Part shown: one piece after another, positions 1-64,000 of the stretch | How the letters are laid out: each line of letters opens with the position of its first letter | Numbering within the stretch: position 1 is the stretch's first letter | From: Methanolobus sp. | GTDB taxonomy: Archaea; Halobacteriota; Methanosarcinia; Methanosarcinales; Methanosarcinaceae | Direction: 5' to 3' | DNA length: 64,000 nucleotides | NCBI RefSeq assembly: GCF_016278385.1 | Contig: NZ_JADQBY010000021.1 | Location: 67,619-131,618, forward strand | The notes under the pieces: model-generated | What the model was told of the DNA's origin: nothing | Seen by the model: only the letters and a program-made list of their open reading frames with translations | Database searches by the model: none | Made by a program: the position numbers and the translations under genes

Positions 1-218
1 GGCTGCCAATCGTAGTTCTTTCCGGCTTTTTTGACTATGTTTGAACATACTAGTCAAGGAGGTCAGCGATTAATAAGATGGAATTCAGAGTTAACGATGT
101 TGATGTCATCATGACTGCAAAAAAGAAAGACACATAAAAAAAAACAATAACAGAAACCGGTGGCACACGGGCATCCCAGACACAGAGTCATGTAGAGGAA
201 GCAGCCAGCACTCAAAAG

Positions 219-3152
219 ATGACTTTAAACGACACTGACAGTTTTCCAATTGTGGGTATCGGCGCCTCGGCAGGAGGCCTCGCTGCTTTTGAGGCTTTCT
301 TTTCAGGTATGCCTTCTGACACTGATCCGAATATGGCTTTCGTCCTGGTACAACATCTTGCCCCGGACCACAAAAGCCTCCTAACCGACCTGATTCAGCG
401 CTATACTCGCATGAAAGTATTCGAGGTTGAAGATGGCATGGTGGTTCGTCCGAATTGTGCTTACATCATCCCGCCAAATCGGGACATGGCATTTCTCAAC
501 GGTTCTCTCCAACTTCTGGAACCATCCGCTCCCCGTGGTCAGCGCTTACCTATTGATTTCTTTTTCCGGTCTTTGGCCCATGATCAGCACGAGCGTGCCA
601 TCTGTGTCGTGCTTTCCGGCACTGGCAGCGACGGTACCCTGGGTGTGCGTGCTATAAAGGGCGAGGGAGGTATGGTCATGGTCCAGAATCCTGAATCTAC
701 CGAGTTTGACGGAATGCCACGAAGTGTCATTGCTACCGGCATGGTGGACTACGAATTACCACCGGCTGAAATGCCTTCGCAGATCATCGCATATGTAGCT
801 CATGCTTTTGGAAAATCTCCCTTACCTACTACTGTTCCCATCCACAATGTAGAAAATGCACTAAATAAGATATTCATCCTGTTACGTGCCCAGACAGGCC
901 ACGACTTTTCCCAGTACAAACCAACCACTATCCTACGCCGTATTGAAAGGCGTATGGCTGTCCATCAGATTGATACGCTGGAAGAATACCTCAAATATTT
1001 CCAGCAGACACCTGTAGAGGTGGAAGCCCTCTTTGGCGACTTGTTGATTGGTGTGACTAATTTTTTCCGCGACCCTGACGCCTTCAAAGTCCTTGAAGAA
1101 CAGGTCATCCCCAAGCTCTTTGCCGACAAGTCATTAGATGGTATGATTCGAATTTGGTCGGCAGGATGCTCTACGGGTGAAGAGGCATATTCCCTTGCAA
1201 TTATGCTAGCTGAATATCAAAAAGTACTAAAACAGAGAGTCAAAGTACAAGTATTTGCCACTGACATTGACAGCCGGGCAATTGCCGTAGCTCGTGCTGG
1301 TATTTATCCATCCAGCATCGCTGCTAATATCTCACCGGAACGATTATCGCGTTTCTTTGTGGCTGAGCCTGATGGTAGTACTTATCGTATTCATAAAAGC
1401 ATTCGTGACATGCTTGTCTTTTCCGAACAGAACGTGATTAAAGACCCACCCTTCTCAAAATTAGACTTAATAAGTTGTCGTAATCTCCTCATCTACATGA
1501 GTGGAGATTTGCAAAAAAAGCTTATTCCTCTGTTCCATTATGCTCTTAACCCGGGTGGATTTCTTTTCCTGGGCACCTCTGAGACAGTAGGTGATTTCAA
1601 CAATCATTTTTCCGTGCTGGACCGTAGATCTAAGATATATCAGCGCAAAGACGATTTTCATAACTCACAGCGTGCCATTCCTTCTCTCTTGCTACCCATG
1701 AAAACAAATGCAACACTGGTGCCGGCTAGCGGCAAGACATCGGTTCCCGGCAAACTATCGTTGTGTGAACTGGCTGAAACAGCCCTCTTGCAGTATGCCA
1801 CTCCGGTAGCTGTACTTGTCAATGACCAGGGAGATATACTCTATATCCATGGCCGCACTGGCATGTATCTGGAACCAGCTCCGGGTGAGGTAGGCGTCAA
1901 CAACATCCTCAAGATGGCCCGTGAAGGATTGCAGCGTGAACTTACCATGGCCCTGCACAAAGCAACGGTAAACAAAGAAGTTGTGCGATGTCTGGGTCTG
2001 CGTGTCAAAACCTACGGTCAGATCAACACTGTCAACCTCACTGTGCGACCAGTAATGACAGGTCTTGCTGAAACGCAGAAAATGCCCCTGTATCTGATAA
2101 TCCTTGAGGAAGTAAAGCCTCTGGAACTAGAACAAACGCATATAATACCTGCATTGCATGCTATTGCAGAAGATAACAGTATCAAGATTACAGACACAGA
2201 TGCGCGTATTGTGGCACTTAAGCAGGAACTGCGGGCCAAGGAAGAATATCTCCATACCACCAATGAGGAACTGGAGACCTCCAACGAGGAGCTCAAATCC
2301 TCCAACGAGGAGATGCAGTCGGTTAACGAGGAATTGCAATCCACTAATGAAGAGTTGGAAACCTCTAAAGAGGAATTACAATCGGTGAATGAAGAATTGG
2401 CCACTGTCAACACTGAACTGCAAACCAAGGTTGTAGATCTCGGACAGGCCAATAATGACATGAACAATTTGCTGGCTGGCACTGGCATTGGCACTGTCTT
2501 TGTGGATATAAGGCTGCGAATCCTGCGATTCACTCCCTCTGTTACCAAAATCATTAATCTTATTCAGGGTGATATAGGACGGCCAGTGGGTCATGTTGTT
2601 TCTAACATGACCGGATACGACGATTTGGTGGCAGATATACAAATGGTTCTGGACACTTTGATTCCTAAGGAGATGGAAGTAAAGACTCTGTCGGGGACAT
2701 GGTATGCAATGCGCATCCAGCCTTACCGAACAATAGATAATGTTATCGAAGGTGCAGTAATCACTTTTGTTGATATTACCAGCTCAAAAGAACTACAGGA
2801 AGAGCTACGATTAAACGAAGAACGCATGCGAATTGCACTAAATATCTCTCCTGTTATGGTCTTTAATCAGGATAAAAAATTGCGTTATACATGGATATAT
2901 AATCCACATGTTGCATTTTCCACCGACTCGGTTATTGGCAAGACCGATGCCGACTTACTGCTGGCAGAGGACGCTGCCAGACTTACAGCAATTAAACGAG
3001 ATGTACTGGAAAACGGGGAGGTAAATCGGCAGGAGATTCGTATCATCATAGATGGAAAAGCGCTTTCATATAATATGACAGTGGATCCGTTGTATGATGT
3101 TGCTGGTAACATCATAGGAATAACTGGTGTCTTAATGAACATAACAGGATAG
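219..3152 (+). CDS. CheB-CheR-PAS fusion protein (MCP methylesterase/methyltransferase-like)
   Basis: The N-terminus is a CheB methylesterase domain (about residues 8-190) with a complete catalytic triad by pattern: Ser17 in GIGASAGG, His46 in VQHLAPDH and Asp138 in GTGSDG. A CheR methyltransferase domain follows (about 215-480) with the SAM-binding motif SAGCSTGEEAYSLA. Next come a heptad coiled coil made of NEELETSNEEL-type repeats (about 665-740) and two PAS domains. No receiver domain precedes CheB, so the esterase is not controlled by its own phosphorylation as in classical CheB. Such fusions usually continue into a histidine kinase; here the protein stops after the last PAS, and a hybrid kinase gene begins about 65 bases downstream on the same strand. 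No strong ribosome binding site is visible. The architecture is typical of bacterial signalling proteins, so acquisition by transfer is likely but inferred. Confidence 0.9.
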   Translation: MTLNDTDSFPIVGIGASAGGLAAFEAFFSGMPSDTDPNMAFVLVQHLAPDHKSLLTDLIQRYTRMKVFEVEDGMVVRPNCAYIIPPNRDMAFLNGSLQLLEPSAPRGQRLPIDFFFRSLAHDQHERAICVVLSGTGSDGTLGVRAIKGEGGMVMVQNPESTEFDGMPRSVIATGMVDYELPPAEMPSQIIAYVAHAFGKSPLPTTVPIHNVENALNKIFILLRAQTGHDFSQYKPTTILRRIERRMAVHQIDTLEEYLKYFQQTPVEVEALFGDLLIGVTNFFRDPDAFKVLEEQVIPKLFADKSLDGMIRIWSAGCSTGEEAYSLAIMLAEYQKVLKQRVKVQVFATDIDSRAIAVARAGIYPSSIAANISPERLSRFFVAEPDGSTYRIHKSIRDMLVFSEQNVIKDPPFSKLDLISCRNLLIYMSGDLQKKLIPLFHYALNPGGFLFLGTSETVGDFNNHFSVLDRRSKIYQRKDDFHNSQRAIPSLLLPMKTNATLVPASGKTSVPGKLSLCELAETALLQYATPVAVLVNDQGDILYIHGRTGMYLEPAPGEVGVNNILKMAREGLQRELTMALHKATVNKEVVRCLGLRVKTYGQINTVNLTVRPVMTGLAETQKMPLYLIILEEVKPLELEQTHIIPALHAIAEDNSIKITDTDARIVALKQELRAKEEYLHTTNEELETSNEELKSSNEEMQSVNEELQSTNEELETSKEELQSVNEELATVNTELQTKVVDLGQANNDMNNLLAGTGIGTVFVDIRLRILRFTPSVTKIINLIQGDIGRPVGHVVSNMTGYDDLVADIQMVLDTLIPKEMEVKTLSGTWYAMRIQPYRTIDNVIEGAVITFVDITSSKELQEELRLNEERMRIALNISPVMVFNQDKKLRYTWIYNPHVAFSTDSVIGKTDADLLLAEDAARLTAIKRDVLENGEVNRQEIRIIIDGKALSYNMTVDPLYDVAGNIIGITGVLMNITG

Positions 3153-3217
3153 AAACGTCAAGCTACTTGATGATACTATGGGGAATATTCGCCTGAAAAT
3201 AAGTGTGGGGGTACACA

Positions 3218-5374
3218 ATGAAAAGCAAATATTTACAACATATAGACTCTGCCGAACTTCGTAGGCAGGCCGAGGAGATTGCCTGGGTAAAAGCGTTGAT
3301 GTCACCGGAAAGCCTTGAAGGGCAGCTGCCTGAAGAAACACGACAGATGCTCCATGAACTTCGAGTGCATCAGATCGAGCTGGAGATGCAGAACGAGGAA
3401 TTGCGCCGGTCGCAGTTGGAAGTTGATGCCACACGGGCACGCTATTTCGACCTCTACGATCTAGCGCCGGTGGGTTATTGCACGATTAGTGAAAATGGGC
3501 TTATACTTGAGGCAAACCTCACTGCTGCCACTTTATTGGGAGTGAATCGAATTTCACTGGTCAAACAATCAGTCACTCGTTTGATCTTAAAAGAGGACCA
3601 GGACATCTATTACCGGCACCTTAAGCAGCTTTTTGAGACCGGGAAACCTCAGGCTTGCGAGTTGAGAATGATGAAACAGGATGGTACACCATTCTGGACA
3701 CTACTGGAAGCCACAGTCGGAAAAGAAGTCAATGGTACATCCATCTGTCGTGTCGTGATGAGCGATATCAACAAACTCAAGACACTGGAAAAAAACCTGA
3801 TAATTGAAAAAGAAAAAGCCCAGGAAGCCACCAAGGTCAAGGGTGAGTTTTTGGCTAATATGTCTCACGAAATACGTACACCCATGAACGGTATGATTGG
3901 TATGGCTGGTCTGCTTCTGGACACTGAACTTGATAATGAACAACGATATTATGTAGAGACGATGCAGGAAAGTGGAGAAGTATTACATGTTCTTATCAAT
4001 GATATACTGGATTTTTCAAAGATTGAGGCAGGTAAATTAGAAATTAAGATGCTTGACTTTAATCTGCACAATGTACTGGACAATTTTACTACCACACTAT
4101 CCATAAGAGCCCATGACAAAGGATTGAACTTGATCTGCACAGTACAACCAGATGTACCAGATTACATTGTAGGAGATCCTAGACGTCTGCAGCAGGTGTT
4201 GACCAATCTTGTTGGCAATGCCATTAAGTTCACGCATCAGGGAGAAGTGGCTGTAAATGTAACCATTGAGTCCGAAACGGATGCATCAGTAGTATTGCGT
4301 TTTTCAGTTCAGGATACTGGTATTGGTATTCCAGAGGACAAAATAGACCATCTATTCGACAAGTTCTATCAAGTCGATAGTTCTACAACACGTCAATATG
4401 GTGGCACTGGGCTTGGTCTTGCCATCTCCAAACAGCTTGTGGAAATTATGGGGGGAGAAATTGGTGTTAAAAGCGAGGAAGACAAAGGTTCAGAGTTCTG
4501 GTTCACACTAAGTGTTACCAGACAGCAAGAGCATGAGATTACAAAACTTCAATCATCGGTTAACAGACATGTTACTCATGGAGTTAGTGCCAATTATGTA
4601 AAGATCCTGTTAGCTGAGGATAGTATAATCAACCAGAAGGTGGCTCAGAGCATGTTAAAGAAACTGGGTTTTCAGGTAGATATTGTATCCAATGGCAAAG
4701 AAGCAATAAAAGCCCTTAAAATGAATCCTTGTGATCTGGTGCTTATGGATGTGCAAATGCCCGAGATGGATGGACTGGAGGCTACACGACTTATCCGCAG
4801 CCCGGATTCTGGAGTTCTCGATAGATCAGTACCGATAATTGCAATGACAGCACATGTTATGACAGGTGATCGGGAATATTTCATAGAAGCTGGCATGGAT
4901 GATTACATTTCAAAACCGGTTTCATTTGAGTCTCTTGAGGAAATGCTAGGTAAATGGTTTAAAATGCAGCCAGAAGAGAAAACAAAGGATAGTTCACCAG
5001 CGGGAGATACGTTAAAGACTGCAGAACCATTGGTTCTGGACAGGGAGATTCTTTTTAAAAATACAATGGGTGATAAGGATCTATCTCGTGAATTGATTAC
5101 ACTTCTTCTGCAAGAGATTCCAAAAATGATCGAGTTGCTCAAGGAAAGCATCGATAAGGGTGAAGTATCCGATGCCAGCTTTCATGTACATAAGATCAAA
5201 GGTAGTTCGGCAAACACTGGCTGTATGGCCCTGTCCGGTGTTGCTGCCCGGATGGAGGAAGTAGGCAAGATGGGTAAACTGGATGAAATTGCCGTTATTA
5301 TTCCAGAGCTGGAAAGGCAGTTTGAGTTGCTTATGAGCAGGCTTAAGGATGCTAAAGATTACATTCTTGATTGA
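3218..5374 (+). CDS. Hybrid sensor histidine kinase (PAS-HisKA-HATPase-REC-HPt)
   Basis: The start is placed at the ATG 5 bases after GGGGGT; the ORF track extends it to an upstream GTG. A coiled N-terminus ([16 protein letters not shown]) leads into a PAS domain. Then come a HisKA H-box ([10 protein letters not shown], His about 217), an HATPase domain with N box (NLVGNAIKF), G1 (DTGIGIP) and G2 (GGTGLGLAI), a receiver domain with phospho-acceptor Asp about 511 ([11 protein letters not shown]), and a C-terminal HPt domain with His about 658 ([12 protein letters not shown]). It therefore carries a full internal His-Asp-His phosphorelay but no output domain. It has no membrane segments and is predicted to be cytoplasmic. 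Together with the preceding CheB-CheR-PAS gene it looks like one signalling unit split into two genes. Confidence 0.92.
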
Positions 5375-5528
5375 AATAAACAGGTAGCACAGATCTTTGT
5401 GAATGTTAGTTTGAAAACCAGTAAATAATACTTATACCGTTAATCCTTCACTTTATAGATAAATAACATTTAGAAGTCCATGTATGGTCTAGCTTACATA
5501 TGGACACAGATATAAAAAAATAATGCGC

Positions 5529-5915
5529 TCAGGGCTTACAGTCAAGAGCAACACGTTCTTTCGGTGAAAGAGATATGTAGAATCTCATAATATCATCCGG
5601 GTTCATATCCACACCCAGGTTATATCCGTTTGCTCTGCCAGCTTTGAGGAAAAGCTCTTCCTTTTCATGCTTTTTGAGCATGAGATTTTCTACTTCCCCA
5701 TTGCTAAGTGTTGACATGTCAACTTTTTTGAGGAGACCTATGAGCAAGAAGTTATTCTCAATACGTTGATAATGGTTCTCTATCTTGTTCTCGACTTTAT
5801 TTTCAGGCTCGAACAAATAGGCAGTCTCGCCATTAGAACTCTTGTATGCCAGTGATATATTTTTAAGCACCAGTTTTCCGTTTTCACAGACCAGTATCTT
5901 GCGCTCAGTCTTCAT
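5529..5915 (-). CDS. Uncharacterised 128-residue protein
   Basis: The ATG is preceded by GAGG with ordinary spacing, which supports translation. The protein is hydrophilic and Lys/Glu-rich, with no signal peptide, membrane segment or cysteine cluster. The middle (VENKIENHYQRIENNFLLIGLLKK) looks helical, and the C-terminus has a short motif LSPKERVALD. I do not recognise a family. It is a single gene transcribed convergently with the upstream kinase. Confidence 0.6.
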   Translation of the reverse strand: MKTERKILVCENGKLVLKNISLAYKSSNGETAYLFEPENKVENKIENHYQRIENNFLLIGLLKKVDMSTLSNGEVENLMLKKHEKEELFLKAGRANGYNLGVDMNPDDIMRFYISLSPKERVALDCKP

Positions 5916-6196
5916 TTCATTGCCTCTGTTTGTTTATTGCAGAATCCAAGTCAACAGATCATTCATGCAAATCATGGGATTACGATCAGTTTATGACTAC
6001 TTGTGTTTGTATCTACACTTGAAGCTTCTCTAATCTGTTATTTAAAGTTATCTACACTATTCTATCTAATGAGTATCATCATTATGAGGGTGCGCTTTTA
6101 AAATGTGTCCTTTCAAACGCAGGAATGCAATGCCTGAAATATAAAGAACTTCTAAAGGACTTGTAGAAGCTTACAAAGGCAGAGGATAAATGTTAC

Positions 6197-6784
6197 ATGT
6201 TCAACGAATTAAAGAATACAATAAGAGCATCGATATTGCCACTTGTAAAATGGATACCATTGTCCCCTAACTCGCTTACCATAATCGGTTTGCTAATAAG
6301 CATTTGGGCTGCATATGTATTTTCAACAGGTAATCTTCATGGGGGTGCTTTGTTAATACTCTTCAGTGGTTTCTTCGACATGATAGACGGTGCAGTTGCA
6401 CGGGCAAAAAACTGCATGACCGCCTTTGGTGCAGTACTTGATTCTGTATGCGACAGGTATGGTGATGCTATTATCTTTGTGGGTGTGATCTACGGAATTA
6501 TCGCAGGGAATATTTTTCTGACAGATTTCTTCTCAATTCCCATGTGGCTATGGCTTATGTTTGCAATCATCGGTTCCTATCTTGTGAGCTATGTGCGTTC
6601 AAGGGCAGAAACTGCTGGTGTCAGGTCAATGAATATAGGTGTAGCTGAGAGGCCGGAACGTATGCTTATACTTGTAGCAGGTTCTTTGAGTGGTTATCTT
6701 GGCGAAGCAATTCTTGTTATCGTGATCCTTACACATATAACGATGGTACAGCGCCTTCTTCATGCAAAGAAGATGCTTGCATGA
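6197..6784 (+). CDS. CDP-alcohol phosphatidyltransferase, probably archaetidylinositol-phosphate synthase type
   Basis: The protein has the CDP-alcohol phosphotransferase signature D-x2-D-G-x2-A-R-x8-G-x3-D-x3-D, seen as DMIDGAVARAK followed by FGAVLDSVCDR. Hydrophobic segments around residues 30-60, 90-105, 110-135 and 150-185 fit the multi-helix membrane fold of the family. Enzymes of this class transfer a phosphoalcohol to a CDP-activated lipid, here presumably CDP-archaeol, to make polar head groups of ether lipids. The short length (195 residues) suits the inositol-phosphate or glycerol-phosphate members. The acceptor alcohol cannot be decided from sequence, so no symbol is given. The gene is monocistronic in appearance. 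Confidence 0.8.
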   Translation: MFNELKNTIRASILPLVKWIPLSPNSLTIIGLLISIWAAYVFSTGNLHGGALLILFSGFFDMIDGAVARAKNCMTAFGAVLDSVCDRYGDAIIFVGVIYGIIAGNIFLTDFFSIPMWLWLMFAIIGSYLVSYVRSRAETAGVRSMNIGVAERPERMLILVAGSLSGYLGEAILVIVILTHITMVQRLLHAKKMLA

Positions 6785-6910
6785 GTGACATGATAGGGAT
6801 AAGTGGATAATGTTTTCAATGCAAAGGTTATAATAGCAGACGTTATTATTAAATGCCTGAGTTAATTTTATTATAATATACTATCATCAAATGAAAGATG
6901 AGGATTCCAA

Positions 6911-7162
6911 ATGCAATATCAAGCAGATGTAACCATTGAACTTAAAAGCGGTATGCTTGACCCTGAAGGGACAACCATCAAAAGAGCACTTGAACACTTA
7001 GGGTACAAGGCTGAGAGTGTAAAAACAGCAAAGAAATACACAATTGATCTTCAGGCAGAGAGCATCCATGCTGCAAGGGAAACAGTCGAGGAAATGTGCC
7101 AGAAACTGATCGCCAATCCAATTATCCATAATTATTCCATTTCCTTGAGGGAACTGCAATGA
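6911..7162 (+). CDS. purS: Phosphoribosylformylglycinamidine synthase subunit PurS
   Basis: This small protein (83 residues) of the PurS family begins QYQADVTIELKSGMLDPEGTTIKRAL, the characteristic N-terminus of the family. PurS joins PurQ and PurL to form the FGAM synthase complex in step four of purine synthesis. Its stop codon overlaps the purQ start (ATGA), which indicates translational coupling. purL is not in this window. Confidence 0.95.
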   Translation: MQYQADVTIELKSGMLDPEGTTIKRALEHLGYKAESVKTAKKYTIDLQAESIHAARETVEEMCQKLIANPIIHNYSISLRELQ

Positions 7163-7854
7163 GTATAGGTATTGTACAGTTTGGTGGCAGCAATTGTGAC
7201 CTTGACGTGTTACATGTCCTGAAGGATGTTATCGGAGTTGACGCTGAACTTGTATGGTACAAGGAAGAGAACCTTGAACGTTTTGAAGGAATAGTTATTC
7301 CCGGGGGATTCTCATACGGTGACTACCTCAGAGCAGGTGCTATTGCCGCACGTACTCCTATCATGACATCCGTCAAGGGAATGGCAGAGGCAGGTAAACC
7401 TGTAATTGGTATCTGTAATGGTTTTCAGGTCCTAACGGAGTCAGGGCTTCTTGAAGGTGCACTGACAACCAACAATTATCCCAAGTTCAAATGCGAGTCA
7501 ACTTTGCTGAGGGTAGAATCTACTGACACTCCCTTCACTTCAAAGTTTAAGAAAGGAGATGTTGTAAGCATACCAATTGCCCATATGGAAGGTAATTTCT
7601 ATGCAGATGAACTCACACTTTCAAGTCTTGAGGATAATGCTCAGGTAGTCTTCAGGTACGTGGACAAGAACGGAAAAGCAACAGATGAGGCAAATCCGAA
7701 TGGCTCACAGGAAAATATTGCAGGTATCGTAAGTGCAAAAAAGAATGTGCTTGGCATGATGCCCCATCCTGAAAGAGCATCCGAGGATATCCTGGGTTCA
7801 AAAGACGGAATCAAAATATTCGAATCAATGGTGGAGTTCATCTCCAGCCAATGA
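7159..7854 (+). CDS. purQ: Phosphoribosylformylglycinamidine synthase subunit PurQ (glutaminase)
   Basis: This is a class I glutamine amidotransferase. The nucleophile elbow is GICNGFQVLTE (Cys about residue 88) and the catalytic His/Glu motif is MMPHPERA near the C-terminus; the oxyanion region reads PGGFSYGDYLRAGAIAA. It releases ammonia from glutamine for FGAM synthase. It overlaps purS by four bases, and its length (231 residues) is normal for the family. Confidence 0.96.
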   Translation: MSIGIVQFGGSNCDLDVLHVLKDVIGVDAELVWYKEENLERFEGIVIPGGFSYGDYLRAGAIAARTPIMTSVKGMAEAGKPVIGICNGFQVLTESGLLEGALTTNNYPKFKCESTLLRVESTDTPFTSKFKKGDVVSIPIAHMEGNFYADELTLSSLEDNAQVVFRYVDKNGKATDEANPNGSQENIAGIVSAKKNVLGMMPHPERASEDILGSKDGIKIFESMVEFISSQ

Positions 7855-7867
7855 TATTTTTAATATT

Positions 7868-8521
7868 TTATTCTTCTTTTTTCATAACATTCTCTGCAGT
7901 TTTCCATGAATGCCTGACAAAATCAGGTAAACTTCCATGCTCTTTGTACCAGTTTGCAAGAAAATGTTTTGTTTTCGGGTCTGAAGGATAACCACTTCCA
8001 AAATCGACTTCGTTCTCTATTTTGAGTTCCTCTATCAATTCATCCCTGCGTACTTTAGCTACAATTGAAGCAGCAGAAACAACAGGATAAGTAGCATCAG
8101 CCCGATGCTTTGAAACAATAGACATTTCATTGGTTTTATCAGGATAGTTCTTTTTGTACTCGTCCATAAGTCTTCTTCCAAATCTCTCTTCATTCACATC
8201 AGCAGCATCAGCATAGGCTGTTTGGGGATGGAGTTGTCCCAGTACTTTTGAAAAAGCAACGACCATAATATCATTCATGCTCATAAGTTTTCGAAGCTCA
8301 TCTATCTGTCCGGCTGATATTTCAAGAACAAAGACCTTTTCTGAATACTTTTCGATCTGCCGGGCAAGCTGTGGTCTCTTTTTGCGACTTATTTTTTTTG
8401 AGTCTGCAACGCCAAGATTTTTCAGTGTATTCGTCTTAGACTCATCCAGCAGCACACCTCCTACACACATAGGTCCTATAACTGGTCCTTTCCCCGCTTC
8501 ATCTATTCCGGCAATTTTCAT
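7868..8521 (-). CDS. rnhB: Ribonuclease HII
   Basis: The start is placed at the Met of MKIAGIDEAGKGPVIGP, seven codons inside the listed ORF, because this matches the usual N-terminus of archaeal RNase HII. The first active-site Asp and Glu are in GIDEAG. Other family motifs are VSKHRADATYPVVSAASIVAKVRRD and SGYPSDPKTKHFL. The enzyme removes RNA from RNA-DNA hybrids and excises single ribonucleotides. It is convergent with purQ, with 13 bases between the stops. Confidence 0.95.
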   Translation of the reverse strand: MKIAGIDEAGKGPVIGPMCVGGVLLDESKTNTLKNLGVADSKKISRKKRPQLARQIEKYSEKVFVLEISAGQIDELRKLMSMNDIMVVAFSKVLGQLHPQTAYADAADVNEERFGRRLMDEYKKNYPDKTNEMSIVSKHRADATYPVVSAASIVAKVRRDELIEELKIENEVDFGSGYPSDPKTKHFLANWYKEHGSLPDFVRHSWKTAENVMKKEE

Positions 8522-8590
8522 CTTATCTGTTCCTGATAGCAACTATCAGTATCAATGCTGTTGATTCTAAAAAAAGTATTTGCCAGAGGT

Positions 8591-10771
8591 TTAGATAAAC
8601 AATGTGAATATCGTATATCCTACGGCCATCATGATAGTTGAATGTTTAAGGCCGGAAATTACATTTCCTTCACCCATTGCACCTGCCATGAGTCCTGAAC
8701 TGAGTCCCTGTATAATGGCTGCGTGCTTGAAAAGACGAGTGTAAGCCTCAAGATCAAAGCTTCCAAGGAAACCACTCTGTGAACCTGATGACGCCATCTG
8801 CTGCCCTGCTTCTGCCATTTCAGTAAGGAAGGTGGTGGAGATTACGTAAATAACACCAACAAATACAAGGAAGGATATGTAAATGATAACGATGTAGATC
8901 ATCATACTCATGTTACGTTCTCTTTTCATTCCCTGTTCTGAGGCCGCATCCCTCGCAGCTACCATAAGTACTTCTCCGATATCCCCGCTGGATTCGTTAG
9001 CTTTTGTTATCAGTGAAATGGATCTTGTGACAACCTGTGTTCTCAGACGGTTTGCAAATCTTATCAGGGCATCGTTTATTTCAAGTCCCCAGAAAATATC
9101 ATGCCATATCTTCCTGATCTCTGTGCTAAGATTATCAGTCTTTGACTTTGCCATAAGTCTGATCGAATCCCTTAGTGTCATGCCTGTTTCATTAGTGCTG
9201 GCGAGCTTTTTCAGGAAATCTGGGAAATTATTCTCAAGTTTTCTCTTTTTTCTTCCCTTTATCTCATGGAATATTGAAAGCGGTATTATAATTATGAATA
9301 CTGCAAGAACTATTCTGTCATCAATGAAGTCCACAAGCAGTGCTAGATTACCGAGCCTGTGCAAATTTGAAAACAGGGGGATCAGAACAATAAGTAATGC
9401 AAGCGGTATTGTCACCACTAATGTTGTAAGTGGATTCTTGAACATCGGTGTGAGTGGATTCTTCATTATGCTTTTAAGTGTGAGTGACTTCTTTGATTTG
9501 ATGAATCTCTCAAAGTAACCTCTTTGAAGAACCTTTTCTTCAGTCTCATCAATGATCTCACCGTTCTCGTCAAATACTTGTTCAAAACGTTTTGGAATAT
9601 TTGGTATTCCATGGTCCAGTATTTCGGTTGTTGGAAGTAATCTTGGTTCTCCAAGTTCAGTTGGGGTTATGATGCTGATCATGACAACAAACATTATTGA
9701 ACCGACGGGAAGGACTGCATAGATGATGGCATATACCATGGTGGTTGTGCCGGATCCCATTACAGCCATCATGACACCCATGATGATTATAAACAGAGGG
9801 CCTGCAACAAATGCAGTAACATAGGATTCTGCCAGCAGTCCAAGGGTTTCAAGGAACCCTTTTTGGTCAACTTCTGCTTTTACGAGGTATTGTTCTGATT
9901 TGTCACGGAAGTAATTTGGAATATTTCCTCCGCTGTCAATGACTGTCAGAAGATTATACATAAGGTCCTGGAACCTGTCGGATGGGGTTATTTCTGAAGC
10001 ATTGGAAAGTGCTGTTCTAAGATCATGTCCGAAAAAGTCCATATCCCTGACAATTGAATCAATTTCCTTTGATACTTCTCCATATGTGTCCACTGAATTT
10101 GCAATAGCCCTGAAAACATCGATGATGTTCATTCCACTTTTACTCAGTGCATACATGAAGGTAACAGCATAAGGAAGCTGCATGTCTATCTTTGCTTTTC
10201 TTTCACCTGCCTGAAGAGCAGGGAACATCATGAACAAAGCATAAACAAGTCCACCCATCCCTAGCATAAATACTATTGTTATAAACAGTCCAAGGAATAC
10301 TTCTTTGTAGGTGAGAAGCGGAGCCAGCAGGGGGCCAAATCTCAGATTTGTGATCTGATCAGGTAAACCCACAAGCACAATGACTGTATATGTCAGGAAA
10401 AGACCAAGAATAGCACCAACGATTCCTGAAATAATGGAATAGAAAATCGCATCTGAAATGTACATCTCATGGGAGATGGGTATACGTGCCTGTTTTAGTT
10501 GCTTTTGTAGATTTTCATAATTGGCTTTTTTTGCTTTTATTTTATCGCCTATAAATACAAAAGGAATCTTTTTGAGTATGTTTACGTATAGGGAGGCTTT
10601 TTTGGTGTAATACTCAGTGCTAAAATTCGGTTTTAGTTTTTTAGACTTTGTTTTAGGACTCTGGGTAACATCTTCATTTTCAAGCTTCTGCACACTCAAA
10701 ATTTCATCTGAAACTGTATCTTCCCAATCGTTTTCGATCAGTTCATCAGGACTTTTTTTAATTTCAGTCAC
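8591..10771 (-). CDS. Type IV pilus/type II secretion platform protein with two T2SSF domains
   Basis: This 726-residue membrane protein has a hydrophilic acidic N-terminus of about 100 residues and then two GspF/FlaJ-type units. Hydrophobic segments include AIFYSIISGIVGAILGLFL, VFLGLFITIVFMLGMGGL, AFVAGPLFIIIMGVMMAVMG and MIYIVIIYISFLVFVGVIYV. The soluble segments carry the family pattern seen in SKSGMNIIDVFRAIA and NETGMTLRDSIRLMAKS. It lies 16 bases downstream of the matching ATPase and should form the inner-membrane core of a pilus-like or secretion machine. No pilin, prepilin peptidase or archaellin gene is adjacent, so archaellum versus adhesive pilus cannot be decided. Confidence 0.85.
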   Translation of the reverse strand: MTEIKKSPDELIENDWEDTVSDEILSVQKLENEDVTQSPKTKSKKLKPNFSTEYYTKKASLYVNILKKIPFVFIGDKIKAKKANYENLQKQLKQARIPISHEMYISDAIFYSIISGIVGAILGLFLTYTVIVLVGLPDQITNLRFGPLLAPLLTYKEVFLGLFITIVFMLGMGGLVYALFMMFPALQAGERKAKIDMQLPYAVTFMYALSKSGMNIIDVFRAIANSVDTYGEVSKEIDSIVRDMDFFGHDLRTALSNASEITPSDRFQDLMYNLLTVIDSGGNIPNYFRDKSEQYLVKAEVDQKGFLETLGLLAESYVTAFVAGPLFIIIMGVMMAVMGSGTTTMVYAIIYAVLPVGSIMFVVMISIITPTELGEPRLLPTTEILDHGIPNIPKRFEQVFDENGEIIDETEEKVLQRGYFERFIKSKKSLTLKSIMKNPLTPMFKNPLTTLVVTIPLALLIVLIPLFSNLHRLGNLALLVDFIDDRIVLAVFIIIIPLSIFHEIKGRKKRKLENNFPDFLKKLASTNETGMTLRDSIRLMAKSKTDNLSTEIRKIWHDIFWGLEINDALIRFANRLRTQVVTRSISLITKANESSGDIGEVLMVAARDAASEQGMKRERNMSMMIYIVIIYISFLVFVGVIYVISTTFLTEMAEAGQQMASSGSQSGFLGSFDLEAYTRLFKHAAIIQGLSSGLMAGAMGEGNVISGLKHSTIMMAVGYTIFTLFI

Positions 10772-10787
10772 TCTATCACACCGACAT

Positions 10788-12908
10788 TCATACTAGTTTC
10801 AGTTTCTTCAGAACCTTTTCAGGCGTTGACTGGTAAGCATTGATTATGTCTGATATTTCCTGGAAATCATTGATGTCATTGTTCATCATATATTCGAGGA
10901 TCTTCTGGCGATAATACAATTCCTGATCTACTTTTCCCTGTCCCCAACCACGCCTCATCTTTATGTCGAAAAGGGCTTTTGATTCACCTGTACGAATGAA
11001 CATGTCAGATTCTGAATCCCATACAAAAATATCGTTTGTCCTGATATTCCTTGTATTAGGATCAATATCAATGATCTCTACCAGTTTTATGTTTCTCCTG
11101 ACACGTTTTCCCTTTGTATATGTCTGAGACTGAATACTCATAATATCAAGTGCCTGTATCATTGTACGGGGGACACTGATAGGTGGGTTCTCAAGCCTGT
11201 GAATCGCAGATGCTACAGAATCAGCGTGCATTGTTGAGAATGTCGTGTGCCCGGTGGACATTGCCTGGAAAAGCGTGAGAGCTTCTTTACCTCTGACCTC
11301 ACCTACAAGCAGGAATTCCGGTCTCTGTCTCAGTGCTGCTTTAAGCAGATCATACATGTCAACTGCACCCCGCTCATCAGCTGTGAATGAATCCCTTGTG
11401 ACACTCGGGATCCAGTTTGGATGAGGCAGTTTTAGTTCTCTTGTATCTTCAAGAGTAATAACCTTGGCTTTTTCAGGAATAAAAAGTGAAACAGCATTAA
11501 GGGAAGATGTCTTTCCGGAAGCAGTACCTCCTGCGTATATCAAACTCTTGTTGTTCTCAATACAGAGCCACAGGTAAGCCATTGATTCGGATGAGAATGT
11601 TCCCCATTTGATAAGATCTACAGGTGTAATAGGTGTATCACTGAACTTACGGATGGTGAAAGTACTTCCATGTGCTGTTACGCTGGTACCAAGTGTCATC
11701 TGTATCCTTGAACCATCCGGCATGGTTGCATCAACCATTGGCTCTGCAACAGAGATATGTTTTCCACTTCTCTGTGCCATCTGGATAATGAATGAATTTA
11801 GTTCATCTTCTTTATAAATTACATTTGTTGCAATGTTCTGATGTGCCCTGTGGTACAGGAAAATAGGTACATCATGGCCATTACCTGAGACATCTTCAAT
11901 AGAATCATCCATCATCAGAGCATCAATTTTACCAAACCTGACAAAGTCCCTCTTGATGTAGTATGATATCTTTTCAAGCATGGGGGGTGTGATCTCTATT
12001 GTATAGTCCTGTATGATCGATCTGATCTTTGAGTCAAGGACCGCTTCTTTATCTTCTTCTTCCTCATTAATTTCTTCTACTAAAAGTACATCTCGCAGCC
12101 TGTCTTTGATTTCAAAAAGGAATGTGTTTTCAAAGTCAGTTAATTCCGGTTCAACTATATAGTAAAGGTGTTTATTTTTATCTTCATTGTATAAGATGAC
12201 AATGAATGCATAAGGCTCGTTTACCCAGTATCGATCCATTTCCTGGTAGCCTTCGATACCCTTAAATTCTGTTATGGGTCCATGTAATTCCGGATTGTAA
12301 GGTTCGACTTCTAACTCTTTTTGTTGAAATAACCTTTTGATTTTGTTAATGATACCCAAATTATCATCTACATTTTTCTCGGATTTTTCAACTGCATCAA
12401 TTTCATTTTCAGCTAGATCTGTTTTATGTTCTTCTTTTTCCGCTTTTTGGGGAATGAGTTCCCTTTTTTTATTTCCTTCTACAGTATCTGAATATTTTTT
12501 CCTTTCATCTTCGATTACAGATTGATTGTCCTTTTCTCCTGTATCGGGCAGCAATTTTTTAGGTGGGCCGAAATTAGGTGATTTAGGAAGCAATATTCCA
12601 ATTTCTTCTTCTTCTTCTTCAGTCTCCCTGTCAGTTTTTTCAAGAATGTGTGCGAAATCCTTTTCGAATTTCCCTTCATCTTCCTTGATCTTAGATATTT
12701 CCTCTAGAATACTTGCAGTTTCATCGTCGGCAGCTTCATTATCATTCAATTCAGTATTCTGCATACCATCATCCTTTTCCCCGTTTTCATTTAACGATGA
12801 GTTTTCATCTTGTAGCAGTTCAGTCTCAGCTAACTTTTTTTCCTCTTCATTTTTACTGCTACTTTCGGAATGATCATTTCCTAAAGTATTTAATTGAGCA
12901 TCGTCCAT
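10788..12908 (-). CDS. Type IV pilus/secretion ATPase (FlaI/TadA/GspE superfamily)
   Basis: The C-terminal 500 residues form a secretion ATPase with Walker A (AGGTASGKTSSLNA), an Asp box region (VITLEDTRELKLPHPNW), Walker B (FLLVGEVRGKEALTLF) and His box (STGHTTFSTMHADS). The first 190 or so residues are an unusual Glu/Asp/Lys/Asn-rich low-complexity segment (for example TEEEEEEIG), predicted disordered and not found in ordinary FlaI. It would power assembly of a pilus through the platform protein encoded 16 bases downstream. The upstream promoter region contains a thrice-repeated CTGATGCAT motif. Confidence 0.88.
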   Translation of the reverse strand: MDDAQLNTLGNDHSESSSKNEEEKKLAETELLQDENSSLNENGEKDDGMQNTELNDNEAADDETASILEEISKIKEDEGKFEKDFAHILEKTDRETEEEEEEIGILLPKSPNFGPPKKLLPDTGEKDNQSVIEDERKKYSDTVEGNKKRELIPQKAEKEEHKTDLAENEIDAVEKSEKNVDDNLGIINKIKRLFQQKELEVEPYNPELHGPITEFKGIEGYQEMDRYWVNEPYAFIVILYNEDKNKHLYYIVEPELTDFENTFLFEIKDRLRDVLLVEEINEEEEDKEAVLDSKIRSIIQDYTIEITPPMLEKISYYIKRDFVRFGKIDALMMDDSIEDVSGNGHDVPIFLYHRAHQNIATNVIYKEDELNSFIIQMAQRSGKHISVAEPMVDATMPDGSRIQMTLGTSVTAHGSTFTIRKFSDTPITPVDLIKWGTFSSESMAYLWLCIENNKSLIYAGGTASGKTSSLNAVSLFIPEKAKVITLEDTRELKLPHPNWIPSVTRDSFTADERGAVDMYDLLKAALRQRPEFLLVGEVRGKEALTLFQAMSTGHTTFSTMHADSVASAIHRLENPPISVPRTMIQALDIMSIQSQTYTKGKRVRRNIKLVEIIDIDPNTRNIRTNDIFVWDSESDMFIRTGESKALFDIKMRRGWGQGKVDQELYYRQKILEYMMNNDINDFQEISDIINAYQSTPEKVLKKLKLV

Positions 12909-13260
12909 TGTTTCACCGTCTGATGCATAAATTTGTGAGTTAGAGATTTCATAAAATGTTGGGGGTCAATATAAGTATTATACGTATATTATAATTATAA
13001 TGGTTATTAAAGTTATTGTCCTGATGCATATTTTTGCTAAAATTAATTAAAAAATGTCATCATACATATTCCATTTTAAATATATTGAGTTATTTTTTTG
13101 CTAAATATTAGTTGAGAATCTTTATTTTCCTCTTTCTCTCTTATATCTCCTGATGCATTGTGTATGTTCAAGCGTATATACATGATGTCCATGAAATATT
13201 ATATAAAAATACAAAAATAGTTCATTATGTTAACATGCATGTTCAAAGGCATGACTCTTT
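12909..13260. promoter_or_regulatory. AT-rich divergent promoter region with three CTGATGCAT repeats
   Basis: This 352-base gene-free stretch separates the minus-strand pilus ATPase gene from the plus-strand UbiA-like gene. The nonamer CTGATGCAT occurs three times in the same orientation, at 12920-12928, 13021-13029 and 13150-13158; two copies are preceded by TC. AT-rich blocks such as ATATTATATAAAAATAC near 13197-13212 are candidate TATA elements for the UbiA-like gene. The repeats are seen directly; their use as operators is inferred. Confidence 0.45.
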
Positions 13261-14169
13261 ATGGATTCTAATGTACATGCAGTTGATTCTGGGTTTGAAT
13301 TAAAAAACGATGTTATAAAGTTTGTTGACTGTCTATGGAAAGAAATAATATTTGGTGGACATCTCTTTGCTACAGGTTCAGTATCTGTAATTATTGCATG
13401 TGCCACTCTGTTTATGGTCCAGTTAAGCTGGGATATTCTATTTATATCGTATCTTTTGTTTTATGCAATTTATCTTTACGACTATTCAACAGGTGCATCT
13501 TCAGATGAGCTTACAAATGGAACTCGTGCCAAATATCTTCAGTGTAAAAATAAGAGCACATGCATAGTAGCCGTAGTGTCTGTTGTATTGCTTGTATTAT
13601 TACTTACATTTACTAATGTTTTTATAACATTGGTAAGCCTGTCAATTCTGGTACTGGGGCTTCTTTACGGCAGTCATTTTAAAAAGCTCACCAAAAAGAT
13701 ACCTGCATTTAAGAACATTTTCGTATCTGTTGTCTGGGCATTTATGGCATTATTTGTTTTTGTCTATTACTCACTCCCAATCACATATGGAGCAATAACC
13801 CTTGCACTTTTTATCTTCATCAGAATGATGAACATCCAGATACTTTTTGATGTAAGGGATGTGGAAGGAGATCGTGCTGATGGTCTTATGACAATTCCCG
13901 CATTGTTTGGTGAAAAGAAATATCCTTTCATTCTGAAACTTATTAATTTTACATCAATTGTTTTCATAGCTGCATGTATTATTCAGGGAATCCTCCCAAT
14001 ATTCACTCTGGCCATTGTTCCTGTTTTCTACTATGGTGTCGGTTACATAAACAGAGTTGTGAGGTCATCCAAAAACTATTCTTCATACGTATTTGCAGCA
14101 TGCGAACCTATTATGTGGTCAGTGTTGATATTTGCAGGAAAATACATCGCCGTGCTTTGCACATTATAG
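13261..14169 (+). CDS. UbiA-like prenyltransferase family membrane protein
   Basis: This is a 302-residue polytopic protein with about eight hydrophobic segments. The second Asp-rich motif of the UbiA superfamily is clear (FDVRDVEGDRADGLMTIPALFG). The first motif, usually NDxxDxxxD, is replaced by YDYSTGASSDELTNGTRA, so metal-pyrophosphate binding may be altered. Family members attach isoprenoid chains to aromatic or glycerol acceptors in the membrane. The substrate is unknown here; it could be in quinone-like (methanophenazine), haem or lipid metabolism. The gene appears monocistronic, and no ribosome binding site is visible. Confidence 0.7.
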   Translation: MDSNVHAVDSGFELKNDVIKFVDCLWKEIIFGGHLFATGSVSVIIACATLFMVQLSWDILFISYLLFYAIYLYDYSTGASSDELTNGTRAKYLQCKNKSTCIVAVVSVVLLVLLLTFTNVFITLVSLSILVLGLLYGSHFKKLTKKIPAFKNIFVSVVWAFMALFVFVYYSLPITYGAITLALFIFIRMMNIQILFDVRDVEGDRADGLMTIPALFGEKKYPFILKLINFTSIVFIAACIIQGILPIFTLAIVPVFYYGVGYINRVVRSSKNYSSYVFAACEPIMWSVLIFAGKYIAVLCTL

Positions 14170-14295
14170 GCGATGCTCAACTTTTTATTTTCCTTGTTCT
14201 AAGCTTTGGATTTAAACAAAAACATTAAATGTAAAGCTGGTTATGTTCTGCTAGATTGTAGCTATAAGAACCAGGGAAGGAAAGAGGAATACCCG

Positions 14296-15915
14296 ATGCC
14301 GATTATAACTTTACCATATGATGACCTCGAACAATTAACAGGAACAGACAAGGATACTATAATTAAGCGCGTACCAATGATTGGTGCAGACATCGAGCGC
14401 ATAGAAGAGCATTCCATAGATATCGAATTCTTCCCTGACCGCCCGGACCTTTACAGTGTTGAAGGTGTGGCACGTGCAATGCGTGGTTTTCTGGATATTG
14501 AAACAGGTTTCTGTGAATATGAAGTTAAACCTTACACAGTAGAGATAACAAAGGATAATGATATCGATTCTGTGCGTCCTGTATTTGGATGTGCTGTTGT
14601 TCGTGGTGTTAATTTCAGTTCCAGTTCCATAAAGACACTTATGGATCTGCAAGAATCCCTTCACTGGGGACTTGGACGTGACCGTAAAAAAGTATCAATA
14701 GGTGTTCATGATATCTCAAAGGTCCAGGCTCCTTTCAGATATATTGCAGCTGATCCTGATTTTAGTTTCATTCCTCTTGATTTTACAGAGCCTATGACTA
14801 TGAAAGAAATACTTGAGAAGCATCCAAAGGGAACGCGCTTTGCGCATATACTCGATGGCTTTGATAAGTATCCTCTTATCCTTGATGCCAATGACAATGT
14901 CCTTTCTTTCCCGCCAATCATCAACGGTACACTTACAATGGTTACCGAGGAAACTACTGACCTTCTGGTTGATGTCACTGGTTTGAGTAATGAGGTGTAC
15001 ATTGCGCTCAACATTGTTACAACAGCTCTTGCAGAACGCGGCGGACAGATCGAGTATGTAAAGGTTGTTAATGCAGATGGAACAGAATCCATTCCATTAG
15101 ACCTGAGTCCTAGGGTTAAAGTACTGGCCAGATCTGAGATAGACAGCCTTATTGGTATGGAACTTCCGGCTGACGAGATTGTAAAACAGCTTTATCGAAT
15201 GGGTTTTGGTGCAAAAGAGCTTGAAGACGGACGTATTGAGGTTATGATCCCTCGCTATCGTGCTGATATTCTTGATAATTCTGATATAATTGAAGATATT
15301 GCAGTAGGATATGGTTTTGATAAGATCCCTGCAGTATTTCCAATGAATGCCACAGTAGGCAAGTCTCATAGTATATCCGACATAAGTTCTGATATGCGGG
15401 AAATTATGACCGGTCTTGGATATTCACAGGTTATGCCGTTCACTCTTACAAGCGAAAGAGTACATTTTGACTGGATGTGCAGAGAAAAGACAGATGATGT
15501 GACCTATGTCCTACATCCGATAAGTGAGGACCAGACCATGGTCAGGACAACTATTTTGCCAAACCTCATGGAGATCCTTTCCATAAACCAGCACAGGGAA
15601 CTTCCACAGCGAATATTTGAGGTTGGAGATGTTGTTATTAATGGTAAGAATGGACTGCACCTTGCAGCTGTTTCCATCAATGCCCAGGCTAATTTTACTG
15701 AAGTAAGGGAACTTGTTGAAGCTCTTATGCGTGAACGCTTGGTAGAATATGAGGTTGTGGAGTCCGATGATCCCGTTTTCATGGAAGGTAGAAGGGCTGA
15801 TATTATCGTTAACGGTAAGAAGATCGGCGTTATGGGGGAACTTTTCCCTCAGGCCATAGTCAACTTTGGACTTGGACAGCCAATCGTAGGATTTGAGATC
15901 GATCTGATGTATTGA
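14296..15915 (+). CDS. pheT: Phenylalanyl-tRNA synthetase beta subunit
   Basis: The start is set at the ATG of [16 protein letters not shown], preceded by GGAAAGAGGA; the listed ORF runs 30 codons further upstream without family resemblance. The resulting 539-residue protein has the archaeal PheT size, lacking the bacterial tRNA-binding extension. Recognisable segments are [22 protein letters not shown] (B3/B4 region), [27 protein letters not shown] (B5) and the C-terminal [13 protein letters not shown]. It works with PheS, which is not in this window. Confidence 0.96.
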
Positions 15916-15961
15916 TCTCTACACATTTTTAAAAGAGTATGTTTCAGTAATAATTAAAAAA

Positions 15962-16057
15962 CGGGCCTGCCGCGATTCGAACACGAGTCGATGGGTATCT
16001 CCGGACCATTTGGTCACATCGAAGCCCATCAGGATATCCTGGCTACCCTACAAGCCC
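15962..16057 (-). tRNA. tRNA-Arg (anticodon TCG) with a 22-base intron
   Basis: Read on the minus strand, the acceptor stem is GGGCTTG/CAGGCCC, the T loop is GTTCGAATC and the anticodon stem is ATGGG/CCCAT. The anticodon loop is CTTCGA + A, giving anticodon TCG (plus-strand 16020-16022). An intron lies after position 37, at plus-strand 15997-16018. Its boundaries form a bulge-helix-bulge: helix CTTC/GGAG flanked by the three-base bulges GA^T and AT^A, with an internal GACC-AAAT-GGTC hairpin. The D stem has a G10-U25 wobble and a mismatch at 13-22. No CCA is encoded. Confidence 0.88.
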
Positions 16058-16101
16058 GCAAAGCAACTACTGATTGCTGCTTCCTGTATTAAACCTTTCT
16101 A

Positions 16102-16851
16102 TTATATAAGTCCTAATATCATTTTAAGTGCCATAATCCAGAGAATGACTCCAAACATCTTTTGCAGAGTTTCTGGTCTTATTTTGCTATGCATAATATG
16201 GGATCCCACCTGTGCACCCATAAATGATGCAATTACCACGGCAATAACCATGTGGATATCAGGGGTCCATGATGCTGCATGCGCTACAAAGGCTGACAGG
16301 GATGTAAAGAGCACTATAAATCCTGAACTTGCTGCGGCTCTTTTAATGTTAAATCCCAATATTAGCAGCAAGGGTACAATGAATGTGCCACCTCCTATTC
16401 CCAGAAGGCCTGATGCCATACCTATCATGAACCCGCAAATCGCTATTAACATAAATTTTGCATTTCCTTCTATCTGTTTATCCTGATACAATATTCTGGC
16501 TTTGGAAAATATCATTTCCTCTCCTACAAATATCATAAGAAGAGCAAACATAAAAAGGAGCAAATTTACTGGTACTATTTTTGTAAAAAATGCCCCAATT
16601 TGCGCTCCTGTCATGGAGGCAACTATGAAAGGGATTGCTATTTTGAAATCGACCATCTGTTTTCTGATATATGTGATGGCTGCAGACCCGGAGGTAATGG
16701 TGTTTAAAAGTAGTGCAATGGTAATTGAAGAAATAAAATCCCCGGTTAACCAGTAAAAAAATGGTACATAGAATATAGCTCCGCCCAGCCCGATCATAGA
16801 AAAAAGTGCTGATACACAAAATACAATAAGGGCAAGAATAATTATTTCCAT
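16102..16851 (-). CDS. TauE/SafE family membrane transporter (sulfite exporter-like)
   Basis: This 249-residue integral membrane protein has about eight hydrophobic segments in two repeats. Each repeat carries the family glycine motif: FSMIGLGGAIFYVPFFYWL near the N-terminus and SGLLGIGGGTFIVPLLLILG in the second half. The family exports sulfite, sulfoacetate or related organic anions; the substrate here is unknown. It is the last gene of a probable four-gene minus-strand operon with the RCK protein, K+ channel and site-2 protease, 37 bases downstream of the RCK gene. Confidence 0.85.
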   Translation of the reverse strand: MEIIILALIVFCVSALFSMIGLGGAIFYVPFFYWLTGDFISSITIALLLNTITSGSAAITYIRKQMVDFKIAIPFIVASMTGAQIGAFFTKIVPVNLLLFMFALLMIFVGEEMIFSKARILYQDKQIEGNAKFMLIAICGFMIGMASGLLGIGGGTFIVPLLLILGFNIKRAAASSGFIVLFTSLSAFVAHAASWTPDIHMVIAVVIASFMGAQVGSHIMHSKIRPETLQKMFGVILWIMALKMILGLI

Positions 16852-16888
16852 TTAGCAACAATCCCTAAAGGCAGTTGTTTTTGATCTA

Positions 16889-17578
16889 TCACTTTACATA
16901 TTTTTCCTTGAACTTTGATATTTCTTCCTTTCCACCTACAACGGCAATGATATCATCCTTTAGTATAACTGTGGATGGAAGTATGTCAGTGATAATTTGT
17001 CCATCCCTTTCAATTCCTATAACGGTGCAACCTATTTTTTTTCTCAAGTCAATATCTGCAACCGTTTTATTTGCAAGTTCCTTATGACTTGTAACTGTGT
17101 GTTTCTCAATTTCTATGCCTTCATATAACATGATATCTTCATCCATTTTCTTGCATGAAGCATCAAGGCAATCAGATGTCATTTTTGCCAGCATCTGCCC
17201 GGCAACAATTGGCAGCGCTGCTACATAATCTGCACCGGCTTTGTAGATCTTATCAATTGATTTGTAGGAATTTGCCCGTGCTATAATGGTGGATTGTGGA
17301 TTCAAGTCGCGGGCTATTAGAATAGCGAACATGACATCAGTATCATCGTTTAGGGACACAATTACTGTGGATGCATTCGGAACACCTGCCTGTATGAGAA
17401 TATCTTCTTCTGTTGCATTTCCTATAACATAATTAAAATCTGCATTTTCAAAGCCATGGGTGTTAGAATCAACAACTGTGAACTTAATATTTGCATACTT
17501 CAGAGTTTCTACTACCCTTCTGCCGACATCTCCATATCCAAGCACTACGAGATGCCCTTTATATGTTATATTTTCCAT
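16889..17578 (-). CDS. Stand-alone RCK (TrkA-N/TrkA-C) regulatory protein
   Basis: The start is placed at the ATG of MENITYKGHLVVLGYGD, 5 bases after GGAGTGA; the listed ORF starts three codons earlier at a GTG. The N-terminal half is a Rossmann RCK_N domain with the nucleotide loop GYGDVGRRVVETL. The C-terminal part is an RCK_C domain (CTVIGIERDGQIITDILPS). It has no membrane segments. Such proteins bind NAD(H), ATP or Ca2+ and gate K+ channels or Trk/Ktr transporters. The gene directly follows a K+ channel gene that already has its own RCK unit, so it may form hetero-octameric gating rings with that channel (inference). Confidence 0.88.
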   Translation of the reverse strand: MENITYKGHLVVLGYGDVGRRVVETLKYANIKFTVVDSNTHGFENADFNYVIGNATEEDILIQAGVPNASTVIVSLNDDTDVMFAILIARDLNPQSTIIARANSYKSIDKIYKAGADYVAALPIVAGQMLAKMTSDCLDASCKKMDEDIMLYEGIEIEKHTVTSHKELANKTVADIDLRKKIGCTVIGIERDGQIITDILPSTVILKDDIIAVVGGKEEISKFKEKYVK

Positions 17579-17583
17579 GAAAG

Positions 17584-18606
17584 TCACTCCATATATTGTG
17601 TCAGTTTCTTCAGACTGGAAAGCTGTTCGGTTGAACCAATGTCAAGCAGTACTGAATTGTCCTTGATGATATCATCAGGTCTGATGAAAAAAGTAAGGCT
17701 TCCTCCTTTCCAGATACCCACTACATTTGCACCTGTTTTCTCTCTAATGGCTGCATTTTTCATTGTTTTTCCTATCAAGGGACTTTTTGGGTAAATTGGC
17801 AGTTCCACAATGCTCACACCTTCAAAGAATTCTGTTGCTCCTGTGAGCCTGTTTACAAATGGATCAGCTGCTTTTCTTCCGATGAATCTGCCAAACATTT
17901 CCTTCGGGGATACAACACTGGTAGCACCTGCATATTTCAGGTATTTTTTATTTGACCTGTCTTCTACTATAGCAATTATGTTCAAATCACTGATGTTGCG
18001 TGCCGTCAGAATAACATTCGCATTCAGTTCATCTGAGCGATTTGCAATAAGGAAGTGCGCATCTTTTATATTTGCATTTTTTAGTGTCTCTTCCTCGTAA
18101 ACATCTCCGTAGATAGAGTGAATATCACGCTTGAGTAAACTTTTGACAAGTTCTGCATCTTCTTCTACGAGAATATAGGGAATATCATTCTCTTTCAGTT
18201 CTTCGATCAACGTTTCTATAAGCCTGTTATATCCGCATATAATTATGTGATCACTGAGTTTCTTTGGAGCTTTTGTAGGAATATTTGAATGGATTATCTT
18301 TTCCATCCATGGTATTATTGCAAGGGTAAAGAGAATCCCAAAAACAAGTGGTATTCCTGATAATTGCACAAAGACTGCATATACTTTACCCAAATGGGAT
18401 CTTACTGTGATGTCTCCATATCCTACAGTTGTAAGGGTGCTGACAACCCAGTAAAAAGCATCATAGAAGTTTGCATGCTCAAGCTGACCTTCGTGGATCA
18501 TTATACGAATGAAAAGAAGCATATAGAACATTATGATGGCCAGAGCTCCTATTACCGTTCGCATCAAGTTCTTATGCCAGAAGTGCCCTCTTTTCATTCG
18601 CTTCAC
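17584..18606 (-). CDS. Potassium channel with C-terminal RCK domains (MthK-like topology)
   Basis: This is a two-transmembrane channel. TM1 is about residues 15-35. The pore helix and filter read DAFYWVVSTLTTVGYGDI with the K+ selectivity signature TVGYGD. TM2 is about 80-105 (FVQLSGIPLVFGILFTLAII). An RCK_N domain follows (HIIICGYNRLIETLI) and then RCK_C (GANVVGIWKGGSLTFFIRPDD). The length of 340 residues matches MthK-type channels. It is encoded 33 bases downstream of the site-2 protease and slightly overlaps or abuts the stand-alone RCK gene. It probably controls cytoplasmic K+ in response to a ligand bound by the RCK ring. Confidence 0.93.
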   Translation of the reverse strand: MKRMKRGHFWHKNLMRTVIGALAIIMFYMLLFIRIMIHEGQLEHANFYDAFYWVVSTLTTVGYGDITVRSHLGKVYAVFVQLSGIPLVFGILFTLAIIPWMEKIIHSNIPTKAPKKLSDHIIICGYNRLIETLIEELKENDIPYILVEEDAELVKSLLKRDIHSIYGDVYEEETLKNANIKDAHFLIANRSDELNANVILTARNISDLNIIAIVEDRSNKKYLKYAGATSVVSPKEMFGRFIGRKAADPFVNRLTGATEFFEGVSIVELPIYPKSPLIGKTMKNAAIREKTGANVVGIWKGGSLTFFIRPDDIIKDNSVLLDIGSTEQLSSLKKLTQYME

Positions 18607-18639
18607 CTTTATTGTGTAGCTTGCTTTCAGAGATCACTC

Positions 18640-20376
18640 TCAGAATCCATGCACTATATATGGTCCAAATATCATGAACAGGAATGACATTAGTATCAGC
18701 ATTGCAAAGGTCGCAGCTATCATTGCAGATTTACGCTCTGCTTTTTCCTCATCGCCAGTAATTCTGAATATGAATGCATTCATATAATCTCTGAATACGT
18801 GTCCTCCGTCCAGTGGTACAGCGGGCAGACAATTGAAAAGCCCTACATAGAAGTTGAGCCATCCGATCCAGAGAAGGGCGTTTGCAAGCCAGAATACTCC
18901 TATTCCAAAGGGTTCTGCCCATCCCACAGGTTCGTAGAACTGTGCAAGGGTTCCGCTAAATCCGGGAAAACCTTCTCCTGTAAAACCAATTATAGGCAGT
19001 CCCAGAAGTATGATCCATCCTGTCAGGCCCTTAAGCATTTGTGGTATGCTTCTAAAGAGGTCAAGGTATGCTGCTGCCGGGAATTCTCCAACGTTTATTC
19101 CAAGAGATGTTACAACCGGGCCATCAGAGCTGGTGACAACACCAAGAAATCCCTTGTTTTCAACATCCGGGTGTTGTGCCAGGATGACGCTATATTCGGT
19201 TGTGTTTTCAGCGTTTTCAGTACCAATCCCAATAATCACTTCCTGCCCAGGTTGAGTAGTGGTCATGATACTCTGGAAATCGGTATATGCGCGTATGGGG
19301 CTTCCATCTATATACAGGATACTCATTCCTGCTTCCAGTCCTGCTTCAGATGCAGGTGAATCTTCAACAATGCTTTGTATAATTATTCCCGCGGGCCCGA
19401 TAGCTGCGTCCACTATTTCAGTTTCATAGCTTGATACTACCCTGTCCGTCGCCGCATAGACTGTGACCTTTGCCCCCGTTTCAAGCCCATCAAGATATTG
19501 TAGCAGTTCGTTGACGTTCCTTATTTTTGTATAATCTATTTGGGTAATTACCATGTCCTCCCGAATACCAGCTGCGTATGCAGGGCTTCCTTCCTGTACA
19601 TCAACGATCATTGTGTCGCCAAGTGGTGACATTGCACCAAGCACAGGTCCGAAGAGAAGACTGAATGCAATCAGTGCAACTACAAAATTTGCCATTACTC
19701 CTGCTGCCAGAATACGTGCTCTTTGTGTACGGGTTGCTATTTTTTTGTCTGTTTTGGTGATTCTTTTCTTTTCATTTTCACCAATGATTATTCCAAGTCG
19801 GCGGTCCCCGTATGGATCGTTCTCATCGTTGAATTCCTCTTCCTTTTTTCCAAAAAGTTCTTCTTCGTCGGGTTCAGCAAATCCTCCGATGGGGACCACT
19901 GCAAGCAGGATTCCCATGGACTTGACTCTGATATCTTCTACGCGACACAGGATTGCATGTGAAAATTCGTGTACTACAAGAGTGACAACAAGTGCAATTA
20001 TGCCCCAGGTAAATGGTATGAACTCATTTACACCCGGGATAAGGAAGATGTTCCTTGCTTCATTGAATTTTCCGGGTTCCGGCATTGAATTAGTTCCAAT
20101 AGAGTTAAGCATTGCAATATCAGATAGAATGATTACTAAAAACATTGCTATCATTCCAATGAACATCAGCCTGATACCTATGTCTGCGTAGATACGCCAT
20201 GCTTTCTTTGGAATTGCAAGCTTGTCCAGAAGATGTAGTCCATGTGTGGTCCTGATCATCAGGACAGGGCCATAGGTGCTTATATTGTATTTTTTCAATA
20301 TTCCTTTTCTTTCCAGCAATATTACAGCCAGCCAGTAAAGAAAAAAGATTGTTAGTGCAATGTTTGTTCCGTCCAA
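18640..20376 (-). CDS. Site-2 protease family membrane metalloprotease (M50) with PDZ domains
   Basis: The 578-residue membrane protein has the zinc motif HEFSHA (in VVHEFSHAILCRVED) and the second M50 motif NCLPAVPLDGGHVFRD near the C-terminus. Two PDZ domains lie between them; the first follows VDVQEGSPAYAAGIREDMVI and the second follows QSIVEDSPASEAGLEAGMSIL. Site-2 proteases cut membrane-anchored regulators within the bilayer. The substrate is unknown. It appears to head an operon with the K+ channel, RCK protein and TauE-like transporter. Confidence 0.92.
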   Translation of the reverse strand: MDGTNIALTIFFLYWLAVILLERKGILKKYNISTYGPVLMIRTTHGLHLLDKLAIPKKAWRIYADIGIRLMFIGMIAMFLVIILSDIAMLNSIGTNSMPEPGKFNEARNIFLIPGVNEFIPFTWGIIALVVTLVVHEFSHAILCRVEDIRVKSMGILLAVVPIGGFAEPDEEELFGKKEEEFNDENDPYGDRRLGIIIGENEKKRITKTDKKIATRTQRARILAAGVMANFVVALIAFSLLFGPVLGAMSPLGDTMIVDVQEGSPAYAAGIREDMVITQIDYTKIRNVNELLQYLDGLETGAKVTVYAATDRVVSSYETEIVDAAIGPAGIIIQSIVEDSPASEAGLEAGMSILYIDGSPIRAYTDFQSIMTTTQPGQEVIIGIGTENAENTTEYSVILAQHPDVENKGFLGVVTSSDGPVVTSLGINVGEFPAAAYLDLFRSIPQMLKGLTGWIILLGLPIIGFTGEGFPGFSGTLAQFYEPVGWAEPFGIGVFWLANALLWIGWLNFYVGLFNCLPAVPLDGGHVFRDYMNAFIFRITGDEEKAERKSAMIAATFAMLILMSFLFMIFGPYIVHGF

Positions 20377-20899
20377 AAAAACTCTCCGGCATTAGTGTTA
20401 ATAGAATATGGCTCTAATTCATTTTAAAAGGTATTATATTTTGTCACTATACATGTAAAAAGTCTATAGTAAAAAGTCTATATAAATTTTCAGGGAATAA
20501 TATGCGTGAATAAAATAATAGGTCTCATAGTTATATAGTAAATATAAATATAATAATATTCATGGATAAATTTATATACTTATATTATTAAATGTAGAGT
20601 TTGACAAATGTCAGCTTTACGTCCCTTTTCTTTTGGGCCTTATGCAGTTAAGATAAATGAAACGTCTGATCATCAGACTTGCAGAGGAATGGTTAAAATT
20701 GATGTTTCTCTGGTTGTCAGTGGGTGTTCAGTTGCCATTTTCCACTTGCATAAAAGGATAAGTATAAAAAGAATAAGGCGAATAGAGCAATTACAGAATT
20801 TCGAAACGTTAATAAACGTTGATAAATGGTTACAGTTAAAATCGAGCAACAACTAAAAACCAAGTACACTATACCGAAGTGACACATATCCGTGAGGGG
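20377..20899. other. AT-rich intergenic region upstream of ftsZ with a 14-base tandem repeat
   Basis: This is a gene-poor stretch of about 520 bases. The 14-mer GTAAAAAGTCTATA is present twice in direct tandem at 20455-20468 and 20469-20482, followed by TAAA. Further on are several TATA-like blocks, for example AAATTTATATACTTAT near 20568-20583. An ATG about 25 bases after that block opens an 82-codon reading frame (20608-20856), but its product resembles nothing I know and lacks a ribosome binding site, so I do not call it a gene. The region probably contains the ftsZ promoter and a long leader. Confidence 0.35.
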
Positions 20900-22102
20900 A
20901 TGAAAGTGCAATCAATAGTTCAGGAAGCGTTAAAACACACAGAGAAAGAGAAAGAGTACCGCCAGTCGATCGCAGTTGACGATGCATTTGATATTCTTGG
21001 CCAGCCCAGGATTATGATCGTTGGATGTGGTGGTGCAGGTAATAACACTATTAACAGACTTTACAACATGGGTATTGAAGGTGCCGAAACAGTGGCAATT
21101 AACACTGATAAGCAACACCTTGATCTAATCCGTGCAGACAAGAAGATCCTTGTGGGAAAGACTCTCACCCGTGGTCTTGGTGCCGGAGGTTATCCGGAAA
21201 TTGGTGCCAAGGCAGCGGAACTTGCACGTGGTACCCTTGAAGATATTTTCAAAGATGCAGACCTTGTTTTCATCACAGCTGGTATGGGGGGAGGAACCGG
21301 TACCGGTGTCGCTCCTGTAGTTGCTGAGGTCGCAAAGGAGCAGGGCGCAATTGTTGTAGGTATGGTATCCAGTCCTTTCAGGGTTGAAAGGGCAAGGGCA
21401 GTCAAGGCAGAAGAAGGTCTTGAGGAATTCCGCCGTGCAGCAGACACAGTAATTGTGCTTGACAATAACAGACTCCTTGAGTATGTGCCAAATCTTCCAA
21501 TAGACCAGGCATTCTCAGTTATGGACCAGATCATCTCTGAGACCGTAAAAGGTATTACAGAGACAATTACTCAGCCTTCACTTATCAACATTGACTATGC
21601 TGACATCAGAGCTATCATGAGCTGTGGTGGCGTTGCTGTAATGCTTGTAGGAGAAAGCAAGACACAGGACAAGAGTGACGATGTGGTTCGTGCAGCACTC
21701 AATCACCCACTTCTGGATGTAGATTACAGAGGTGCAACAGGCAGTCTTGTACACATTACAGGTGGACCTGACCTCAGTCTTAAGGAAGCCGAGGAGATCG
21801 CTGCTTCACTCACATACGAGCTATCATCCAGTGCAAATGTTATCTGGGGTGCACGTATCAGTCCAGAATATGAGGGCAAGGTGCGTGTAATGGCTATCAT
21901 GACAGGTGTCCAGTCAGCACAGATACTTGGTCATCCTCAGTGCAACATTGCTTATGAGAGTGCACCGGTTTCAAACAGGGCACCCGATGAACCTCGTGCA
22001 TACAGGCGTGCAAGCACAGCTGTAAACAGGGTAGGCCGTCCGGTCGTTGAGCCAATCCACACCCGAAATAATGGTGGTTCAATAATCGATATAATCCACT
22101 GA
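20900..22102 (+). CDS. ftsZ: Cell division protein FtsZ
   Basis: This tubulin-family GTPase has the G-box [15 protein letters not shown], the N-terminal nucleotide loop [15 protein letters not shown] and the synergy-loop segment [11 protein letters not shown]. The listed ORF begins at a GTG (20879). I prefer the ATG at 20900, or possibly the GTG at 20906, which lies 6 bases after GAGGGG and has the best ribosome binding site spacing. The protein ends in a short disordered tail with a conserved-looking C-terminal peptide (GGSIIDIIH), probably the docking site for partners such as SepF. It polymerises into the cytokinetic ring. Which of the two euryarchaeal FtsZ types it is was not resolved. 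Confidence 0.97.
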
Positions 22103-22196
22103 CATTTTAACACGATGTCCGGTATATTCCGGACATGCCAATTTTAAGCTTATAATTGGCAGTTATTCTTTTTTACTTTCACTACTATTTCCATTC

Positions 22197-23678
22197 ATGA
22201 AAATACTTGTAGCTACGGGTAGACTTGCTGAAAAGACTGTAAGGAGTGTAGTTGGCGATCTTGCCGATGTCGTTGTTGTTGATACCAGGATCGCTGCATT
22301 CATCACTCCTCGTAAACTCCTTGCTGCGATAGGTCAGCAGGTCAAAGATTCAGATTATGGTCTCATTTTCATCCCTGGTCTTGTGGCAGGTGATTTCACA
22401 AAGGCTGGAGCAAAACTTGGATGCAGGATACGTCTTGGTCCGAAGCATGCCTATGATCTGGGATTTGTACTCCCGTTTGTAGATAAGATGGAGTTCTCTA
22501 AGGACGTGCCAGCCTGTGAGCTACTTGCCGATGTCCGAAGGGAGATGGCACTTGAAAAGGTCCGGGAATTCGAGGATGCTGCCACCACACCCATGAAGCT
22601 AGGTTACATAAAAGTAGGCGGCAATTCCCGCATGAAAGTACTGGCAGAGGTTGTGGATGCCACAGGAATGGACCAGGAAACACTTGCCCGGAGGATAAGC
22701 AGTTTTGAGAAGAAGGGTGCGGATATGATAGATCTTGGTGCGTCCCTGCACGCAACTCCAGAAGATGTACGCCGTGCCGTAAGGGTAGCGCGTGATACGA
22801 CCTCTCTTCCGGTAAGTATCGATACACTTGATCCTAATCTGATCAATGCGGCCCTTGACTGTGGCATAGACCTTGTATTGAGCCTTGACAGCAACAATAT
22901 ATCGATTATTGGTCCACGTATTGCTGAGGCAGAAATTCCTGCTGTGGTGATTCCTGATCCGGGCGAGGGTTTTGACAGCCTGATAAGGAATATGGAACTT
23001 GCCCGTGAAACAGGTGTAAAGGAACTCATAGCCGACCCTGTTCTTGACCCGATAGGACACGGCATAGGTGATTCCATTGTCCGGTACATGGAGTTCCATG
23101 AGCAGAATCCCGATATTCCTGTATTCTTTGGTATCGGTAACGTGACAGAACTCATCGATGCAGATTCAACCGGTGTCAATGCGACACTCTGTGGTATAGG
23201 TGCTGACCTTGGTGCAAGTATCCTGTTCACTCCTGAGTACAGCAACAAGACACAGGGTTCTATCAACGAACTGAAAAAGGCATCTCAGATGATGATGCTT
23301 GCAAGGGAGCGTGAGAGTTCTCCAAAGGACCTTGGTATAGACCTTATAGAGATAAAAGAGAAAAGGAGACGTACGGATTCCGTTCTCCCTGAAACCTTCG
23401 TTTGTGCAGAGAGGAGCAGGATGTGGACACTGGACCCAAAGGGCAGCATAAGGGTCAGTATCATTCCAGAATCTTCAGGAATGAAAGGAGGACAGATCCT
23501 TGCTGAACACGACAGTGCTTCCATCGTTGGTGAAACTGCAAGAGAGGTAATGGATACAATTCTTAAAATGGAGCTTGTCTCAAGAATGGAGCATGCTGCA
23601 TATCTGGGTCAGGAGCTTAAAAAAGCGGAACTTGCCCTGAAACTGGGAAGGAGTTATGCTCAGGATGACGAGTTCTAA
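22197..23678 (+). CDS. Dihydropteroate synthase-like protein (archaeal TIGR00284 type)
   Basis: The protein has 493 residues. An N-terminal domain of about 140 residues precedes a TIM-barrel pterin-binding-like domain with GGNSRMKVLAEVVDATG, ADMIDLGASLHATPEDVRRAVR, LPVSIDTLDPNLINAALDCGIDLVLSLD and ADPVLDPIGHGIGDSIVRY. The Asp-Asn-type strand motifs resemble dihydropteroate synthase and corrinoid methyltransferase barrels, but the protein is much longer than a classical DHPS. A role in tetrahydromethanopterin assembly is plausible, since mch and mptE are in the same window, but it is not demonstrated. It begins 94 bases after ftsZ. Confidence 0.8.
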   Translation: MKILVATGRLAEKTVRSVVGDLADVVVVDTRIAAFITPRKLLAAIGQQVKDSDYGLIFIPGLVAGDFTKAGAKLGCRIRLGPKHAYDLGFVLPFVDKMEFSKDVPACELLADVRREMALEKVREFEDAATTPMKLGYIKVGGNSRMKVLAEVVDATGMDQETLARRISSFEKKGADMIDLGASLHATPEDVRRAVRVARDTTSLPVSIDTLDPNLINAALDCGIDLVLSLDSNNISIIGPRIAEAEIPAVVIPDPGEGFDSLIRNMELARETGVKELIADPVLDPIGHGIGDSIVRYMEFHEQNPDIPVFFGIGNVTELIDADSTGVNATLCGIGADLGASILFTPEYSNKTQGSINELKKASQMMMLARERESSPKDLGIDLIEIKEKRRRTDSVLPETFVCAERSRMWTLDPKGSIRVSIIPESSGMKGGQILAEHDSASIVGETAREVMDTILKMELVSRMEHAAYLGQELKKAELALKLGRSYAQDDEF

Positions 23679-23848
23679 GTAACTTACAATATGATACATA
23701 AAGGTTCAGGAAACTATGTCTTCTGTATCTTTTCAAGCGCCTGTTGTGACTCTATAGATTCTGTAATTATCAGGACAAATGTCACCAGTACAAAAAATAT
23801 ATAGCTATATTTTTATCTGTCATTCCCAATAATGCTCTGGAATTGCTA

Positions 23849-24080
23849 ATGAGCGCTACATCCGAAAAAAGCAAAGAGTTCACTTCTGCGGTAAAAAACT
23901 GCAAAAAGGTGTCTTTTCCAGTGCAGATACAAGGTGCAATGCAGTGGAATCGCTTGAAAAGTTGGGTGACAGTGATGCAGTATCATATCATTTTGTCCTT
24001 ATTGTGGTAACAGTCTGGATCTTGCTGTTTCCCCGGTTTTTTGTCCATTTTGCGTCGAGCAATTGGACAAGGCCAGATGA
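23849..24080 (+). pseudogene. Small double zinc-ribbon protein gene broken by two frameshifts
   Basis: This stretch is missed by the ORF track because no single frame is long. Reading ATG at 23849 gives MSATSEKSKEFTSAVKNCKK; shifting frame at the A5 run near 23903 gives GVFSSADTRCNAVESLEK; shifting again at the T4 run near 23991 gives CPYCGNSLDLAVSPVFCPFC and stops at 24078-24080. Joined, these make a coherent protein of about 75 residues with CPYC/CPFC zinc-ribbon knuckles. Both breaks lie at homopolymers, so either genuine decay or sequencing error is possible. The rest of the interval 23679-24176 contains only an AT-rich promoter for the next gene. Confidence 0.5.
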
Positions 24081-24176
24081 TGGTTTACTTCATTGCTTCT
24101 CGTTTTGAGCAACAATAGAACTACACCAAAATAATTAGACATCTTTATATAAATGTAGATTTATTTTCTATACTGA

Positions 24177-25652
24177 ATGATGTCAGCTAAACATAAGATT
24201 CTTATTGTAGATGATGAGCCATTGAACGTAGAGTTGCTTTCAGCTTATATTGGGGATGCATATGATATTGTAATTTCCTACAATGGCAGAGATGCACTGG
24301 AAAAAGTCAAAACGGAATCACCTGATCTCATTCTTCTTGATGTAATGATGCCTGAGGTGGATGGTTACGACGTTTGCCGTATAATCCGTAACGACCTTAA
24401 GATAAATTTTATACCTGTTATTATGGTAACTGCTCTCACTGACAAAGCTGATCATCAGAGGGGGATGGATGCAGGGGCCAATGAATTCTTAAAAAAACCG
24501 GTTAGAAAATTTGAGCTTGATAAAAAGATTACTTCCCTTCTCAAAATAAAGGAGCAGCACGATACTCTTCTCACAGAAAAAAATAAAGCTTATCAGTATC
24601 TTGATTACGTTGGTGTGCTTGTTGCAGTACTTGACCTTGAATATAAGATAACACATATTAATAAAAAAGGATCTGATTTTCTTGGCCACAGTTTTGAAAG
24701 ACTGATCGGCAAAAAGTGGGTAGAGTCTTTTGTTCCTCATTATTCGGTAAAAGACATACAGCAACATTATGAAGGTCTTATTTCAGGTGCCAAAAAAGCA
24801 TATGAATACTGTGAATTTCCTGTCATCATAAATACGGGTGAGGAGAGACTTCTTAAATGGTATGATTCTCCGCTGCTTGACGCTTCAGGTAATATTATAG
24901 GCATTATAATCTCAGGTGAGGATATTACTGATATAAAAGAAGCTGGACAGCAACTCAAAGAATATGCGGAAGAATTGAAATGTTCAAATGATCTAAAAGA
25001 TCTCTTTATGGATGTCATGCGTCATGACTTGCTTAATCCGGCAGGACTTATTAAATCCTTTGTTGGCATGCTTCTTGAGAAGGAGACAGATGATGGCAAG
25101 AGGCAGTTGCTTTCAAATGTGAATATTAGCACTGATAAATTAATTAATCTGATAGAAGATGCGGCCCATCTTGCAAAACTTGAATATGTAGATGATATCA
25201 GTTTTGTGAAGATTGACATTTCATCGATGTTGCAGGATACAGTTTATAACTTTATTGCCCCGGCTAAAGAAAAAGACATAGACATAAAACTTCAGCTAAA
25301 AACCGATTCTTATGCCATTGCAAATCCTATGATGGAGAGGGTATTCGCTAATTTGTTATCCAACTCTATAAAATATAGCCCCAAAGGCAGCACAATAACA
25401 ATTGATTTTGCTAACCATGGTGATAAATTAAAAATAAGTTTCATTGATCAGGGAGATGGAATACCCAATTCCAGCAAAACTTCTGTATTTGAACGGTTTA
25501 AGCGCTTGCATAAAGAGGATATACGTGGTAATGGCATTGGTCTTGCAATTGTAAAAAGGATAGTAAACCTGCACAAAGAGGATATTGCTGTAGAAGACAA
25601 TCCTGAAGGTAAAGGTAGTATCTTCTGGCTGACCCTTAAAAAAGAAGTATGA
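24177..25652 (+). CDS. Response regulator-sensor histidine kinase (REC-PAS-HisKA-HATPase)
   Basis: The receiver domain occupies residues 5-125 (ILIVDDEPLNVELL; phospho-acceptor Asp55 in LILLDVMMPEVDG; Lys in FLKKPV). A PAS domain follows (about 145-265), then an H-box (FMDVMRHDLLNPAGL), an N box (NLLSNSIKYSPKGS) and the G boxes DQGDGIPNS and GNGIGLAIVKRI. It lacks membrane segments, so it is likely a cytoplasmic relay that receives phosphate from another kinase and signals onward. A TATA-like CTTTATATAAAT about 30 bases upstream of the ATG suggests a leaderless transcript. Confidence 0.93.
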   Translation: MMSAKHKILIVDDEPLNVELLSAYIGDAYDIVISYNGRDALEKVKTESPDLILLDVMMPEVDGYDVCRIIRNDLKINFIPVIMVTALTDKADHQRGMDAGANEFLKKPVRKFELDKKITSLLKIKEQHDTLLTEKNKAYQYLDYVGVLVAVLDLEYKITHINKKGSDFLGHSFERLIGKKWVESFVPHYSVKDIQQHYEGLISGAKKAYEYCEFPVIINTGEERLLKWYDSPLLDASGNIIGIIISGEDITDIKEAGQQLKEYAEELKCSNDLKDLFMDVMRHDLLNPAGLIKSFVGMLLEKETDDGKRQLLSNVNISTDKLINLIEDAAHLAKLEYVDDISFVKIDISSMLQDTVYNFIAPAKEKDIDIKLQLKTDSYAIANPMMERVFANLLSNSIKYSPKGSTITIDFANHGDKLKISFIDQGDGIPNSSKTSVFERFKRLHKEDIRGNGIGLAIVKRIVNLHKEDIAVEDNPEGKGSIFWLTLKKEV

Positions 25653-25750
25653 AATCCTTTCTGGGATATTTCTCTTTTAATTTATTGGACTGTTAAATTC
25701 ATAATATAATACACATACTAAAATGATTTATTACTTATTGTGTCATTGTA

Positions 25751-26020
25751 GTACATATAGCAAGACTAAAATCAGCACATTCTATTACCCTTGAAAATTG
25801 CATAAGTGTGTGGGCAGAAGAACTCGTTGAAACTGGTGAATATTCAAGTATTACGGGTGTAATAAACATTGCAATGGCAGAATATCGAATGGGACACCCA
25901 TCTCCCTCCGAAGTGGCATCCCTCGACAAGGACCTCTGGAGAATGAAAGGCAAAGCTCTCCAGGAACTGGGCAACCTCGAAGAAGCAATCAAATGTTTTG
26001 ACATAGCACTCGGTATCTAG
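25751..26020 (+). pseudogene. Possible fragment of a TPR-containing protein
   Basis: An open frame encodes about 90 residues ending in a clear TPR unit (LWRMKGKALQELGNLEEAIKCFDIALGI). No convincing ATG start exists; only a GTG at 25808 fits. The upstream part (GEYSSITGVINIAMAEYRMGHPSP) reads as coding sequence and continues 5' of any start codon, so this looks like the C-terminal remnant of a longer TPR protein or a short gene with an unusual start. The remaining parts of the 25653-26299 gap show no other gene. Confidence 0.4.
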
Positions 26021-26299
26021 AAAAATGATGATATGTTGTCTCGTTGCCCCTGAAAACAAAAGGTAATGTTCAATGGAATGAGTAAATTAGAGTGTGTTGT
26101 TTGTTGATAGCATGGGGATGTGAAACTAAATAATATCGTAAACTTATAAAAAATAATCCACTTATAACCAGTTCGCATGTGGCTGTTTATTTTACTATTT
26201 TTAATTGTTTAATGTGTTGTGTATAAATGCCTAGTTTCAGATAATTATATATTCTCCAGTGCCTAATGTCACTCGATTAACAGGTTAAGAGTGATAAAC

Positions 26300-27262
26300 G
26301 TGATAAGTGTCAACGAAAAGGGATTAGCTATAATCGATGAAATGCTTGACTGGGAAGAAGAACTGAAGGTTCAGTCCACAGAGCTTGATAACGGTGCTAC
26401 TGTCATTGACTGTGGTGTGAATGTAGAAGGTGGATACGATGCGGGTATGTATCTGTCCCGTCTTTGTCTTGCAGACCTTGCAGACATAAGCTACACCAAG
26501 TTCGATCTCAATGGTCTTCCGGTACCAGCTATTCAGGTAGCTACCGATCACCCAACAATCGCATGTATGGCATCCCAGTATGCAGGTTGGAGAATTGCAG
26601 TCGGAAAATATTTCGGCATGGGTTCAGGTCCTGCAAGGGCTCTGGGTCTTAAACCAAAAGAACTGTACGAAGAGATAGGCTACAAGGACGATTCCGAATT
26701 TGCAGTCCTTGTAATGGAATCTAGCGCATTGCCAAACGAAGAAGTCGTAGAGTATATTGCAAAACATTGCAGCGTAGACCCTGAGAATGTTTATATTGCT
26801 GTTGCACCTACAGCTTCAATTGCAGGATGTGTCCAGATTTCCGCACGTGTTGTTGAAACAGGTATCCACAAACTTGAATCAATCGGTTACGACATCAACA
26901 CGATCAAGAGCGGTTTTGGTGTTGCTCCAATTGCACCAGTAGTCGGTGATGATACAAAGTGCATGGGTTCAACCAATGACTGTATCATCTATTGTGGTGA
27001 GACATACTACACTGTCGAGTATGGAGATGCTGAGAAACTGGAAGAATTTGTCAAGAAGGTCCCATCCACAACCTCTAGAGACTTTGGAAAACCATTCTAC
27101 ACAACTTTCAAGGAAGCAGAATTTGACTTCTTCAAGGTTGATGCAGGAATGTTCGCACCAGCTAAGATCACAGTGAACGATACCAAGTCCAAGAAGTCCT
27201 TCACAAGTGGAAGGATAAACCCTGGTATTCTCCTGGAATCCTTTGGTGTAAAAGAAGTCTGA
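26300..27262 (+). CDS. mch: Methenyltetrahydromethanopterin cyclohydrolase
   Basis: The start is set at the GTG of [18 protein letters not shown], matching the family N-terminus and placed shortly after GTGAT, a match to the archaeal 16S 3' end; the listed ORF begins three codons earlier. Family segments include [48 protein letters not shown], and GAPIAP-like [12 protein letters not shown]. The enzyme interconverts N5,N10-methenyl- and N5-formyl-H4MPT (or H4SPT) in C1 metabolism of methanogens. In a methylotroph it acts in the oxidative branch. A hairpin followed by a T-run lies just after its stop. Confidence 0.98.
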
Positions 27263-27288
27263 TTTTCTAACATTCTTAAATAATACCG

Positions 27289-27325
27289 ATACAACCTTAA
27301 AGGTTGTATTACTTTTTTCTTTTGG
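27289..27325 (+). terminator. Hairpin plus T-rich tract after mch
   Basis: A near-perfect inverted repeat, ATACAACCTT-A-AAGGTTGTAT (27289-27309), is followed by TACTTTTTTCTTTT. This layout resembles an intrinsic terminator or attenuator between mch and the DUF2124 gene, whose ribosome binding site GGAG follows immediately. The structure is visible in the sequence; its activity in an archaeon is inferred. Confidence 0.55.
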
Positions 27326-27335
27326 AGACAGTCTA

Positions 27336-27809
27336 ATGGAAATCATAAACACTTCAAAAGGTATAGGTGGCCAGCTTACCGAATTCAGGAAACTTGTCAG
27401 CGACTCTCGGAGTATCACTTTTATCGGTACGGTCGGTTTCTGCACACCATTTGCAGAACTCATGGCATTCGTTCTCAGAGGCACCGACAAGAAGATTGTG
27501 TTCCTTCCTGACCTTCGTTCAGATGAGGCACGCATGATAGTCCATTCATCTCACGGGATGCAGCTTGGAGAGAAAGCAGATCCTTCTGCAGATACTGTTG
27601 TCCTGCTGGGAGGACTTGCAATGCCAAAGATAGGTGTCGAGCCTGAAAATATGAAAGACCTTGTAGATGCCCTCTTAAAGGATGCAGAGAAGAAGCTCAT
27701 TATAGGTGTCTGCTTCCAGTCAATGCTGATAAACTGCAACTGGCCCGATCATATTGATTTTGATTACATCATCGATGCAGACATGACCAACGAGGTCAAG
27801 AAAGTTTAG
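27336..27809 (+). CDS. DUF2124 family protein
   Basis: This 157-residue cytoplasmic protein begins with GGQLTEFRKLV and SITFIGTVGFCTPFAELMAFVLR. It contains PDLRSDEARMI, a repeated hydrophobic-glycine strand VVLLGGLAMP and a conserved-looking C-terminal Cys segment (LIIGVCFQSMLINCNW). It fits the methanogen-enriched family DUF2124, whose function is unknown. It lies 73 bases after mch with its own GGAG, separated by a hairpin and T-tract; the proximity suggests a link to C1 metabolism but does not prove it. Confidence 0.75.
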   Translation: MEIINTSKGIGGQLTEFRKLVSDSRSITFIGTVGFCTPFAELMAFVLRGTDKKIVFLPDLRSDEARMIVHSSHGMQLGEKADPSADTVVLLGGLAMPKIGVEPENMKDLVDALLKDAEKKLIIGVCFQSMLINCNWPDHIDFDYIIDADMTNEVKKV

Positions 27810-27876
27810 AACAAGCCAAAACGAACAGGAACTAACTTACAATCATCTTCCGGATGGGATGATCAACTCTCATTTT

Positions 27877-28890
27877 TTAGCTTATCCGGGCATCCACAAC
27901 AACGTGCCACACACCCGGTGAATATTTCTTTATTTTTCTGCATTCCAGTATCTCTGCCTGCCTGCCTGTTTTTGAAGCTGCCTGCTGTATACGTTCCACA
28001 GGTCTTGTGAAAATGAGGCTTTCGGGTGTTGTCTCATGATAATGAAGGATGCCACCACTATCTTTTAGGGCTTTGATTCCGTGTTCAAGATAGTGGTGTG
28101 TGGTACCAATATATCCCATGATCACTCTATCTGCTATTCCCTCAGGTGTAAGTTCAGCACAATCACCGTTCCTTGCTTCAACTATGTTTTCCACGTGGTT
28201 CAGAACTATGTTCTCCTGAAGGTATGCATATGATTGCGGATTAATCTCAATGGCAAAGATCATTGCTGGCCTGGCATGGACTGCCATAGGGATTGTGAAG
28301 TATCCTATGCCTGCAAACATGTCCACAATTGTCTCATCAGCACCAATATTGCTCATAAGTGCTTTTTCATGAAAATTTCCTTTAGAGTACATTATCTTTG
28401 TAACATCAAGCTTGAACAGACAGCCATTCTCTTTGTTTATGGTCTCCGTACTGTTGCCGATAAGTACTTCTCTTTCCGGCAGCCTGAACTGTCCGCTTAT
28501 TCCATAGTCACGTACAACGGTGCTGCATGATGGATACATCTGAAGCAGGGACTTTGCAATTTTTTCTTTTAAGCTGTCAATGGATGGATTGATCGTGACA
28601 AGAATTATGTCTCCCAGTATCTGCCACCCGGCTGGCAGCATTTTAAGCTCATTTGCCGTAACCTCTTTTTTCAGTATTTCTCTAAGTGAGAGCCATTTGT
28701 TGTAAAGCAGAACATCTTCCTGAATGCGAGTCTCAAATCCTTCAATATCATCAGTAACAGGTATCTCAAGAAAGCGTTCTCCATTATCAATAACCTTTAT
28801 CTTCCTTTCAGGATCAAGCTTGCCAGACTCTGCTATTTTGAGTCTCATGCTTTCTGCATTTTCTATTGGTATGCGAATAGCTTTTTTCAT
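27877..28890 (-). CDS. taw2: Taw2-type tRNA(Phe) wybutosine aminocarboxypropyltransferase (Trm5-like fold)
   Basis: The 337-residue protein has the Trm5/Tyw2 architecture: an N-terminal region with ILGDIILVTI and VVRDYGISGQFRLPE, then a class I SAM domain with motif I VDMFAGIGYFTIPMAVHA and the acidic strand FAIEINPQSYAYLQENI. The catalytic motif reads DRVIMGYIGTTHHYL rather than the NPP-type motif of Trm5 methylases. As I recall the family, this MGY form marks Tyw2/Taw2, which transfers the aminocarboxypropyl group of SAM in wyosine synthesis at position 37. A Trm5b annotation is the main alternative. It is divergent from the MsvR-like gene. Confidence 0.82.
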   Translation of the reverse strand: MKKAIRIPIENAESMRLKIAESGKLDPERKIKVIDNGERFLEIPVTDDIEGFETRIQEDVLLYNKWLSLREILKKEVTANELKMLPAGWQILGDIILVTINPSIDSLKEKIAKSLLQMYPSCSTVVRDYGISGQFRLPEREVLIGNSTETINKENGCLFKLDVTKIMYSKGNFHEKALMSNIGADETIVDMFAGIGYFTIPMAVHARPAMIFAIEINPQSYAYLQENIVLNHVENIVEARNGDCAELTPEGIADRVIMGYIGTTHHYLEHGIKALKDSGGILHYHETTPESLIFTRPVERIQQAASKTGRQAEILECRKIKKYSPGVWHVVVDARIS

Positions 28891-29005
28891 AATTATCTTA
28901 AGTAATCTTAAAAAATTCTTATACTTTCCTGGGTTGTATGTTGTCTATTTATAGTTTAATGCCGGGTGTTGGATATTAAATGTTTTAAATGCTGCTGATA
29001 ACTAA

Positions 29006-29032
29006 TTCGTTCATTGGCGAACATTTAAATAC
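29006..29032 (+). promoter_or_regulatory. Putative MsvR operator overlapping the TATA box
   Basis: The interrupted palindrome TTCG-N8-CGAA (29006-29021) is followed directly by the TATA-like CATTTAAATAC (29022-29032), 24 bases before the ATG of the MsvR-like gene. The characterised MsvR box, as I recall it, is TTCGTA-N4-TACGAA, which has the same TTCG-N8-CGAA frame. Placement next to the TATA element fits autorepression by blocking TBP/TFB or RNA polymerase. Confidence 0.6.
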
Positions 29033-29055
29033 ATTGTCTGTTTATTGAATATTGC

Positions 29056-29796
29056 ATGAACAACGGAGACAACACCGCTATTTTTTCCACTGATATTGGA
29101 GTTATTGTTCTTAATGGTTCTGTAAAGATCAAAATACTTGATTTTCTTAAAGGCGGATGTAAATCTTTTGACGATATAGTCCAGCATACCGGGAAGGCTA
29201 AATCTACGATTTCTGTCCATTTAAATGATCTTAAGGCACAGAATCTGCTTGAAGAAGCAATCGATGCCAATGATAAGAGGAAAAAGGTCTATTTCTTAAA
29301 ATGTCAGTACGTTGCATGCTCACAGGAGCCAGGTATGAAGCATTATACTGAAATGCTTGATGTGATAGGTTCCCCTGATATGAACTCTTTTGGTTGTCTG
29401 AAATGCCTTTTCCATGCAGTTCAATATGGTTTCCGTGCTCACGGGGTAAATTGTGATCCTATTATGAGAAAAATAGGTAATGATATCGGTACAAGTCTTT
29501 CAAGGAATTTTGTTTCAAGTGATATGGAAAGTATCCTGAATGAAATGATGAACTTCTGGGAAGAACATGACATCGGAAACTTCACAATTATTAGCATTAA
29601 CCCGATAAAAATTGCTGTTCATAATTTTTTTGATTGCCGTTCAATACCAATTAAGGAAAAAACACTATGTTCATTTGCACAAGGTGTTTTTGAAGGCGTT
29701 TTCAAAGAAAAGCTGGGTGTGGAATGCGTGATGCAGATGCTCGGCAAATGCGATGAAAACTGCGATGCATGTCATTTCCAGATGCTTTTAATTTAA
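29056..29796 (+). CDS. msvR: MsvR-like redox-sensing transcriptional regulator (ArsR-type HTH plus V4R domain)
   Basis: The N-terminal 80 residues form a winged helix (VKIKILDFLKGGCKSFDDIV, STISVHLNDLKAQNLLEEA). The rest is a V4R-type domain with many cysteines (SFGCLKCLFHAVQYG; ECVMQMLGKCDENCDACHF). This combination and the length (246 residues) match MsvR, a methanogen-specific regulator whose V4R cysteines sense redox state and control binding to its own promoter. A TTCG-N8-CGAA palindrome abuts its TATA box. It is divergent from taw2, and its stop overlaps the convergent DUF2110 stop. Confidence 0.8.
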   Translation: MNNGDNTAIFSTDIGVIVLNGSVKIKILDFLKGGCKSFDDIVQHTGKAKSTISVHLNDLKAQNLLEEAIDANDKRKKVYFLKCQYVACSQEPGMKHYTEMLDVIGSPDMNSFGCLKCLFHAVQYGFRAHGVNCDPIMRKIGNDIGTSLSRNFVSSDMESILNEMMNFWEEHDIGNFTIISINPIKIAVHNFFDCRSIPIKEKTLCSFAQGVFEGVFKEKLGVECVMQMLGKCDENCDACHFQMLLI

Positions 29797-30479
29797 TTTG
29801 ATGTACGGATAACCCCAAGGTCACCTTTTACTAACCTGCCAATAGCAGCTACAATTCCAGGTCCATCGGTTTTTTCCCTGCAGGTTATCATATGTTCCAT
29901 GAGTCCAAGTCTTTCTATGCCATAGATATCTCTTGCATGACCGGTTTTCTTGATGGCTGCTTTAAGCTCGGAACGCGTGACTGAATTAGCTATAACTCTG
30001 TCCTGCTCGGATTTCTTCCAGTTCCACCAAATATCTGCCTGTGGTTTAGTAAAAGCACCCAATTTAGCCTTCTCATCGGTAATTTGAATTTTGACGGGTA
30101 AGTGCTTGATTATTCCAAAACGAGTAGCTATTTGGTTTGCAGTTCCGCTTCCAAGGATTGCGAGATTTTTTTGTGGGATGCTTACAAGAGTTCCTACATC
30201 AACAATAAATTCATTATCATGTATCTGATCTATGACGCCTGTGTAAACCTCATTTCTGGCAAGTTCTGTAACAGGTGTCCCAAACTTCTGAATAAGAAAA
30301 TTGGAAACAAATTCGCTATCTTCTCCATTTATATCAACCATCAGCCAGTTATCATCAGATACTGAGAATTCTGCTGATGCATCGAGTTCTTTTAATTCAT
30401 TACTTACTAGCACTTCTGCTGAATGAAATGCACGTTCCTTACTTCCATATATTTTTAATAATAGTTTTACAGTGACCAT
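29793..30479 (-). CDS. DUF2110 family protein
   Basis: This 228-residue cytoplasmic protein begins VTVKLLLKIYGSKERAFHSAEVLV. It has a central beta-rich, S1-like portion (YTGVIDQIHDNEFIVDVGTLVSIPQKNL) and the C-terminal signature SVTRSELKAAIKKTGHARDIYGIERLGLMEH. I assign it to DUF2110, an archaeal family of unknown function; the S1-like stretch hints at nucleic-acid binding (inference). It is convergent with the MsvR-like gene, sharing bases of the stop codons. Confidence 0.72.
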   Translation of the reverse strand: MVTVKLLLKIYGSKERAFHSAEVLVSNELKELDASAEFSVSDDNWLMVDINGEDSEFVSNFLIQKFGTPVTELARNEVYTGVIDQIHDNEFIVDVGTLVSIPQKNLAILGSGTANQIATRFGIIKHLPVKIQITDEKAKLGAFTKPQADIWWNWKKSEQDRVIANSVTRSELKAAIKKTGHARDIYGIERLGLMEHMITCREKTDGPGIVAAIGRLVKGDLGVIRTSN

Positions 30480-30687
30480 TTTATTATCCTTTCAATTATT
30501 TTCACATATCTGCTTTTTGGGAACTTATTACACATATTTCTTATCGTTCCATTAGGTCACAAACTACTGCACGAAATATAAATGCTGCCTGTCAGGACAG
30601 TACATATCCACTTTCTGCGTCATCTGTGTGGATTAAATAAATTCAAGTGTTTGTTTCTTTCGATTACTAGAGTTAAAGAGTAAGTCA

Positions 30688-31056
30688 TCATGTTTCGGAA
30701 CCTACTATTGGCTCTTGGTTCCCTATGGTAAATGTAAAAGTACTCCCTTTTCCACCTTCACTCTCAAGCCAGATTTTTCCATTGTGCATTTCCACAAATT
30801 GTTTAACAAGGAAAAGTCCAAGACCAGTAACACCATATTTTCTTGTATTTGATGAATCTGCTTGTACAAATGGACTGAAAATATCATCCTGTATATTAGG
30901 AGGAATTCCAATGCCGGTGTCAGATATGGAGATCTGAACATGGTTATTTATTCTCTCTATAAAGACAGCGACCTTGCCACCAGCGGGAGTAAATTTTATG
31001 GCATTGCCCAGTAGATTGAACATTATCTGCTTGAATTTGATTCTGTCTGCAAATGA
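30688..31056 (-). pseudogene. Truncated histidine kinase (HATPase C-terminal remnant)
   Basis: Only the ATP-binding end of a sensor kinase remains: N box FNLLGNAIKFTPAGGKV, G1 DTGIGIPPN and G2 YGVTGLGLFLVKQF. The coding match extends upstream of the listed Met (FADRIKFKQIMFNLL) until an in-frame stop. No H-box, PAS or receiver domain is present in any frame nearby. It is therefore a 5'-truncated relict rather than a functional kinase. The surrounding interval 30480-31185 has no other gene. Confidence 0.75.
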
Positions 31057-31185
31057 AACTCATTCGGAAGATTCTTTTTAAAATATTATCTAATTAGAAA
31101 GTGAATTTTTAGAACCTAATTAGATGCACTCATGATAAATTGTGCATTTGTCTAACATATATATAAGGTTAACACCTGCTATTGC

Positions 31186-32886
31186 ATGATGCTTGAATTA
31201 AAAACGATAATAATATGCTTAATTCTTGTTGAAATTTTCATGTCTTTAATTTTATTTATTTATTGGAAAACTCAAAAAACGTATCCTGGATTTATTGAAT
31301 GGGGTTTTGGTGTTTTAAGTGTAGCTTTAGGTCACATGTTTTTTGCATTGAGGGATATTTCCCCTGATTTTCTAACAATCGTTCTTGCTAATATCTTCGT
31401 GACTATAAGTTTTTTCTTTACATTAGAGGCTCTGAACTTACATTTCATCGGCCGTTCTTTTCGTCGTGAAATTTATTTAATTTTTATTCCAATTGCAATG
31501 GGATTCTATTTCTTCACTGAATATGTTGATAATGCAGAGATCCGTAACATCATCTTTTCAGTCACATCTATTGTAGTGATGCTTAAAATGGTATATCTTC
31601 TTTTAACTGCACCTAAATCAAGAGAAAGCTTATTTTCCAGATTGCTTGCTGCCATTTATCTGATCTCGATATTAATTATATCGGTAAGGGTTGTTGAATG
31701 GAATATGTTTTCATCCAGCCGTGGTATATTCAACTTATCATTTTTCAATACATTTTTTATGCTTTTTGATTTGGTGGGCTCTATTGGTACAACTGTATTG
31801 TTTCTTTTCCTGAACTTCCAGCGGATGAACCAAGAACTTGATGCAGCAAGGGCAGAAGCTCAGAATTATGCAGATTATTATTCTCTTGCAATCGTTTCTG
31901 CACAAGCTGGCGTATGGGATATGGATCTCAAAAAGAACGAAGTCTATTGGGATGATTCTTTGGAAAAGTTATTCGGTTCAGGAATGGATATAAACAAAAA
32001 ATTGATTGATATTTGGAACTCGTTTGAAAATGAATTGAAACAGGAGGCAAAACCTAATAAAATATATGAAGATGCCTCAGATAAAAAAGAGTTCACACAT
32101 GAGTTCACGATTCATCATAATGATAAAGGTATACAGTATTTTATGTCACATTCCCGTGTTGTGCATGACAAGAATGATTCCAGCAGGATGATCGGGCTTA
32201 TTTATGATATCACTCCTTTACGTAAGGCGGAATATGCTCTTAAAGAAGCACACAGGAAATTGAATATCCTCACAACCATAACTCGTCATGATATACTTAA
32301 CAGTATCACTATAGTGAATGGATTTGCAGAAATACTTGCAAAAAAGCTGACTGATCCGAAACTACAAAAAATGGCAGAAACTATTGAGAACAGTGGTGCT
32401 ATGATAACTCATTTGATTTCATTTACAGGTCAATATCAGGATATTGGAATAGATGATCCCAAATGGCAAGATATAGGTATTTTACTGGATACAAACGAAT
32501 TCAAACCCCTTCTGGAGGATATATCGTCGGCGTTCCCGGAACCCGGCATTCTCATCTATACTGATAAAATGTTTGAGAAAGTCCTCTATAACCTGATTGA
32601 AAATTCGTTAAAGCATGGCATAAAAGTTAATTCTATTTCGTTCTCCTATGATTTTTCAGAAAATGGACTCCATATTGTGTACCAAGATGATGGTGCTGGC
32701 ATACCTGAAGAAAACAAAGGTCTGATTTTTAAAAGAGGCTATGGTGAGAATACCGGTATGGGACTATTTCTTTGCCGGGAGATTTTAGGAATCACCAGTC
32801 TGACTATTCAGGAAAATGGAATACCAGGTCAAGGTGCCAGGTTTGAGATAAATGTGCCCTTTGGTTTTTACAAGAGAAAAGAGTGA
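31186..32886 (+). CDS. Membrane sensor histidine kinase (7-helix N-terminus, PAS, HATPase)
   Basis: The N-terminal 215 residues contain about seven hydrophobic helices (for example IICLILVEIFMSLILFIYW, FLTIVLANIFVTISFFFTL, LLAAIYLISILIISV) and form an uncharacterised sensory membrane domain. A PAS domain with PAC end (about 235-345; HFIDITPL-like GLIYDITPL) follows, then the H-box TTITRHDILNSITIVNGFAEIL and an HATPase domain with NLIENSLKHG, DDGAGIPEE and NTGMGLFLCREIL. The TRHDILN H-box is a variant common in methanogen kinases. An ACATATATATAAGG block about 25 bases upstream suggests a leaderless transcript. No response regulator is adjacent. Confidence 0.9.
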   Translation: MMLELKTIIICLILVEIFMSLILFIYWKTQKTYPGFIEWGFGVLSVALGHMFFALRDISPDFLTIVLANIFVTISFFFTLEALNLHFIGRSFRREIYLIFIPIAMGFYFFTEYVDNAEIRNIIFSVTSIVVMLKMVYLLLTAPKSRESLFSRLLAAIYLISILIISVRVVEWNMFSSSRGIFNLSFFNTFFMLFDLVGSIGTTVLFLFLNFQRMNQELDAARAEAQNYADYYSLAIVSAQAGVWDMDLKKNEVYWDDSLEKLFGSGMDINKKLIDIWNSFENELKQEAKPNKIYEDASDKKEFTHEFTIHHNDKGIQYFMSHSRVVHDKNDSSRMIGLIYDITPLRKAEYALKEAHRKLNILTTITRHDILNSITIVNGFAEILAKKLTDPKLQKMAETIENSGAMITHLISFTGQYQDIGIDDPKWQDIGILLDTNEFKPLLEDISSAFPEPGILIYTDKMFEKVLYNLIENSLKHGIKVNSISFSYDFSENGLHIVYQDDGAGIPEENKGLIFKRGYGENTGMGLFLCREILGITSLTIQENGIPGQGARFEINVPFGFYKRKE

Positions 32887-33245
32887 ATGTTTTCTTTTCA
32901 ATGGTTGCAGGAAGAAGAACACTGCTTGGAGAAGTATCTTACTGTTGAAAGGAGAGAATTAACTCAATATCTGATAGGCAAGAGGAAGACAATAGATTTC
33001 ATCAAACCTTCTTATGTAGAAAGAGAGATGATACTGACTTGTTAAGGAAGAAGATTCTTACTATCGGTTACAAGGAATGGAAGGATATGGGATTTTATAA
33101 AGGAACTTTTCACTATATGAAGAAGAAATCAATAATTGAAAACCAACTTAAGGCAGCTATTAGTAGATACACAGCACCACATAGGACTAGTACAAAAGAC
33201 TTAACATTCCTTACAATTTTGATATACTTTTTTGTATTTTTCTGA
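32887..33245 (+). pseudogene. cas1: cas1 C-terminal remnant with a frameshift
   Basis: Two overlapping frames combine into one coherent segment. The first gives ERRELTQYLIGKRKTIDFIKPSYVER and stops. The second gives DDTDLLRKKILTIGYKEWKDMGFYKGTFHYMKKK. The combined pattern (YLxGKRKxxDFxxP, then RKKIL-Y-EWK-GFxKGTxHYMKK) is, from memory of the family, the C-terminus of a CRISPR Cas1 integrase. The frameshift sits near 33027 (AAAGAGAGATGATAC). No N-terminal Cas1, Cas2 or CRISPR repeats are visible. The assignment is by pattern recognition only. Confidence 0.5.
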
Positions 33246-33359
33246 GATACACCTAAAAGTGCAAAATGATACAAAATCATAGGACGGATTTGGGAAGTAG
33301 TACTTTTTTTTATCGTTCAATTTTTTGGTACCTATAATTGTTCCACTTAACTTTAAGTC

Positions 33360-33548
33360 TTGAGACGAGCTTCCGGTATGGGTTGTTTGAACAATCATAC
33401 CTTCATCCTTGTCATGTATGCAAACGGGATCTCAATGAATCAGATCTGCATTGAAACAGGCGGTGAGTTCTATACAGTATCCTCTATTCTGCGAGGGAAT
33501 TTGAGGGAGATATTGGGGTTGAAGAATTCAAAGCATCTGAATAAGTGA
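33360..33548 (+). CDS. Small HTH-like ORF, possibly a mobile-element remnant
   Basis: This is a 62-codon frame opening at TTG. Its centre, FILVMYANGISMNQICIETGGEFYTVSSILRGNLREILGL, has the rhythm of a resolvase/transposase-type helix-turn-helix (small residue turn, then a recognition helix). The N-terminus has no clear start, and no catalytic domain follows, so it may be a broken recombinase or regulator. The rest of 33549-33936 holds no gene, only an imperfect hairpin CTCATTG...CAATGAG enclosing the palindrome CACTATTAATAGTG at 33586-33599. Confidence 0.3.
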   Translation: MRRASGMGCLNNHTFILVMYANGISMNQICIETGGEFYTVSSILRGNLREILGLKNSKHLNK

Positions 33549-33936
33549 GTTTTGTCGTTATCTAAGAAAATGACAATGCTCATTGCACTATTAATAGTGT
33601 TTTGGATCAATGAGGATTGATATATATTTGAAAAAAACGAGCTATTAGAGATCATCTGTGTTCAGATGGGTTGTACTATAATCACAAATCAGAATTCCAG
33701 TTCATTAATCCGATTTGAGAATTGTATCATGAAGAGAGGGTTATGTATTGCCACATGTACAACAAAAAACATATATATTTATGAGACGTTATAGAAATAT
33801 GGCTTTTTAAGAGCACTTTTTAGCTCATAACTTTAAAAGAGATATACTGTTGTGGTTTTGGTTACCCTCGATATTAATATCAAAATCATTTGTGGAATAT
33901 TTTAGCTGCGCATATATGATCAAGGCCTAGATATCT

Positions 33937-36246
33937 ATGGAAAAACAACAACATGATCCAAATCACAATGAAGACAACGATTCTTGCTTTAGCGATGAAG
34001 AAATGTACAAAACCTTCTTTAAAGAAAACAATGCAGTCCTCCTTCTTATAAATCCTGAAAATTCGGATATTATTGACGCAAATCATGCAGCATGCAAGTT
34101 TTATGGCTGGACACTTGAAGAGATTACCAGCAAAACAATAAACCAGCTCAACTTTTTGTCAACTGAAAAGAACAAAAATGAGATCCAAAGAACGGAAGAC
34201 AAAAAAAAGAATGGACATTTGTCCAAGCATCTTCTTGCAAGCGGAGAAGTGCGTGATGTAGAAGTTTTTAAGGTTCCAATGACATTCAAATCTCAATGTT
34301 TGTTCTACTACATGGTTCACGACATCACTGAACGCAAATTAGTGGAAGAAGAAATGCAGAGGAAAGAAATGCAGCTTTATGCTGCGCAAAAAGTCGGGCA
34401 CTTAGGAAGTTGGGAATTTGATTTAAACTCTGGTAAAGCAGAGGTTTCTGAGGAAGCAAGAATAATATATGGACTCAAAAACGAAGAATTCACCATTGAG
34501 AAAATACAAAAAATACCCCTGCAAAAATACCGTCCAGTGCTGGACAAAGCGCTAAGTGATCTCGTGGAAAGAAACATCCCATATGATGTACAATTCAAGA
34601 TAATAAAACTAACCGACGGCAATATCCACACCATACATTCCGTGGCTGAATACTATCCTGAAAAAAATACAGTCATAGGAATGATTCAGGACATTACAGA
34701 ACGCAAACATGTAAAGAGTAAACTGCGAGAAAAGAACTCTCTTTTGAATGAAGTTGGGAGGATTGCAAAGATCGGCGGGTGGGAATTAGATGTAGCAACC
34801 GGTTATATTACCCAGACGCCTGAGGTTGCAAGGACATATGAAATCGACAACAATAGACCTGTAAGTCTTAAATTTGCTTTGAGCTTTTATTCTTTCGGTT
34901 CAAAAGAACTTCTAGAAAAAGCTGTCCAGGATGCTGTAGAAAAAGGAGAATCATATGATCTGGAGCTGGAAATTGTCTCTGCTAAAGAAAATCATAAATG
35001 GATTCGTACAATCGGCCATCCGAAAAAGATGGATGGTAAAGTCGTAAAAGTAACCGGTTCATTTCAGGACATTACTGAACAGAAGCTGGCTGAAATGAAA
35101 ATTGCAGAAGAGGCTATGTTACGGCATACCTTCATGGAGCAGTCCACAGAAGGTATAGTTATCCTCAATAGTAATGGCAAGGTTGTCGAGGCAAATCCGC
35201 GGTATGCTGAGATGCACGGATATTCCTACGAAGAAATGCAGACATTAAATGTATGGGATTGGGATATTCATTCCACACGTGATCAAATATTGGAAATTAT
35301 TCAGCTTCTTGATAATAATGGTAGACTTGTGGAAGTAAGTCACCGACGCAAGGATGGTAGTATATTTGATGCGGAAGTCAATATGAATGCAGTGATATTC
35401 GAAGGACAGAAACTGATTTTTTGTGTACATCGTGATATTAGCGAGCGTAAGCAGATTGAAGCAGAACTGATGAATGCTAAACTTGCTGCTGTAGATGCTA
35501 ACCAGCTCAAAGGTGAGTTTCTGGCTACCATGAGCCATGAACTCAGGCCCCCTCTTAATTCAATCATAGGTTTTTCAGAGGTGCTGCTCGATGAAACGTT
35601 TGGCAACCTGAATGAAAAACAGACAACTTACCTGAATCATATTTCAAAAGCGGGCAAACATCAACTAAGTCTTATAAATGATATTCTTGATCTTTCAAAG
35701 GTTGATGCTGGCAAGATGGAACTTCATTGCGAACAGTTCCATGTTTCTCATGTAATCGATGAAGTTAAAGCGATAATATCTTCTCTTGCAATAAGAAAGA
35801 ATATCAATCTGGATATCAAAATTGACTTGCAGGTTGAAAGCATTTATGCAGATAAAACCAAATTTAAACAGATACTCTACAATCTTACAAGTAATGCCAT
35901 CAAGTTCACACCTGAAAAAGGTTATGTGACAATCGAAGCACAGCATTCAGGTGATTTTATCCAGGTAAGTGTAAAAGATACCGGTATAGGAATAACAAAG
36001 AGTGATATGGATAAACTTTTCGAGCCTTTTAAACAACTGAATTCATACATCACTCGCGAATATGAGGGAACAGGACTCGGCCTTGCTCTTGTCAAAAAGT
36101 TCGTGGAATTGCACGGTGGAAAGATATGGGTTGAAAGCAAAGTTGGAGAAGGTAGTATCTTTACATTTGTGATTCCAATAACTCATAGCGATGAGGTTGC
36201 TTCAAAACGCATTTTTGCTTCATTGAAGCAAGGTTTTGTGGATTAA
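33937..36246 (+). CDS. Multi-PAS sensor histidine kinase
   Basis: This is a soluble 769-residue kinase with four consecutive PAS/PAC units, the PAC ends reading HDITERK, QDITERK, QDITEQK and RDISERK. A HisKA domain follows with H-box FLATMSHELRPPLNSIIGF; the usual RTPLN is RPPLN, a mild deviation. The HATPase domain has NLTSNAIKFTPEKG, DTGIGITKSD and GTGLGLALVKKF. It has no membrane segment and no receiver. The multiple PAS units suggest cytoplasmic sensing of redox, gas or small ligands. No partner regulator is encoded alongside. Confidence 0.93.
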   Translation: MEKQQHDPNHNEDNDSCFSDEEMYKTFFKENNAVLLLINPENSDIIDANHAACKFYGWTLEEITSKTINQLNFLSTEKNKNEIQRTEDKKKNGHLSKHLLASGEVRDVEVFKVPMTFKSQCLFYYMVHDITERKLVEEEMQRKEMQLYAAQKVGHLGSWEFDLNSGKAEVSEEARIIYGLKNEEFTIEKIQKIPLQKYRPVLDKALSDLVERNIPYDVQFKIIKLTDGNIHTIHSVAEYYPEKNTVIGMIQDITERKHVKSKLREKNSLLNEVGRIAKIGGWELDVATGYITQTPEVARTYEIDNNRPVSLKFALSFYSFGSKELLEKAVQDAVEKGESYDLELEIVSAKENHKWIRTIGHPKKMDGKVVKVTGSFQDITEQKLAEMKIAEEAMLRHTFMEQSTEGIVILNSNGKVVEANPRYAEMHGYSYEEMQTLNVWDWDIHSTRDQILEIIQLLDNNGRLVEVSHRRKDGSIFDAEVNMNAVIFEGQKLIFCVHRDISERKQIEAELMNAKLAAVDANQLKGEFLATMSHELRPPLNSIIGFSEVLLDETFGNLNEKQTTYLNHISKAGKHQLSLINDILDLSKVDAGKMELHCEQFHVSHVIDEVKAIISSLAIRKNINLDIKIDLQVESIYADKTKFKQILYNLTSNAIKFTPEKGYVTIEAQHSGDFIQVSVKDTGIGITKSDMDKLFEPFKQLNSYITREYEGTGLGLALVKKFVELHGGKIWVESKVGEGSIFTFVIPITHSDEVASKRIFASLKQGFVD

Positions 36247-36542
36247 AATAAGAAAAAACATGGCTTTGCACATTCTGATGCCAATGAAGCATATTAATTT
36301 CGTAATATAAGTTCAATATTTTTAAAGTGTTTATTTTGTAATAATGCAGCAAATCTTGCCAGTACAGGAGAAAATAGCAGGCTAAATCTGAATATTTGAA
36401 GGTTCCTAATTCCCATAATAAAGGAAGTGTGAGAGTGAAAACAATTGCCACGTCAATTCATTGCTGAGTTGAGAGGGTTTGTAGGATAGAATAAATACTA
36501 TGCGATAAGAGATTAGGTGTTAATTAAGTGGGAGTTGAAAAG

Positions 36543-36905
36543 ATGACTGGACATAAAGAACTTGAGCACAATGAATTACTTGGGAGCATGAGCGATAAAC
36601 TTGGATTCACTCCTCATATCCTTGAAACTCTTGGGGACATAGACCCAGAATTCTTAAAAAAATACAACCGTTGCAACCATAAGTTGTTAACAGATGGAGC
36701 ATTGTCTGCCAAAACAAAAATACTAATGGCTCTTGCTGTAGTTGCGTCCAAACAGTGTGAGAGGTGTACTGTTATGCAAATGCAGAGTGCGCTCAAGAAC
36801 GGTGCAACCAAGGAAGAAATAATGGAAGCCATGGATGTTATATTTATCACATCTGGTGCTCCTGCCGTTGCAGCCTGCAGAGATGCACTAAAAATGCTGA
36901 AATGA
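36543..36905 (+). CDS. Carboxymuconolactone decarboxylase/AhpD-like protein
   Basis: The start is placed at the ATG that follows GGAG by 8-9 bases; the listed GTG start is five codons upstream. The fold signature is visible in [45 protein letters not shown]. The CxxC pair (CERC) is present, but the His that normally completes the CxxCxxxH redox/proton-relay motif is Met. The protein may be a thiol-disulfide reductase partner in peroxide defence, or an inactive relative. It is monocistronic. Confidence 0.8.
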
Positions 36906-37271
36906 TAACAAGTGAATTACATATGAGTCTTTAGCCCATGTGTAGTTCCTCAAGTGCCAACAATGGGAAACCGTAATTAATAGGCACTGTACTTCTATTT
37001 TTTTATAAATATGTGGTCACCTGTTTTCGCATGACATGCGCAGAATATGTGCGAAGTGCTTGTCTAAATTATCAATGATCGAAGGAAATTTCCTTCAATT
37101 TAAGTAATTCCTAAACAGCCAAGTAAGGAAAACAAGAAGAAGAAAACCCATAGTAAGGGAAGTGATGAGAAAAGAAATGCAGATTTTGCATGAACTCTAT
37201 GATATAGGGTTAATTTTAAACCACCGAAGTGGAGATTATATTTGGAATAAATTTATTATATAGGTGAAAAT
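36906..37271. other. Gene-free stretch with nested palindromes
   Basis: No gene is evident in these 366 bases. Two strong palindromes stand out: CGCATG-A-CATGCG (37028-37040), itself inside TTCGCA-N18-TGCGAA (37026-37055), and the perfect 16-mer GAAGGAAATTTCCTTC (37081-37096). They may be regulator binding sites or ends of a lost mobile element; the sequence alone does not decide. Confidence 0.35.
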
Positions 37272-37496
37272 ATGGATAATATAATTGAAAGAAACGGAAT
37301 TCAGTATGTAGTAGAGGAATCAAAACATGTGGAATACAGAATAATCGAAGATTCAACTATAGAGACTACGTCAGCTCATGATTTAGAAGCTCGTTTAAAC
37401 GTTGAAGGAAAGGATAATTGGGAATTGGTTACTGTCATTGGCAAGAATATTATCTTTAAGAGAATTGTTGAAGCAATTGATTATATTGAAGTTTGA
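37272..37496 (+). CDS. DUF4177-like small protein
   Basis: This 74-residue protein ends with LNVEGKDNWELVTVIGKNIIFKR, which closely fits the DUF4177 pattern (LN-x-G-x-x-GWELV-x-V...FKR). The N-terminus (MDNIIERNGIQYVVEESKHVEYRII) is beta-strand rich. The function of the family is unknown. GGTGAAAAT immediately before the ATG includes GGTGA, a good ribosome binding site. It lies between AhpD-like and viral-remnant genes in the accessory stretch. Confidence 0.6.
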   Translation: MDNIIERNGIQYVVEESKHVEYRIIEDSTIETTSAHDLEARLNVEGKDNWELVTVIGKNIIFKRIVEAIDYIEV

Positions 37497-37706
37497 TTAT
37501 ATTTATTACTTAAACTGCCAAATAAAGGAAACATTTCCAAGCATTTCAAAAAACCTTTTTTTATTTATAATCAAAATCTGTTTTTTCAATATCAACCCCC
37601 ATTCTGGAAAAATATTTCCTACTAGCGTGACTAATCGGAAATCTATAAGGCTCTTTTTCCATCCTCCATAATCTTTTTAAGCAAATCAACTGTTTCTTTT
37701 CATTTT

Positions 37707-38216
37707 ATGTCACATGTTCAGCAGTATATCGATAAGAAGCTCGTCAATTACATAATGAAAAAACTCTCTTCCAATCGTCCAGGTATCGGTCACCACGAAT
37801 CATATGCTCGTGGAAACATTGCTCCTTCGCTTGGTCTGGTCTACTACATGGAACAGGAAGTTTCTGTCTTCTCGGATTCTGTTCTCAAACTCAAGCAGGA
37901 GATGTTTAGGAACGGATTTTACTGGAAACCCTGTTTTGTCAAGAAGTGTAAAGATTGTGGAACCGAGTACGATGAGAACATTGAGAAGTGCACATGTGGT
38001 TCAACTTTTTTCCATGAACCGGATTATTCGCAGGTACGTGAAAAAGAATACTTTATCGAAAAGGCCAACTACAACGGACAGTCTCTCAAGGAAGTTCTTT
38101 CTGACTTTGAGTTCAACTTAAACGTTGCTGATAATGCTTATCTCTTTCTTGTCAAAGCTTATGAGTACGACAGAGCTGGTGACAATGCCCTAGAAGATGT
38201 CAAAGAGATCCTTTAA
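37707..38216 (+). pseudogene. N-terminal fragment of an archaeal head-tail virus portal protein
   Basis: The 169-residue ORF has an intact start, a central zinc-ribbon (KKCKDCGTEYDENIEKCTCG) and then HEPDYSQ, NYNGQSLKEVLSDFEFNLNVADNAYLFLVKAYEYDRAGD. As I recall, archaeal tailed-virus portal proteins have just this zinc-ribbon insertion followed by a DLN-x-x-D-x-A/G-Y strand motif, but are about 500 residues long. This one stops where the rest should begin, at a TAA that overlaps the stop of a convergent integrase fragment. I therefore read it as a provirus relict. An alternative is a short zinc-ribbon protein of unknown role. Confidence 0.5.
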
Positions 38217-38413
38217 ATTGTCAAAGCCAAGTCTTTTGATTCGATAAGGTCAGAGATGATGTCTTTCTCTGCTTCCTCAATCAATTCAGTAGGAGTCTTG
38301 TTCAGGAAATCGGTGTACTTTTGCATACCGATAAGATACAGTTTTCGAGTATTTTGGCTTGTATAGTAGTAATGCCGTCTTCTAATTCGGGTATTTTCAT
38401 ATATAATAAATAA
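38213..38413 (-). pseudogene. N-terminal fragment of a tyrosine recombinase (integrase)
   Basis: The track does not list this frame. On the minus strand an open stretch without a start codon reads TSQNTRKLYLIGMQKYTDFL followed by NKTPTELIEEAEKDIISDL, then stops. This is the typical SAM-like core-binding N-terminal domain of archaeal phage-type integrases (NTRKxY...MxxYTxFxxKTPEELIEEAE). The catalytic domain is absent. Its stop codon overlaps that of the portal fragment within TTTAAAT, so the two truncated viral genes meet tail to tail. Confidence 0.5.
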
Positions 38414-38431
38414 CTACCCATACGCAAATAA

Positions 38432-39001
38432 TTATTGTTTCATTACCAGGTCAAAGATGTTCTGTATTTCACTGAGTTTATCCAGACCTTCATCATCGAT
38501 AAGGTCCTCATTCTTCTCTATTGAATTTAAGAGTAACTGGATATCCCTGCTGAACGGGCCAATTTTCATCTTCATTTCCTGTGCTTCCGAATTTTTATTG
38601 AAATGATCATTGTATGTGGACACTATCTGCCCATGCAGTCTGTCAACGTGATCTCTGGTGAGTTTTTTCTCATCTTCTGAGGCTTCATCGGAATTTTCAT
38701 TATCCTGTTTTTCTGCGCTCTCGGGTGATTCACCTTCAATAGCCATGATCAGATTTTTTAGAGCATCAACTACTCTGAATCCATGGTCTGTAAGTTCAAC
38801 ATACTTAACACGTCCCTCAATTGTGAATTGTACAAGGCCGTGTTCTTCCATTTTAGACAGTATTTTAGTTGTATGGGCAAAAGTTGAATTGATTTCTTTT
38901 GTGATAATTGATGCATACGTTTTTTGAAAGGACCATATGGCCAGAAGGGCAAGAGTTGGTTTTTCCTGTAAAAAAAGTTGCTCAGCATATTCTCTTGTCA
39001 T
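38432..39001 (-). CDS. Winged-helix (MarR-like) transcriptional regulator
   Basis: Residues 10-85 form a winged helix: TLALLAIWSFQKTYASIITKEI, then the recognition helix STFAHTTKILSKMEEHGLVQF and the wing EGRVKYVELTDHGFRVVDAL. An acidic linker (ESAEKQDNENSDEASEDEKK) connects to a helical C-terminus that may mediate dimerisation. The effector and targets are unknown. It sits beside the provirus scar and upstream of trm1 on the same strand in the reverse direction, so it may be either host or element-derived. Confidence 0.75.
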   Translation of the reverse strand: MTREYAEQLFLQEKPTLALLAIWSFQKTYASIITKEINSTFAHTTKILSKMEEHGLVQFTIEGRVKYVELTDHGFRVVDALKNLIMAIEGESPESAEKQDNENSDEASEDEKKLTRDHVDRLHGQIVSTYNDHFNKNSEAQEMKMKIGPFSRDIQLLLNSIEKNEDLIDDEGLDKLSEIQNIFDLVMKQ

Positions 39002-39108
39002 AATCTATCCCCTTTACAAATATTTTGAATCCTTATTTGAAAAAACATCATAATACCTTGAATTATATATTTTAATATGTATCATTAGAATAAAAATAGT
39101 ATATATTT

Positions 39109-40263
39109 CTATCGGATACCAGCTATAATTGTGTTTATATCTCTGATACTTGCGTTAGTTTTAAAAGATGTGCCGCTAAAATGCGTTCTTGATGCCAGGA
39201 ATCCATTGTTTCTAAGTTCCTGGATCACTCTGTCAATTCCAGATGCAGAAACCCCGAGTTTTTTGCATAAGAGGTGCTGATCATAGAACATGGGTATGTC
39301 CAGTTCATCCCTGCAAAATTCCAGCATTTTGATGGCTACTTGTTTGGTGCCGCAGTCGCGCTCCATTATTTCGTCAATCGTTTCATTGCAAAAATCAGGA
39401 TCATGTAATTTGCCAAGCCACAAAGGACCGGCAATTAGGTTGTTTGCACTACAATTGCTGCATTCTTCTTTAATGGGTACTGCGAGGCCATATATTGCTT
39501 CCCTGTGTCCGCATGCAGGGCAATGGGCAATAAATCCCATGTTCATAAGCATTTCGTCCGCTTTCTGCGCACCTTTTTTTATTTCCAGATAGCTGCGCAC
39601 ATAGTGTCTTGTGGCATGGGAGAGGAGGGGATGCATGGTTTTATCGTGAAGTGACAATTCCCGGGCTATTTTTCCAAGTAATATTCGTACTCCCATTTCA
39701 CTATGGTATTCGTTGTTAAAAGGAATTGCTGCATATTTCCGGATACCTGAATTAAGGTGTGCACCGCAAAGAGGTGCAGTATCTGTTGCTGTCACTGCAA
39801 GCAAGTTTATAACTGAACGGGCAGCTGCGGCCAGGAAAGGAGCGGGGGTGCCAAATGGGTCAAGGTCGACTATGTTGAAATGTTTCTCGTGAAGAAGGAC
39901 ATTCGCATTTTTATGGCTTGAAATAGCCCTGTCACTGAGATTTAGCCTTTCTATATTTTCCTGTATCAACTTACAGGCATCTTCACTCCAGTCATTTAGA
40001 GTTGTATGGGTACCAGTTTCATTGACGATACGTAGCCCACGGATTCCTGATGCTGAGAGAGCATCAACATAAGTGATGACCTTTTCAGAGTCAAGTTCGA
40101 TCCTCTTTATAAAAACAGAAGTTGCAGCTATGGAGATATCACGATTCAACTCCATGGCAGGATTATAAAAAACAGGGGCTGCAGAAGGAGCAAAATTTGC
40201 CCCCTCTTCAGGGACGGGAACCAGGATTTCAGTGTTTCCTTCCTTTACAGTTCTTACTCTCAT
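39109..40263 (-). CDS. trm1: tRNA (guanine26-N2)-dimethyltransferase Trm1
   Basis: The start is placed at the Met of [20 protein letters not shown], because this matches the family N-terminus and removes an overlap with the upstream lipoprotein gene. The class I SAM domain has [15 protein letters not shown] and the catalytic motif [16 protein letters not shown] Cys4 zinc module ([13 protein letters not shown]...CSNC) follows, then a C-terminal winged region ending [12 protein letters not shown]. The enzyme makes m2,2G at position 26 of tRNAs in archaea and eukaryotes. Confidence 0.96.
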
Positions 40264-40285
40264 CCGGTTCCATGAATATTCATTC

Positions 40286-40810
40286 TTATTTAACAATAAT
40301 GGTTCCCTTCATTCTTTCGTCCCAGCCGAGAACTTTGTATGTGTATGTACCTGGTTCGGTGAAAGTGTATGTAAAGGATAATCTATAACCGATACTAGTA
40401 TTTTCCCAGAGACCTTCATTGCTTACAAGAGTAAATATTCTTCTCGGATCGTTGCGGTTGAACCACATAACCGAATCTCCCGTATTAATGGAAAGACTAC
40501 TTGGCTGTGTCAGGAATTTTTCCATAAAAACAGTATAGGTTCTTGCTCCTCCATACTCTACAACTTCAATTTGTTCTCCGTTTTCCTCTATGGTTACGTT
40601 TGTTTCATCTGCAACCGTTTCTGCAACCTCAGTGACATTTGAAACAATTTCATTCATTTCTGTGACATTTAAAACAGTCTCATTCACAACTTCTTCACTA
40701 GTACCATTCAGTATTTCGGTTGTTTCAGACGTTTCATTTTCTTCTACACACCCGATAACTGAAAATGAAAATAAAATCAGAAATATAAGTAAAATCTTTG
40801 CTTTCATCAA
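40286..40810 (-). CDS. Cupredoxin-domain lipoprotein
   Basis: The signal peptide has a lipobox (LFSFSVIGC), so the protein should be anchored outside the cell at Cys21 or so. A Thr/Asn/Glu-rich linker with many NxT/S sequons ([19 protein letters not shown]) suggests N-glycosylation. The C-terminal 90 residues resemble a plastocyanin-type cupredoxin ([21 protein letters not shown] ... [28 protein letters not shown]). The usual His and Cys copper ligands are not evident; His is replaced by Arg/Trp positions, so copper binding is doubtful. It lies 22 bases upstream of trm1. Confidence 0.75.
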
Positions 40811-40849
40811 ATCACCTGCTTTTTAATATATTTTTGATGTTTAAATACC

Positions 40850-41509
40850 TTATCTCAAGGCTTCAATAAGATTGACATTTATGATGTGTTCATTATTTTC
40901 CATATCTATATCTATTAATGCTGCAAACCCCAGTGCTGCCATCCCCGGGTTAACTATTAATGTTTTCCCATATTTTTGAATTCCCCTTGCTTCGTGAATA
41001 TGGCCACATATTATAAGGTCGGCTTCATTAAGAAAAGCATTAAGTGCTTTGCATCCTACATGCGTATCACCAACGTTATCAAGAATGCCAAAAGGCGGCG
41101 CATGTGTTAGAATAACTAAAGGTTCTTTTGTATTTAATGATTCTTTTCTCATCCGGTCAAGATTTTCTTCATAATCACATTCCTGTATCTCAAACGGAGT
41201 GCAGAATGGTGTGGGGTTAGACCCACCCATTCCTATGAATTTTATTCCCTCAATAATAGTAGAGTTCTTATGAAGATTCGTAGCCTGAGAATTTTCGATA
41301 ACATCTATTATTGATTCCTGATCACAGTTACCAGGAACTGCAAGAACTGGCTGCGTGAACAGGGAGAATAATTCAAGTGCTTTTTCATCGGGTCCAAAAT
41401 TGGTGATATCTCCTGCAATAAGCACTATATCAACATCTTCTGCCATCGCCAGAAGTTCTTTTATCTTAGAATAATTGCCATGCGGATCTGCAATAGCAAA
41501 CAATCTCAT
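40850..41509 (-). CDS. Calcineurin-like metallophosphoesterase
   Basis: The five metal-binding motifs of the family are visible: FAIADPHGN, LIAGDITNFG, VPGNCD, LTHAPPFG and CGHIHEARG. At 219 residues it is a compact, cytoplasmic enzyme using two metal ions to hydrolyse phosphoesters; the substrate (nucleotide or phosphodiester) is unknown. It belongs to the archaeal MJ0037-like/ICC-like group in general appearance. It lies 39 bases upstream of the lipoprotein gene on the same strand. Confidence 0.88.
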   Translation of the reverse strand: MRLFAIADPHGNYSKIKELLAMAEDVDIVLIAGDITNFGPDEKALELFSLFTQPVLAVPGNCDQESIIDVIENSQATNLHKNSTIIEGIKFIGMGGSNPTPFCTPFEIQECDYEENLDRMRKESLNTKEPLVILTHAPPFGILDNVGDTHVGCKALNAFLNEADLIICGHIHEARGIQKYGKTLIVNPGMAALGFAALIDIDMENNEHIINVNLIEALR

Positions 41510-41536
41510 TGTATCAGTTTCTCCATATTCTGATGT

Positions 41537-42319
41537 TTAGAAGGAGCGATCTCCTCCAAGTAGGCCACCCAGTGCGCCTCCGCCAATTCCTGCTATACCT
41601 TTTGATTCATCCCTTTTACTGCCACTGCCATATCTTGATGCAGCAACAATTCTGTCAGCAAGACGTGAGAACGGCAGGCTCTGGAGGTAGACTTTTCCGG
41701 GACCGGTGAGACTTGCAAGTACAAGTCCTTCTCCTCCAAAGAGTGCATTCTTAAATCCACCTGCCAGCTGTATATCATAGTTCACACTTTCGGCAAATGC
41801 AGTTATGCATCCGGTATCAACTCTGATAGTTTCTCCAGCGGCAAGATCTTTTTCCACAATAGTCCCGCCTGCATGTACAAAGGCAAGACCGTCTCCCTTT
41901 AGTCTCTGGAGTATGAAACCTTCTCCTCCAAAGAGTCCCGCTCCTATTTTCTTGGTAAGTGCTATTTCTATGTCTACACCCTTTGCTGCGCATAGAAATG
42001 AATCTTTCTGACACAGAAAACTGCCTCCAAGTTTTCCCAGATCAAGTGCTATTACTTTTCCCGGATATGGGGCTCCAAAGGCAACGTAGCCTTTTCCTGA
42101 ACCTTCATGAATAAAATTAGTGATGAAGAAACTTTCACCGGTCACTGCACGTTTCAGACCTTTGAGAATGCCACCACCGGTAGATGTTTCCATTTTAATT
42201 CCGGGACCCATATACATCATTGCACCTGCTTCTGCTCGTACAGCTTCATTGGTATCAAGCTCGATCTCTACAAGTTGCATTTCATTACCGATTATTTCAT
42301 AGTCTATTTCGTCTGCCAT
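41537..42319 (-). CDS. AIM24/TIGR00266 family protein
   Basis: The 260-residue beta-rich protein has the family features GNEMQLVEIELDTNEAVRAEAGAMMYMGPGI, the repeated GGEG strands (LFGGEGFILQRLKGDGLAFVHAGG and LFGGEGLVLASLTGPGKVYLQSL) and a Gly-rich tail ending GGALGGLLGGDRSF. The fold is a tryptophan-RNA-binding-attenuator-like beta barrel. The function is unknown; in yeast, AIM24 is mitochondrial. It is 27 bases upstream of the phosphoesterase gene. Confidence 0.85.
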   Translation of the reverse strand: MADEIDYEIIGNEMQLVEIELDTNEAVRAEAGAMMYMGPGIKMETSTGGGILKGLKRAVTGESFFITNFIHEGSGKGYVAFGAPYPGKVIALDLGKLGGSFLCQKDSFLCAAKGVDIEIALTKKIGAGLFGGEGFILQRLKGDGLAFVHAGGTIVEKDLAAGETIRVDTGCITAFAESVNYDIQLAGGFKNALFGGEGLVLASLTGPGKVYLQSLPFSRLADRIVAASRYGSGSKRDESKGIAGIGGGALGGLLGGDRSF

Positions 42320-42473
42320 TTTAATTCCTCAGTATAAAATTCAAAAACATCTGATAGATATTTGAGCTACCAATATTTATGGTTTTATCTTCTAGTTCAA
42401 AAAATGATGCATTAGCACAACTCAACTTGAATAGTTTAATATATCTCCTGTGCGTAACCACCAGTTGATAAGT

Positions 42474-42566
42474 GTGTACCGAAAAAAATTTCCCACTTCA
42501 TTTGACACATTTCTGACTTGCATAGCAGGCAAGGAAACATGGCGGGAGGACTTGCGACTTGGCTGA
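42474..42566 (+). other. Out-of-frame N-terminal segment of the first CobD paralogue
   Basis: A leaderless-looking GTG at 42474, about 35 bases after the TATA-like TTTAATATAT, opens a frame MYRKKFPTSFDTFLTCIAGKE and then runs into a stop. Removing a single A from the GGAAAC at about 42535 joins it in frame to HGGRTCDLAEKLNIP and places His22-Gly23-Gly24 exactly where they stand in the second paralogue (PCAHGG). This identifies a one-base insertion that separates the first 21 codons from the rest of the gene. Confidence 0.65.
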
Positions 42567-43965
42567 AAAATTAAACATACCTGAATCAGATATTCTTGAT
42601 TTCAGCTCAAACATAAATCCTCTGGGCACACCCTTCAATTTTCATGAGGATAAAATAGACCTTGAGAGGGTTTTTTTTGCTTCGATTGAGAAATTAGGTC
42701 AATATCCTGACAATAGATATCTTGAACTCAGGAATGCTGCTGCTGCTTTTGCCGGTCATGGAGTTTCCTTTGAAAACATAGTTCTAGGCAATGGTTCATG
42801 TGAGTTATTGCACCTTGCAATACAATCTGTTGTACAAGAAGATGATTTGATAATCGTTCCTTCTCCTTCATCCGGTCAATATCGACATATATCTGAACTT
42901 TGTGGTGCCCGTATCCATTCATTTACTTCAGCGGAGATTCTGAATCTTCCTAAAATGACACTGGACAGAGCAAGAGTAGTAATTATTCAGAACCCGAATG
43001 ACCCCACTGGTGAACTGTTATCAAAGGATGCACTGCTCAATCTTGCAAAGAAGTGTGCTGAACATGGTACTTTGCTCATAGTTGATGAATCATCTATAGA
43101 ACTTGCGAATCCTGATATGAGTATAGTTGATATGACATTGGATAATGATCATCTTCTGGTTATCAGGTCTGTTTCAGATATCATTTCTATTCCTGGTATC
43201 AGGCTGGCCTATGGTATTGCATCCAGGTCCATGGCAGGCATTTTAAATGCTGCTCGTCTTTCATGGAATATAGGTGCAACAGAAGAAGCAATTGGAATTG
43301 CATTCTTTTCAATGGACGGTGGACCGAATTCAAAGTACCTGTCAAAGGCAAGGGCTTTAATTGAAAAAGAAAGACAATACATAATCAAACGCTTTTCAGG
43401 CATCTATGGTTTTGATCCGGTTAAAAGCAGTGCAAATTACCTGCTTGTGGATGTCAGGGACCTTTTCCTGGACTCGGTAAGACTTACAGAAGGACTTGCT
43501 TCTCATGGTATAATTATCCGTGAGTGCAGTGATTTTTTCAATGGTGAAAAAAGATATGTAAGAATATCTGTAAAGCCCAGAAATGATTTTGAAAAACTGA
43601 TTCGAACTCTTAACGATGTATTTGCCGAGTTAAGCAGGGAAGATGCCAGGGAAAAACTTGAAGAAACCATTGAACATGGTGGTGCAGCTTCTGCAGGTCG
43701 CGGTTCCTGTGAATATTATCCATGTCATTTCGCAGGTCAGGACTGTACTTTCTGTTTCTGTCCATTTTATGCTTGTGAAGAAGAGAGAACAGGCGGCAAA
43801 TGGATTGAAAGTTCCACAGGCGGACAGGTATGGAGTTGTGAATATTGTACATTATTGCATAGACCAAAAGTCGCCAAGATGGTGCTTGATGCACTGATGG
43901 CAGACGGAGACACTGACGATAATATAAGGAGGGCATGGAAGGAAATCATTTTGCCGCAACTTTGA
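42559..43965 (+). CDS. Degenerate CobD paralogue lacking the PLP lysine, with intact Cys-rich C-terminal domain
   Basis: This is an aminotransferase-fold protein related to L-threonine-O-3-phosphate decarboxylase (segments NINPLGTPF, LGNGSCELLHLAI, NPNDPTG). Where the next gene has RSLTKSFAIPG with the PLP lysine, this copy reads RSVSDIISIPG, so Lys is Asp; the DEAY Tyr is also Ser (DESSIELA). The C-terminal Cys-rich domain (YYPCHFAGQDCTFCFCPFY ... WSCEYC) is fully kept. The only start in frame is a TTG; the true N-terminus lies upstream behind a one-base frameshift. It is therefore either a decaying copy or a protein that retains only the C-terminal function. Confidence 0.75.
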   Translation: MAEKLNIPESDILDFSSNINPLGTPFNFHEDKIDLERVFFASIEKLGQYPDNRYLELRNAAAAFAGHGVSFENIVLGNGSCELLHLAIQSVVQEDDLIIVPSPSSGQYRHISELCGARIHSFTSAEILNLPKMTLDRARVVIIQNPNDPTGELLSKDALLNLAKKCAEHGTLLIVDESSIELANPDMSIVDMTLDNDHLLVIRSVSDIISIPGIRLAYGIASRSMAGILNAARLSWNIGATEEAIGIAFFSMDGGPNSKYLSKARALIEKERQYIIKRFSGIYGFDPVKSSANYLLVDVRDLFLDSVRLTEGLASHGIIIRECSDFFNGEKRYVRISVKPRNDFEKLIRTLNDVFAELSREDAREKLEETIEHGGAASAGRGSCEYYPCHFAGQDCTFCFCPFYACEEERTGGKWIESSTGGQVWSCEYCTLLHRPKVAKMVLDALMADGDTDDNIRRAWKEIILPQL

Positions 43966-44028
43966 TCCATCGTATGGCTCAACTAAACAGGTTAATATAT
44001 TTCCTATTTGCTACATGCTTTGATTACT

Positions 44029-45522
44029 GTGACAGACCAAAGATCACCTCTCCCGGTAAAGAAATATCTTTTAAGCCTTGAGCCATGTGCTCATGGCGGA
44101 CTGATTAGAAAAAGTTCCCAGAAATACGGGATTCCAGAGTCAGAAATGCTGGATGCAAGTGCAAGCCTGAATCCTCTTGGAACACCCTTTGAACATCCGG
44201 ATTCGGAACTTGATCTTCAGGACCTTCTCAGGACAGGACTTGAAAAACTGGAACAATATCCTGATAACCGTTATCTCGAATATAGAACAGCTGCAGCTTC
44301 TTTTGTAGGTATGGGCACAACATATGAGAACATAGTTCCCGGCAACGGCTCTACCGAAATAATCCGGCTGGTTGCAGAGTGCGTTATAGCTGAAGGGGAT
44401 GTTGTTCTTATTCCAAAGCCTACTTTCAGTGAATATGAGATGCAATGCAAAGTAATGGGTGCAGAGATCAAATACGTTGACCAGGAAGATATCTTCGATC
44501 TCGACGGTAAAACGCTCGATGAAGCCAAAATTATTTTTGTGTGTAATCCCAATAATCCGACTGGTAAATTATTCTTAAAGGAGCAGATCGAGGAGCTTGC
44601 AGAGAAATGTGCAACTCATAAGACTATCCTCTTTATTGACGAGGCCTACATTGAACTTGCAGACCCGCAGCAGAGTGTTGCATATCTTGTTGAGGGCAAC
44701 GACTATCTTTTCATCCAGCGTTCCCTTACGAAATCCTTTGCAATTCCTGGTATTAGAATGGGTTTTGGAGTAGCCTCAAGGAAATTTGCACGTGTGCTTA
44801 ATAATGCAAGGCTTTCCTGGAACATGGGATGTGTTTCAGATACTATTGCAACTGCTCTTTTGAATATGGAAGGCGGGGCAAACAGCAAGTATCTCAGAGA
44901 TTCAAGGGATTTCATAGCAAAGGAACGTGAGTTCCTCATGCAAAAGCTTTCACGCAGGGGTTTCAAACCCATCGAGAGCAGTGTAAATTACATTTTTGTT
45001 GACATATCTGATCTTTCTATGAATTCTTCCGAGCTTGCAGAACGCATGGCTTCACATGGTGTACTGATCCGTGATTGCAGTTCTTTTCAGGATATAGGTA
45101 AGGATTACATAAGAATAGCTATACGGAACAGGGAAGAGAATGAGCGTATTGCATCTACTATTCGTCAGGTCATATACGAATGGGGTCGTGAACAGGCAGA
45201 ATTCCAACTAGGGGAAAATATCAAGGTAGCTTCAGACTGTGGTCGCAGGGGCAGTAATACAGACTGTGATTATTATCCATGTCATTTTGAAGGACAGGAT
45301 TGTACTTTCTGTTTCTGTCCGTTTTACCCGTGTGAGGATTCCCGTACCGGAGGCAGTTGGGTGGAAAGTTCTAGTGGAGGGAAGGTATGGAGCTGTCTTA
45401 ATTGTAACATAGTCCATGAGGAGAAAGTCGTTGATGAATTGTTGTCAGTGTTTACTACCGATGGGCTTGATGAGAAGAGCATAAAGAAAGCGTGGGAACA
45501 CGTCATGGAGACTAACTTATGA
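44029..45522 (+). CDS. cobD: L-threonine-O-3-phosphate decarboxylase CobD with Cys-rich C-terminal domain
   Basis: This type I PLP enzyme has a complete active site: NPNNPTG, FIDEAYIELADP and the lysine in RSLTKSFAIPGIRMG. The last 80 residues form a Cys/His-rich domain (YYPCHFEGQDCTFCFCPFY, WSCLNCNIVH). The Methanosarcina mazei homologue has, to my knowledge, been described as a bifunctional L-threonine kinase/decarboxylase. The product, aminopropanol phosphate, is joined to adenosylcobyric acid by CbiB, encoded next with a four-base overlap. The start is set at the GTG about 33 bases after TTAATATATTT, implying a near-leaderless message; the listed TTG is less likely. Confidence 0.9.
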   Translation: MTDQRSPLPVKKYLLSLEPCAHGGLIRKSSQKYGIPESEMLDASASLNPLGTPFEHPDSELDLQDLLRTGLEKLEQYPDNRYLEYRTAAASFVGMGTTYENIVPGNGSTEIIRLVAECVIAEGDVVLIPKPTFSEYEMQCKVMGAEIKYVDQEDIFDLDGKTLDEAKIIFVCNPNNPTGKLFLKEQIEELAEKCATHKTILFIDEAYIELADPQQSVAYLVEGNDYLFIQRSLTKSFAIPGIRMGFGVASRKFARVLNNARLSWNMGCVSDTIATALLNMEGGANSKYLRDSRDFIAKEREFLMQKLSRRGFKPIESSVNYIFVDISDLSMNSSELAERMASHGVLIRDCSSFQDIGKDYIRIAIRNREENERIASTIRQVIYEWGREQAEFQLGENIKVASDCGRRGSNTDCDYYPCHFEGQDCTFCFCPFYPCEDSRTGGSWVESSSGGKVWSCLNCNIVHEEKVVDELLSVFTTDGLDEKSIKKAWEHVMETNL

Positions 45523-46499
45523 TCCTGCCGGTACAGGCTGATGCAAGCGAACTTGTAATTGTATTGCTGCTGGCCTATGCCCTAGATCTGGTATTCTGTG
45601 AGCCACCTGCTGCAATTCATCCCGTGGTGTGGATGGGCAGGTTAATAGCCTTTTTCAAAAAGAATGTTCCAAAGACAAACAGGAAGCTCTATGGAATATT
45701 TATGGGACTTGTTACTATATTATTTGGTGCCCTCATAGCATATGTTGTATTATATTTTATGGGGATTGAAAGTATTCCATCACCACTGCGTTATCTTGTT
45801 GCAGCTTATTTCCTTAAGGCAACCTTTGCGATACGCTGTCTCTATGGTGCTGCTGATGAGGTAAGAACAGAACTGGATGCAGGAAGACTTGATGGTGCAA
45901 GGCAAAAACTCTCTATGTATGTAAGCAGAGATACATCAAAACTTGATGAGAACCACGTTTCATCAGCAATCATTGAAACAACATCAGAGAACTATGTAGA
46001 TGGGATTCTTTCACCTCTGTTGTTCTACGCATGTTTCGGACCTTTCGGATTGATTGCAGCATATGTATTTAAGGCAACAAGCACCCTTGATTCCATGGTT
46101 GGATATACAGATGAGCGCCACCGGGATATAGGTTGGTTCTCTGCAAAGCTGGATGATGTACTCAACTGGCTACCTGCACGTATCTCTGTATTTTTCCTTT
46201 CTGCTGCAACGCTGGTTGTCGGTCTCTTTTACCGTAAGGTAAAAGTGCCTGATTTTAAAAGCGCATTCAAAAGTGGATTTGGTGATGGATTGAAAACACC
46301 CTCTCCAAATTCAGGTTATCCAATGGCATCAATAGCCGGTGCACTCAGGATAAAACTTGAAAAACCAAATACCTACGTCCTTGGTGATGGTTTTACTTAT
46401 CCTAAGTCTGACGATATCAAACTAACCAGTTGGATTATTTTGATAGCATCGTTATTTGCAATTATTGTATCTTTGTTTATAATTACAGCATATTCTTGA
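45519..46499 (+). CDS. cbiB: Adenosylcobinamide-phosphate synthase CbiB
   Basis: This integral membrane protein (326 residues) has the family motifs LDLVFCEPPAAIHPVVWMGRLI, SRDTSKLDENHVSSAIIETTSENYVDGILSPL and NSGYPMASIAGAL. It couples aminopropanol phosphate to adenosylcobyric acid in the cell membrane. Its ATG overlaps the cobD stop, indicating translational coupling. In bacteria the same protein is called CobD, which can cause naming confusion. Confidence 0.96.
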   Translation: MILPVQADASELVIVLLLAYALDLVFCEPPAAIHPVVWMGRLIAFFKKNVPKTNRKLYGIFMGLVTILFGALIAYVVLYFMGIESIPSPLRYLVAAYFLKATFAIRCLYGAADEVRTELDAGRLDGARQKLSMYVSRDTSKLDENHVSSAIIETTSENYVDGILSPLLFYACFGPFGLIAAYVFKATSTLDSMVGYTDERHRDIGWFSAKLDDVLNWLPARISVFFLSAATLVVGLFYRKVKVPDFKSAFKSGFGDGLKTPSPNSGYPMASIAGALRIKLEKPNTYVLGDGFTYPKSDDIKLTSWIILIASLFAIIVSLFIITAYS

Positions 46500-46532
46500 T
46501 CGATCAAATTAAAATTAATAACTCTCCCCGAA

Positions 46533-47129
46533 GTGATGGCAATGAAATTATCGGATATTGAATCAGAAGACCGGAAAAAAGACCAGTCAAAAGAACTGGA
46601 AGGTGAGATTACCAGGGATATTATTGAGATCCTTGAAGAGGAAGGAATAACAGTCCAGATGCTTGTTGACGCTGCACTGGAATTATATGCACCTCACCCG
46701 GGCATTGAAACTAAAGAACTTGCAGAGGCAAAGTTCCTTGATGAGCTTAATATTGCTATTTCCGATCCAAACCTCTGTCTACTGATATATTCAGGAATAT
46801 TACTGGAAAAAGAAGGCAGGCAGGGTAGATTACCTAACATCAGCAAAAGCTCTTATGAAAAGGATTTGACTTTTATAATTGCAGATGAGGTTCTTGGAAT
46901 GAGTATTTCCAAATATATCAGTGGTGATAAGGGTATGTTTGAATTCGTGCGTTTTGACAAGATGAAACCGGGAATTCTGGCAGAGCTTGGTCCTTTTATG
47001 GATGATATAATAGGAGGACTTATTGGTGGAGTGTCAGCTAATATGTACACAAGGGCAATGGCAGAAGCGGCTGCTTCAGCAAAGAAGCGCGAGACTAAAG
47101 AATCTAAAAGTGATGTGATTGCAGGATGA
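46533..47129 (+). CDS. cobZ: Alpha-ribazole-5'-phosphate phosphatase CobZ
   Basis: A hydrophilic N-terminus leads into a PgpA-like region (ELEGEITRDIIEILEEEGITVQMLVDAALELYAPHPGIETKELAEAKF) and a C-terminal segment ADEVLGMSISKYISGDKGMFEFVRFDKMKPGIL. The match to the M. mazei CobZ type, the archaeal non-orthologous replacement of CobC, and the position between cbiB and cobS support the call. It removes phosphate from alpha-ribazole phosphate or adenosylcobalamin 5'-phosphate. Its stop overlaps the cobS start by four bases. Confidence 0.88.
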   Translation: MMAMKLSDIESEDRKKDQSKELEGEITRDIIEILEEEGITVQMLVDAALELYAPHPGIETKELAEAKFLDELNIAISDPNLCLLIYSGILLEKEGRQGRLPNISKSSYEKDLTFIIADEVLGMSISKYISGDKGMFEFVRFDKMKPGILAELGPFMDDIIGGLIGGVSANMYTRAMAEAAASAKKRETKESKSDVIAG

Positions 47130-47938
47130 ATTCATTCTTATTAGCTCTTAGATCGAGTTTTGGCTTTCTTTCTACAATTCCCGTAGGAATTACCATGGAG
47201 GGGCTTGATGAGTTCTTCAAAAGGACTTACTTGCATCAGGTGGTTGGCTTAGTCCTTGGTCTTTTAATGGGTGCTGTGGCATACTTGCTCATAAGTTTTA
47301 TTCCAATATCTATAAGTGCTGTACTTATCATTGCTTTTGTTTATTATATTACAGGTCTTAATCATCTGGATGGTGTAGCCGACCTTGGTGACGGATTGAC
47401 TGCACATGGTTCTGTGGAGAAGAAACTGAAAGCCCTGAAAGATATGTCTCTGGGTATAGGTGGAGTTGCATATGCTGCTCTTATCATCATTGCATTCTAT
47501 GCAGCCCTCACTTCGTTATATAGTGAAGCTTCAATTCTGTATTCAACAAGTGCAGATGTGGCACGCATATTCTTTTTTGCAATGTTCGTATCAGAGCTAA
47601 GTGCAATGCAATCCATGCTGACAATTGCTGCATTTGGTAAATCCATACATGAAGGCCTGGGTTCAATACTTATAAACAATACCACAGTACCTAAATACCT
47701 TATAGGGTTTGTAATTGGTAGTATTGCATGCATTGGAGCATCTTCTTATCTTGGTCTTGGAGTAACAGGTATTTTAGCATTTATCGCAGCAATTGTGGCA
47801 ACATTTGTACTACTTAACATAAGCAACAGGCATTTTGGTGGTGTCAATGGTGATGTTATTGGTGCTTCCAATGAAGTTGGAAGGATAATATCATTGATAA
47901 CCATCACGCTGGTATTAATGTACGGAGGTATTGTTTGA
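47126..47938 (+). CDS. cobS: Adenosylcobinamide-GDP ribazoletransferase CobS
   Basis: The protein is a polytopic membrane enzyme of 270 residues. The CobS signature motif TGLNHLDGVADLGDGLTAHGS contains the conserved Asp residues, and GGVNGDVIGASNEVGRIISL is the second conserved region. It joins adenosyl-GDP-cobinamide with alpha-ribazole (phosphate) to finish the cobamide. It overlaps cobZ and cobY by four bases on either side. Confidence 0.96.
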   Translation: MNSFLLALRSSFGFLSTIPVGITMEGLDEFFKRTYLHQVVGLVLGLLMGAVAYLLISFIPISISAVLIIAFVYYITGLNHLDGVADLGDGLTAHGSVEKKLKALKDMSLGIGGVAYAALIIIAFYAALTSLYSEASILYSTSADVARIFFFAMFVSELSAMQSMLTIAAFGKSIHEGLGSILINNTTVPKYLIGFVIGSIACIGASSYLGLGVTGILAFIAAIVATFVLLNISNRHFGGVNGDVIGASNEVGRIISLITITLVLMYGGIV

Positions 47939-48564
47939 ACGCTATAATAATGGCAGGGGGATTTGGAAGCAGGCTTGGTATGGGGGAAAAACCCTGCGTT
48001 GAACTATTAGGTAAACCTCTCATTTCCTATGTGATAGATGTCCTGGTAAGGACAGAAAGTATAGAGGACATATATGTTGCTGTATCTCCTGCAACCCCAA
48101 ATACAGCATCTTTTGTTGAGAATGAATATGATGGAACTGTACAGGTCATCCCTACTGGAGGAGGAAACTATGTTGGTGACATGGTCTATGCGGTAAAAGT
48201 TGCCGGTATCACAGAGCCACTACTTATTCTGATGGCGGATCTTCCGCTTCTTACTCCAGAGCTTCTTGAAAAAGTGATAGATGAGTACAATGTCTGTGGC
48301 AAGCCAGCAATGTCAATTTTCTCCCCTATATATGTTTGCAAAAGTCTGGGTATCAGGCCGGATACAGTTTTTAACTGGGACGGTAAACTGATAGTGCCTT
48401 CAGGAATCAATATACTGGATGGAAGTAATGTTGACCATGAGCAAGATTATGTCAGTTTTGTACTGGAAAACATTGAAATAGCTCTTAATATCAATACTCC
48501 TGAGGACCTTAAAAAGTGTAAGGATATGCTTCTTGAAAGAGGTATGGATCCTATCAAAAACTAA
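47935..48564 (+). CDS. cobY: GTP:adenosylcobinamide-phosphate guanylyltransferase CobY
   Basis: This nucleotidyltransferase of the MobA/GlmU-like fold has the GTP loop IIMAGGFGSRLGMGEKPCVELLGKPL. Its size (209 residues) and lack of a kinase domain identify the archaeal CobY rather than bacterial CobU. The start is a TTG that overlaps the cobS stop. It activates adenosylcobinamide phosphate with GMP for the CobS reaction and is the last gene of the cobamide operon. Confidence 0.94.
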   Translation: MNAIIMAGGFGSRLGMGEKPCVELLGKPLISYVIDVLVRTESIEDIYVAVSPATPNTASFVENEYDGTVQVIPTGGGNYVGDMVYAVKVAGITEPLLILMADLPLLTPELLEKVIDEYNVCGKPAMSIFSPIYVCKSLGIRPDTVFNWDGKLIVPSGINILDGSNVDHEQDYVSFVLENIEIALNINTPEDLKKCKDMLLERGMDPIKN

Positions 48565-48869
48565 TGATATTATTTTATAAACAAACCTAATAATACTCTT
48601 TCCACGTAATCTATATTCGAAGAGGACCACGATTATTAATTGCGCTGGTTGGTACGAGCCTGTTTATCAGGGTAGCTGGAACATCATCTGGCACCTTTGT
48701 TGAAAAAAAGGTGCCTATCCTGATTAATTGCATGATGGCTTTTTCTATTTCAATTTACCTGCATAGTTTATTCAATCGGTATCTTTGCGATTGGAATAAA
48801 CCAAAGAACTTAAATTGTGTGCTGAAATAGAACTAATATTATTTAGGTTGTTATACACGAGGGTAGGTT
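48565..48869. other. Intergenic region with an extended stem-loop downstream of cobY
   Basis: An inner hairpin GGCACCTTT (48690-48698)/AAAGGTGCC (48707-48715) is nested in an imperfect outer stem TTATCAGGGTAG (about 48664-48675)/CTATCCTGATTA (48715-48726). It may be a transcription terminator, a structured RNA or a mobile-element scar. One frame through it stays open for about 65 codons (LIALVGTSLFIRVAGTSSG...) but has no start codon, so I do not call a gene. Confidence 0.4.
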
Positions 48870-49724
48870 ATGAACAAAAGATTATATTTAACATTTATTA
48901 TATGTATCATCCTTGCGGTGACAGTCATTGGTAGTGGCTGTACCGATTCCGATGATACTGGTATTGATGAAGAATCCGAAGAGCCAGCAGATGTTCAGTC
49001 TGTACCTGAGGAGACAGAAGTTGACGATGGTACTTTTACTAATTCCATAGGCATGGAATTTGTCAAGATACCTGCAGGGGAGTTCATCATGGGCGCTCCT
49101 GAAGAGGAACTTTACAGCGATAAAGATGAGAGACCTGTGCATGAGGTAACTATCGCAGATGAATTCTATATAGGTGTCTATGAAGTAACCCAGAAGCAAT
49201 GGGAAGCAGTTATGGGTGACAATCCGTCTAATTTTGTAGGTGATGATCTGCCTGTTGAAAGAGTTTCCTGGGCAGATGTTAACATTTTCGTTGATAAGCT
49301 CAATGAAATGGAAAACACTGATTCATACCGTCTGCCTACCGAAGCAGAATGGGAATACGTAGCTAAGGCTGGGACTGAGACAGCATTTTCATATGGTGAT
49401 GACGAATCTATGCTGGCAGATTATGGCTGGTATGACGACAATTCAGAAGATAAAACACGTCCTGTTGGGATGAAGCAAGCAAATCCATGGGGTCTTTATG
49501 ATATACATGGTAACGTTGCAGAATGGGTACTTGATGAATATCACAGCAACTACCAGAAAGCACCAACTGATGGAAGTGAATGGACCAACGGGGTAAACAG
49601 GCGTGTATTCCGTGGTGGAAGCTGGGACAATGCAGAATCAAATTGTCGCTCTTCTCACAGGGATAGTATAGGTGAGGGAAGCCGTACAAATTATATCGGT
49701 TTCCGTTTGATCAAAGAGATTTGA
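48870..49724 (+). CDS. Formylglycine-generating-enzyme-like (SUMF1 family) lipoprotein
   Basis: A signal peptide with lipobox (VTVIGSGC) is followed by an acidic linker and a C-type-lectin-like FGE-sulfatase domain: FVKIPAGEFIMGAPEEE, VYEVTQKQWEAVMGDNPSNF, YRLPTEAEWEYVAKAG, WGLYDIHGNVAEWV, RVFRGGSWDN and NYIGFRL. True FGE enzymes carry two copper-binding Cys near the C-terminus; only one candidate Cys (SNCRSSHRD) is visible, so catalytic activity is doubtful. It is predicted to be anchored on the outer face of the membrane. TATA-like elements upstream suggest its own promoter. Confidence 0.88.
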   Translation: MNKRLYLTFIICIILAVTVIGSGCTDSDDTGIDEESEEPADVQSVPEETEVDDGTFTNSIGMEFVKIPAGEFIMGAPEEELYSDKDERPVHEVTIADEFYIGVYEVTQKQWEAVMGDNPSNFVGDDLPVERVSWADVNIFVDKLNEMENTDSYRLPTEAEWEYVAKAGTETAFSYGDDESMLADYGWYDDNSEDKTRPVGMKQANPWGLYDIHGNVAEWVLDEYHSNYQKAPTDGSEWTNGVNRRVFRGGSWDNAESNCRSSHRDSIGEGSRTNYIGFRLIKEI

Positions 49725-49958
49725 TATCCTTCATGGATGTCTGATTTTCTTTTCTTTTTCAACATACTTTTGTCAGTGAAGTCCTGATTCGAAACGTTTA
49801 AGTATCATTTGTGCTGCCCTTAGTTGAAAATGTATTCAGCACAATGAAGCAATTGGCTTGTTTCAATGAATATATTTAAATTGAATATTGCAGTAGGAAT
49901 ATCACAAGTTACGATCATATGATTAATTATAATTAACTTTCAGTATGGAGAATCCCAA

Positions 49959-52900
49959 ATGATAGAGGAGATCACCAATCAATACGACCCACAGAAAATA
50001 GAAAAGAAGGTACATGATTTCTGGGCAGAGGTCGAAGCCTATTCCAAAGTACGTGAACACAGAAAAGGTGGGAAAAAATTCTTTTTCGTAGACGGGCCAC
50101 CATATACAACCGGACATATCCATCTGGGGACTGCCTGGAATAAAATTATCAAAGATTCCATTCTAAGATACCGTTCCATGTGTGGTCATGATATGATTGA
50201 CCGTGCAGGATGGGATATGCATGGTCTTCCAATTGAGGTAAAGGTAGAAGAAGCACTTGGTTTTACCTCAAAGAAAGATATTGAAAGCTATGGTGTCGGC
50301 AATTTCATCGAGAAATGTAAGGAATTCGCACTCATGCAGAAGGATGACATGACAGGTCAGTTCCAGATGCTTGGTGCATGGCTTGACTGGAAAGATCCTT
50401 ATATGACACTCAAGGATGAATATATCGAAGCGGCATGGTGGACCCTCAAACAGGCTCAGGAGAAAAAATTGCTGGAGCAGGGAAAACGTGTGGTCAACTG
50501 GTGTCCACGATGTGAAACTGCAATTGCAGACTCTGAGGTAGAGTACGAGGATAGAGCAGATCCTTCCATATTCGTCAAATTTAAAATAAAGGATGTAGAG
50601 GACACTTTCGTTGTTATATGGACAACAACTCCATGGACCATTCCTTCCAATGTTGCAGTAGCAGTACATCCTTCCTTTGAATATGCAAAAGTCAAGGCTG
50701 TAGATGCAGACGGTAAAGAGGAAACCCTCATTATTGCATCTGATCTTGTGGAAAACGTACTTAGGAAAGGAAGATACGTTGACTATGAAATATTGAGTAC
50801 AATGCTTGGGGAAGACCTCACATCTCTCTCATATGAAAGTCCCCTGGCTGACAAGGTACCAGAACAGGCGGCTATGGAACATGGCATATATCTTGCAGAC
50901 TATGTGACCGCAGAGAACACTGGTTGCGTGCACATTGCTCCGGGGCATGGTATGGATGACTTTGATGTTGGCAAAAAGCACGGGCTTCCAATTTTCTGTC
51001 CGGTAGGTTCTGATGGACGTTATACTGAACAGGCCGGGGAATATGCCGGTATGCATATCCGTGAGGCAAATAAGGTTGTAATTGAGGATCTCAACGAGCG
51101 CGGCAATTTGCTTTCAGAGGCAACCATAAACCACAGGTACGGACATTGCTGGCGCTGTAAGACTCCTATCATCTATCTCGCTACAGAACAGTGGTTCATA
51201 AAAATAGGAGAACTCAAGGAAGAGATGCTCTCTGAAATAGCCAAGGTAAAATGGTATCCTGAATGGGCAGGCTCTGCAAGGTTCAAGGACTGGGTAGAAG
51301 GTGCACGTGACTGGTGTGTGTCCCGTCAGAGATACTGGGGTATACCAATACCTGTCTGGAAATGTAACAACTGTGGCAAAATGCACGTAGTTGGAACGAA
51401 GACAGAACTTCAGGAAATGTCAGGGATTACTGATGACATTGAACTTCACAGACCTTATGTGGATGAGGTTCTTCTGGATTGTGAGTGCGGTGGCAAGATG
51501 AAACGTGTTGAAGATGTCTTTGACGTCTGGTTCGATTCAGCAGTAGCTTCATGGGCAACCCTGCGCTTCCCCCAGCAACAGGAAGAGTTTGATAAATGGT
51601 GGCCTGCAGACTTCATCACAGAAGGTCAGGACCAGACCCGTGGATGGTTCTATTCACAGCTTGGCGCAAGTATGGTAGCCTTTGGAAAGGCTCCTTACAA
51701 AAGTGTGCTAATGCATGGTTTCACCCTTGATGGTGAAGGCAGGAAAATGTCAAAGAGCCTTGGTAATGTTATTGCTCCTGGTGATGTGATCGATGAATTC
51801 GGGGCTGATTCATTGAGAAGCTTCGTATTGTCAGCAAGTGCACCATGGGATGACCTGAAATTCGCCAAGGATGAACTTAAGAACATTCACAGGACACTGA
51901 ACATTCTCTGGAACGTGTATCGTTTCCCATTACCTTACATGGTGCTCGATAATTTTGATCCTTCGCAGGTTTCATTTGAATCTGTTAAACCGTACTTGCG
52001 CAAGGAAGACAGATGGATTCTTTCCAGGGCACAGTCACTTGTAGCTCTTGTGGATGATGCCATGGCTAAATGCACGTTGCACAGAGCACTAAGGGCCATA
52101 AATGAGTTCGTACTTGAAGATCTTTCAAGATGGTATATCCAGCTTATCAGGCCAAGGACATGGGTAGAAGCAGACGATCCGGACAAGCTAGCAGTATATC
52201 GTGTACTGTATGATGTATTCGTCCTGACAGCCAAGGTAATTGCACCATTCATGCCGCATCTGGCTGAAGAAATGTACCAGAACCTTGTGAGGAATGTCTA
52301 TCCGGATGCTCCGGTGACGATCCACATGACTGACTGGCCATTGGTTGATGAGAGCCTTGTGGACAAGGATCTTGAAACTCACATGGAGATGGTTCGTTCA
52401 ATAGTTGAATCTGCATCCAATGCCCGTCAGAAAGTAGGCAGGAAGCTCAGATGGCCTGTATCACGCATTGTGCTTACACCTGTGAATCAGCAGGCAACAG
52501 ATGCTGTTACCAATCTGAAGTCAGTACTCATGGATCAGACCAACTCTAAGGACATTGTGCTTACAGGCATAGATGAATCATGGGATGAACTTGGGTTTGA
52601 AGCAAATCCTGATCCCGGTGCCATAGGACCTGTGTTTAAAGGTGATGCCGGAAAGGTAATCGGTGCTCTTAAGAAGGCAAATGCTGTGCAGTTGAAGAAG
52701 ACACTGGCACTGGAAGGCCAATTCGAACTGGAAATCCCTGGTGGAACAGTGACTATTAAACCGGAAATGGTCAACTTCATAGAAACATTGCCTGAAATGG
52801 TTGCAAGTGCTCAGTCCACTGCAGGTATCATCTATGTGGATGCAACACTCAATCGTGAGATCGAATCCGAAGGTTTTACAAGAGAAGTTATCCGCAGGGT

Positions 52901-53135
52901 GCAGGATATGAGGAAAGAACTCAATCTCGCAGTGGATGATAGTATCAGGTCCCACATACAGATCAACGATGAAAGGGTACTGGATCTTGTGCTTGACCGT
53001 GAACAGTTCATTGCAAAAGAAACCCGTGCAAACGTACAGGTGATCGGGCTTGATGTGGATACCTCAGGTTCCCTTGAAAAGGATTGGGATGTTGAAGGCA
53101 TATCCATGAGCATCGGCATAACAAAGGCTAACTGA
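49959..53135 (+). CDS. ileS: Isoleucyl-tRNA synthetase
   Basis: A large class I synthetase (1058 residues) with the HIGH motif as GHIHLG ([14 protein letters not shown]) and KMSKS in [10 protein letters not shown]. The editing domain is present ([25 protein letters not shown]), and a C-terminal zinc-type/anticodon region follows ([15 protein letters not shown]). Long C-terminus and sequence style are those of the archaeal/eukaryotic IleRS type. GGAG precedes the ATG. The mptE gene follows by 7 bases, suggesting cotranscription. Confidence 0.97.
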
Positions 53136-53142
53136 GGATTAT

Positions 53143-53772
53143 ATGGACTTCAAGGAATGGGAACCCATTTACGAGTCCATATTAAAAGACATGGGCTTTG
53201 ACAGGGAAGGTGATGAGCAGGCTGCTCTCATCCTCTCTGGTATGCTCGTTTCCTCAAATTCAGTTGATGTGTCTGATATAAGGAAATTGGTAAAAGGTGC
53301 GGATGTCCTTGTATGCGGCAACGCTCCTGTGCTTAAGGATGAACTTGAACTCGTTGATGCTGCCGATTTTACTGTAGTAGCTGCCGATGGTGCCGCAGCT
53401 GTACTTGTTGACAATGGGATTATCCCTGATATCATAGTAACTGACCTTGATGGGGATGTTGAGAAAGAGATAATAGCAAACCAGAAAGGGGCTTTGATGG
53501 TAGTTCATGCACATGGTGATAACATTGATAAACTGGAAATGTACGTTCTACGATTGTCAAAGATAATAGGGAGCACTCAGGCTGTACCACTGGACAACGT
53601 CTACAACTTTGGAGGTTTCAGCGATGGTGACCGGTGTGTTTACCTTGCAAAAGAATTTGGTGCTACCAGTATAACTCTTATAGGTTTTGATTTTAATGAC
53701 AGCGGCGTCAATCCAATCAAGAAAAAGAAACTCAAATGGGCTCGCATGCTAATAGAAAAGTTAATTCCTTAA
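53143..53772 (+). CDS. mptE: 6-hydroxymethyl-7,8-dihydropterin pyrophosphokinase MptE
   Basis: This is the archaeal DUF115-type pterin kinase: DVLVCGNAPVLKDELEL, VAADGAAAVLVDNGIIPDIIVTDLDGD, VVHAHGDNID, GGFSDGDRCVYLAKEFGA and LIGFDF. It pyrophosphorylates 6-hydroxymethyl-7,8-dihydropterin in the tetrahydromethanopterin pathway and replaces bacterial FolK. GAGGAT precedes the ATG. Its position directly after ileS implies shared transcription. Confidence 0.92.
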   Translation: MDFKEWEPIYESILKDMGFDREGDEQAALILSGMLVSSNSVDVSDIRKLVKGADVLVCGNAPVLKDELELVDAADFTVVAADGAAAVLVDNGIIPDIIVTDLDGDVEKEIIANQKGALMVVHAHGDNIDKLEMYVLRLSKIIGSTQAVPLDNVYNFGGFSDGDRCVYLAKEFGATSITLIGFDFNDSGVNPIKKKKLKWARMLIEKLIP

Positions 53773-53872
53773 ATTCATTGGATGATTTATTTATCTTTTT
53801 TTTAAGTTCTTTACGGGTACTGATTTATCAGAATCTATTTATATTTTCGTTATAAATATCTACAGGAGTTTC

Positions 53873-54973
53873 ATGCAAACACTGGTAATCTGCATTGACA
53901 GGGACAATGACCTTGGCGATAAAGCGAATGTTCTGGCGCCTTTGATTGGTAAAGAAGCAAGTATAGAAGCAGCGGTAAAGCTTGCAACGGCAGACCCTGA
54001 GGATTCTGATACTAACACGATCTTTGGGGGCGTCAAGATACTTGACGAGTTGCTTGCAAGGGGTATTGATGCTGAAATAGTCACCCTTGCCGGTGACAAG
54101 AACATCGGTATAATTTCTGATCAGAAAATAGCAAACCAGCTTGACATGATCTTAAAAAAATTCCCTGCTGAATCGGCTATATTTGTATCCGATGGGGCAG
54201 AAGATGAAACATTACTTCCCATTGTCCAGTCCAGGATCAAGATCGATTCTGTGAGGCGTATAGTAGTAATGCAGAGTGCCAATCTTGAAAGCACTTATTA
54301 CATAATTAAACATGCATTTAACGATCCTAAAATTTCCCAGACCTTCTTTGTTCCTCTGGGACTTGCGGCTCTTATCTATGCATTTTTCCTGATGATTGAC
54401 TATTCCCAGGGTGCGATCATAGGCATTCTGGCTGCGGTTGGTCTCTATATGCTCTACAGGGGGTTCAATGATACAGTTGACCTCTTCTGGGAAAAACTAA
54501 AAGATTCATTTTATTCAGGAAGAATTGCATTAATCACTTTTGCAACAGCAGCTTTTTTAGTTGTAGTAGGTACTATTTTAGGTCTTATGGAGGTCTGGTC
54601 ATTTTATACTGCAGAAGGACTGTGGTACTATGGTGCTGTTCCGCTGCTTACGGCTTTCATTCATAAGACTGTCTGGATATACGCCCTGGCAATACTCTTT
54701 GCAGATGCCGGAAAAATAGTAGACTGCAAGCAACATGGGGAGTCTATTAGTAAATACGTGATACCTGCTTTCTTTATAGTATCCATAGCTTTCCTTTTCT
54801 GGGGGGCTACCAGCTATCTCGTGTCTATGAGTCCGGTGCTGGAAGGTAACGGCGATCCACGTGCAGGTATGGAACTGTTCGTGTATTCCATCGTATTTTC
54901 TATAATACTTGCACTGGCAGGTATCAAAGTTTCGACCTTTCCAAAGGTAACAGGAAAGAAATCAAAAAGGTAG
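53873..54973 (+). CDS. DUF373 family membrane protein
   Basis: The N-terminal soluble domain (MQTLVICIDRDNDLGDKANV, ATADPEDSDTNTIFGGVKILDEL, VTLAGDKNIGIISDQKIANQLD) is the hallmark of archaeal DUF373. Residues from about 165 onward contain about six hydrophobic helices (FVPLGLAALIYAFFLMI, IALITFATAAFLVVVGTILGL, YVIPAFFIVSIAFLFW, YSIVFSIILALAGI). The function is unknown. It precedes the phosphorylase gene by four bases, so the two are probably cotranscribed. Confidence 0.85.
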   Translation: MQTLVICIDRDNDLGDKANVLAPLIGKEASIEAAVKLATADPEDSDTNTIFGGVKILDELLARGIDAEIVTLAGDKNIGIISDQKIANQLDMILKKFPAESAIFVSDGAEDETLLPIVQSRIKIDSVRRIVVMQSANLESTYYIIKHAFNDPKISQTFFVPLGLAALIYAFFLMIDYSQGAIIGILAAVGLYMLYRGFNDTVDLFWEKLKDSFYSGRIALITFATAAFLVVVGTILGLMEVWSFYTAEGLWYYGAVPLLTAFIHKTVWIYALAILFADAGKIVDCKQHGESISKYVIPAFFIVSIAFLFWGATSYLVSMSPVLEGNGDPRAGMELFVYSIVFSIILALAGIKVSTFPKVTGKKSKR

Positions 54974-54977
54974 GATT

Positions 54978-55772
54978 ATGCAGGAAAATGGTATTAACTA
55001 TCAGGATCTGAACCTGGATGCCGCGTTAATTGGCGGGGTTGCTTTTCCATCCATGCAGTCATGTGAAGAGTTGTCTGTAAGTACTCCATATGGTGATGTT
55101 CCATTGTATCTTTCAAAAATAGGAAACAGGAATATTGCGTTGATATCAAGACATGCAGGAGATGCCAAACATTTACCTCCACATATGATTAATTATTGTG
55201 CTAATATATATGCCATATATAAATTAGGTATAAAAAAGATCATATCCACCAATTCGGTGGGTACTATGAAAAATCATCCTGTAGGGAGCTTCTTTTTGCC
55301 CAATGATTTTATCGATCTTACCAGAAATCGTCCATCGACGTTCTTTAATGAAAGAACCGTGCATGCGGACGTGAGTGAACCTTATTGCCCTCAGATAAGA
55401 GATCTTATTAAAGATTCCCTTGAAAGGAAAAATGTTGGTTTTTCAGAGGGGGTATATGTATGTACTGAAGGCCCCAGGTTTGAAACAAAAGCTGAGATAC
55501 GCATGATGAGGCAATTCGGGGATGTTGTGGGTATGACCGGTCTTCCTGAAGTTGTGCTTGCAAAAGAGCTGAACATGTGTTATGCATCTATATGTACTGT
55601 GACAAACGACGCATGTGGCCTTGGAAATGGAAAGATGACAGTGAGTGAAGTGCTTGATACTCTTGCAAACATTAATGAAAAACTGCAGGCCGTTATTTTA
55701 GATGTGCTTCAATCGCTTCCCAGACAAAATTCCTGTAATTGTATGTTTGCAACATCTGATGCAGAGCTTTGA
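54978..55772 (+). CDS. 5'-methylthioinosine/methylthioadenosine phosphorylase-like enzyme (PNP family)
   Basis: The protein belongs to the trimeric PNP/MTAP family: ALISRHAGDAKHLPPHMINYCANI (phosphate site), STNSVGTMKNHPVGSFFLPNDFIDLT, TEGPRFETKAEIRMMRQFGDVVGMTGLPEVVLAKEL and ICTVTNDACG. The Asn in VTNDACG occupies the position that prefers 6-oxopurines in the family, which favours methylthioinosine over methylthioadenosine; this fits the methanogen route in which MTA is first deaminated. Specificity is an inference. The C-terminus has a CNC motif without known role. Confidence 0.85.
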   Translation: MQENGINYQDLNLDAALIGGVAFPSMQSCEELSVSTPYGDVPLYLSKIGNRNIALISRHAGDAKHLPPHMINYCANIYAIYKLGIKKIISTNSVGTMKNHPVGSFFLPNDFIDLTRNRPSTFFNERTVHADVSEPYCPQIRDLIKDSLERKNVGFSEGVYVCTEGPRFETKAEIRMMRQFGDVVGMTGLPEVVLAKELNMCYASICTVTNDACGLGNGKMTVSEVLDTLANINEKLQAVILDVLQSLPRQNSCNCMFATSDAEL

Positions 55773-55803
55773 TAAAAAAGATGAAAATGCCATGATTTTG
55801 TAA

Positions 55804-56637
55804 TCATGCAATATCTCTGGAAGTATCTATCTGCACACCATCTCCAATCTTAAATTTAATAATCTCGGTACTGGGTATCATTCCCCTGATTTTAGGGATT
55901 GCAAGTTTGCTTATCACTTTGTCAGCACTTTTGTCGAGTATTGATTCAAAAATCACATCACATAAGCTATATGTAAATTCCTCTATCTCTTTTACCTTAT
56001 CACTTTTAATTCCGTATAAATATGTCATGCATCCTAGCTCTTTTGTTGTTTCATAGAGCACATTGATCAGTTGCTTGACAAGTCCTTTGTTTATTGTAAG
56101 CTCCATGAAAAAAGAAAATGAATCAAAAATTATGTTTACTTCTTCCCCACTTGAATCATTTGCAATATTACGAAGGTTGTATTCAGTGAATTCAATTATT
56201 TTAGAATCAATGAATTCATTTCCCACATTAGCAGATATGTCTCCGCATGAAGTGTAGTAATACTCACTATAAATGTCTACAAAAATAATATTAGAGGGGT
56301 CAAATCCAAGGTTGATAACATCATTTAATACATAACTTGGTCTTCTGCAGGTAGTGAAATAATAGGTTTTCCTGGATTGTGTGAATTGGTAAAGAAACAC
56401 TTCTGACATTGAACGTGGATCTGCTGAAAAATATGTGAGTGAACCTGAAGGTAATCCTCCACCTAAAGTCCTGTCAAGGACCAAAATTCCTGTGGAGCTC
56501 AGACGCACGCCTTCTTCAATCACAAGGTTCTGATCTTGTTTTCTAAGACTGTTATATAGGGAGGATTCTACTCTGCCTATGGATTCAGCCTCATAGCTAA
56601 TGGTTTCTACTTCCATTACGTTTTTAGAATCCGCCAT
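55804..56637 (-). CDS. RecA/KaiC-like protein without a Walker A motif
   Basis: The 277-residue protein has the KaiC/RadA-like entry GILVLDRTLGGGLPSGSLTYFSADPRSMSEVFLYQF, in which the P-loop (GxxGxGKT) is replaced by SADPRSMSE. The core continues with NIIFVDIYSEYY and a Walker B-like strand NIIFDSFSFFMEL. Loss of the P-loop suggests it does not hydrolyse ATP and may act as a structural or regulatory paralogue, as with several archaeal RadA-like proteins. It is convergent with the phosphorylase and divergent from the large helicase. Confidence 0.72.
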   Translation of the reverse strand: MADSKNVMEVETISYEAESIGRVESSLYNSLRKQDQNLVIEEGVRLSSTGILVLDRTLGGGLPSGSLTYFSADPRSMSEVFLYQFTQSRKTYYFTTCRRPSYVLNDVINLGFDPSNIIFVDIYSEYYYTSCGDISANVGNEFIDSKIIEFTEYNLRNIANDSSGEEVNIIFDSFSFFMELTINKGLVKQLINVLYETTKELGCMTYLYGIKSDKVKEIEEFTYSLCDVIFESILDKSADKVISKLAIPKIRGMIPSTEIIKFKIGDGVQIDTSRDIA

Positions 56638-56725
56638 TTTTTATCCTCAATATTACTCGTTAATTATATTGTATCTAATATTATAAAAATCTTCTTTTAC
56701 TTATATACAATAGTATTTATAGGCT

Positions 56726-59224
56726 ATGCATCATCAAAGGTCAGCAATGACTCTCTGGATTCTAGCAAGCGCCGAAAGGTCAAAAATAATTGTCCTTCCG
56801 ATACGGGACAAAAAGAAAAAACCTCTTTTTGTCGGTGAACTCATCCTGAGAAATACTGATTCAGGTCCACGTCCTCACAAATTTAAGGTCCAAACAGAAG
56901 GGAAAAGTGAGTTGAGACCACCTTCTGAATTTATCGACCTTATAAGGATAGCTGATCGCATAATGATAGCTAAAGACGGGAATGACAGCCAGACAGCCAG
57001 CTTTGTTGAGATGCTTCAGGGTTTCCAACTAAGTGCTGATGTTGTAAATGCATGCAGGTTCTGTTTACTTAAACACAGGTTCAATTTTCTGAACCGGCGC
57101 TCGATAAGGTATCATAGGGAAAAAGTGTGTGAAGACTGTGCACGTGAGGAATTATTCCGAACATTAAAAAGTACTCATATGAATTATGGGGACGATGTAT
57201 GTCAGAGGTTTGAGGAAATTATGCTTAAAACCAGGGATCTTGACAGGACAATGGCTATGATAAGTCCTGATGAACTGGATCCCGATCTGACCAGATTTGA
57301 TTCGATTGCCGCAAACACGTCCGTTCCGACTGGTAAAATAGAGATTTTGCCTTTACACAAAAGTTTCAAGAAGTTGCTGCTTGAAAAATCTGATACTCTC
57401 CTGCCGGTACAATCCTTATCTGTAGAAAATGGTCTTCTCAAAGGGCAAAATCAGCTTGTTACATCGGTAACGGCAACAGGAAAGACCCTGATAGCTGAGC
57501 TTGCCGGTATTGAAAATATTCTTAATAAAAAAGGTAGATTGCTTTACCTTGTGCCTCTTGTGGCTCTTGCCAACCAGAAATATGATCAGTTCTCAAAAAG
57601 ATATTCATCCATAGGACTGAAAACATCTATCAGGGTGGGTAGTGAACGCATCAAAACTAAAAAAAGCGCATCAATGACAAGAACTCTGGATTCTGATATT
57701 ATTGTAGGTACATATGAGGGTCTGGACTATATTCTCAGGACAGGCGGTGCTGACCTGTTGGGACAGGTTGGAACAATTGTTATTGATGAGGTTCATATAA
57801 TCGAGGATTCGGAAAGAGGGCATCGCCTGGATGGAGTAATTGCAAGACTAAAGTACGCTGTACCAGGCGCTCAATTTATTTATCTTTCGGCAACTGTTGC
57901 TAAGCCAAAATTGCGTGCAAAACAGTTTGGAGCAAAACTCATAGAATATGAGTATCGTCCGGTACCCATTGAGAGGCACCTTATACTCTGTCCGGAGTAT
58001 TCAAAGACTAAAATAATGGCTCGTCTTGTGAGGCAGGAGTTTGCCATAACATCTTCAAAAGGACATAAAGGGCAGACCATAATATTTACAAATTCAAGAC
58101 GCAATTGCCATCGTATTTCTGAAGCCCTGCCAATATCAGCTGCTCCTTACCATGCGGGACTTACCAGCCAGGAGCGTAAAAAAGTCGAAATTGCATTTGT
58201 CAAAGGTAAACTTCCTGTTGTCGTTACAACAGCAGCACTTGCTGCCGGCGTGGATTTTCCTGCGTCACAGGTTATTTTTGAATCCCTGGCAATGGGAATT
58301 GAATGGCTTACTATGCAGGATTTCCTCCAGATGCTGGGACGTGCAGGAAGGCCTGATTACCATGACCGTGGTGAGGTCATATTGCTTGCTGTCCCCAATA
58401 AGAAGTACTCTGGTGACAGGGGCGATACTGAGGATGCTGTTGCCCTGAAACTGCTTAAGGGGGAGATGCAGCATACAAAGGTAGATTATGGCGAGGATGA
58501 AAAACTGGAAGAGATTCTTGCGTCAGCTGCTATTACTTCATCAAAGAAGGATCTGGAGAAGATCCATTCCTATATGCTGGCTGATTACAATGTTGACATA
58601 TTGCTTGCCAAACTTGTTAAAAATAAGTTCCTGCATAAAAAAGGTGATTTTATAGCCCTGACTAAATTTGGCAAAATAGCGGCAGGACATTTCCTGTCTG
58701 TGTCCAAGGCGTTTTTGATACGTGATTCTGTTCTTGTGAGTCAGGACCCAATTGTTACAGTTTCAAACCTGGAATTTTTTGATGCAGTCTACTACAAATA
58801 TGCTGCACGTATATCTGCTGCTCTTAATGTGAATCTTCCATCAAGGGTATTCCAGGGTGCATCCCTTGACATTCTTTTTGATGGTGAGAATCTGGAGAAT
58901 CTGGATATAACCCTGCGTGATCAGTTATTCGATTTTGCGGCTGATTTTTTAACCTGTAATTGTCGTGATTCTCCATATTGCGGATGTGCAGAACGTAAGT
59001 TCTCTGAGAAGATCATATCCATCAGGGTGGAAGGCTATGAGCCGGATGGGATTGTTAGGAAACTGGAGCACCTTTACGGGATTACTGCTTACCCGGGCGA
59101 TGTGCTGGGTTATCTGGATAATGTGGTGCGCAACCTCGAGGCAGTGGAAATGATAGCTGCGGCATATTCAAAAAGAGATGTTTCTGCAAAGGCACGTAGT
59201 CTTAAGAAACTGGTTGAAGGCTGA
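56726..59224 (+). CDS. DEAD/DEAH-box helicase with N-terminal zinc module (DUF5814-type)
   Basis: The 832-residue protein has an N-terminal extension with a Cys4 zinc module (CRFCLLKHRFNF...CEDCAREEL), then superfamily 2 helicase motifs: I TATGKTLIAELAG, II VIDEVHIIED, III YLSATVA, V TTAALAAGVDFPA and VI QMLGRAGRPDYHDRG. The C-terminal part has a second Cys cluster (CNCRDSPYCGCAERKF). Ski2-like features suggest RNA or DNA unwinding in repair or RNA turnover. I recall this as the archaeal DUF5814 group; substrate is unknown. The RecA-like gene is divergent, 88 bases away. Confidence 0.88.
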   Translation: MHHQRSAMTLWILASAERSKIIVLPIRDKKKKPLFVGELILRNTDSGPRPHKFKVQTEGKSELRPPSEFIDLIRIADRIMIAKDGNDSQTASFVEMLQGFQLSADVVNACRFCLLKHRFNFLNRRSIRYHREKVCEDCAREELFRTLKSTHMNYGDDVCQRFEEIMLKTRDLDRTMAMISPDELDPDLTRFDSIAANTSVPTGKIEILPLHKSFKKLLLEKSDTLLPVQSLSVENGLLKGQNQLVTSVTATGKTLIAELAGIENILNKKGRLLYLVPLVALANQKYDQFSKRYSSIGLKTSIRVGSERIKTKKSASMTRTLDSDIIVGTYEGLDYILRTGGADLLGQVGTIVIDEVHIIEDSERGHRLDGVIARLKYAVPGAQFIYLSATVAKPKLRAKQFGAKLIEYEYRPVPIERHLILCPEYSKTKIMARLVRQEFAITSSKGHKGQTIIFTNSRRNCHRISEALPISAAPYHAGLTSQERKKVEIAFVKGKLPVVVTTAALAAGVDFPASQVIFESLAMGIEWLTMQDFLQMLGRAGRPDYHDRGEVILLAVPNKKYSGDRGDTEDAVALKLLKGEMQHTKVDYGEDEKLEEILASAAITSSKKDLEKIHSYMLADYNVDILLAKLVKNKFLHKKGDFIALTKFGKIAAGHFLSVSKAFLIRDSVLVSQDPIVTVSNLEFFDAVYYKYAARISAALNVNLPSRVFQGASLDILFDGENLENLDITLRDQLFDFAADFLTCNCRDSPYCGCAERKFSEKIISIRVEGYEPDGIVRKLEHLYGITAYPGDVLGYLDNVVRNLEAVEMIAAAYSKRDVSAKARSLKKLVEG

Positions 59225-59326
59225 AATAAGTTTGTTCTGAGTGGGATTATAGCTGAATCGGATCCTCTCCATCAAAAATTATAATAGTTATGTATGCAGA
59301 TAGAAACCTGTTGAGGATATGATTGT

Positions 59327-59725
59327 ATGGATACTGACAAATCCGAAGGTAAAATAATGACTGATAAACCGGAAGAGATCAAGAAAAGAAAAAGTGTGAA
59401 GATTGAATTATATAAGCCGGATGATTTTAAGCAGGTTTATTCTATTGGTGCAGTTGGAGGACACAGTCCTTATGATTTTAGGATTGGATTCTACAATGAT
59501 ATGCCAATGGCTGCAAGCAAGTCCGGTGCAGAACAGGTAATTCAGAGAAGACTTGAAACGGAAGTAATACTTTCTCCTCTGGCAGCAGTTGAGCTTGTAC
59601 GCTGGTTAAATCAGCATATACAGAGTTATGAAGCTGCATTTGGTCCTATCAAAAAGCCTCAAGTGGCCATAAAAAAGAAGTCTGAACCTGTGCAGGATAG
59701 TACTGATCTACAGGGTTACATGTAA
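59327..59725 (+). CDS. DUF3467-like protein
   Basis: The 132-residue protein contains the pattern of DUF3467: VYSIGAVGGHSPYDFRIGFYND, then LETEVILSPLAAVELVRWLNQHIQSYEAAFGPI. A Lys-rich tail follows (KKPQVAIKKKSEP). The family has no known function. GAGG lies about 10 bases before the ATG. A later in-frame ATG (MTDKPEE, 59357) is an alternative start. Confidence 0.72.
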   Translation: MDTDKSEGKIMTDKPEEIKKRKSVKIELYKPDDFKQVYSIGAVGGHSPYDFRIGFYNDMPMAASKSGAEQVIQRRLETEVILSPLAAVELVRWLNQHIQSYEAAFGPIKKPQVAIKKKSEPVQDSTDLQGYM

Positions 59726-59850
59726 ACCCTGAATCTTAGATAGTTATGGTAAGTCGCCAAGAATAAATATGATATTGGCTATTTCTATAAGCCTGAAAAC
59801 TAATGTTATTCAGGATGCATTATTTTTTGAAATGAAAGTGAGGATTAATT

Positions 59851-60075
59851 TTGTTCCCTAGTAAGAAAGTCCAGAAGTTAATTGGATCCAAAATCCAGGT
59901 TGAAATGAAAGGTGACCTTCACCAGCTCGAAGGAATTTTGAAGAGTGCTGATGATTACATGAATCTGCATATGGTGGACACAGTAGAGATTGCAGACGGT
60001 GAACGCCTGCGTTCTCTTGGTTCAGTTGTGTTGCGTGGAAACAACATTATTCTTGTTGTCCCGATGGAAGAATAA
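59851..60075 (+). CDS. Archaeal Sm-like (Lsm) RNA-binding protein
   Basis: The 74-residue protein is a complete Sm fold: Sm1 region [36 protein letters not shown] and Sm2 [16 protein letters not shown]. It should assemble into a heptameric or hexameric ring that binds U-rich RNA. The start is TTG, 8-10 bases after GAGGA. The next gene starts 19 bases after its stop. Confidence 0.92.
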
Positions 60076-60094
60076 GCACTCAGTGGAAACTAAC

Positions 60095-60445
60095 ATGAGT
60101 ATTGAAGAGACCGCATTGAATATTATCCGCGACAGCAAGGAGGGGGTTTTCCAGAACGAACTCTGGAAAATTCTTGAGATTGACAGCCGTAAATGCTCCA
60201 GAGTTATATCCAAGCTTTTGGACGACGATCTTGTAACCCGTGAACAAGCTGTCTCTAACGGAGCCAGGACATATCTTCTTAAAGTTAAGGAAGAGGTGAA
60301 ACCATGCTTTGATCTCCTGTTGTCCGGGGATATGTTCTCACCATGTGCAGGATGCAGAGATGCATGCCAGCCAGAGTCCTGTGAAAAGCTCACTGCATGG
60401 GTTGCAAACATCGGTGAAGGCGAAAAAGCAGAGGAAATGTGCTGA
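60095..60445 (+). CDS. Winged-helix protein with a C-terminal four-cysteine cluster
   Basis: The start is set at the ATG of MSIEETALNIIRDSKEGVFQ; the listed ORF extends back through lsm in another frame. The N-terminal winged helix (VFQNELWKILEIDSRKCSRVISKLLDDDLVTREQ and a wing GARTYLL) is followed by CAGCRDACQPESC, which could hold a metal or an Fe-S cluster. I read it as a redox- or metal-responsive DNA- or RNA-binding protein, close to lsm and tRNA-Glu. Function is not known. Confidence 0.7.
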   Translation: MSIEETALNIIRDSKEGVFQNELWKILEIDSRKCSRVISKLLDDDLVTREQAVSNGARTYLLKVKEEVKPCFDLLLSGDMFSPCAGCRDACQPESCEKLTAWVANIGEGEKAEEMC

Positions 60446-60511
60446 TCAAGCGAAAGCTTTAATAAGTATATATGCCATGTTGGAGTCGCTTCACTAAAGC
60501 GAAATCAACGT

Positions 60512-60589
60512 GCTCCGGTAGTGTAGTCCGGCCAATCATTCCGGCCTTTCGAGCCGAAGACTCGGGTTCGAATCCCGGCCGGAGCACCA
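60512..60589 (+). tRNA. tRNA-Glu (anticodon TTC)
   Basis: The acceptor stem is GCTCCGG/CCGGAGC, the T arm is CTCGGGTTCGAATCCCGG and the anticodon loop is CTTTCGA, giving TTC. Discriminator A and an encoded CCA follow. The anticodon stem has an apparent C27-A43 mismatch and the D stem a mismatch at 13-22. No intron is present. Confidence 0.93.
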
Positions 60590-60825
60590 TACAATTTTTC
60601 ACATAAATTGCAGAAGTTAATACTCATATTTTCACGTAAAATATCGATTGTTTAAATTATTGATGTCGTTTTTGTAAAAGTTAATTATAATCTAATTTAC
60701 AGACATCTCACTATATGGAATTAATCACAGAGTTTGGCCCGGAAATCAAAGACCTTGTTTCTTTGCCGGGTTTGAGCCGGAAGTAATATTCCAATGAGTT
60801 TTGCACTGTAACCTGAGGTAAAAAA
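60590..60825 (+). promoter_or_regulatory. Leader region of the DEAD-box helicase gene with a micro-ORF
   Basis: This gap of 236 bases precedes the DEAD-box gene. It holds a 23-codon micro-ORF (60715-60786, MELITEFGPEIKDLVSLPGL...). GC-rich bases within it could pair (GGCCCGG...CCGGGTT). A long 5' leader for a cold-responsive deaD is known in the related Methanococcoides; whether this is one is inference. GAGGT precedes the GTG start of the helicase. Confidence 0.35.
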
Positions 60826-62226
60826 GTGTCATTTGATGATCTTAATTTAATACACCCGCTTCAGCGGGCATTGTCTGAGGAAGGGTATACAACCCCCACA
60901 CCAATACAGAAACAATCCATCCCACATCTTTTGAGTGGAAAGGACATGATTGGTATCGCCCAGACAGGTACAGGCAAGACTGCTTCTTTCATATTACCTA
61001 TTCTTCATAATATGTCGGCGTCATACAAAGCTCCACGTCCAAGAAAACCTCGTGTATTGGTGCTTGCACCTACAAGGGAGCTTGCAGCACAGATAGGGGA
61101 CAGTTTTTCCACTTATGGTAAATACACCCGTTTCAAGCATACCGTGGTTTTTGGTGGGGTTGGGCAGAGTCCACAGGTCAGAGCTCTCTCAAAGGGCGTA
61201 GATTCCCTTGTAGCGACTCCTGGCAGATTACTTGACCTGATAGACCAGGGACATGTAAGACTCTCTGACGTGGAGTATTTCGTCCTTGACGAAGCTGATA
61301 GAATGCTTGACATGGGATTTATCAATGACGTGTACAAAGTCGTTGGTATGTTGCCTCAGAAACGTCAGTCACTTTTCTTTTCAGCTACTATGTCACCGGA
61401 GATATCCCAGCTTGCCAGGAAAATGCTGACAAATCCAGTGACTGTGGAGGTAACTCCGCAGGCAACCACAGTAGAGCGCATAGACCAGTATGTATTTTTC
61501 GTTGATTCAGATAACAAGAATCCTCTGATACTTCAACTCCTGAGAAGCAAACATCTTGAGTGTGTTCTTGTTTTTACCCGTACAAAGCACCGTGCGAACA
61601 AAGTTGCTGAGATGCTTAACAAGAACAGGATTCCGGCTGATGCCATACATGGCAACAAGTCCCAGACACACCGTACAACGACACTTCAGAAGTTCAAGTC
61701 CGGAAATCTACGTGTGCTTGTGGCAACAGATATAGCTGCCCGTGGAATTGATATTGAGGATATTTCTCACGTAATAAACTATGATCTGCCAAATGTATCT
61801 GAAAGCTATGTTCACCGTATAGGTCGTACAGCAAGGGCAGGTGCTGATGGTACAGCATTTTCTTTCTGTGCTGCTGATGAACGTGATTTCCTGCATGGTA
61901 TAGAGAAGCTCATTAGAATGAAAATAGAAGTTGCTGAGCATGATTTTCATTCGGAAAAAGCCAAGAACGCCACTGGTGATGATGCAAAACCAGCCCCCAG
62001 ACAACAGGGTAATTCAAGAGGTGGCTCCGGTCCTAAAAGAAGTCAGGGCAGGGGTAAAAAAGGTGAAGGTAAAAGTGGTAGAAGCAGTACTGGTAGTGGT
62101 GGCAGAGCCAAGAAGGATATTAAAGTGAAAGGCATCCAATCTACAAGTACAAATAAAGGGCAAGCTAAGAACAAGAGCGGTAATCGCACTGGCTCTGGAA
62201 ATAAAAGTCAGTCAGGAAGAAGCTGA
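60826..62226 (+). CDS. DEAD-box RNA helicase with basic Gly/Ser-rich tail
   Basis: All superfamily motifs are visible: Q motif (YTTPTPIQKQSIP), I AQTGTGKTASF, Ia PTRELAAQ, II VLDEADRMLDMG, III FFSATMS, V VATDIAARGIDI and VI HRIGRTARAG. The last 85 residues are a basic, low-complexity tail rich in G, S, K and R (GGSGPKRSQGRGKKGEGKSGR), probably disordered and RNA-binding. Cold-inducible DeaD of Methanococcoides burtonii has a comparable tail. It unwinds structured RNA. The start is a GTG with GAGGT upstream. Confidence 0.95.
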   Translation: MSFDDLNLIHPLQRALSEEGYTTPTPIQKQSIPHLLSGKDMIGIAQTGTGKTASFILPILHNMSASYKAPRPRKPRVLVLAPTRELAAQIGDSFSTYGKYTRFKHTVVFGGVGQSPQVRALSKGVDSLVATPGRLLDLIDQGHVRLSDVEYFVLDEADRMLDMGFINDVYKVVGMLPQKRQSLFFSATMSPEISQLARKMLTNPVTVEVTPQATTVERIDQYVFFVDSDNKNPLILQLLRSKHLECVLVFTRTKHRANKVAEMLNKNRIPADAIHGNKSQTHRTTTLQKFKSGNLRVLVATDIAARGIDIEDISHVINYDLPNVSESYVHRIGRTARAGADGTAFSFCAADERDFLHGIEKLIRMKIEVAEHDFHSEKAKNATGDDAKPAPRQQGNSRGGSGPKRSQGRGKKGEGKSGRSSTGSGGRAKKDIKVKGIQSTSTNKGQAKNKSGNRTGSGNKSQSGRS

Positions 62227-62370
62227 TCTGTTAACTTTAATTTATTTTTTTCAGTAGCATTTATCCCGGCATAGACCGAAAATGCTAATATTTGCTACTG
62301 ATATTATGTTGGCCTCATACACAAAACCAGATTCATATTTTTTTGTTTTGTAAAAACGAAGTGATTGTAA

Positions 62371-62727
62371 ATGAGGTATATCATCCAGTTCGCAATTATT
62401 CTAGCAATTTGTGTCATTGGTGACTTGCTCCATGATTACCTTCATCTGCCGATTCCCGGAAATGTTCTGGGGATGGTATTGCTTTTGATTCTCCTGTTGA
62501 CAGGTGTCATCAAGTTGACAATGATAGAGGATGTAAGCAATTTCATGCTGAAACATCTCTCATTTTTTTTCATACCGGCAGCTGTAGGATTGATAACATG
62601 TTTTACGATACTTGAAGGAAAATGGACTGCCTTGATGTTTATTTCCGTAGTGTCCACTTTCATAATTGCAGTAGTGACCGGTATGACGGTCCAGATACTG
62701 ATGAAAAGGAGGCAGTCCGTTGAGTGA
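62371..62727 (+). CDS. lrgA: LrgA/CidA (holin-like) family membrane protein
   Basis: The 118-residue protein has four hydrophobic helices with the family motif LPIPGNVLGMVLLLILLLTGVIKL and LSFFFIPAAVGLITCF. CidA/LrgA proteins form small membrane channels; in bacteria they affect autolysis and overflow metabolite transport. Its stop overlaps the start of the LrgB gene. Its role in an archaeon without murein is unclear; metabolite export is more likely than lysis. Confidence 0.88.
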   Translation: MRYIIQFAIILAICVIGDLLHDYLHLPIPGNVLGMVLLLILLLTGVIKLTMIEDVSNFMLKHLSFFFIPAAVGLITCFTILEGKWTALMFISVVSTFIIAVVTGMTVQILMKRRQSVE

Positions 62728-63424
62728 GCTTATCTCTCAGTTTTTGCAGTCTCCTGTCTTTGGCATAGGGATATCCCTGCTGACCTTCTACGCAGGCGGC
62801 CTGCTATACAAAAAGACGGGTTCGCCCCTCATGAACCCCCTTGTGCTGAGTATGGTGATGATAATAGCTCTTCTTCTGAGCTTTCATATCAGTTTTGAAG
62901 ATTATAACAGGGGCGGGCAGTTCATATCATTCTTCCTGGGTCCTGCTACCGTCATTCTGGCCGTGCCCCTGTACAAGAAGATAAGCCTGCTGAAGGAGAA
63001 TGTGTTCCCTATCCTTGCCGGTATCATTGTCGGCTCTGCAGCGGGTATTGTAAGCATTATTGTCATGTGTAAGATGTTCGGGCTTGATGAACTTGTAAGC
63101 ATCTCCATGATCCCTAAATCAGTCACAACACCCATTGGAATTGAAATATCAAACCAGCTTGGCGGCCTGCCATCAATTACCGTGGCAGCCATTGTCTTTA
63201 CAGGCATAGCCGGTGTCCTGCTTGGTCCGGCGGTCTGCAAGCTGTTCAGAATAGATGACAAAGTGGCAGTAGGCGTGGCAATAGGAACATCATCCCATGC
63301 CCTTGGCACGACCAAGGCGGTTGAACTTGGGGAGACAGAAGGAGCTATGAGCGGCCTTGCAATCGGTATTGCCGGACTGGTGACAGTGTTTCTGGCTCCA
63401 TTACTGGCGAAGTTGTTGATGTGA
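62720..63424 (+). CDS. lrgB: LrgB family membrane protein
   Basis: The 234-residue membrane protein has the LrgB pattern NPLVLSMVMIIALLL, FLGPATVILAVPLYKK, SISMIPKSVTTPIGIEISNQLGGLPSITVAAIVFTGIAG and GVAIGTSSHALGTTKAVELGETEGAMSGLAIGIAG. It overlaps lrgA by eight bases, the usual arrangement. It acts with LrgA as a two-part transporter or channel. Confidence 0.93.
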   Translation: MSELISQFLQSPVFGIGISLLTFYAGGLLYKKTGSPLMNPLVLSMVMIIALLLSFHISFEDYNRGGQFISFFLGPATVILAVPLYKKISLLKENVFPILAGIIVGSAAGIVSIIVMCKMFGLDELVSISMIPKSVTTPIGIEISNQLGGLPSITVAAIVFTGIAGVLLGPAVCKLFRIDDKVAVGVAIGTSSHALGTTKAVELGETEGAMSGLAIGIAGLVTVFLAPLLAKLLM

Positions 63425-63515
63425 ACAGTTCTTATTTTTCTTGCATTTTTCTTCAGATAAATGCAAATGATTATCTTGATAAACGCAGCTATATTCTACT
63501 AAATGGGGAATTTTC

Positions 63516-63743
63516 ATGATTCTTATACAAAAAAGATATGATGATATCGCAGACGAGATCAATGAGGAAGATATTGACCGTGTAAAACTTAATCTGACAA
63601 TCAAAAGGAAGGTCTGCTGCGGTGGAATGGATAAGATAGATTATGATCTGGGCTGGATTGAGATCCCCGTAGACATGAAAATCACTACTGTTAGGGATTA
63701 TGAGATAAAGGACAGGGTGCTTGAAGTGTGGATCGAGCCTTGA
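63516..63743 (+). CDS. Uncharacterised 75-residue protein
   Basis: The ATG follows GGGGA with good spacing. The protein is hydrophilic (EINEEDIDRVKLNLTIKRKVCCGGMDKID) with a CCGG motif and a beta-rich C-terminus ending VLEVWIEP. I do not recognise the family. It could bind a metal through the Cys pair, but this is speculation. It follows lrgB by 91 bases. Confidence 0.55.
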   Translation: MILIQKRYDDIADEINEEDIDRVKLNLTIKRKVCCGGMDKIDYDLGWIEIPVDMKITTVRDYEIKDRVLEVWIEP

Positions 63744-64000
63744 TGTATTGATTTAGTGTTTCAATTTCTGATTTGAGTTATTCAACTTTTAAAAAGGAAG
63801 TTCGATGATTAAGCAGATTGCTTTTCATCGAACATATTCAAGTCATTCATCCCGAGGGAACATTATTTCGTGTTCGGACATAAATTTCATGCAGATATCT
63901 GAATCCCATGTGACTATATCCATGAATAACATATCTTTGATATTCCGGCTCTGTAGAATTCCTCATTTTGACAACAAGCATAACCTTGACATACCTGTCA
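63744..64000. other. 3' end of window with a long stem-loop and no clear gene
   Basis: An inverted repeat GTTCGATGA (63800-63808)/TCATCGAAC (63825-63833) with inner arms AAGCA/TGCTT makes an almost continuous 14-pair stem, a likely terminator for the preceding gene. Beyond it, minus-strand frames include one ending MDIVTWDSDICMKFMSEHEI (stop 63843-63845), which looks coding but is interrupted by an in-frame stop at 63963-63965, so it may be a gene tail or remnant running off the window. Confidence 0.35.

Follow-up and report, generated by a model that had tools for sequence, protein, structure and literature searches.

Conserved Lys-less CobD paralogues

On comparative sequence evidence, the Lys-less CobD copies of Methanolobus, Methanomethylovorans and Methanohalophilus are conserved pseudoenzymes and not genes in ongoing decay, since such a copy occurs in every genome examined of the three genera, its Cys/His-rich PF04071 domain is kept and it is under purifying selection. 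Because the cofactor centre has been lost and the metal domain at the tail retained on at least two independent occasions, the Lys-less copy very probably fulfils a separate function, most likely that of assisting or regulating the catalytically competent CobD. The case described here, copy A, lies in a window of 64,000 nucleotides, the whole stretch of DNA analyzed, from the 2.88 Mb genome of a methanogen of the genus Methanolobus; Methanolobus species are also its nearest relatives judged by this locus.

Gene cluster and upstream region

Copy A and the Lys-containing copy B stand head to tail and are followed by cbiB, a PgpA-like gene, cobS and a probable cobY (Table 1), which places copy A in, or adjoining, the cbiB-cobS gene cluster. 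The preliminary description of this DNA had reported two adjacent CobD paralogues, and this is borne out by 45.6% identity over 472 aligned residues and by the match of both proteins to PF04071. Its statement that the two align along their length holds for most of the sequence, but not for the first ~28 codons, where no alignment is obtained because the start frame of copy A is broken in this genome.

According to the upstream alignment, the two copies apparently have separate promoters. The block CACAACTCAACTTGAATAGTTTAATATA ahead of copy A is strongly conserved across Methanolobus, extends beyond a simple TATA box and is unchanged in this genome despite the broken start; it is a possible regulator site. 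No RNA element upstream of copy A was matched in Rfam.

Table 1. Features of the CobD locus (positions in the window)
Feature	Position	Strand	Evidence or remark
Copy A, Lys-less CobD paralogue; longest readable ORF, 468 aa, TTG start	42559..43965	+	ORF, TIGR01140, PF04071, AF2 model
Copy B, Lys+ CobD with Cys-rich domain; translation probably from GTG 44029, at residue 8 of the listed ORF	44008..45522	+	
cbiB (adenosylcobinamide-phosphate synthase)	45519..46499	+	PF03186
PgpA-like gene, probable cobZ phosphatase	46533..47129	+	PF04608; cobZ inferred
cobS (cobalamin-5-phosphate synthase)	47126..47938	+	PF02654
NTP transferase, probable cobY	47935..48564	+	PF12804; cobY from context
Conserved promoter block upstream of copy A, CACAACTCAACTTGAATAGTTTAATATA, with TATA-like box TTTAATATA	42416..42443	+	Methanolobus upstream alignment
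Remnant of the relatives' start: GTG 42474, frame-shifted by one extra A, ending at TGA 42564-42566	42474..42566	+	
GAT (Asp) at the PLP-lysine position of copy A (RSVSDIISIPG)	43177..43179	+	alignment
AAA, PLP lysine of copy B (RSLTKSFAIPG)	44731..44733	+	alignment
Cys/His-rich domain of copy A, residues 383-448	43705..43902	+	PF04071
Cys/His-rich domain of copy B	45253..45453	+	PF04071

Loss of the PLP site

As noted in the preliminary description, the PLP-lysine position is occupied by Asp in copy A and by Lys in copy B. The losses had been thought to comprise this Lys and the Tyr of DEAY; the change of DEAY to DESS is indeed found in copy A, but the PLP-stacking aromatic is lost too (PTF to PSS). 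Copy A is still recognized as a fold-type I aminotransferase (PF00155, 4e-34). With the CobD equivalog TIGR01140 it scores 219.6 bits, below the curated cut-off of 290.55, and copy B scores 296.8 bits, above it. The AF2 model of copy A, built from 53 sequences, has a mean pLDDT of 85.5; where the Cys-rich domain begins, around residues 381-402, the value drops to less than 50. Among PDB structures the model matches best the S. enterica CobD entries 1lkc, 1lc8 and 1lc7 (TM 0.87 to 1lkc, normalised by target), and the CobD fold is thus predicted to survive.

The same features were followed through 37 aligned Lys-less rows (27 Methanolobus, 6 Methanomethylovorans and 4 Methanohalophilus). The position of Lys216 of S. 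enterica is never Lys, either in these rows or in the eight Methanohalophilus copies: the 27 Methanolobus genomes have Asn (24), Asp (1), Gly (1) or Arg (1), and the six Methanomethylovorans have His. Most Methanohalophilus copies carry a Lys one position upstream; no replacement Lys conserved across the Lys-less groups was found in the 37 rows. In every row the stacking Phe (S. enterica F108) is gone and the DEA motif has become DES (or NES). Taken together with the absent lysine, this supports the earlier proposal that copy A would be unable to act as an ordinary PLP decarboxylase.

Other parts of the pocket are retained to an extent that depends on the genus. Asp185, Ser213, Arg224, Tyr56, R323 and R337 (S. 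enterica numbering), whose roles are presumed from CobD/HisC structures, are present in all Methanolobus Lys-less copies. R337, the alpha-carboxylate Arg, is kept in 37/37 rows, and the second substrate Arg is R in 27/27 Methanolobus copies and R or K elsewhere. Tyr56 is Tyr in all 33 Methanolobus and Methanomethylovorans copies and Phe in most Methanohalophilus rows. Much of the pocket is lost in Methanohalophilus and Methanomethylovorans (Arg224, Asn156, Ser85 and partly His8), Arg224 being missing from Methanomethylovorans and from most Methanohalophilus copies. The substitutions A187S, G226A/S and A339S (S. enterica positions) recur in both independent Lys-less groups at sites that are nearly invariant in Lys+ enzymes, which looks like parallel remodelling of an empty cofactor pocket.

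Distribution and independent origins

A Lys-less copy was found in 27/27 Methanolobus, 6/6 Methanomethylovorans and 8/8 Methanohalophilus genomes, and each of these 41 genomes also has a Lys+ copy. The two are neighbours throughout Methanolobus (27) and Methanomethylovorans (6); the tandem Lys-less copy is therefore conserved in close relatives, a point that the preliminary description had proposed to check, although the substituting residue is mostly Asn in Methanolobus and Asp only once. In Methanohalophilus (8/8), the Lys-less copy stands directly before a cbiB-like gene; in genomes that have both copies on a single contig, the Lys+ copy lies at a distance of ~20-26 kb. Two Lys+ CobD copies occupy one locus in Methanococcoides and genus g3 and lie apart in Methanohalobium; Methanosarcina has one copy. 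CobDs of the same architecture from outside the family (ANME-2, Methanoperedens, Methanocellales and others among those fetched) all keep the Lys, and the only new Lys-less rows in the wider CobD scan were four Methanohalophilus second copies.

Several loci show individual peculiarities. A cobY-like NTP transferase gene lies between the two Lys+ cobD copies in Methanococcoides (L068:4070-4675); in the window this gene comes after cobS. One Methanococcoides genome has its second Lys+ cobD split into two overlapping frames (L070:2103-3610), by frameshift or assembly error, and in one Methanolobus genome a short contig, which may be contamination, holds part of a third Lys+ CobD.

In a tree of 50 rows, calculated under a mixture model with the lysine column left out, the Methanolobus and Methanomethylovorans Lys-less copies form one clade (100/100), and those of Methanohalophilus nest with the Lys+ second copies of Methanococcoides (100/99). 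A single origin for all Lys-less copies was rejected: they form one clade in 0% of bootstraps, with a p-AU of 0.00023. The trees and the AU test require that the lysine was lost at least twice independently. The CobD tree has long branches, yet gene order agrees with a separate Methanohalophilus origin, the Lys-less copy of that genus and the second copy of Methanococcoides both standing directly before cbiB.

Retention of the Cys/His-rich domain

The Cys-rich domain had been described as equally intact in both copies, which is confirmed by the PF04071 matches (84.9 bits for copy A and 91.8 bits for copy B) and by the presence of all conserved Cys and His residues in copy A. Each of the 26 family-invariant PF04071 columns (26/26) is kept by at least 90% of the 33 Methanolobus and Methanomethylovorans Lys-less copies. 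The Cys-rich domain has 26 columns that are invariant in Lys+ enzymes, and 25/26 of these show no change in any of the 37 Lys-less rows; for the PLP part, the corresponding figure is 23/91 (Fisher p = 3e-11, with the relatedness of the rows ignored). No other single observation points as strongly to the metal domain as the part being maintained, although retention alone does not reveal its function.

Selection was estimated from codon models (IQ-TREE omega), with the PLP and C-terminal parts taken separately. For Methanolobus and Methanomethylovorans, dN/dS in the PLP part is 0.12-0.17 for copy A vs 0.05-0.10 for copy B, and in the C-terminal part 0.04-0.08 vs 0.06-0.14; owing to high pairwise pS (for copy A, 0.4-0.7), the absolute values are rough. 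In Methanohalophilus, the values for the PLP and C-terminal parts are 0.213 and 0.131 for the Lys-less copy and 0.111 and 0.108 for the Lys+ copy. The comparison of N- and C-terminal halves called for in the preliminary description thus gives the lower value for the C-terminal part of copy A, with both parts under purifying selection, and the codon estimates show such selection throughout the Lys-less copies. Absence of copy A from close relatives, or decay of its C-terminal domain there, had been named as the marks of a pseudogene; instead, copy A is found in every close relative, and the C-terminal domain is its best-preserved part.

Gene conversion was considered as an explanation for the unchanged C-terminal domain and rejected; no clear case of it is seen, third-position synonymous identity between A and B being 0.526 within and 0.504 between genomes (s.d. 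0.08). One locus stands apart, with a value of 0.74.

Methanosarcinales carry PF04071 as a fusion with CobD, and many archaea from other groups of the phylum carry it joined to CbiZ (adenosylcobinamide amidohydrolase); for two proteins the CbiZ fusion was confirmed with Pfam. Short open frames of ~120-150 aa, apparently stand-alone, contain the domain as well. Since it is joined to CbiZ or stands alone in other archaea, the domain is not tied to one chemistry and is not a kinase domain. These fusions place it at the aminopropanol/cobinamide node of cobamide metabolism and suggest a common role there. Tavares et al. (2018 and 2019) are said to have found the Cys-rich domain unnecessary for the M. 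mazei kinase and to have assigned it a regulatory or metallocentre role.

Proposed role and alternative explanations

There is, in our estimation, an even chance that copy A is a conserved CobD-family pseudoenzyme maintained in order to bring its metal domain to the CobD/CbiB step, as a non-catalytic subunit or as a regulator. In the most likely form of this arrangement, copy A would pair with the Lys+ CobD as a heterodimer, by analogy with LCB1 and LCB2, and would supply residues acting across the dimer interface, such as Tyr56 (Salmonella numbering), whose cross-subunit role we presume from HisC/CobD structures. Each A-B dimer would then hold one active site, tuned by redox or metal state, and the metal domain of copy A would act on the CobD/CbiB step. 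A scaffold or heterodimer had already been put forward in the preliminary description, and it is compatible with all findings. Counting against the proposed role are the distance of about 25 kb between the Methanohalophilus copies and the mostly Phe residue at Tyr56 there, the apparently separate promoters of A and B, and the start lost in this genome. A complex at this step is plausible because aminopropanol attachment in Pseudomonas denitrificans has been attributed to a complex that includes the CobD and CbiB counterparts (PMC6249242). More tentatively, and with a probability clearly below even, a bifunctional B12-pathway enzyme may repeatedly have given rise, once its gene was duplicated, to a heteromer in which one subunit holds PLP and is catalytic and the other is a PLP-free pseudoenzyme whose metal domain controls the CobD/CbiB step.

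Copy A could alternatively be a subfunctionalised L-threonine kinase that has dropped the decarboxylase half of an enzyme reportedly bifunctional in M. mazei. A pocket for L-Thr, Thr-P or phosphate may survive, since the substrate arginines are retained and Methanolobus keeps the PLP-phosphate cup (Ser213 and Arg224, 27/27). However, the losses in Methanohalophilus and Methanomethylovorans extend to much of this pocket, and the selection signal lies in the Cys-rich domain, which the M. mazei kinase reportedly does not need. Furthermore, copy B has everything found in single-copy enzymes, so there would be no kinase gap to fill. The kinase step allowed for copy A in the preliminary description is thus possible but less favored, given that the intact domain also occurs with CbiZ or alone, and we consider it unlikely.

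Distinctly unlikely is a stand-alone apo-sensor homodimer that would respond to Thr-P, aminopropanol phosphate, cobinamide, metal or redox state and regulate a partner other than CobD. The retained ligand Arg, the invariant metal domain and the short PF04071 frames would suit such a sensor; no DNA-binding or signalling domain was found in copy A, however, and its genomic setting points to the cobamide pathway itself.

The start of copy A raises the question of decay in this genome. Methanolobus relatives begin the gene at a GTG encoding VYRKNFPLHLKHYLLALQARKHGGR (upstream alignment), and the start given in the preliminary description, 42474, is this GTG, but its frame cannot be read through here. 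A run of seven A near the start replaces the A6 of the relatives compared, the ancestral frame contains TGA and TAG codons before the HGG motif, and the homologous long frame is open only from 42526. A sequencing error could account for the extra A, but hardly for both stops. Judged from its reading frames, copy A must either restart at TTG 42559 or be newly crippled. This TTG is the only ATG, GTG or TTG start near the 5' end of the long frame, is preceded by GGGAGG at 42544 (9 nt upstream), overlaps the end of the short frame from GTG 42474 and could serve for a restart of translation. We see only a slim chance that copy A, in this genome at least, has become a pseudogene undergoing decay: the broken start and the drift of the PLP-lysine position among N, D, G, R and H would fit decay, but a candidate restart is on hand, 468 further codons are open and the C-terminal residues are unchanged. 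Moreover, the trio that includes this copy A has dN/dS values of 0.103 (PLP) and 0.054 (C-terminal), not above the 0.13-0.14 and 0.05-0.08 of its relatives, so the rest of the frame is without relaxation, and the other Lys-less copies are long open frames.

That copy A still works as a PLP or PMP enzyme, through another lysine or a non-covalent cofactor, is highly improbable: Asp185, Ser213 and Arg224 persist in Methanolobus and most Methanohalophilus copies have the upstream Lys, but the stacking Phe is lost in 37/37, Arg224 is missing outside Methanolobus in most copies and no replacement Lys is shared across groups.

Relation to known systems

The CobD of Methanosarcina mazei (MM2060) is reportedly an L-Thr kinase / L-Thr-P decarboxylase with a metallocentre domain. 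Copy A shares with CobDs of this type the domain order Aminotran_1_2 then PF04071 and is ~44% identical to the single-copy CobDs of the Methanosarcina group; what sets it apart from them is the loss of the PLP lysine, of the stacking Phe and of the DEA motif, together with the second, Lys+ copy alongside.

Serine palmitoyltransferase offers an established heterodimer of the same fold type, in which LCB1 is without the PLP lysine (PMC3794620). As in the CobD pair, a Lys-less paralogue is conserved next to a Lys+ one in a fold-type I PLP pair; unlike LCB1/LCB2, the CobD pair has metal domains, arose at least twice in one archaeal family and is a putative rather than an established heterodimer. 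Activation by a catalytically dead paralogue has been demonstrated for the trypanosomatid AdoMetDC prozyme (PMC5201418) and the dead DHS paralogue (PMC3663545). There too the dead paralogue is conserved with an active enzyme, but the folds and pathways are others, and for the Lys-less CobD a helper role is putative. Haloferax has two CobD paralogues, cobD1 and cobD2 (HVO_0591/HVO_0593), in a cobamide gene cluster (PMC8305020); related haloarchaeal cobDs, unlike copy A, keep the Lys where the motif was readable. The haloarchaeal genomes drawn mostly have one CobD, and no PF04071 match was obtained for that haloarchaeal family among the genomes listed. A literature search found no paper on a Lys-less CobD.

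The Lys-less copies are similar enough to CobD to be named threonine-phosphate decarboxylase in annotation, an ordinary role that they cannot have. The parallel loss of one cofactor lysine with the metal domain untouched amounts to a natural experiment that separates the functions of archaeal CobD, and the Lys-less copies provide a direct handle on the role of the Cys-rich metallocentre domain and on the location of the threonine kinase site.
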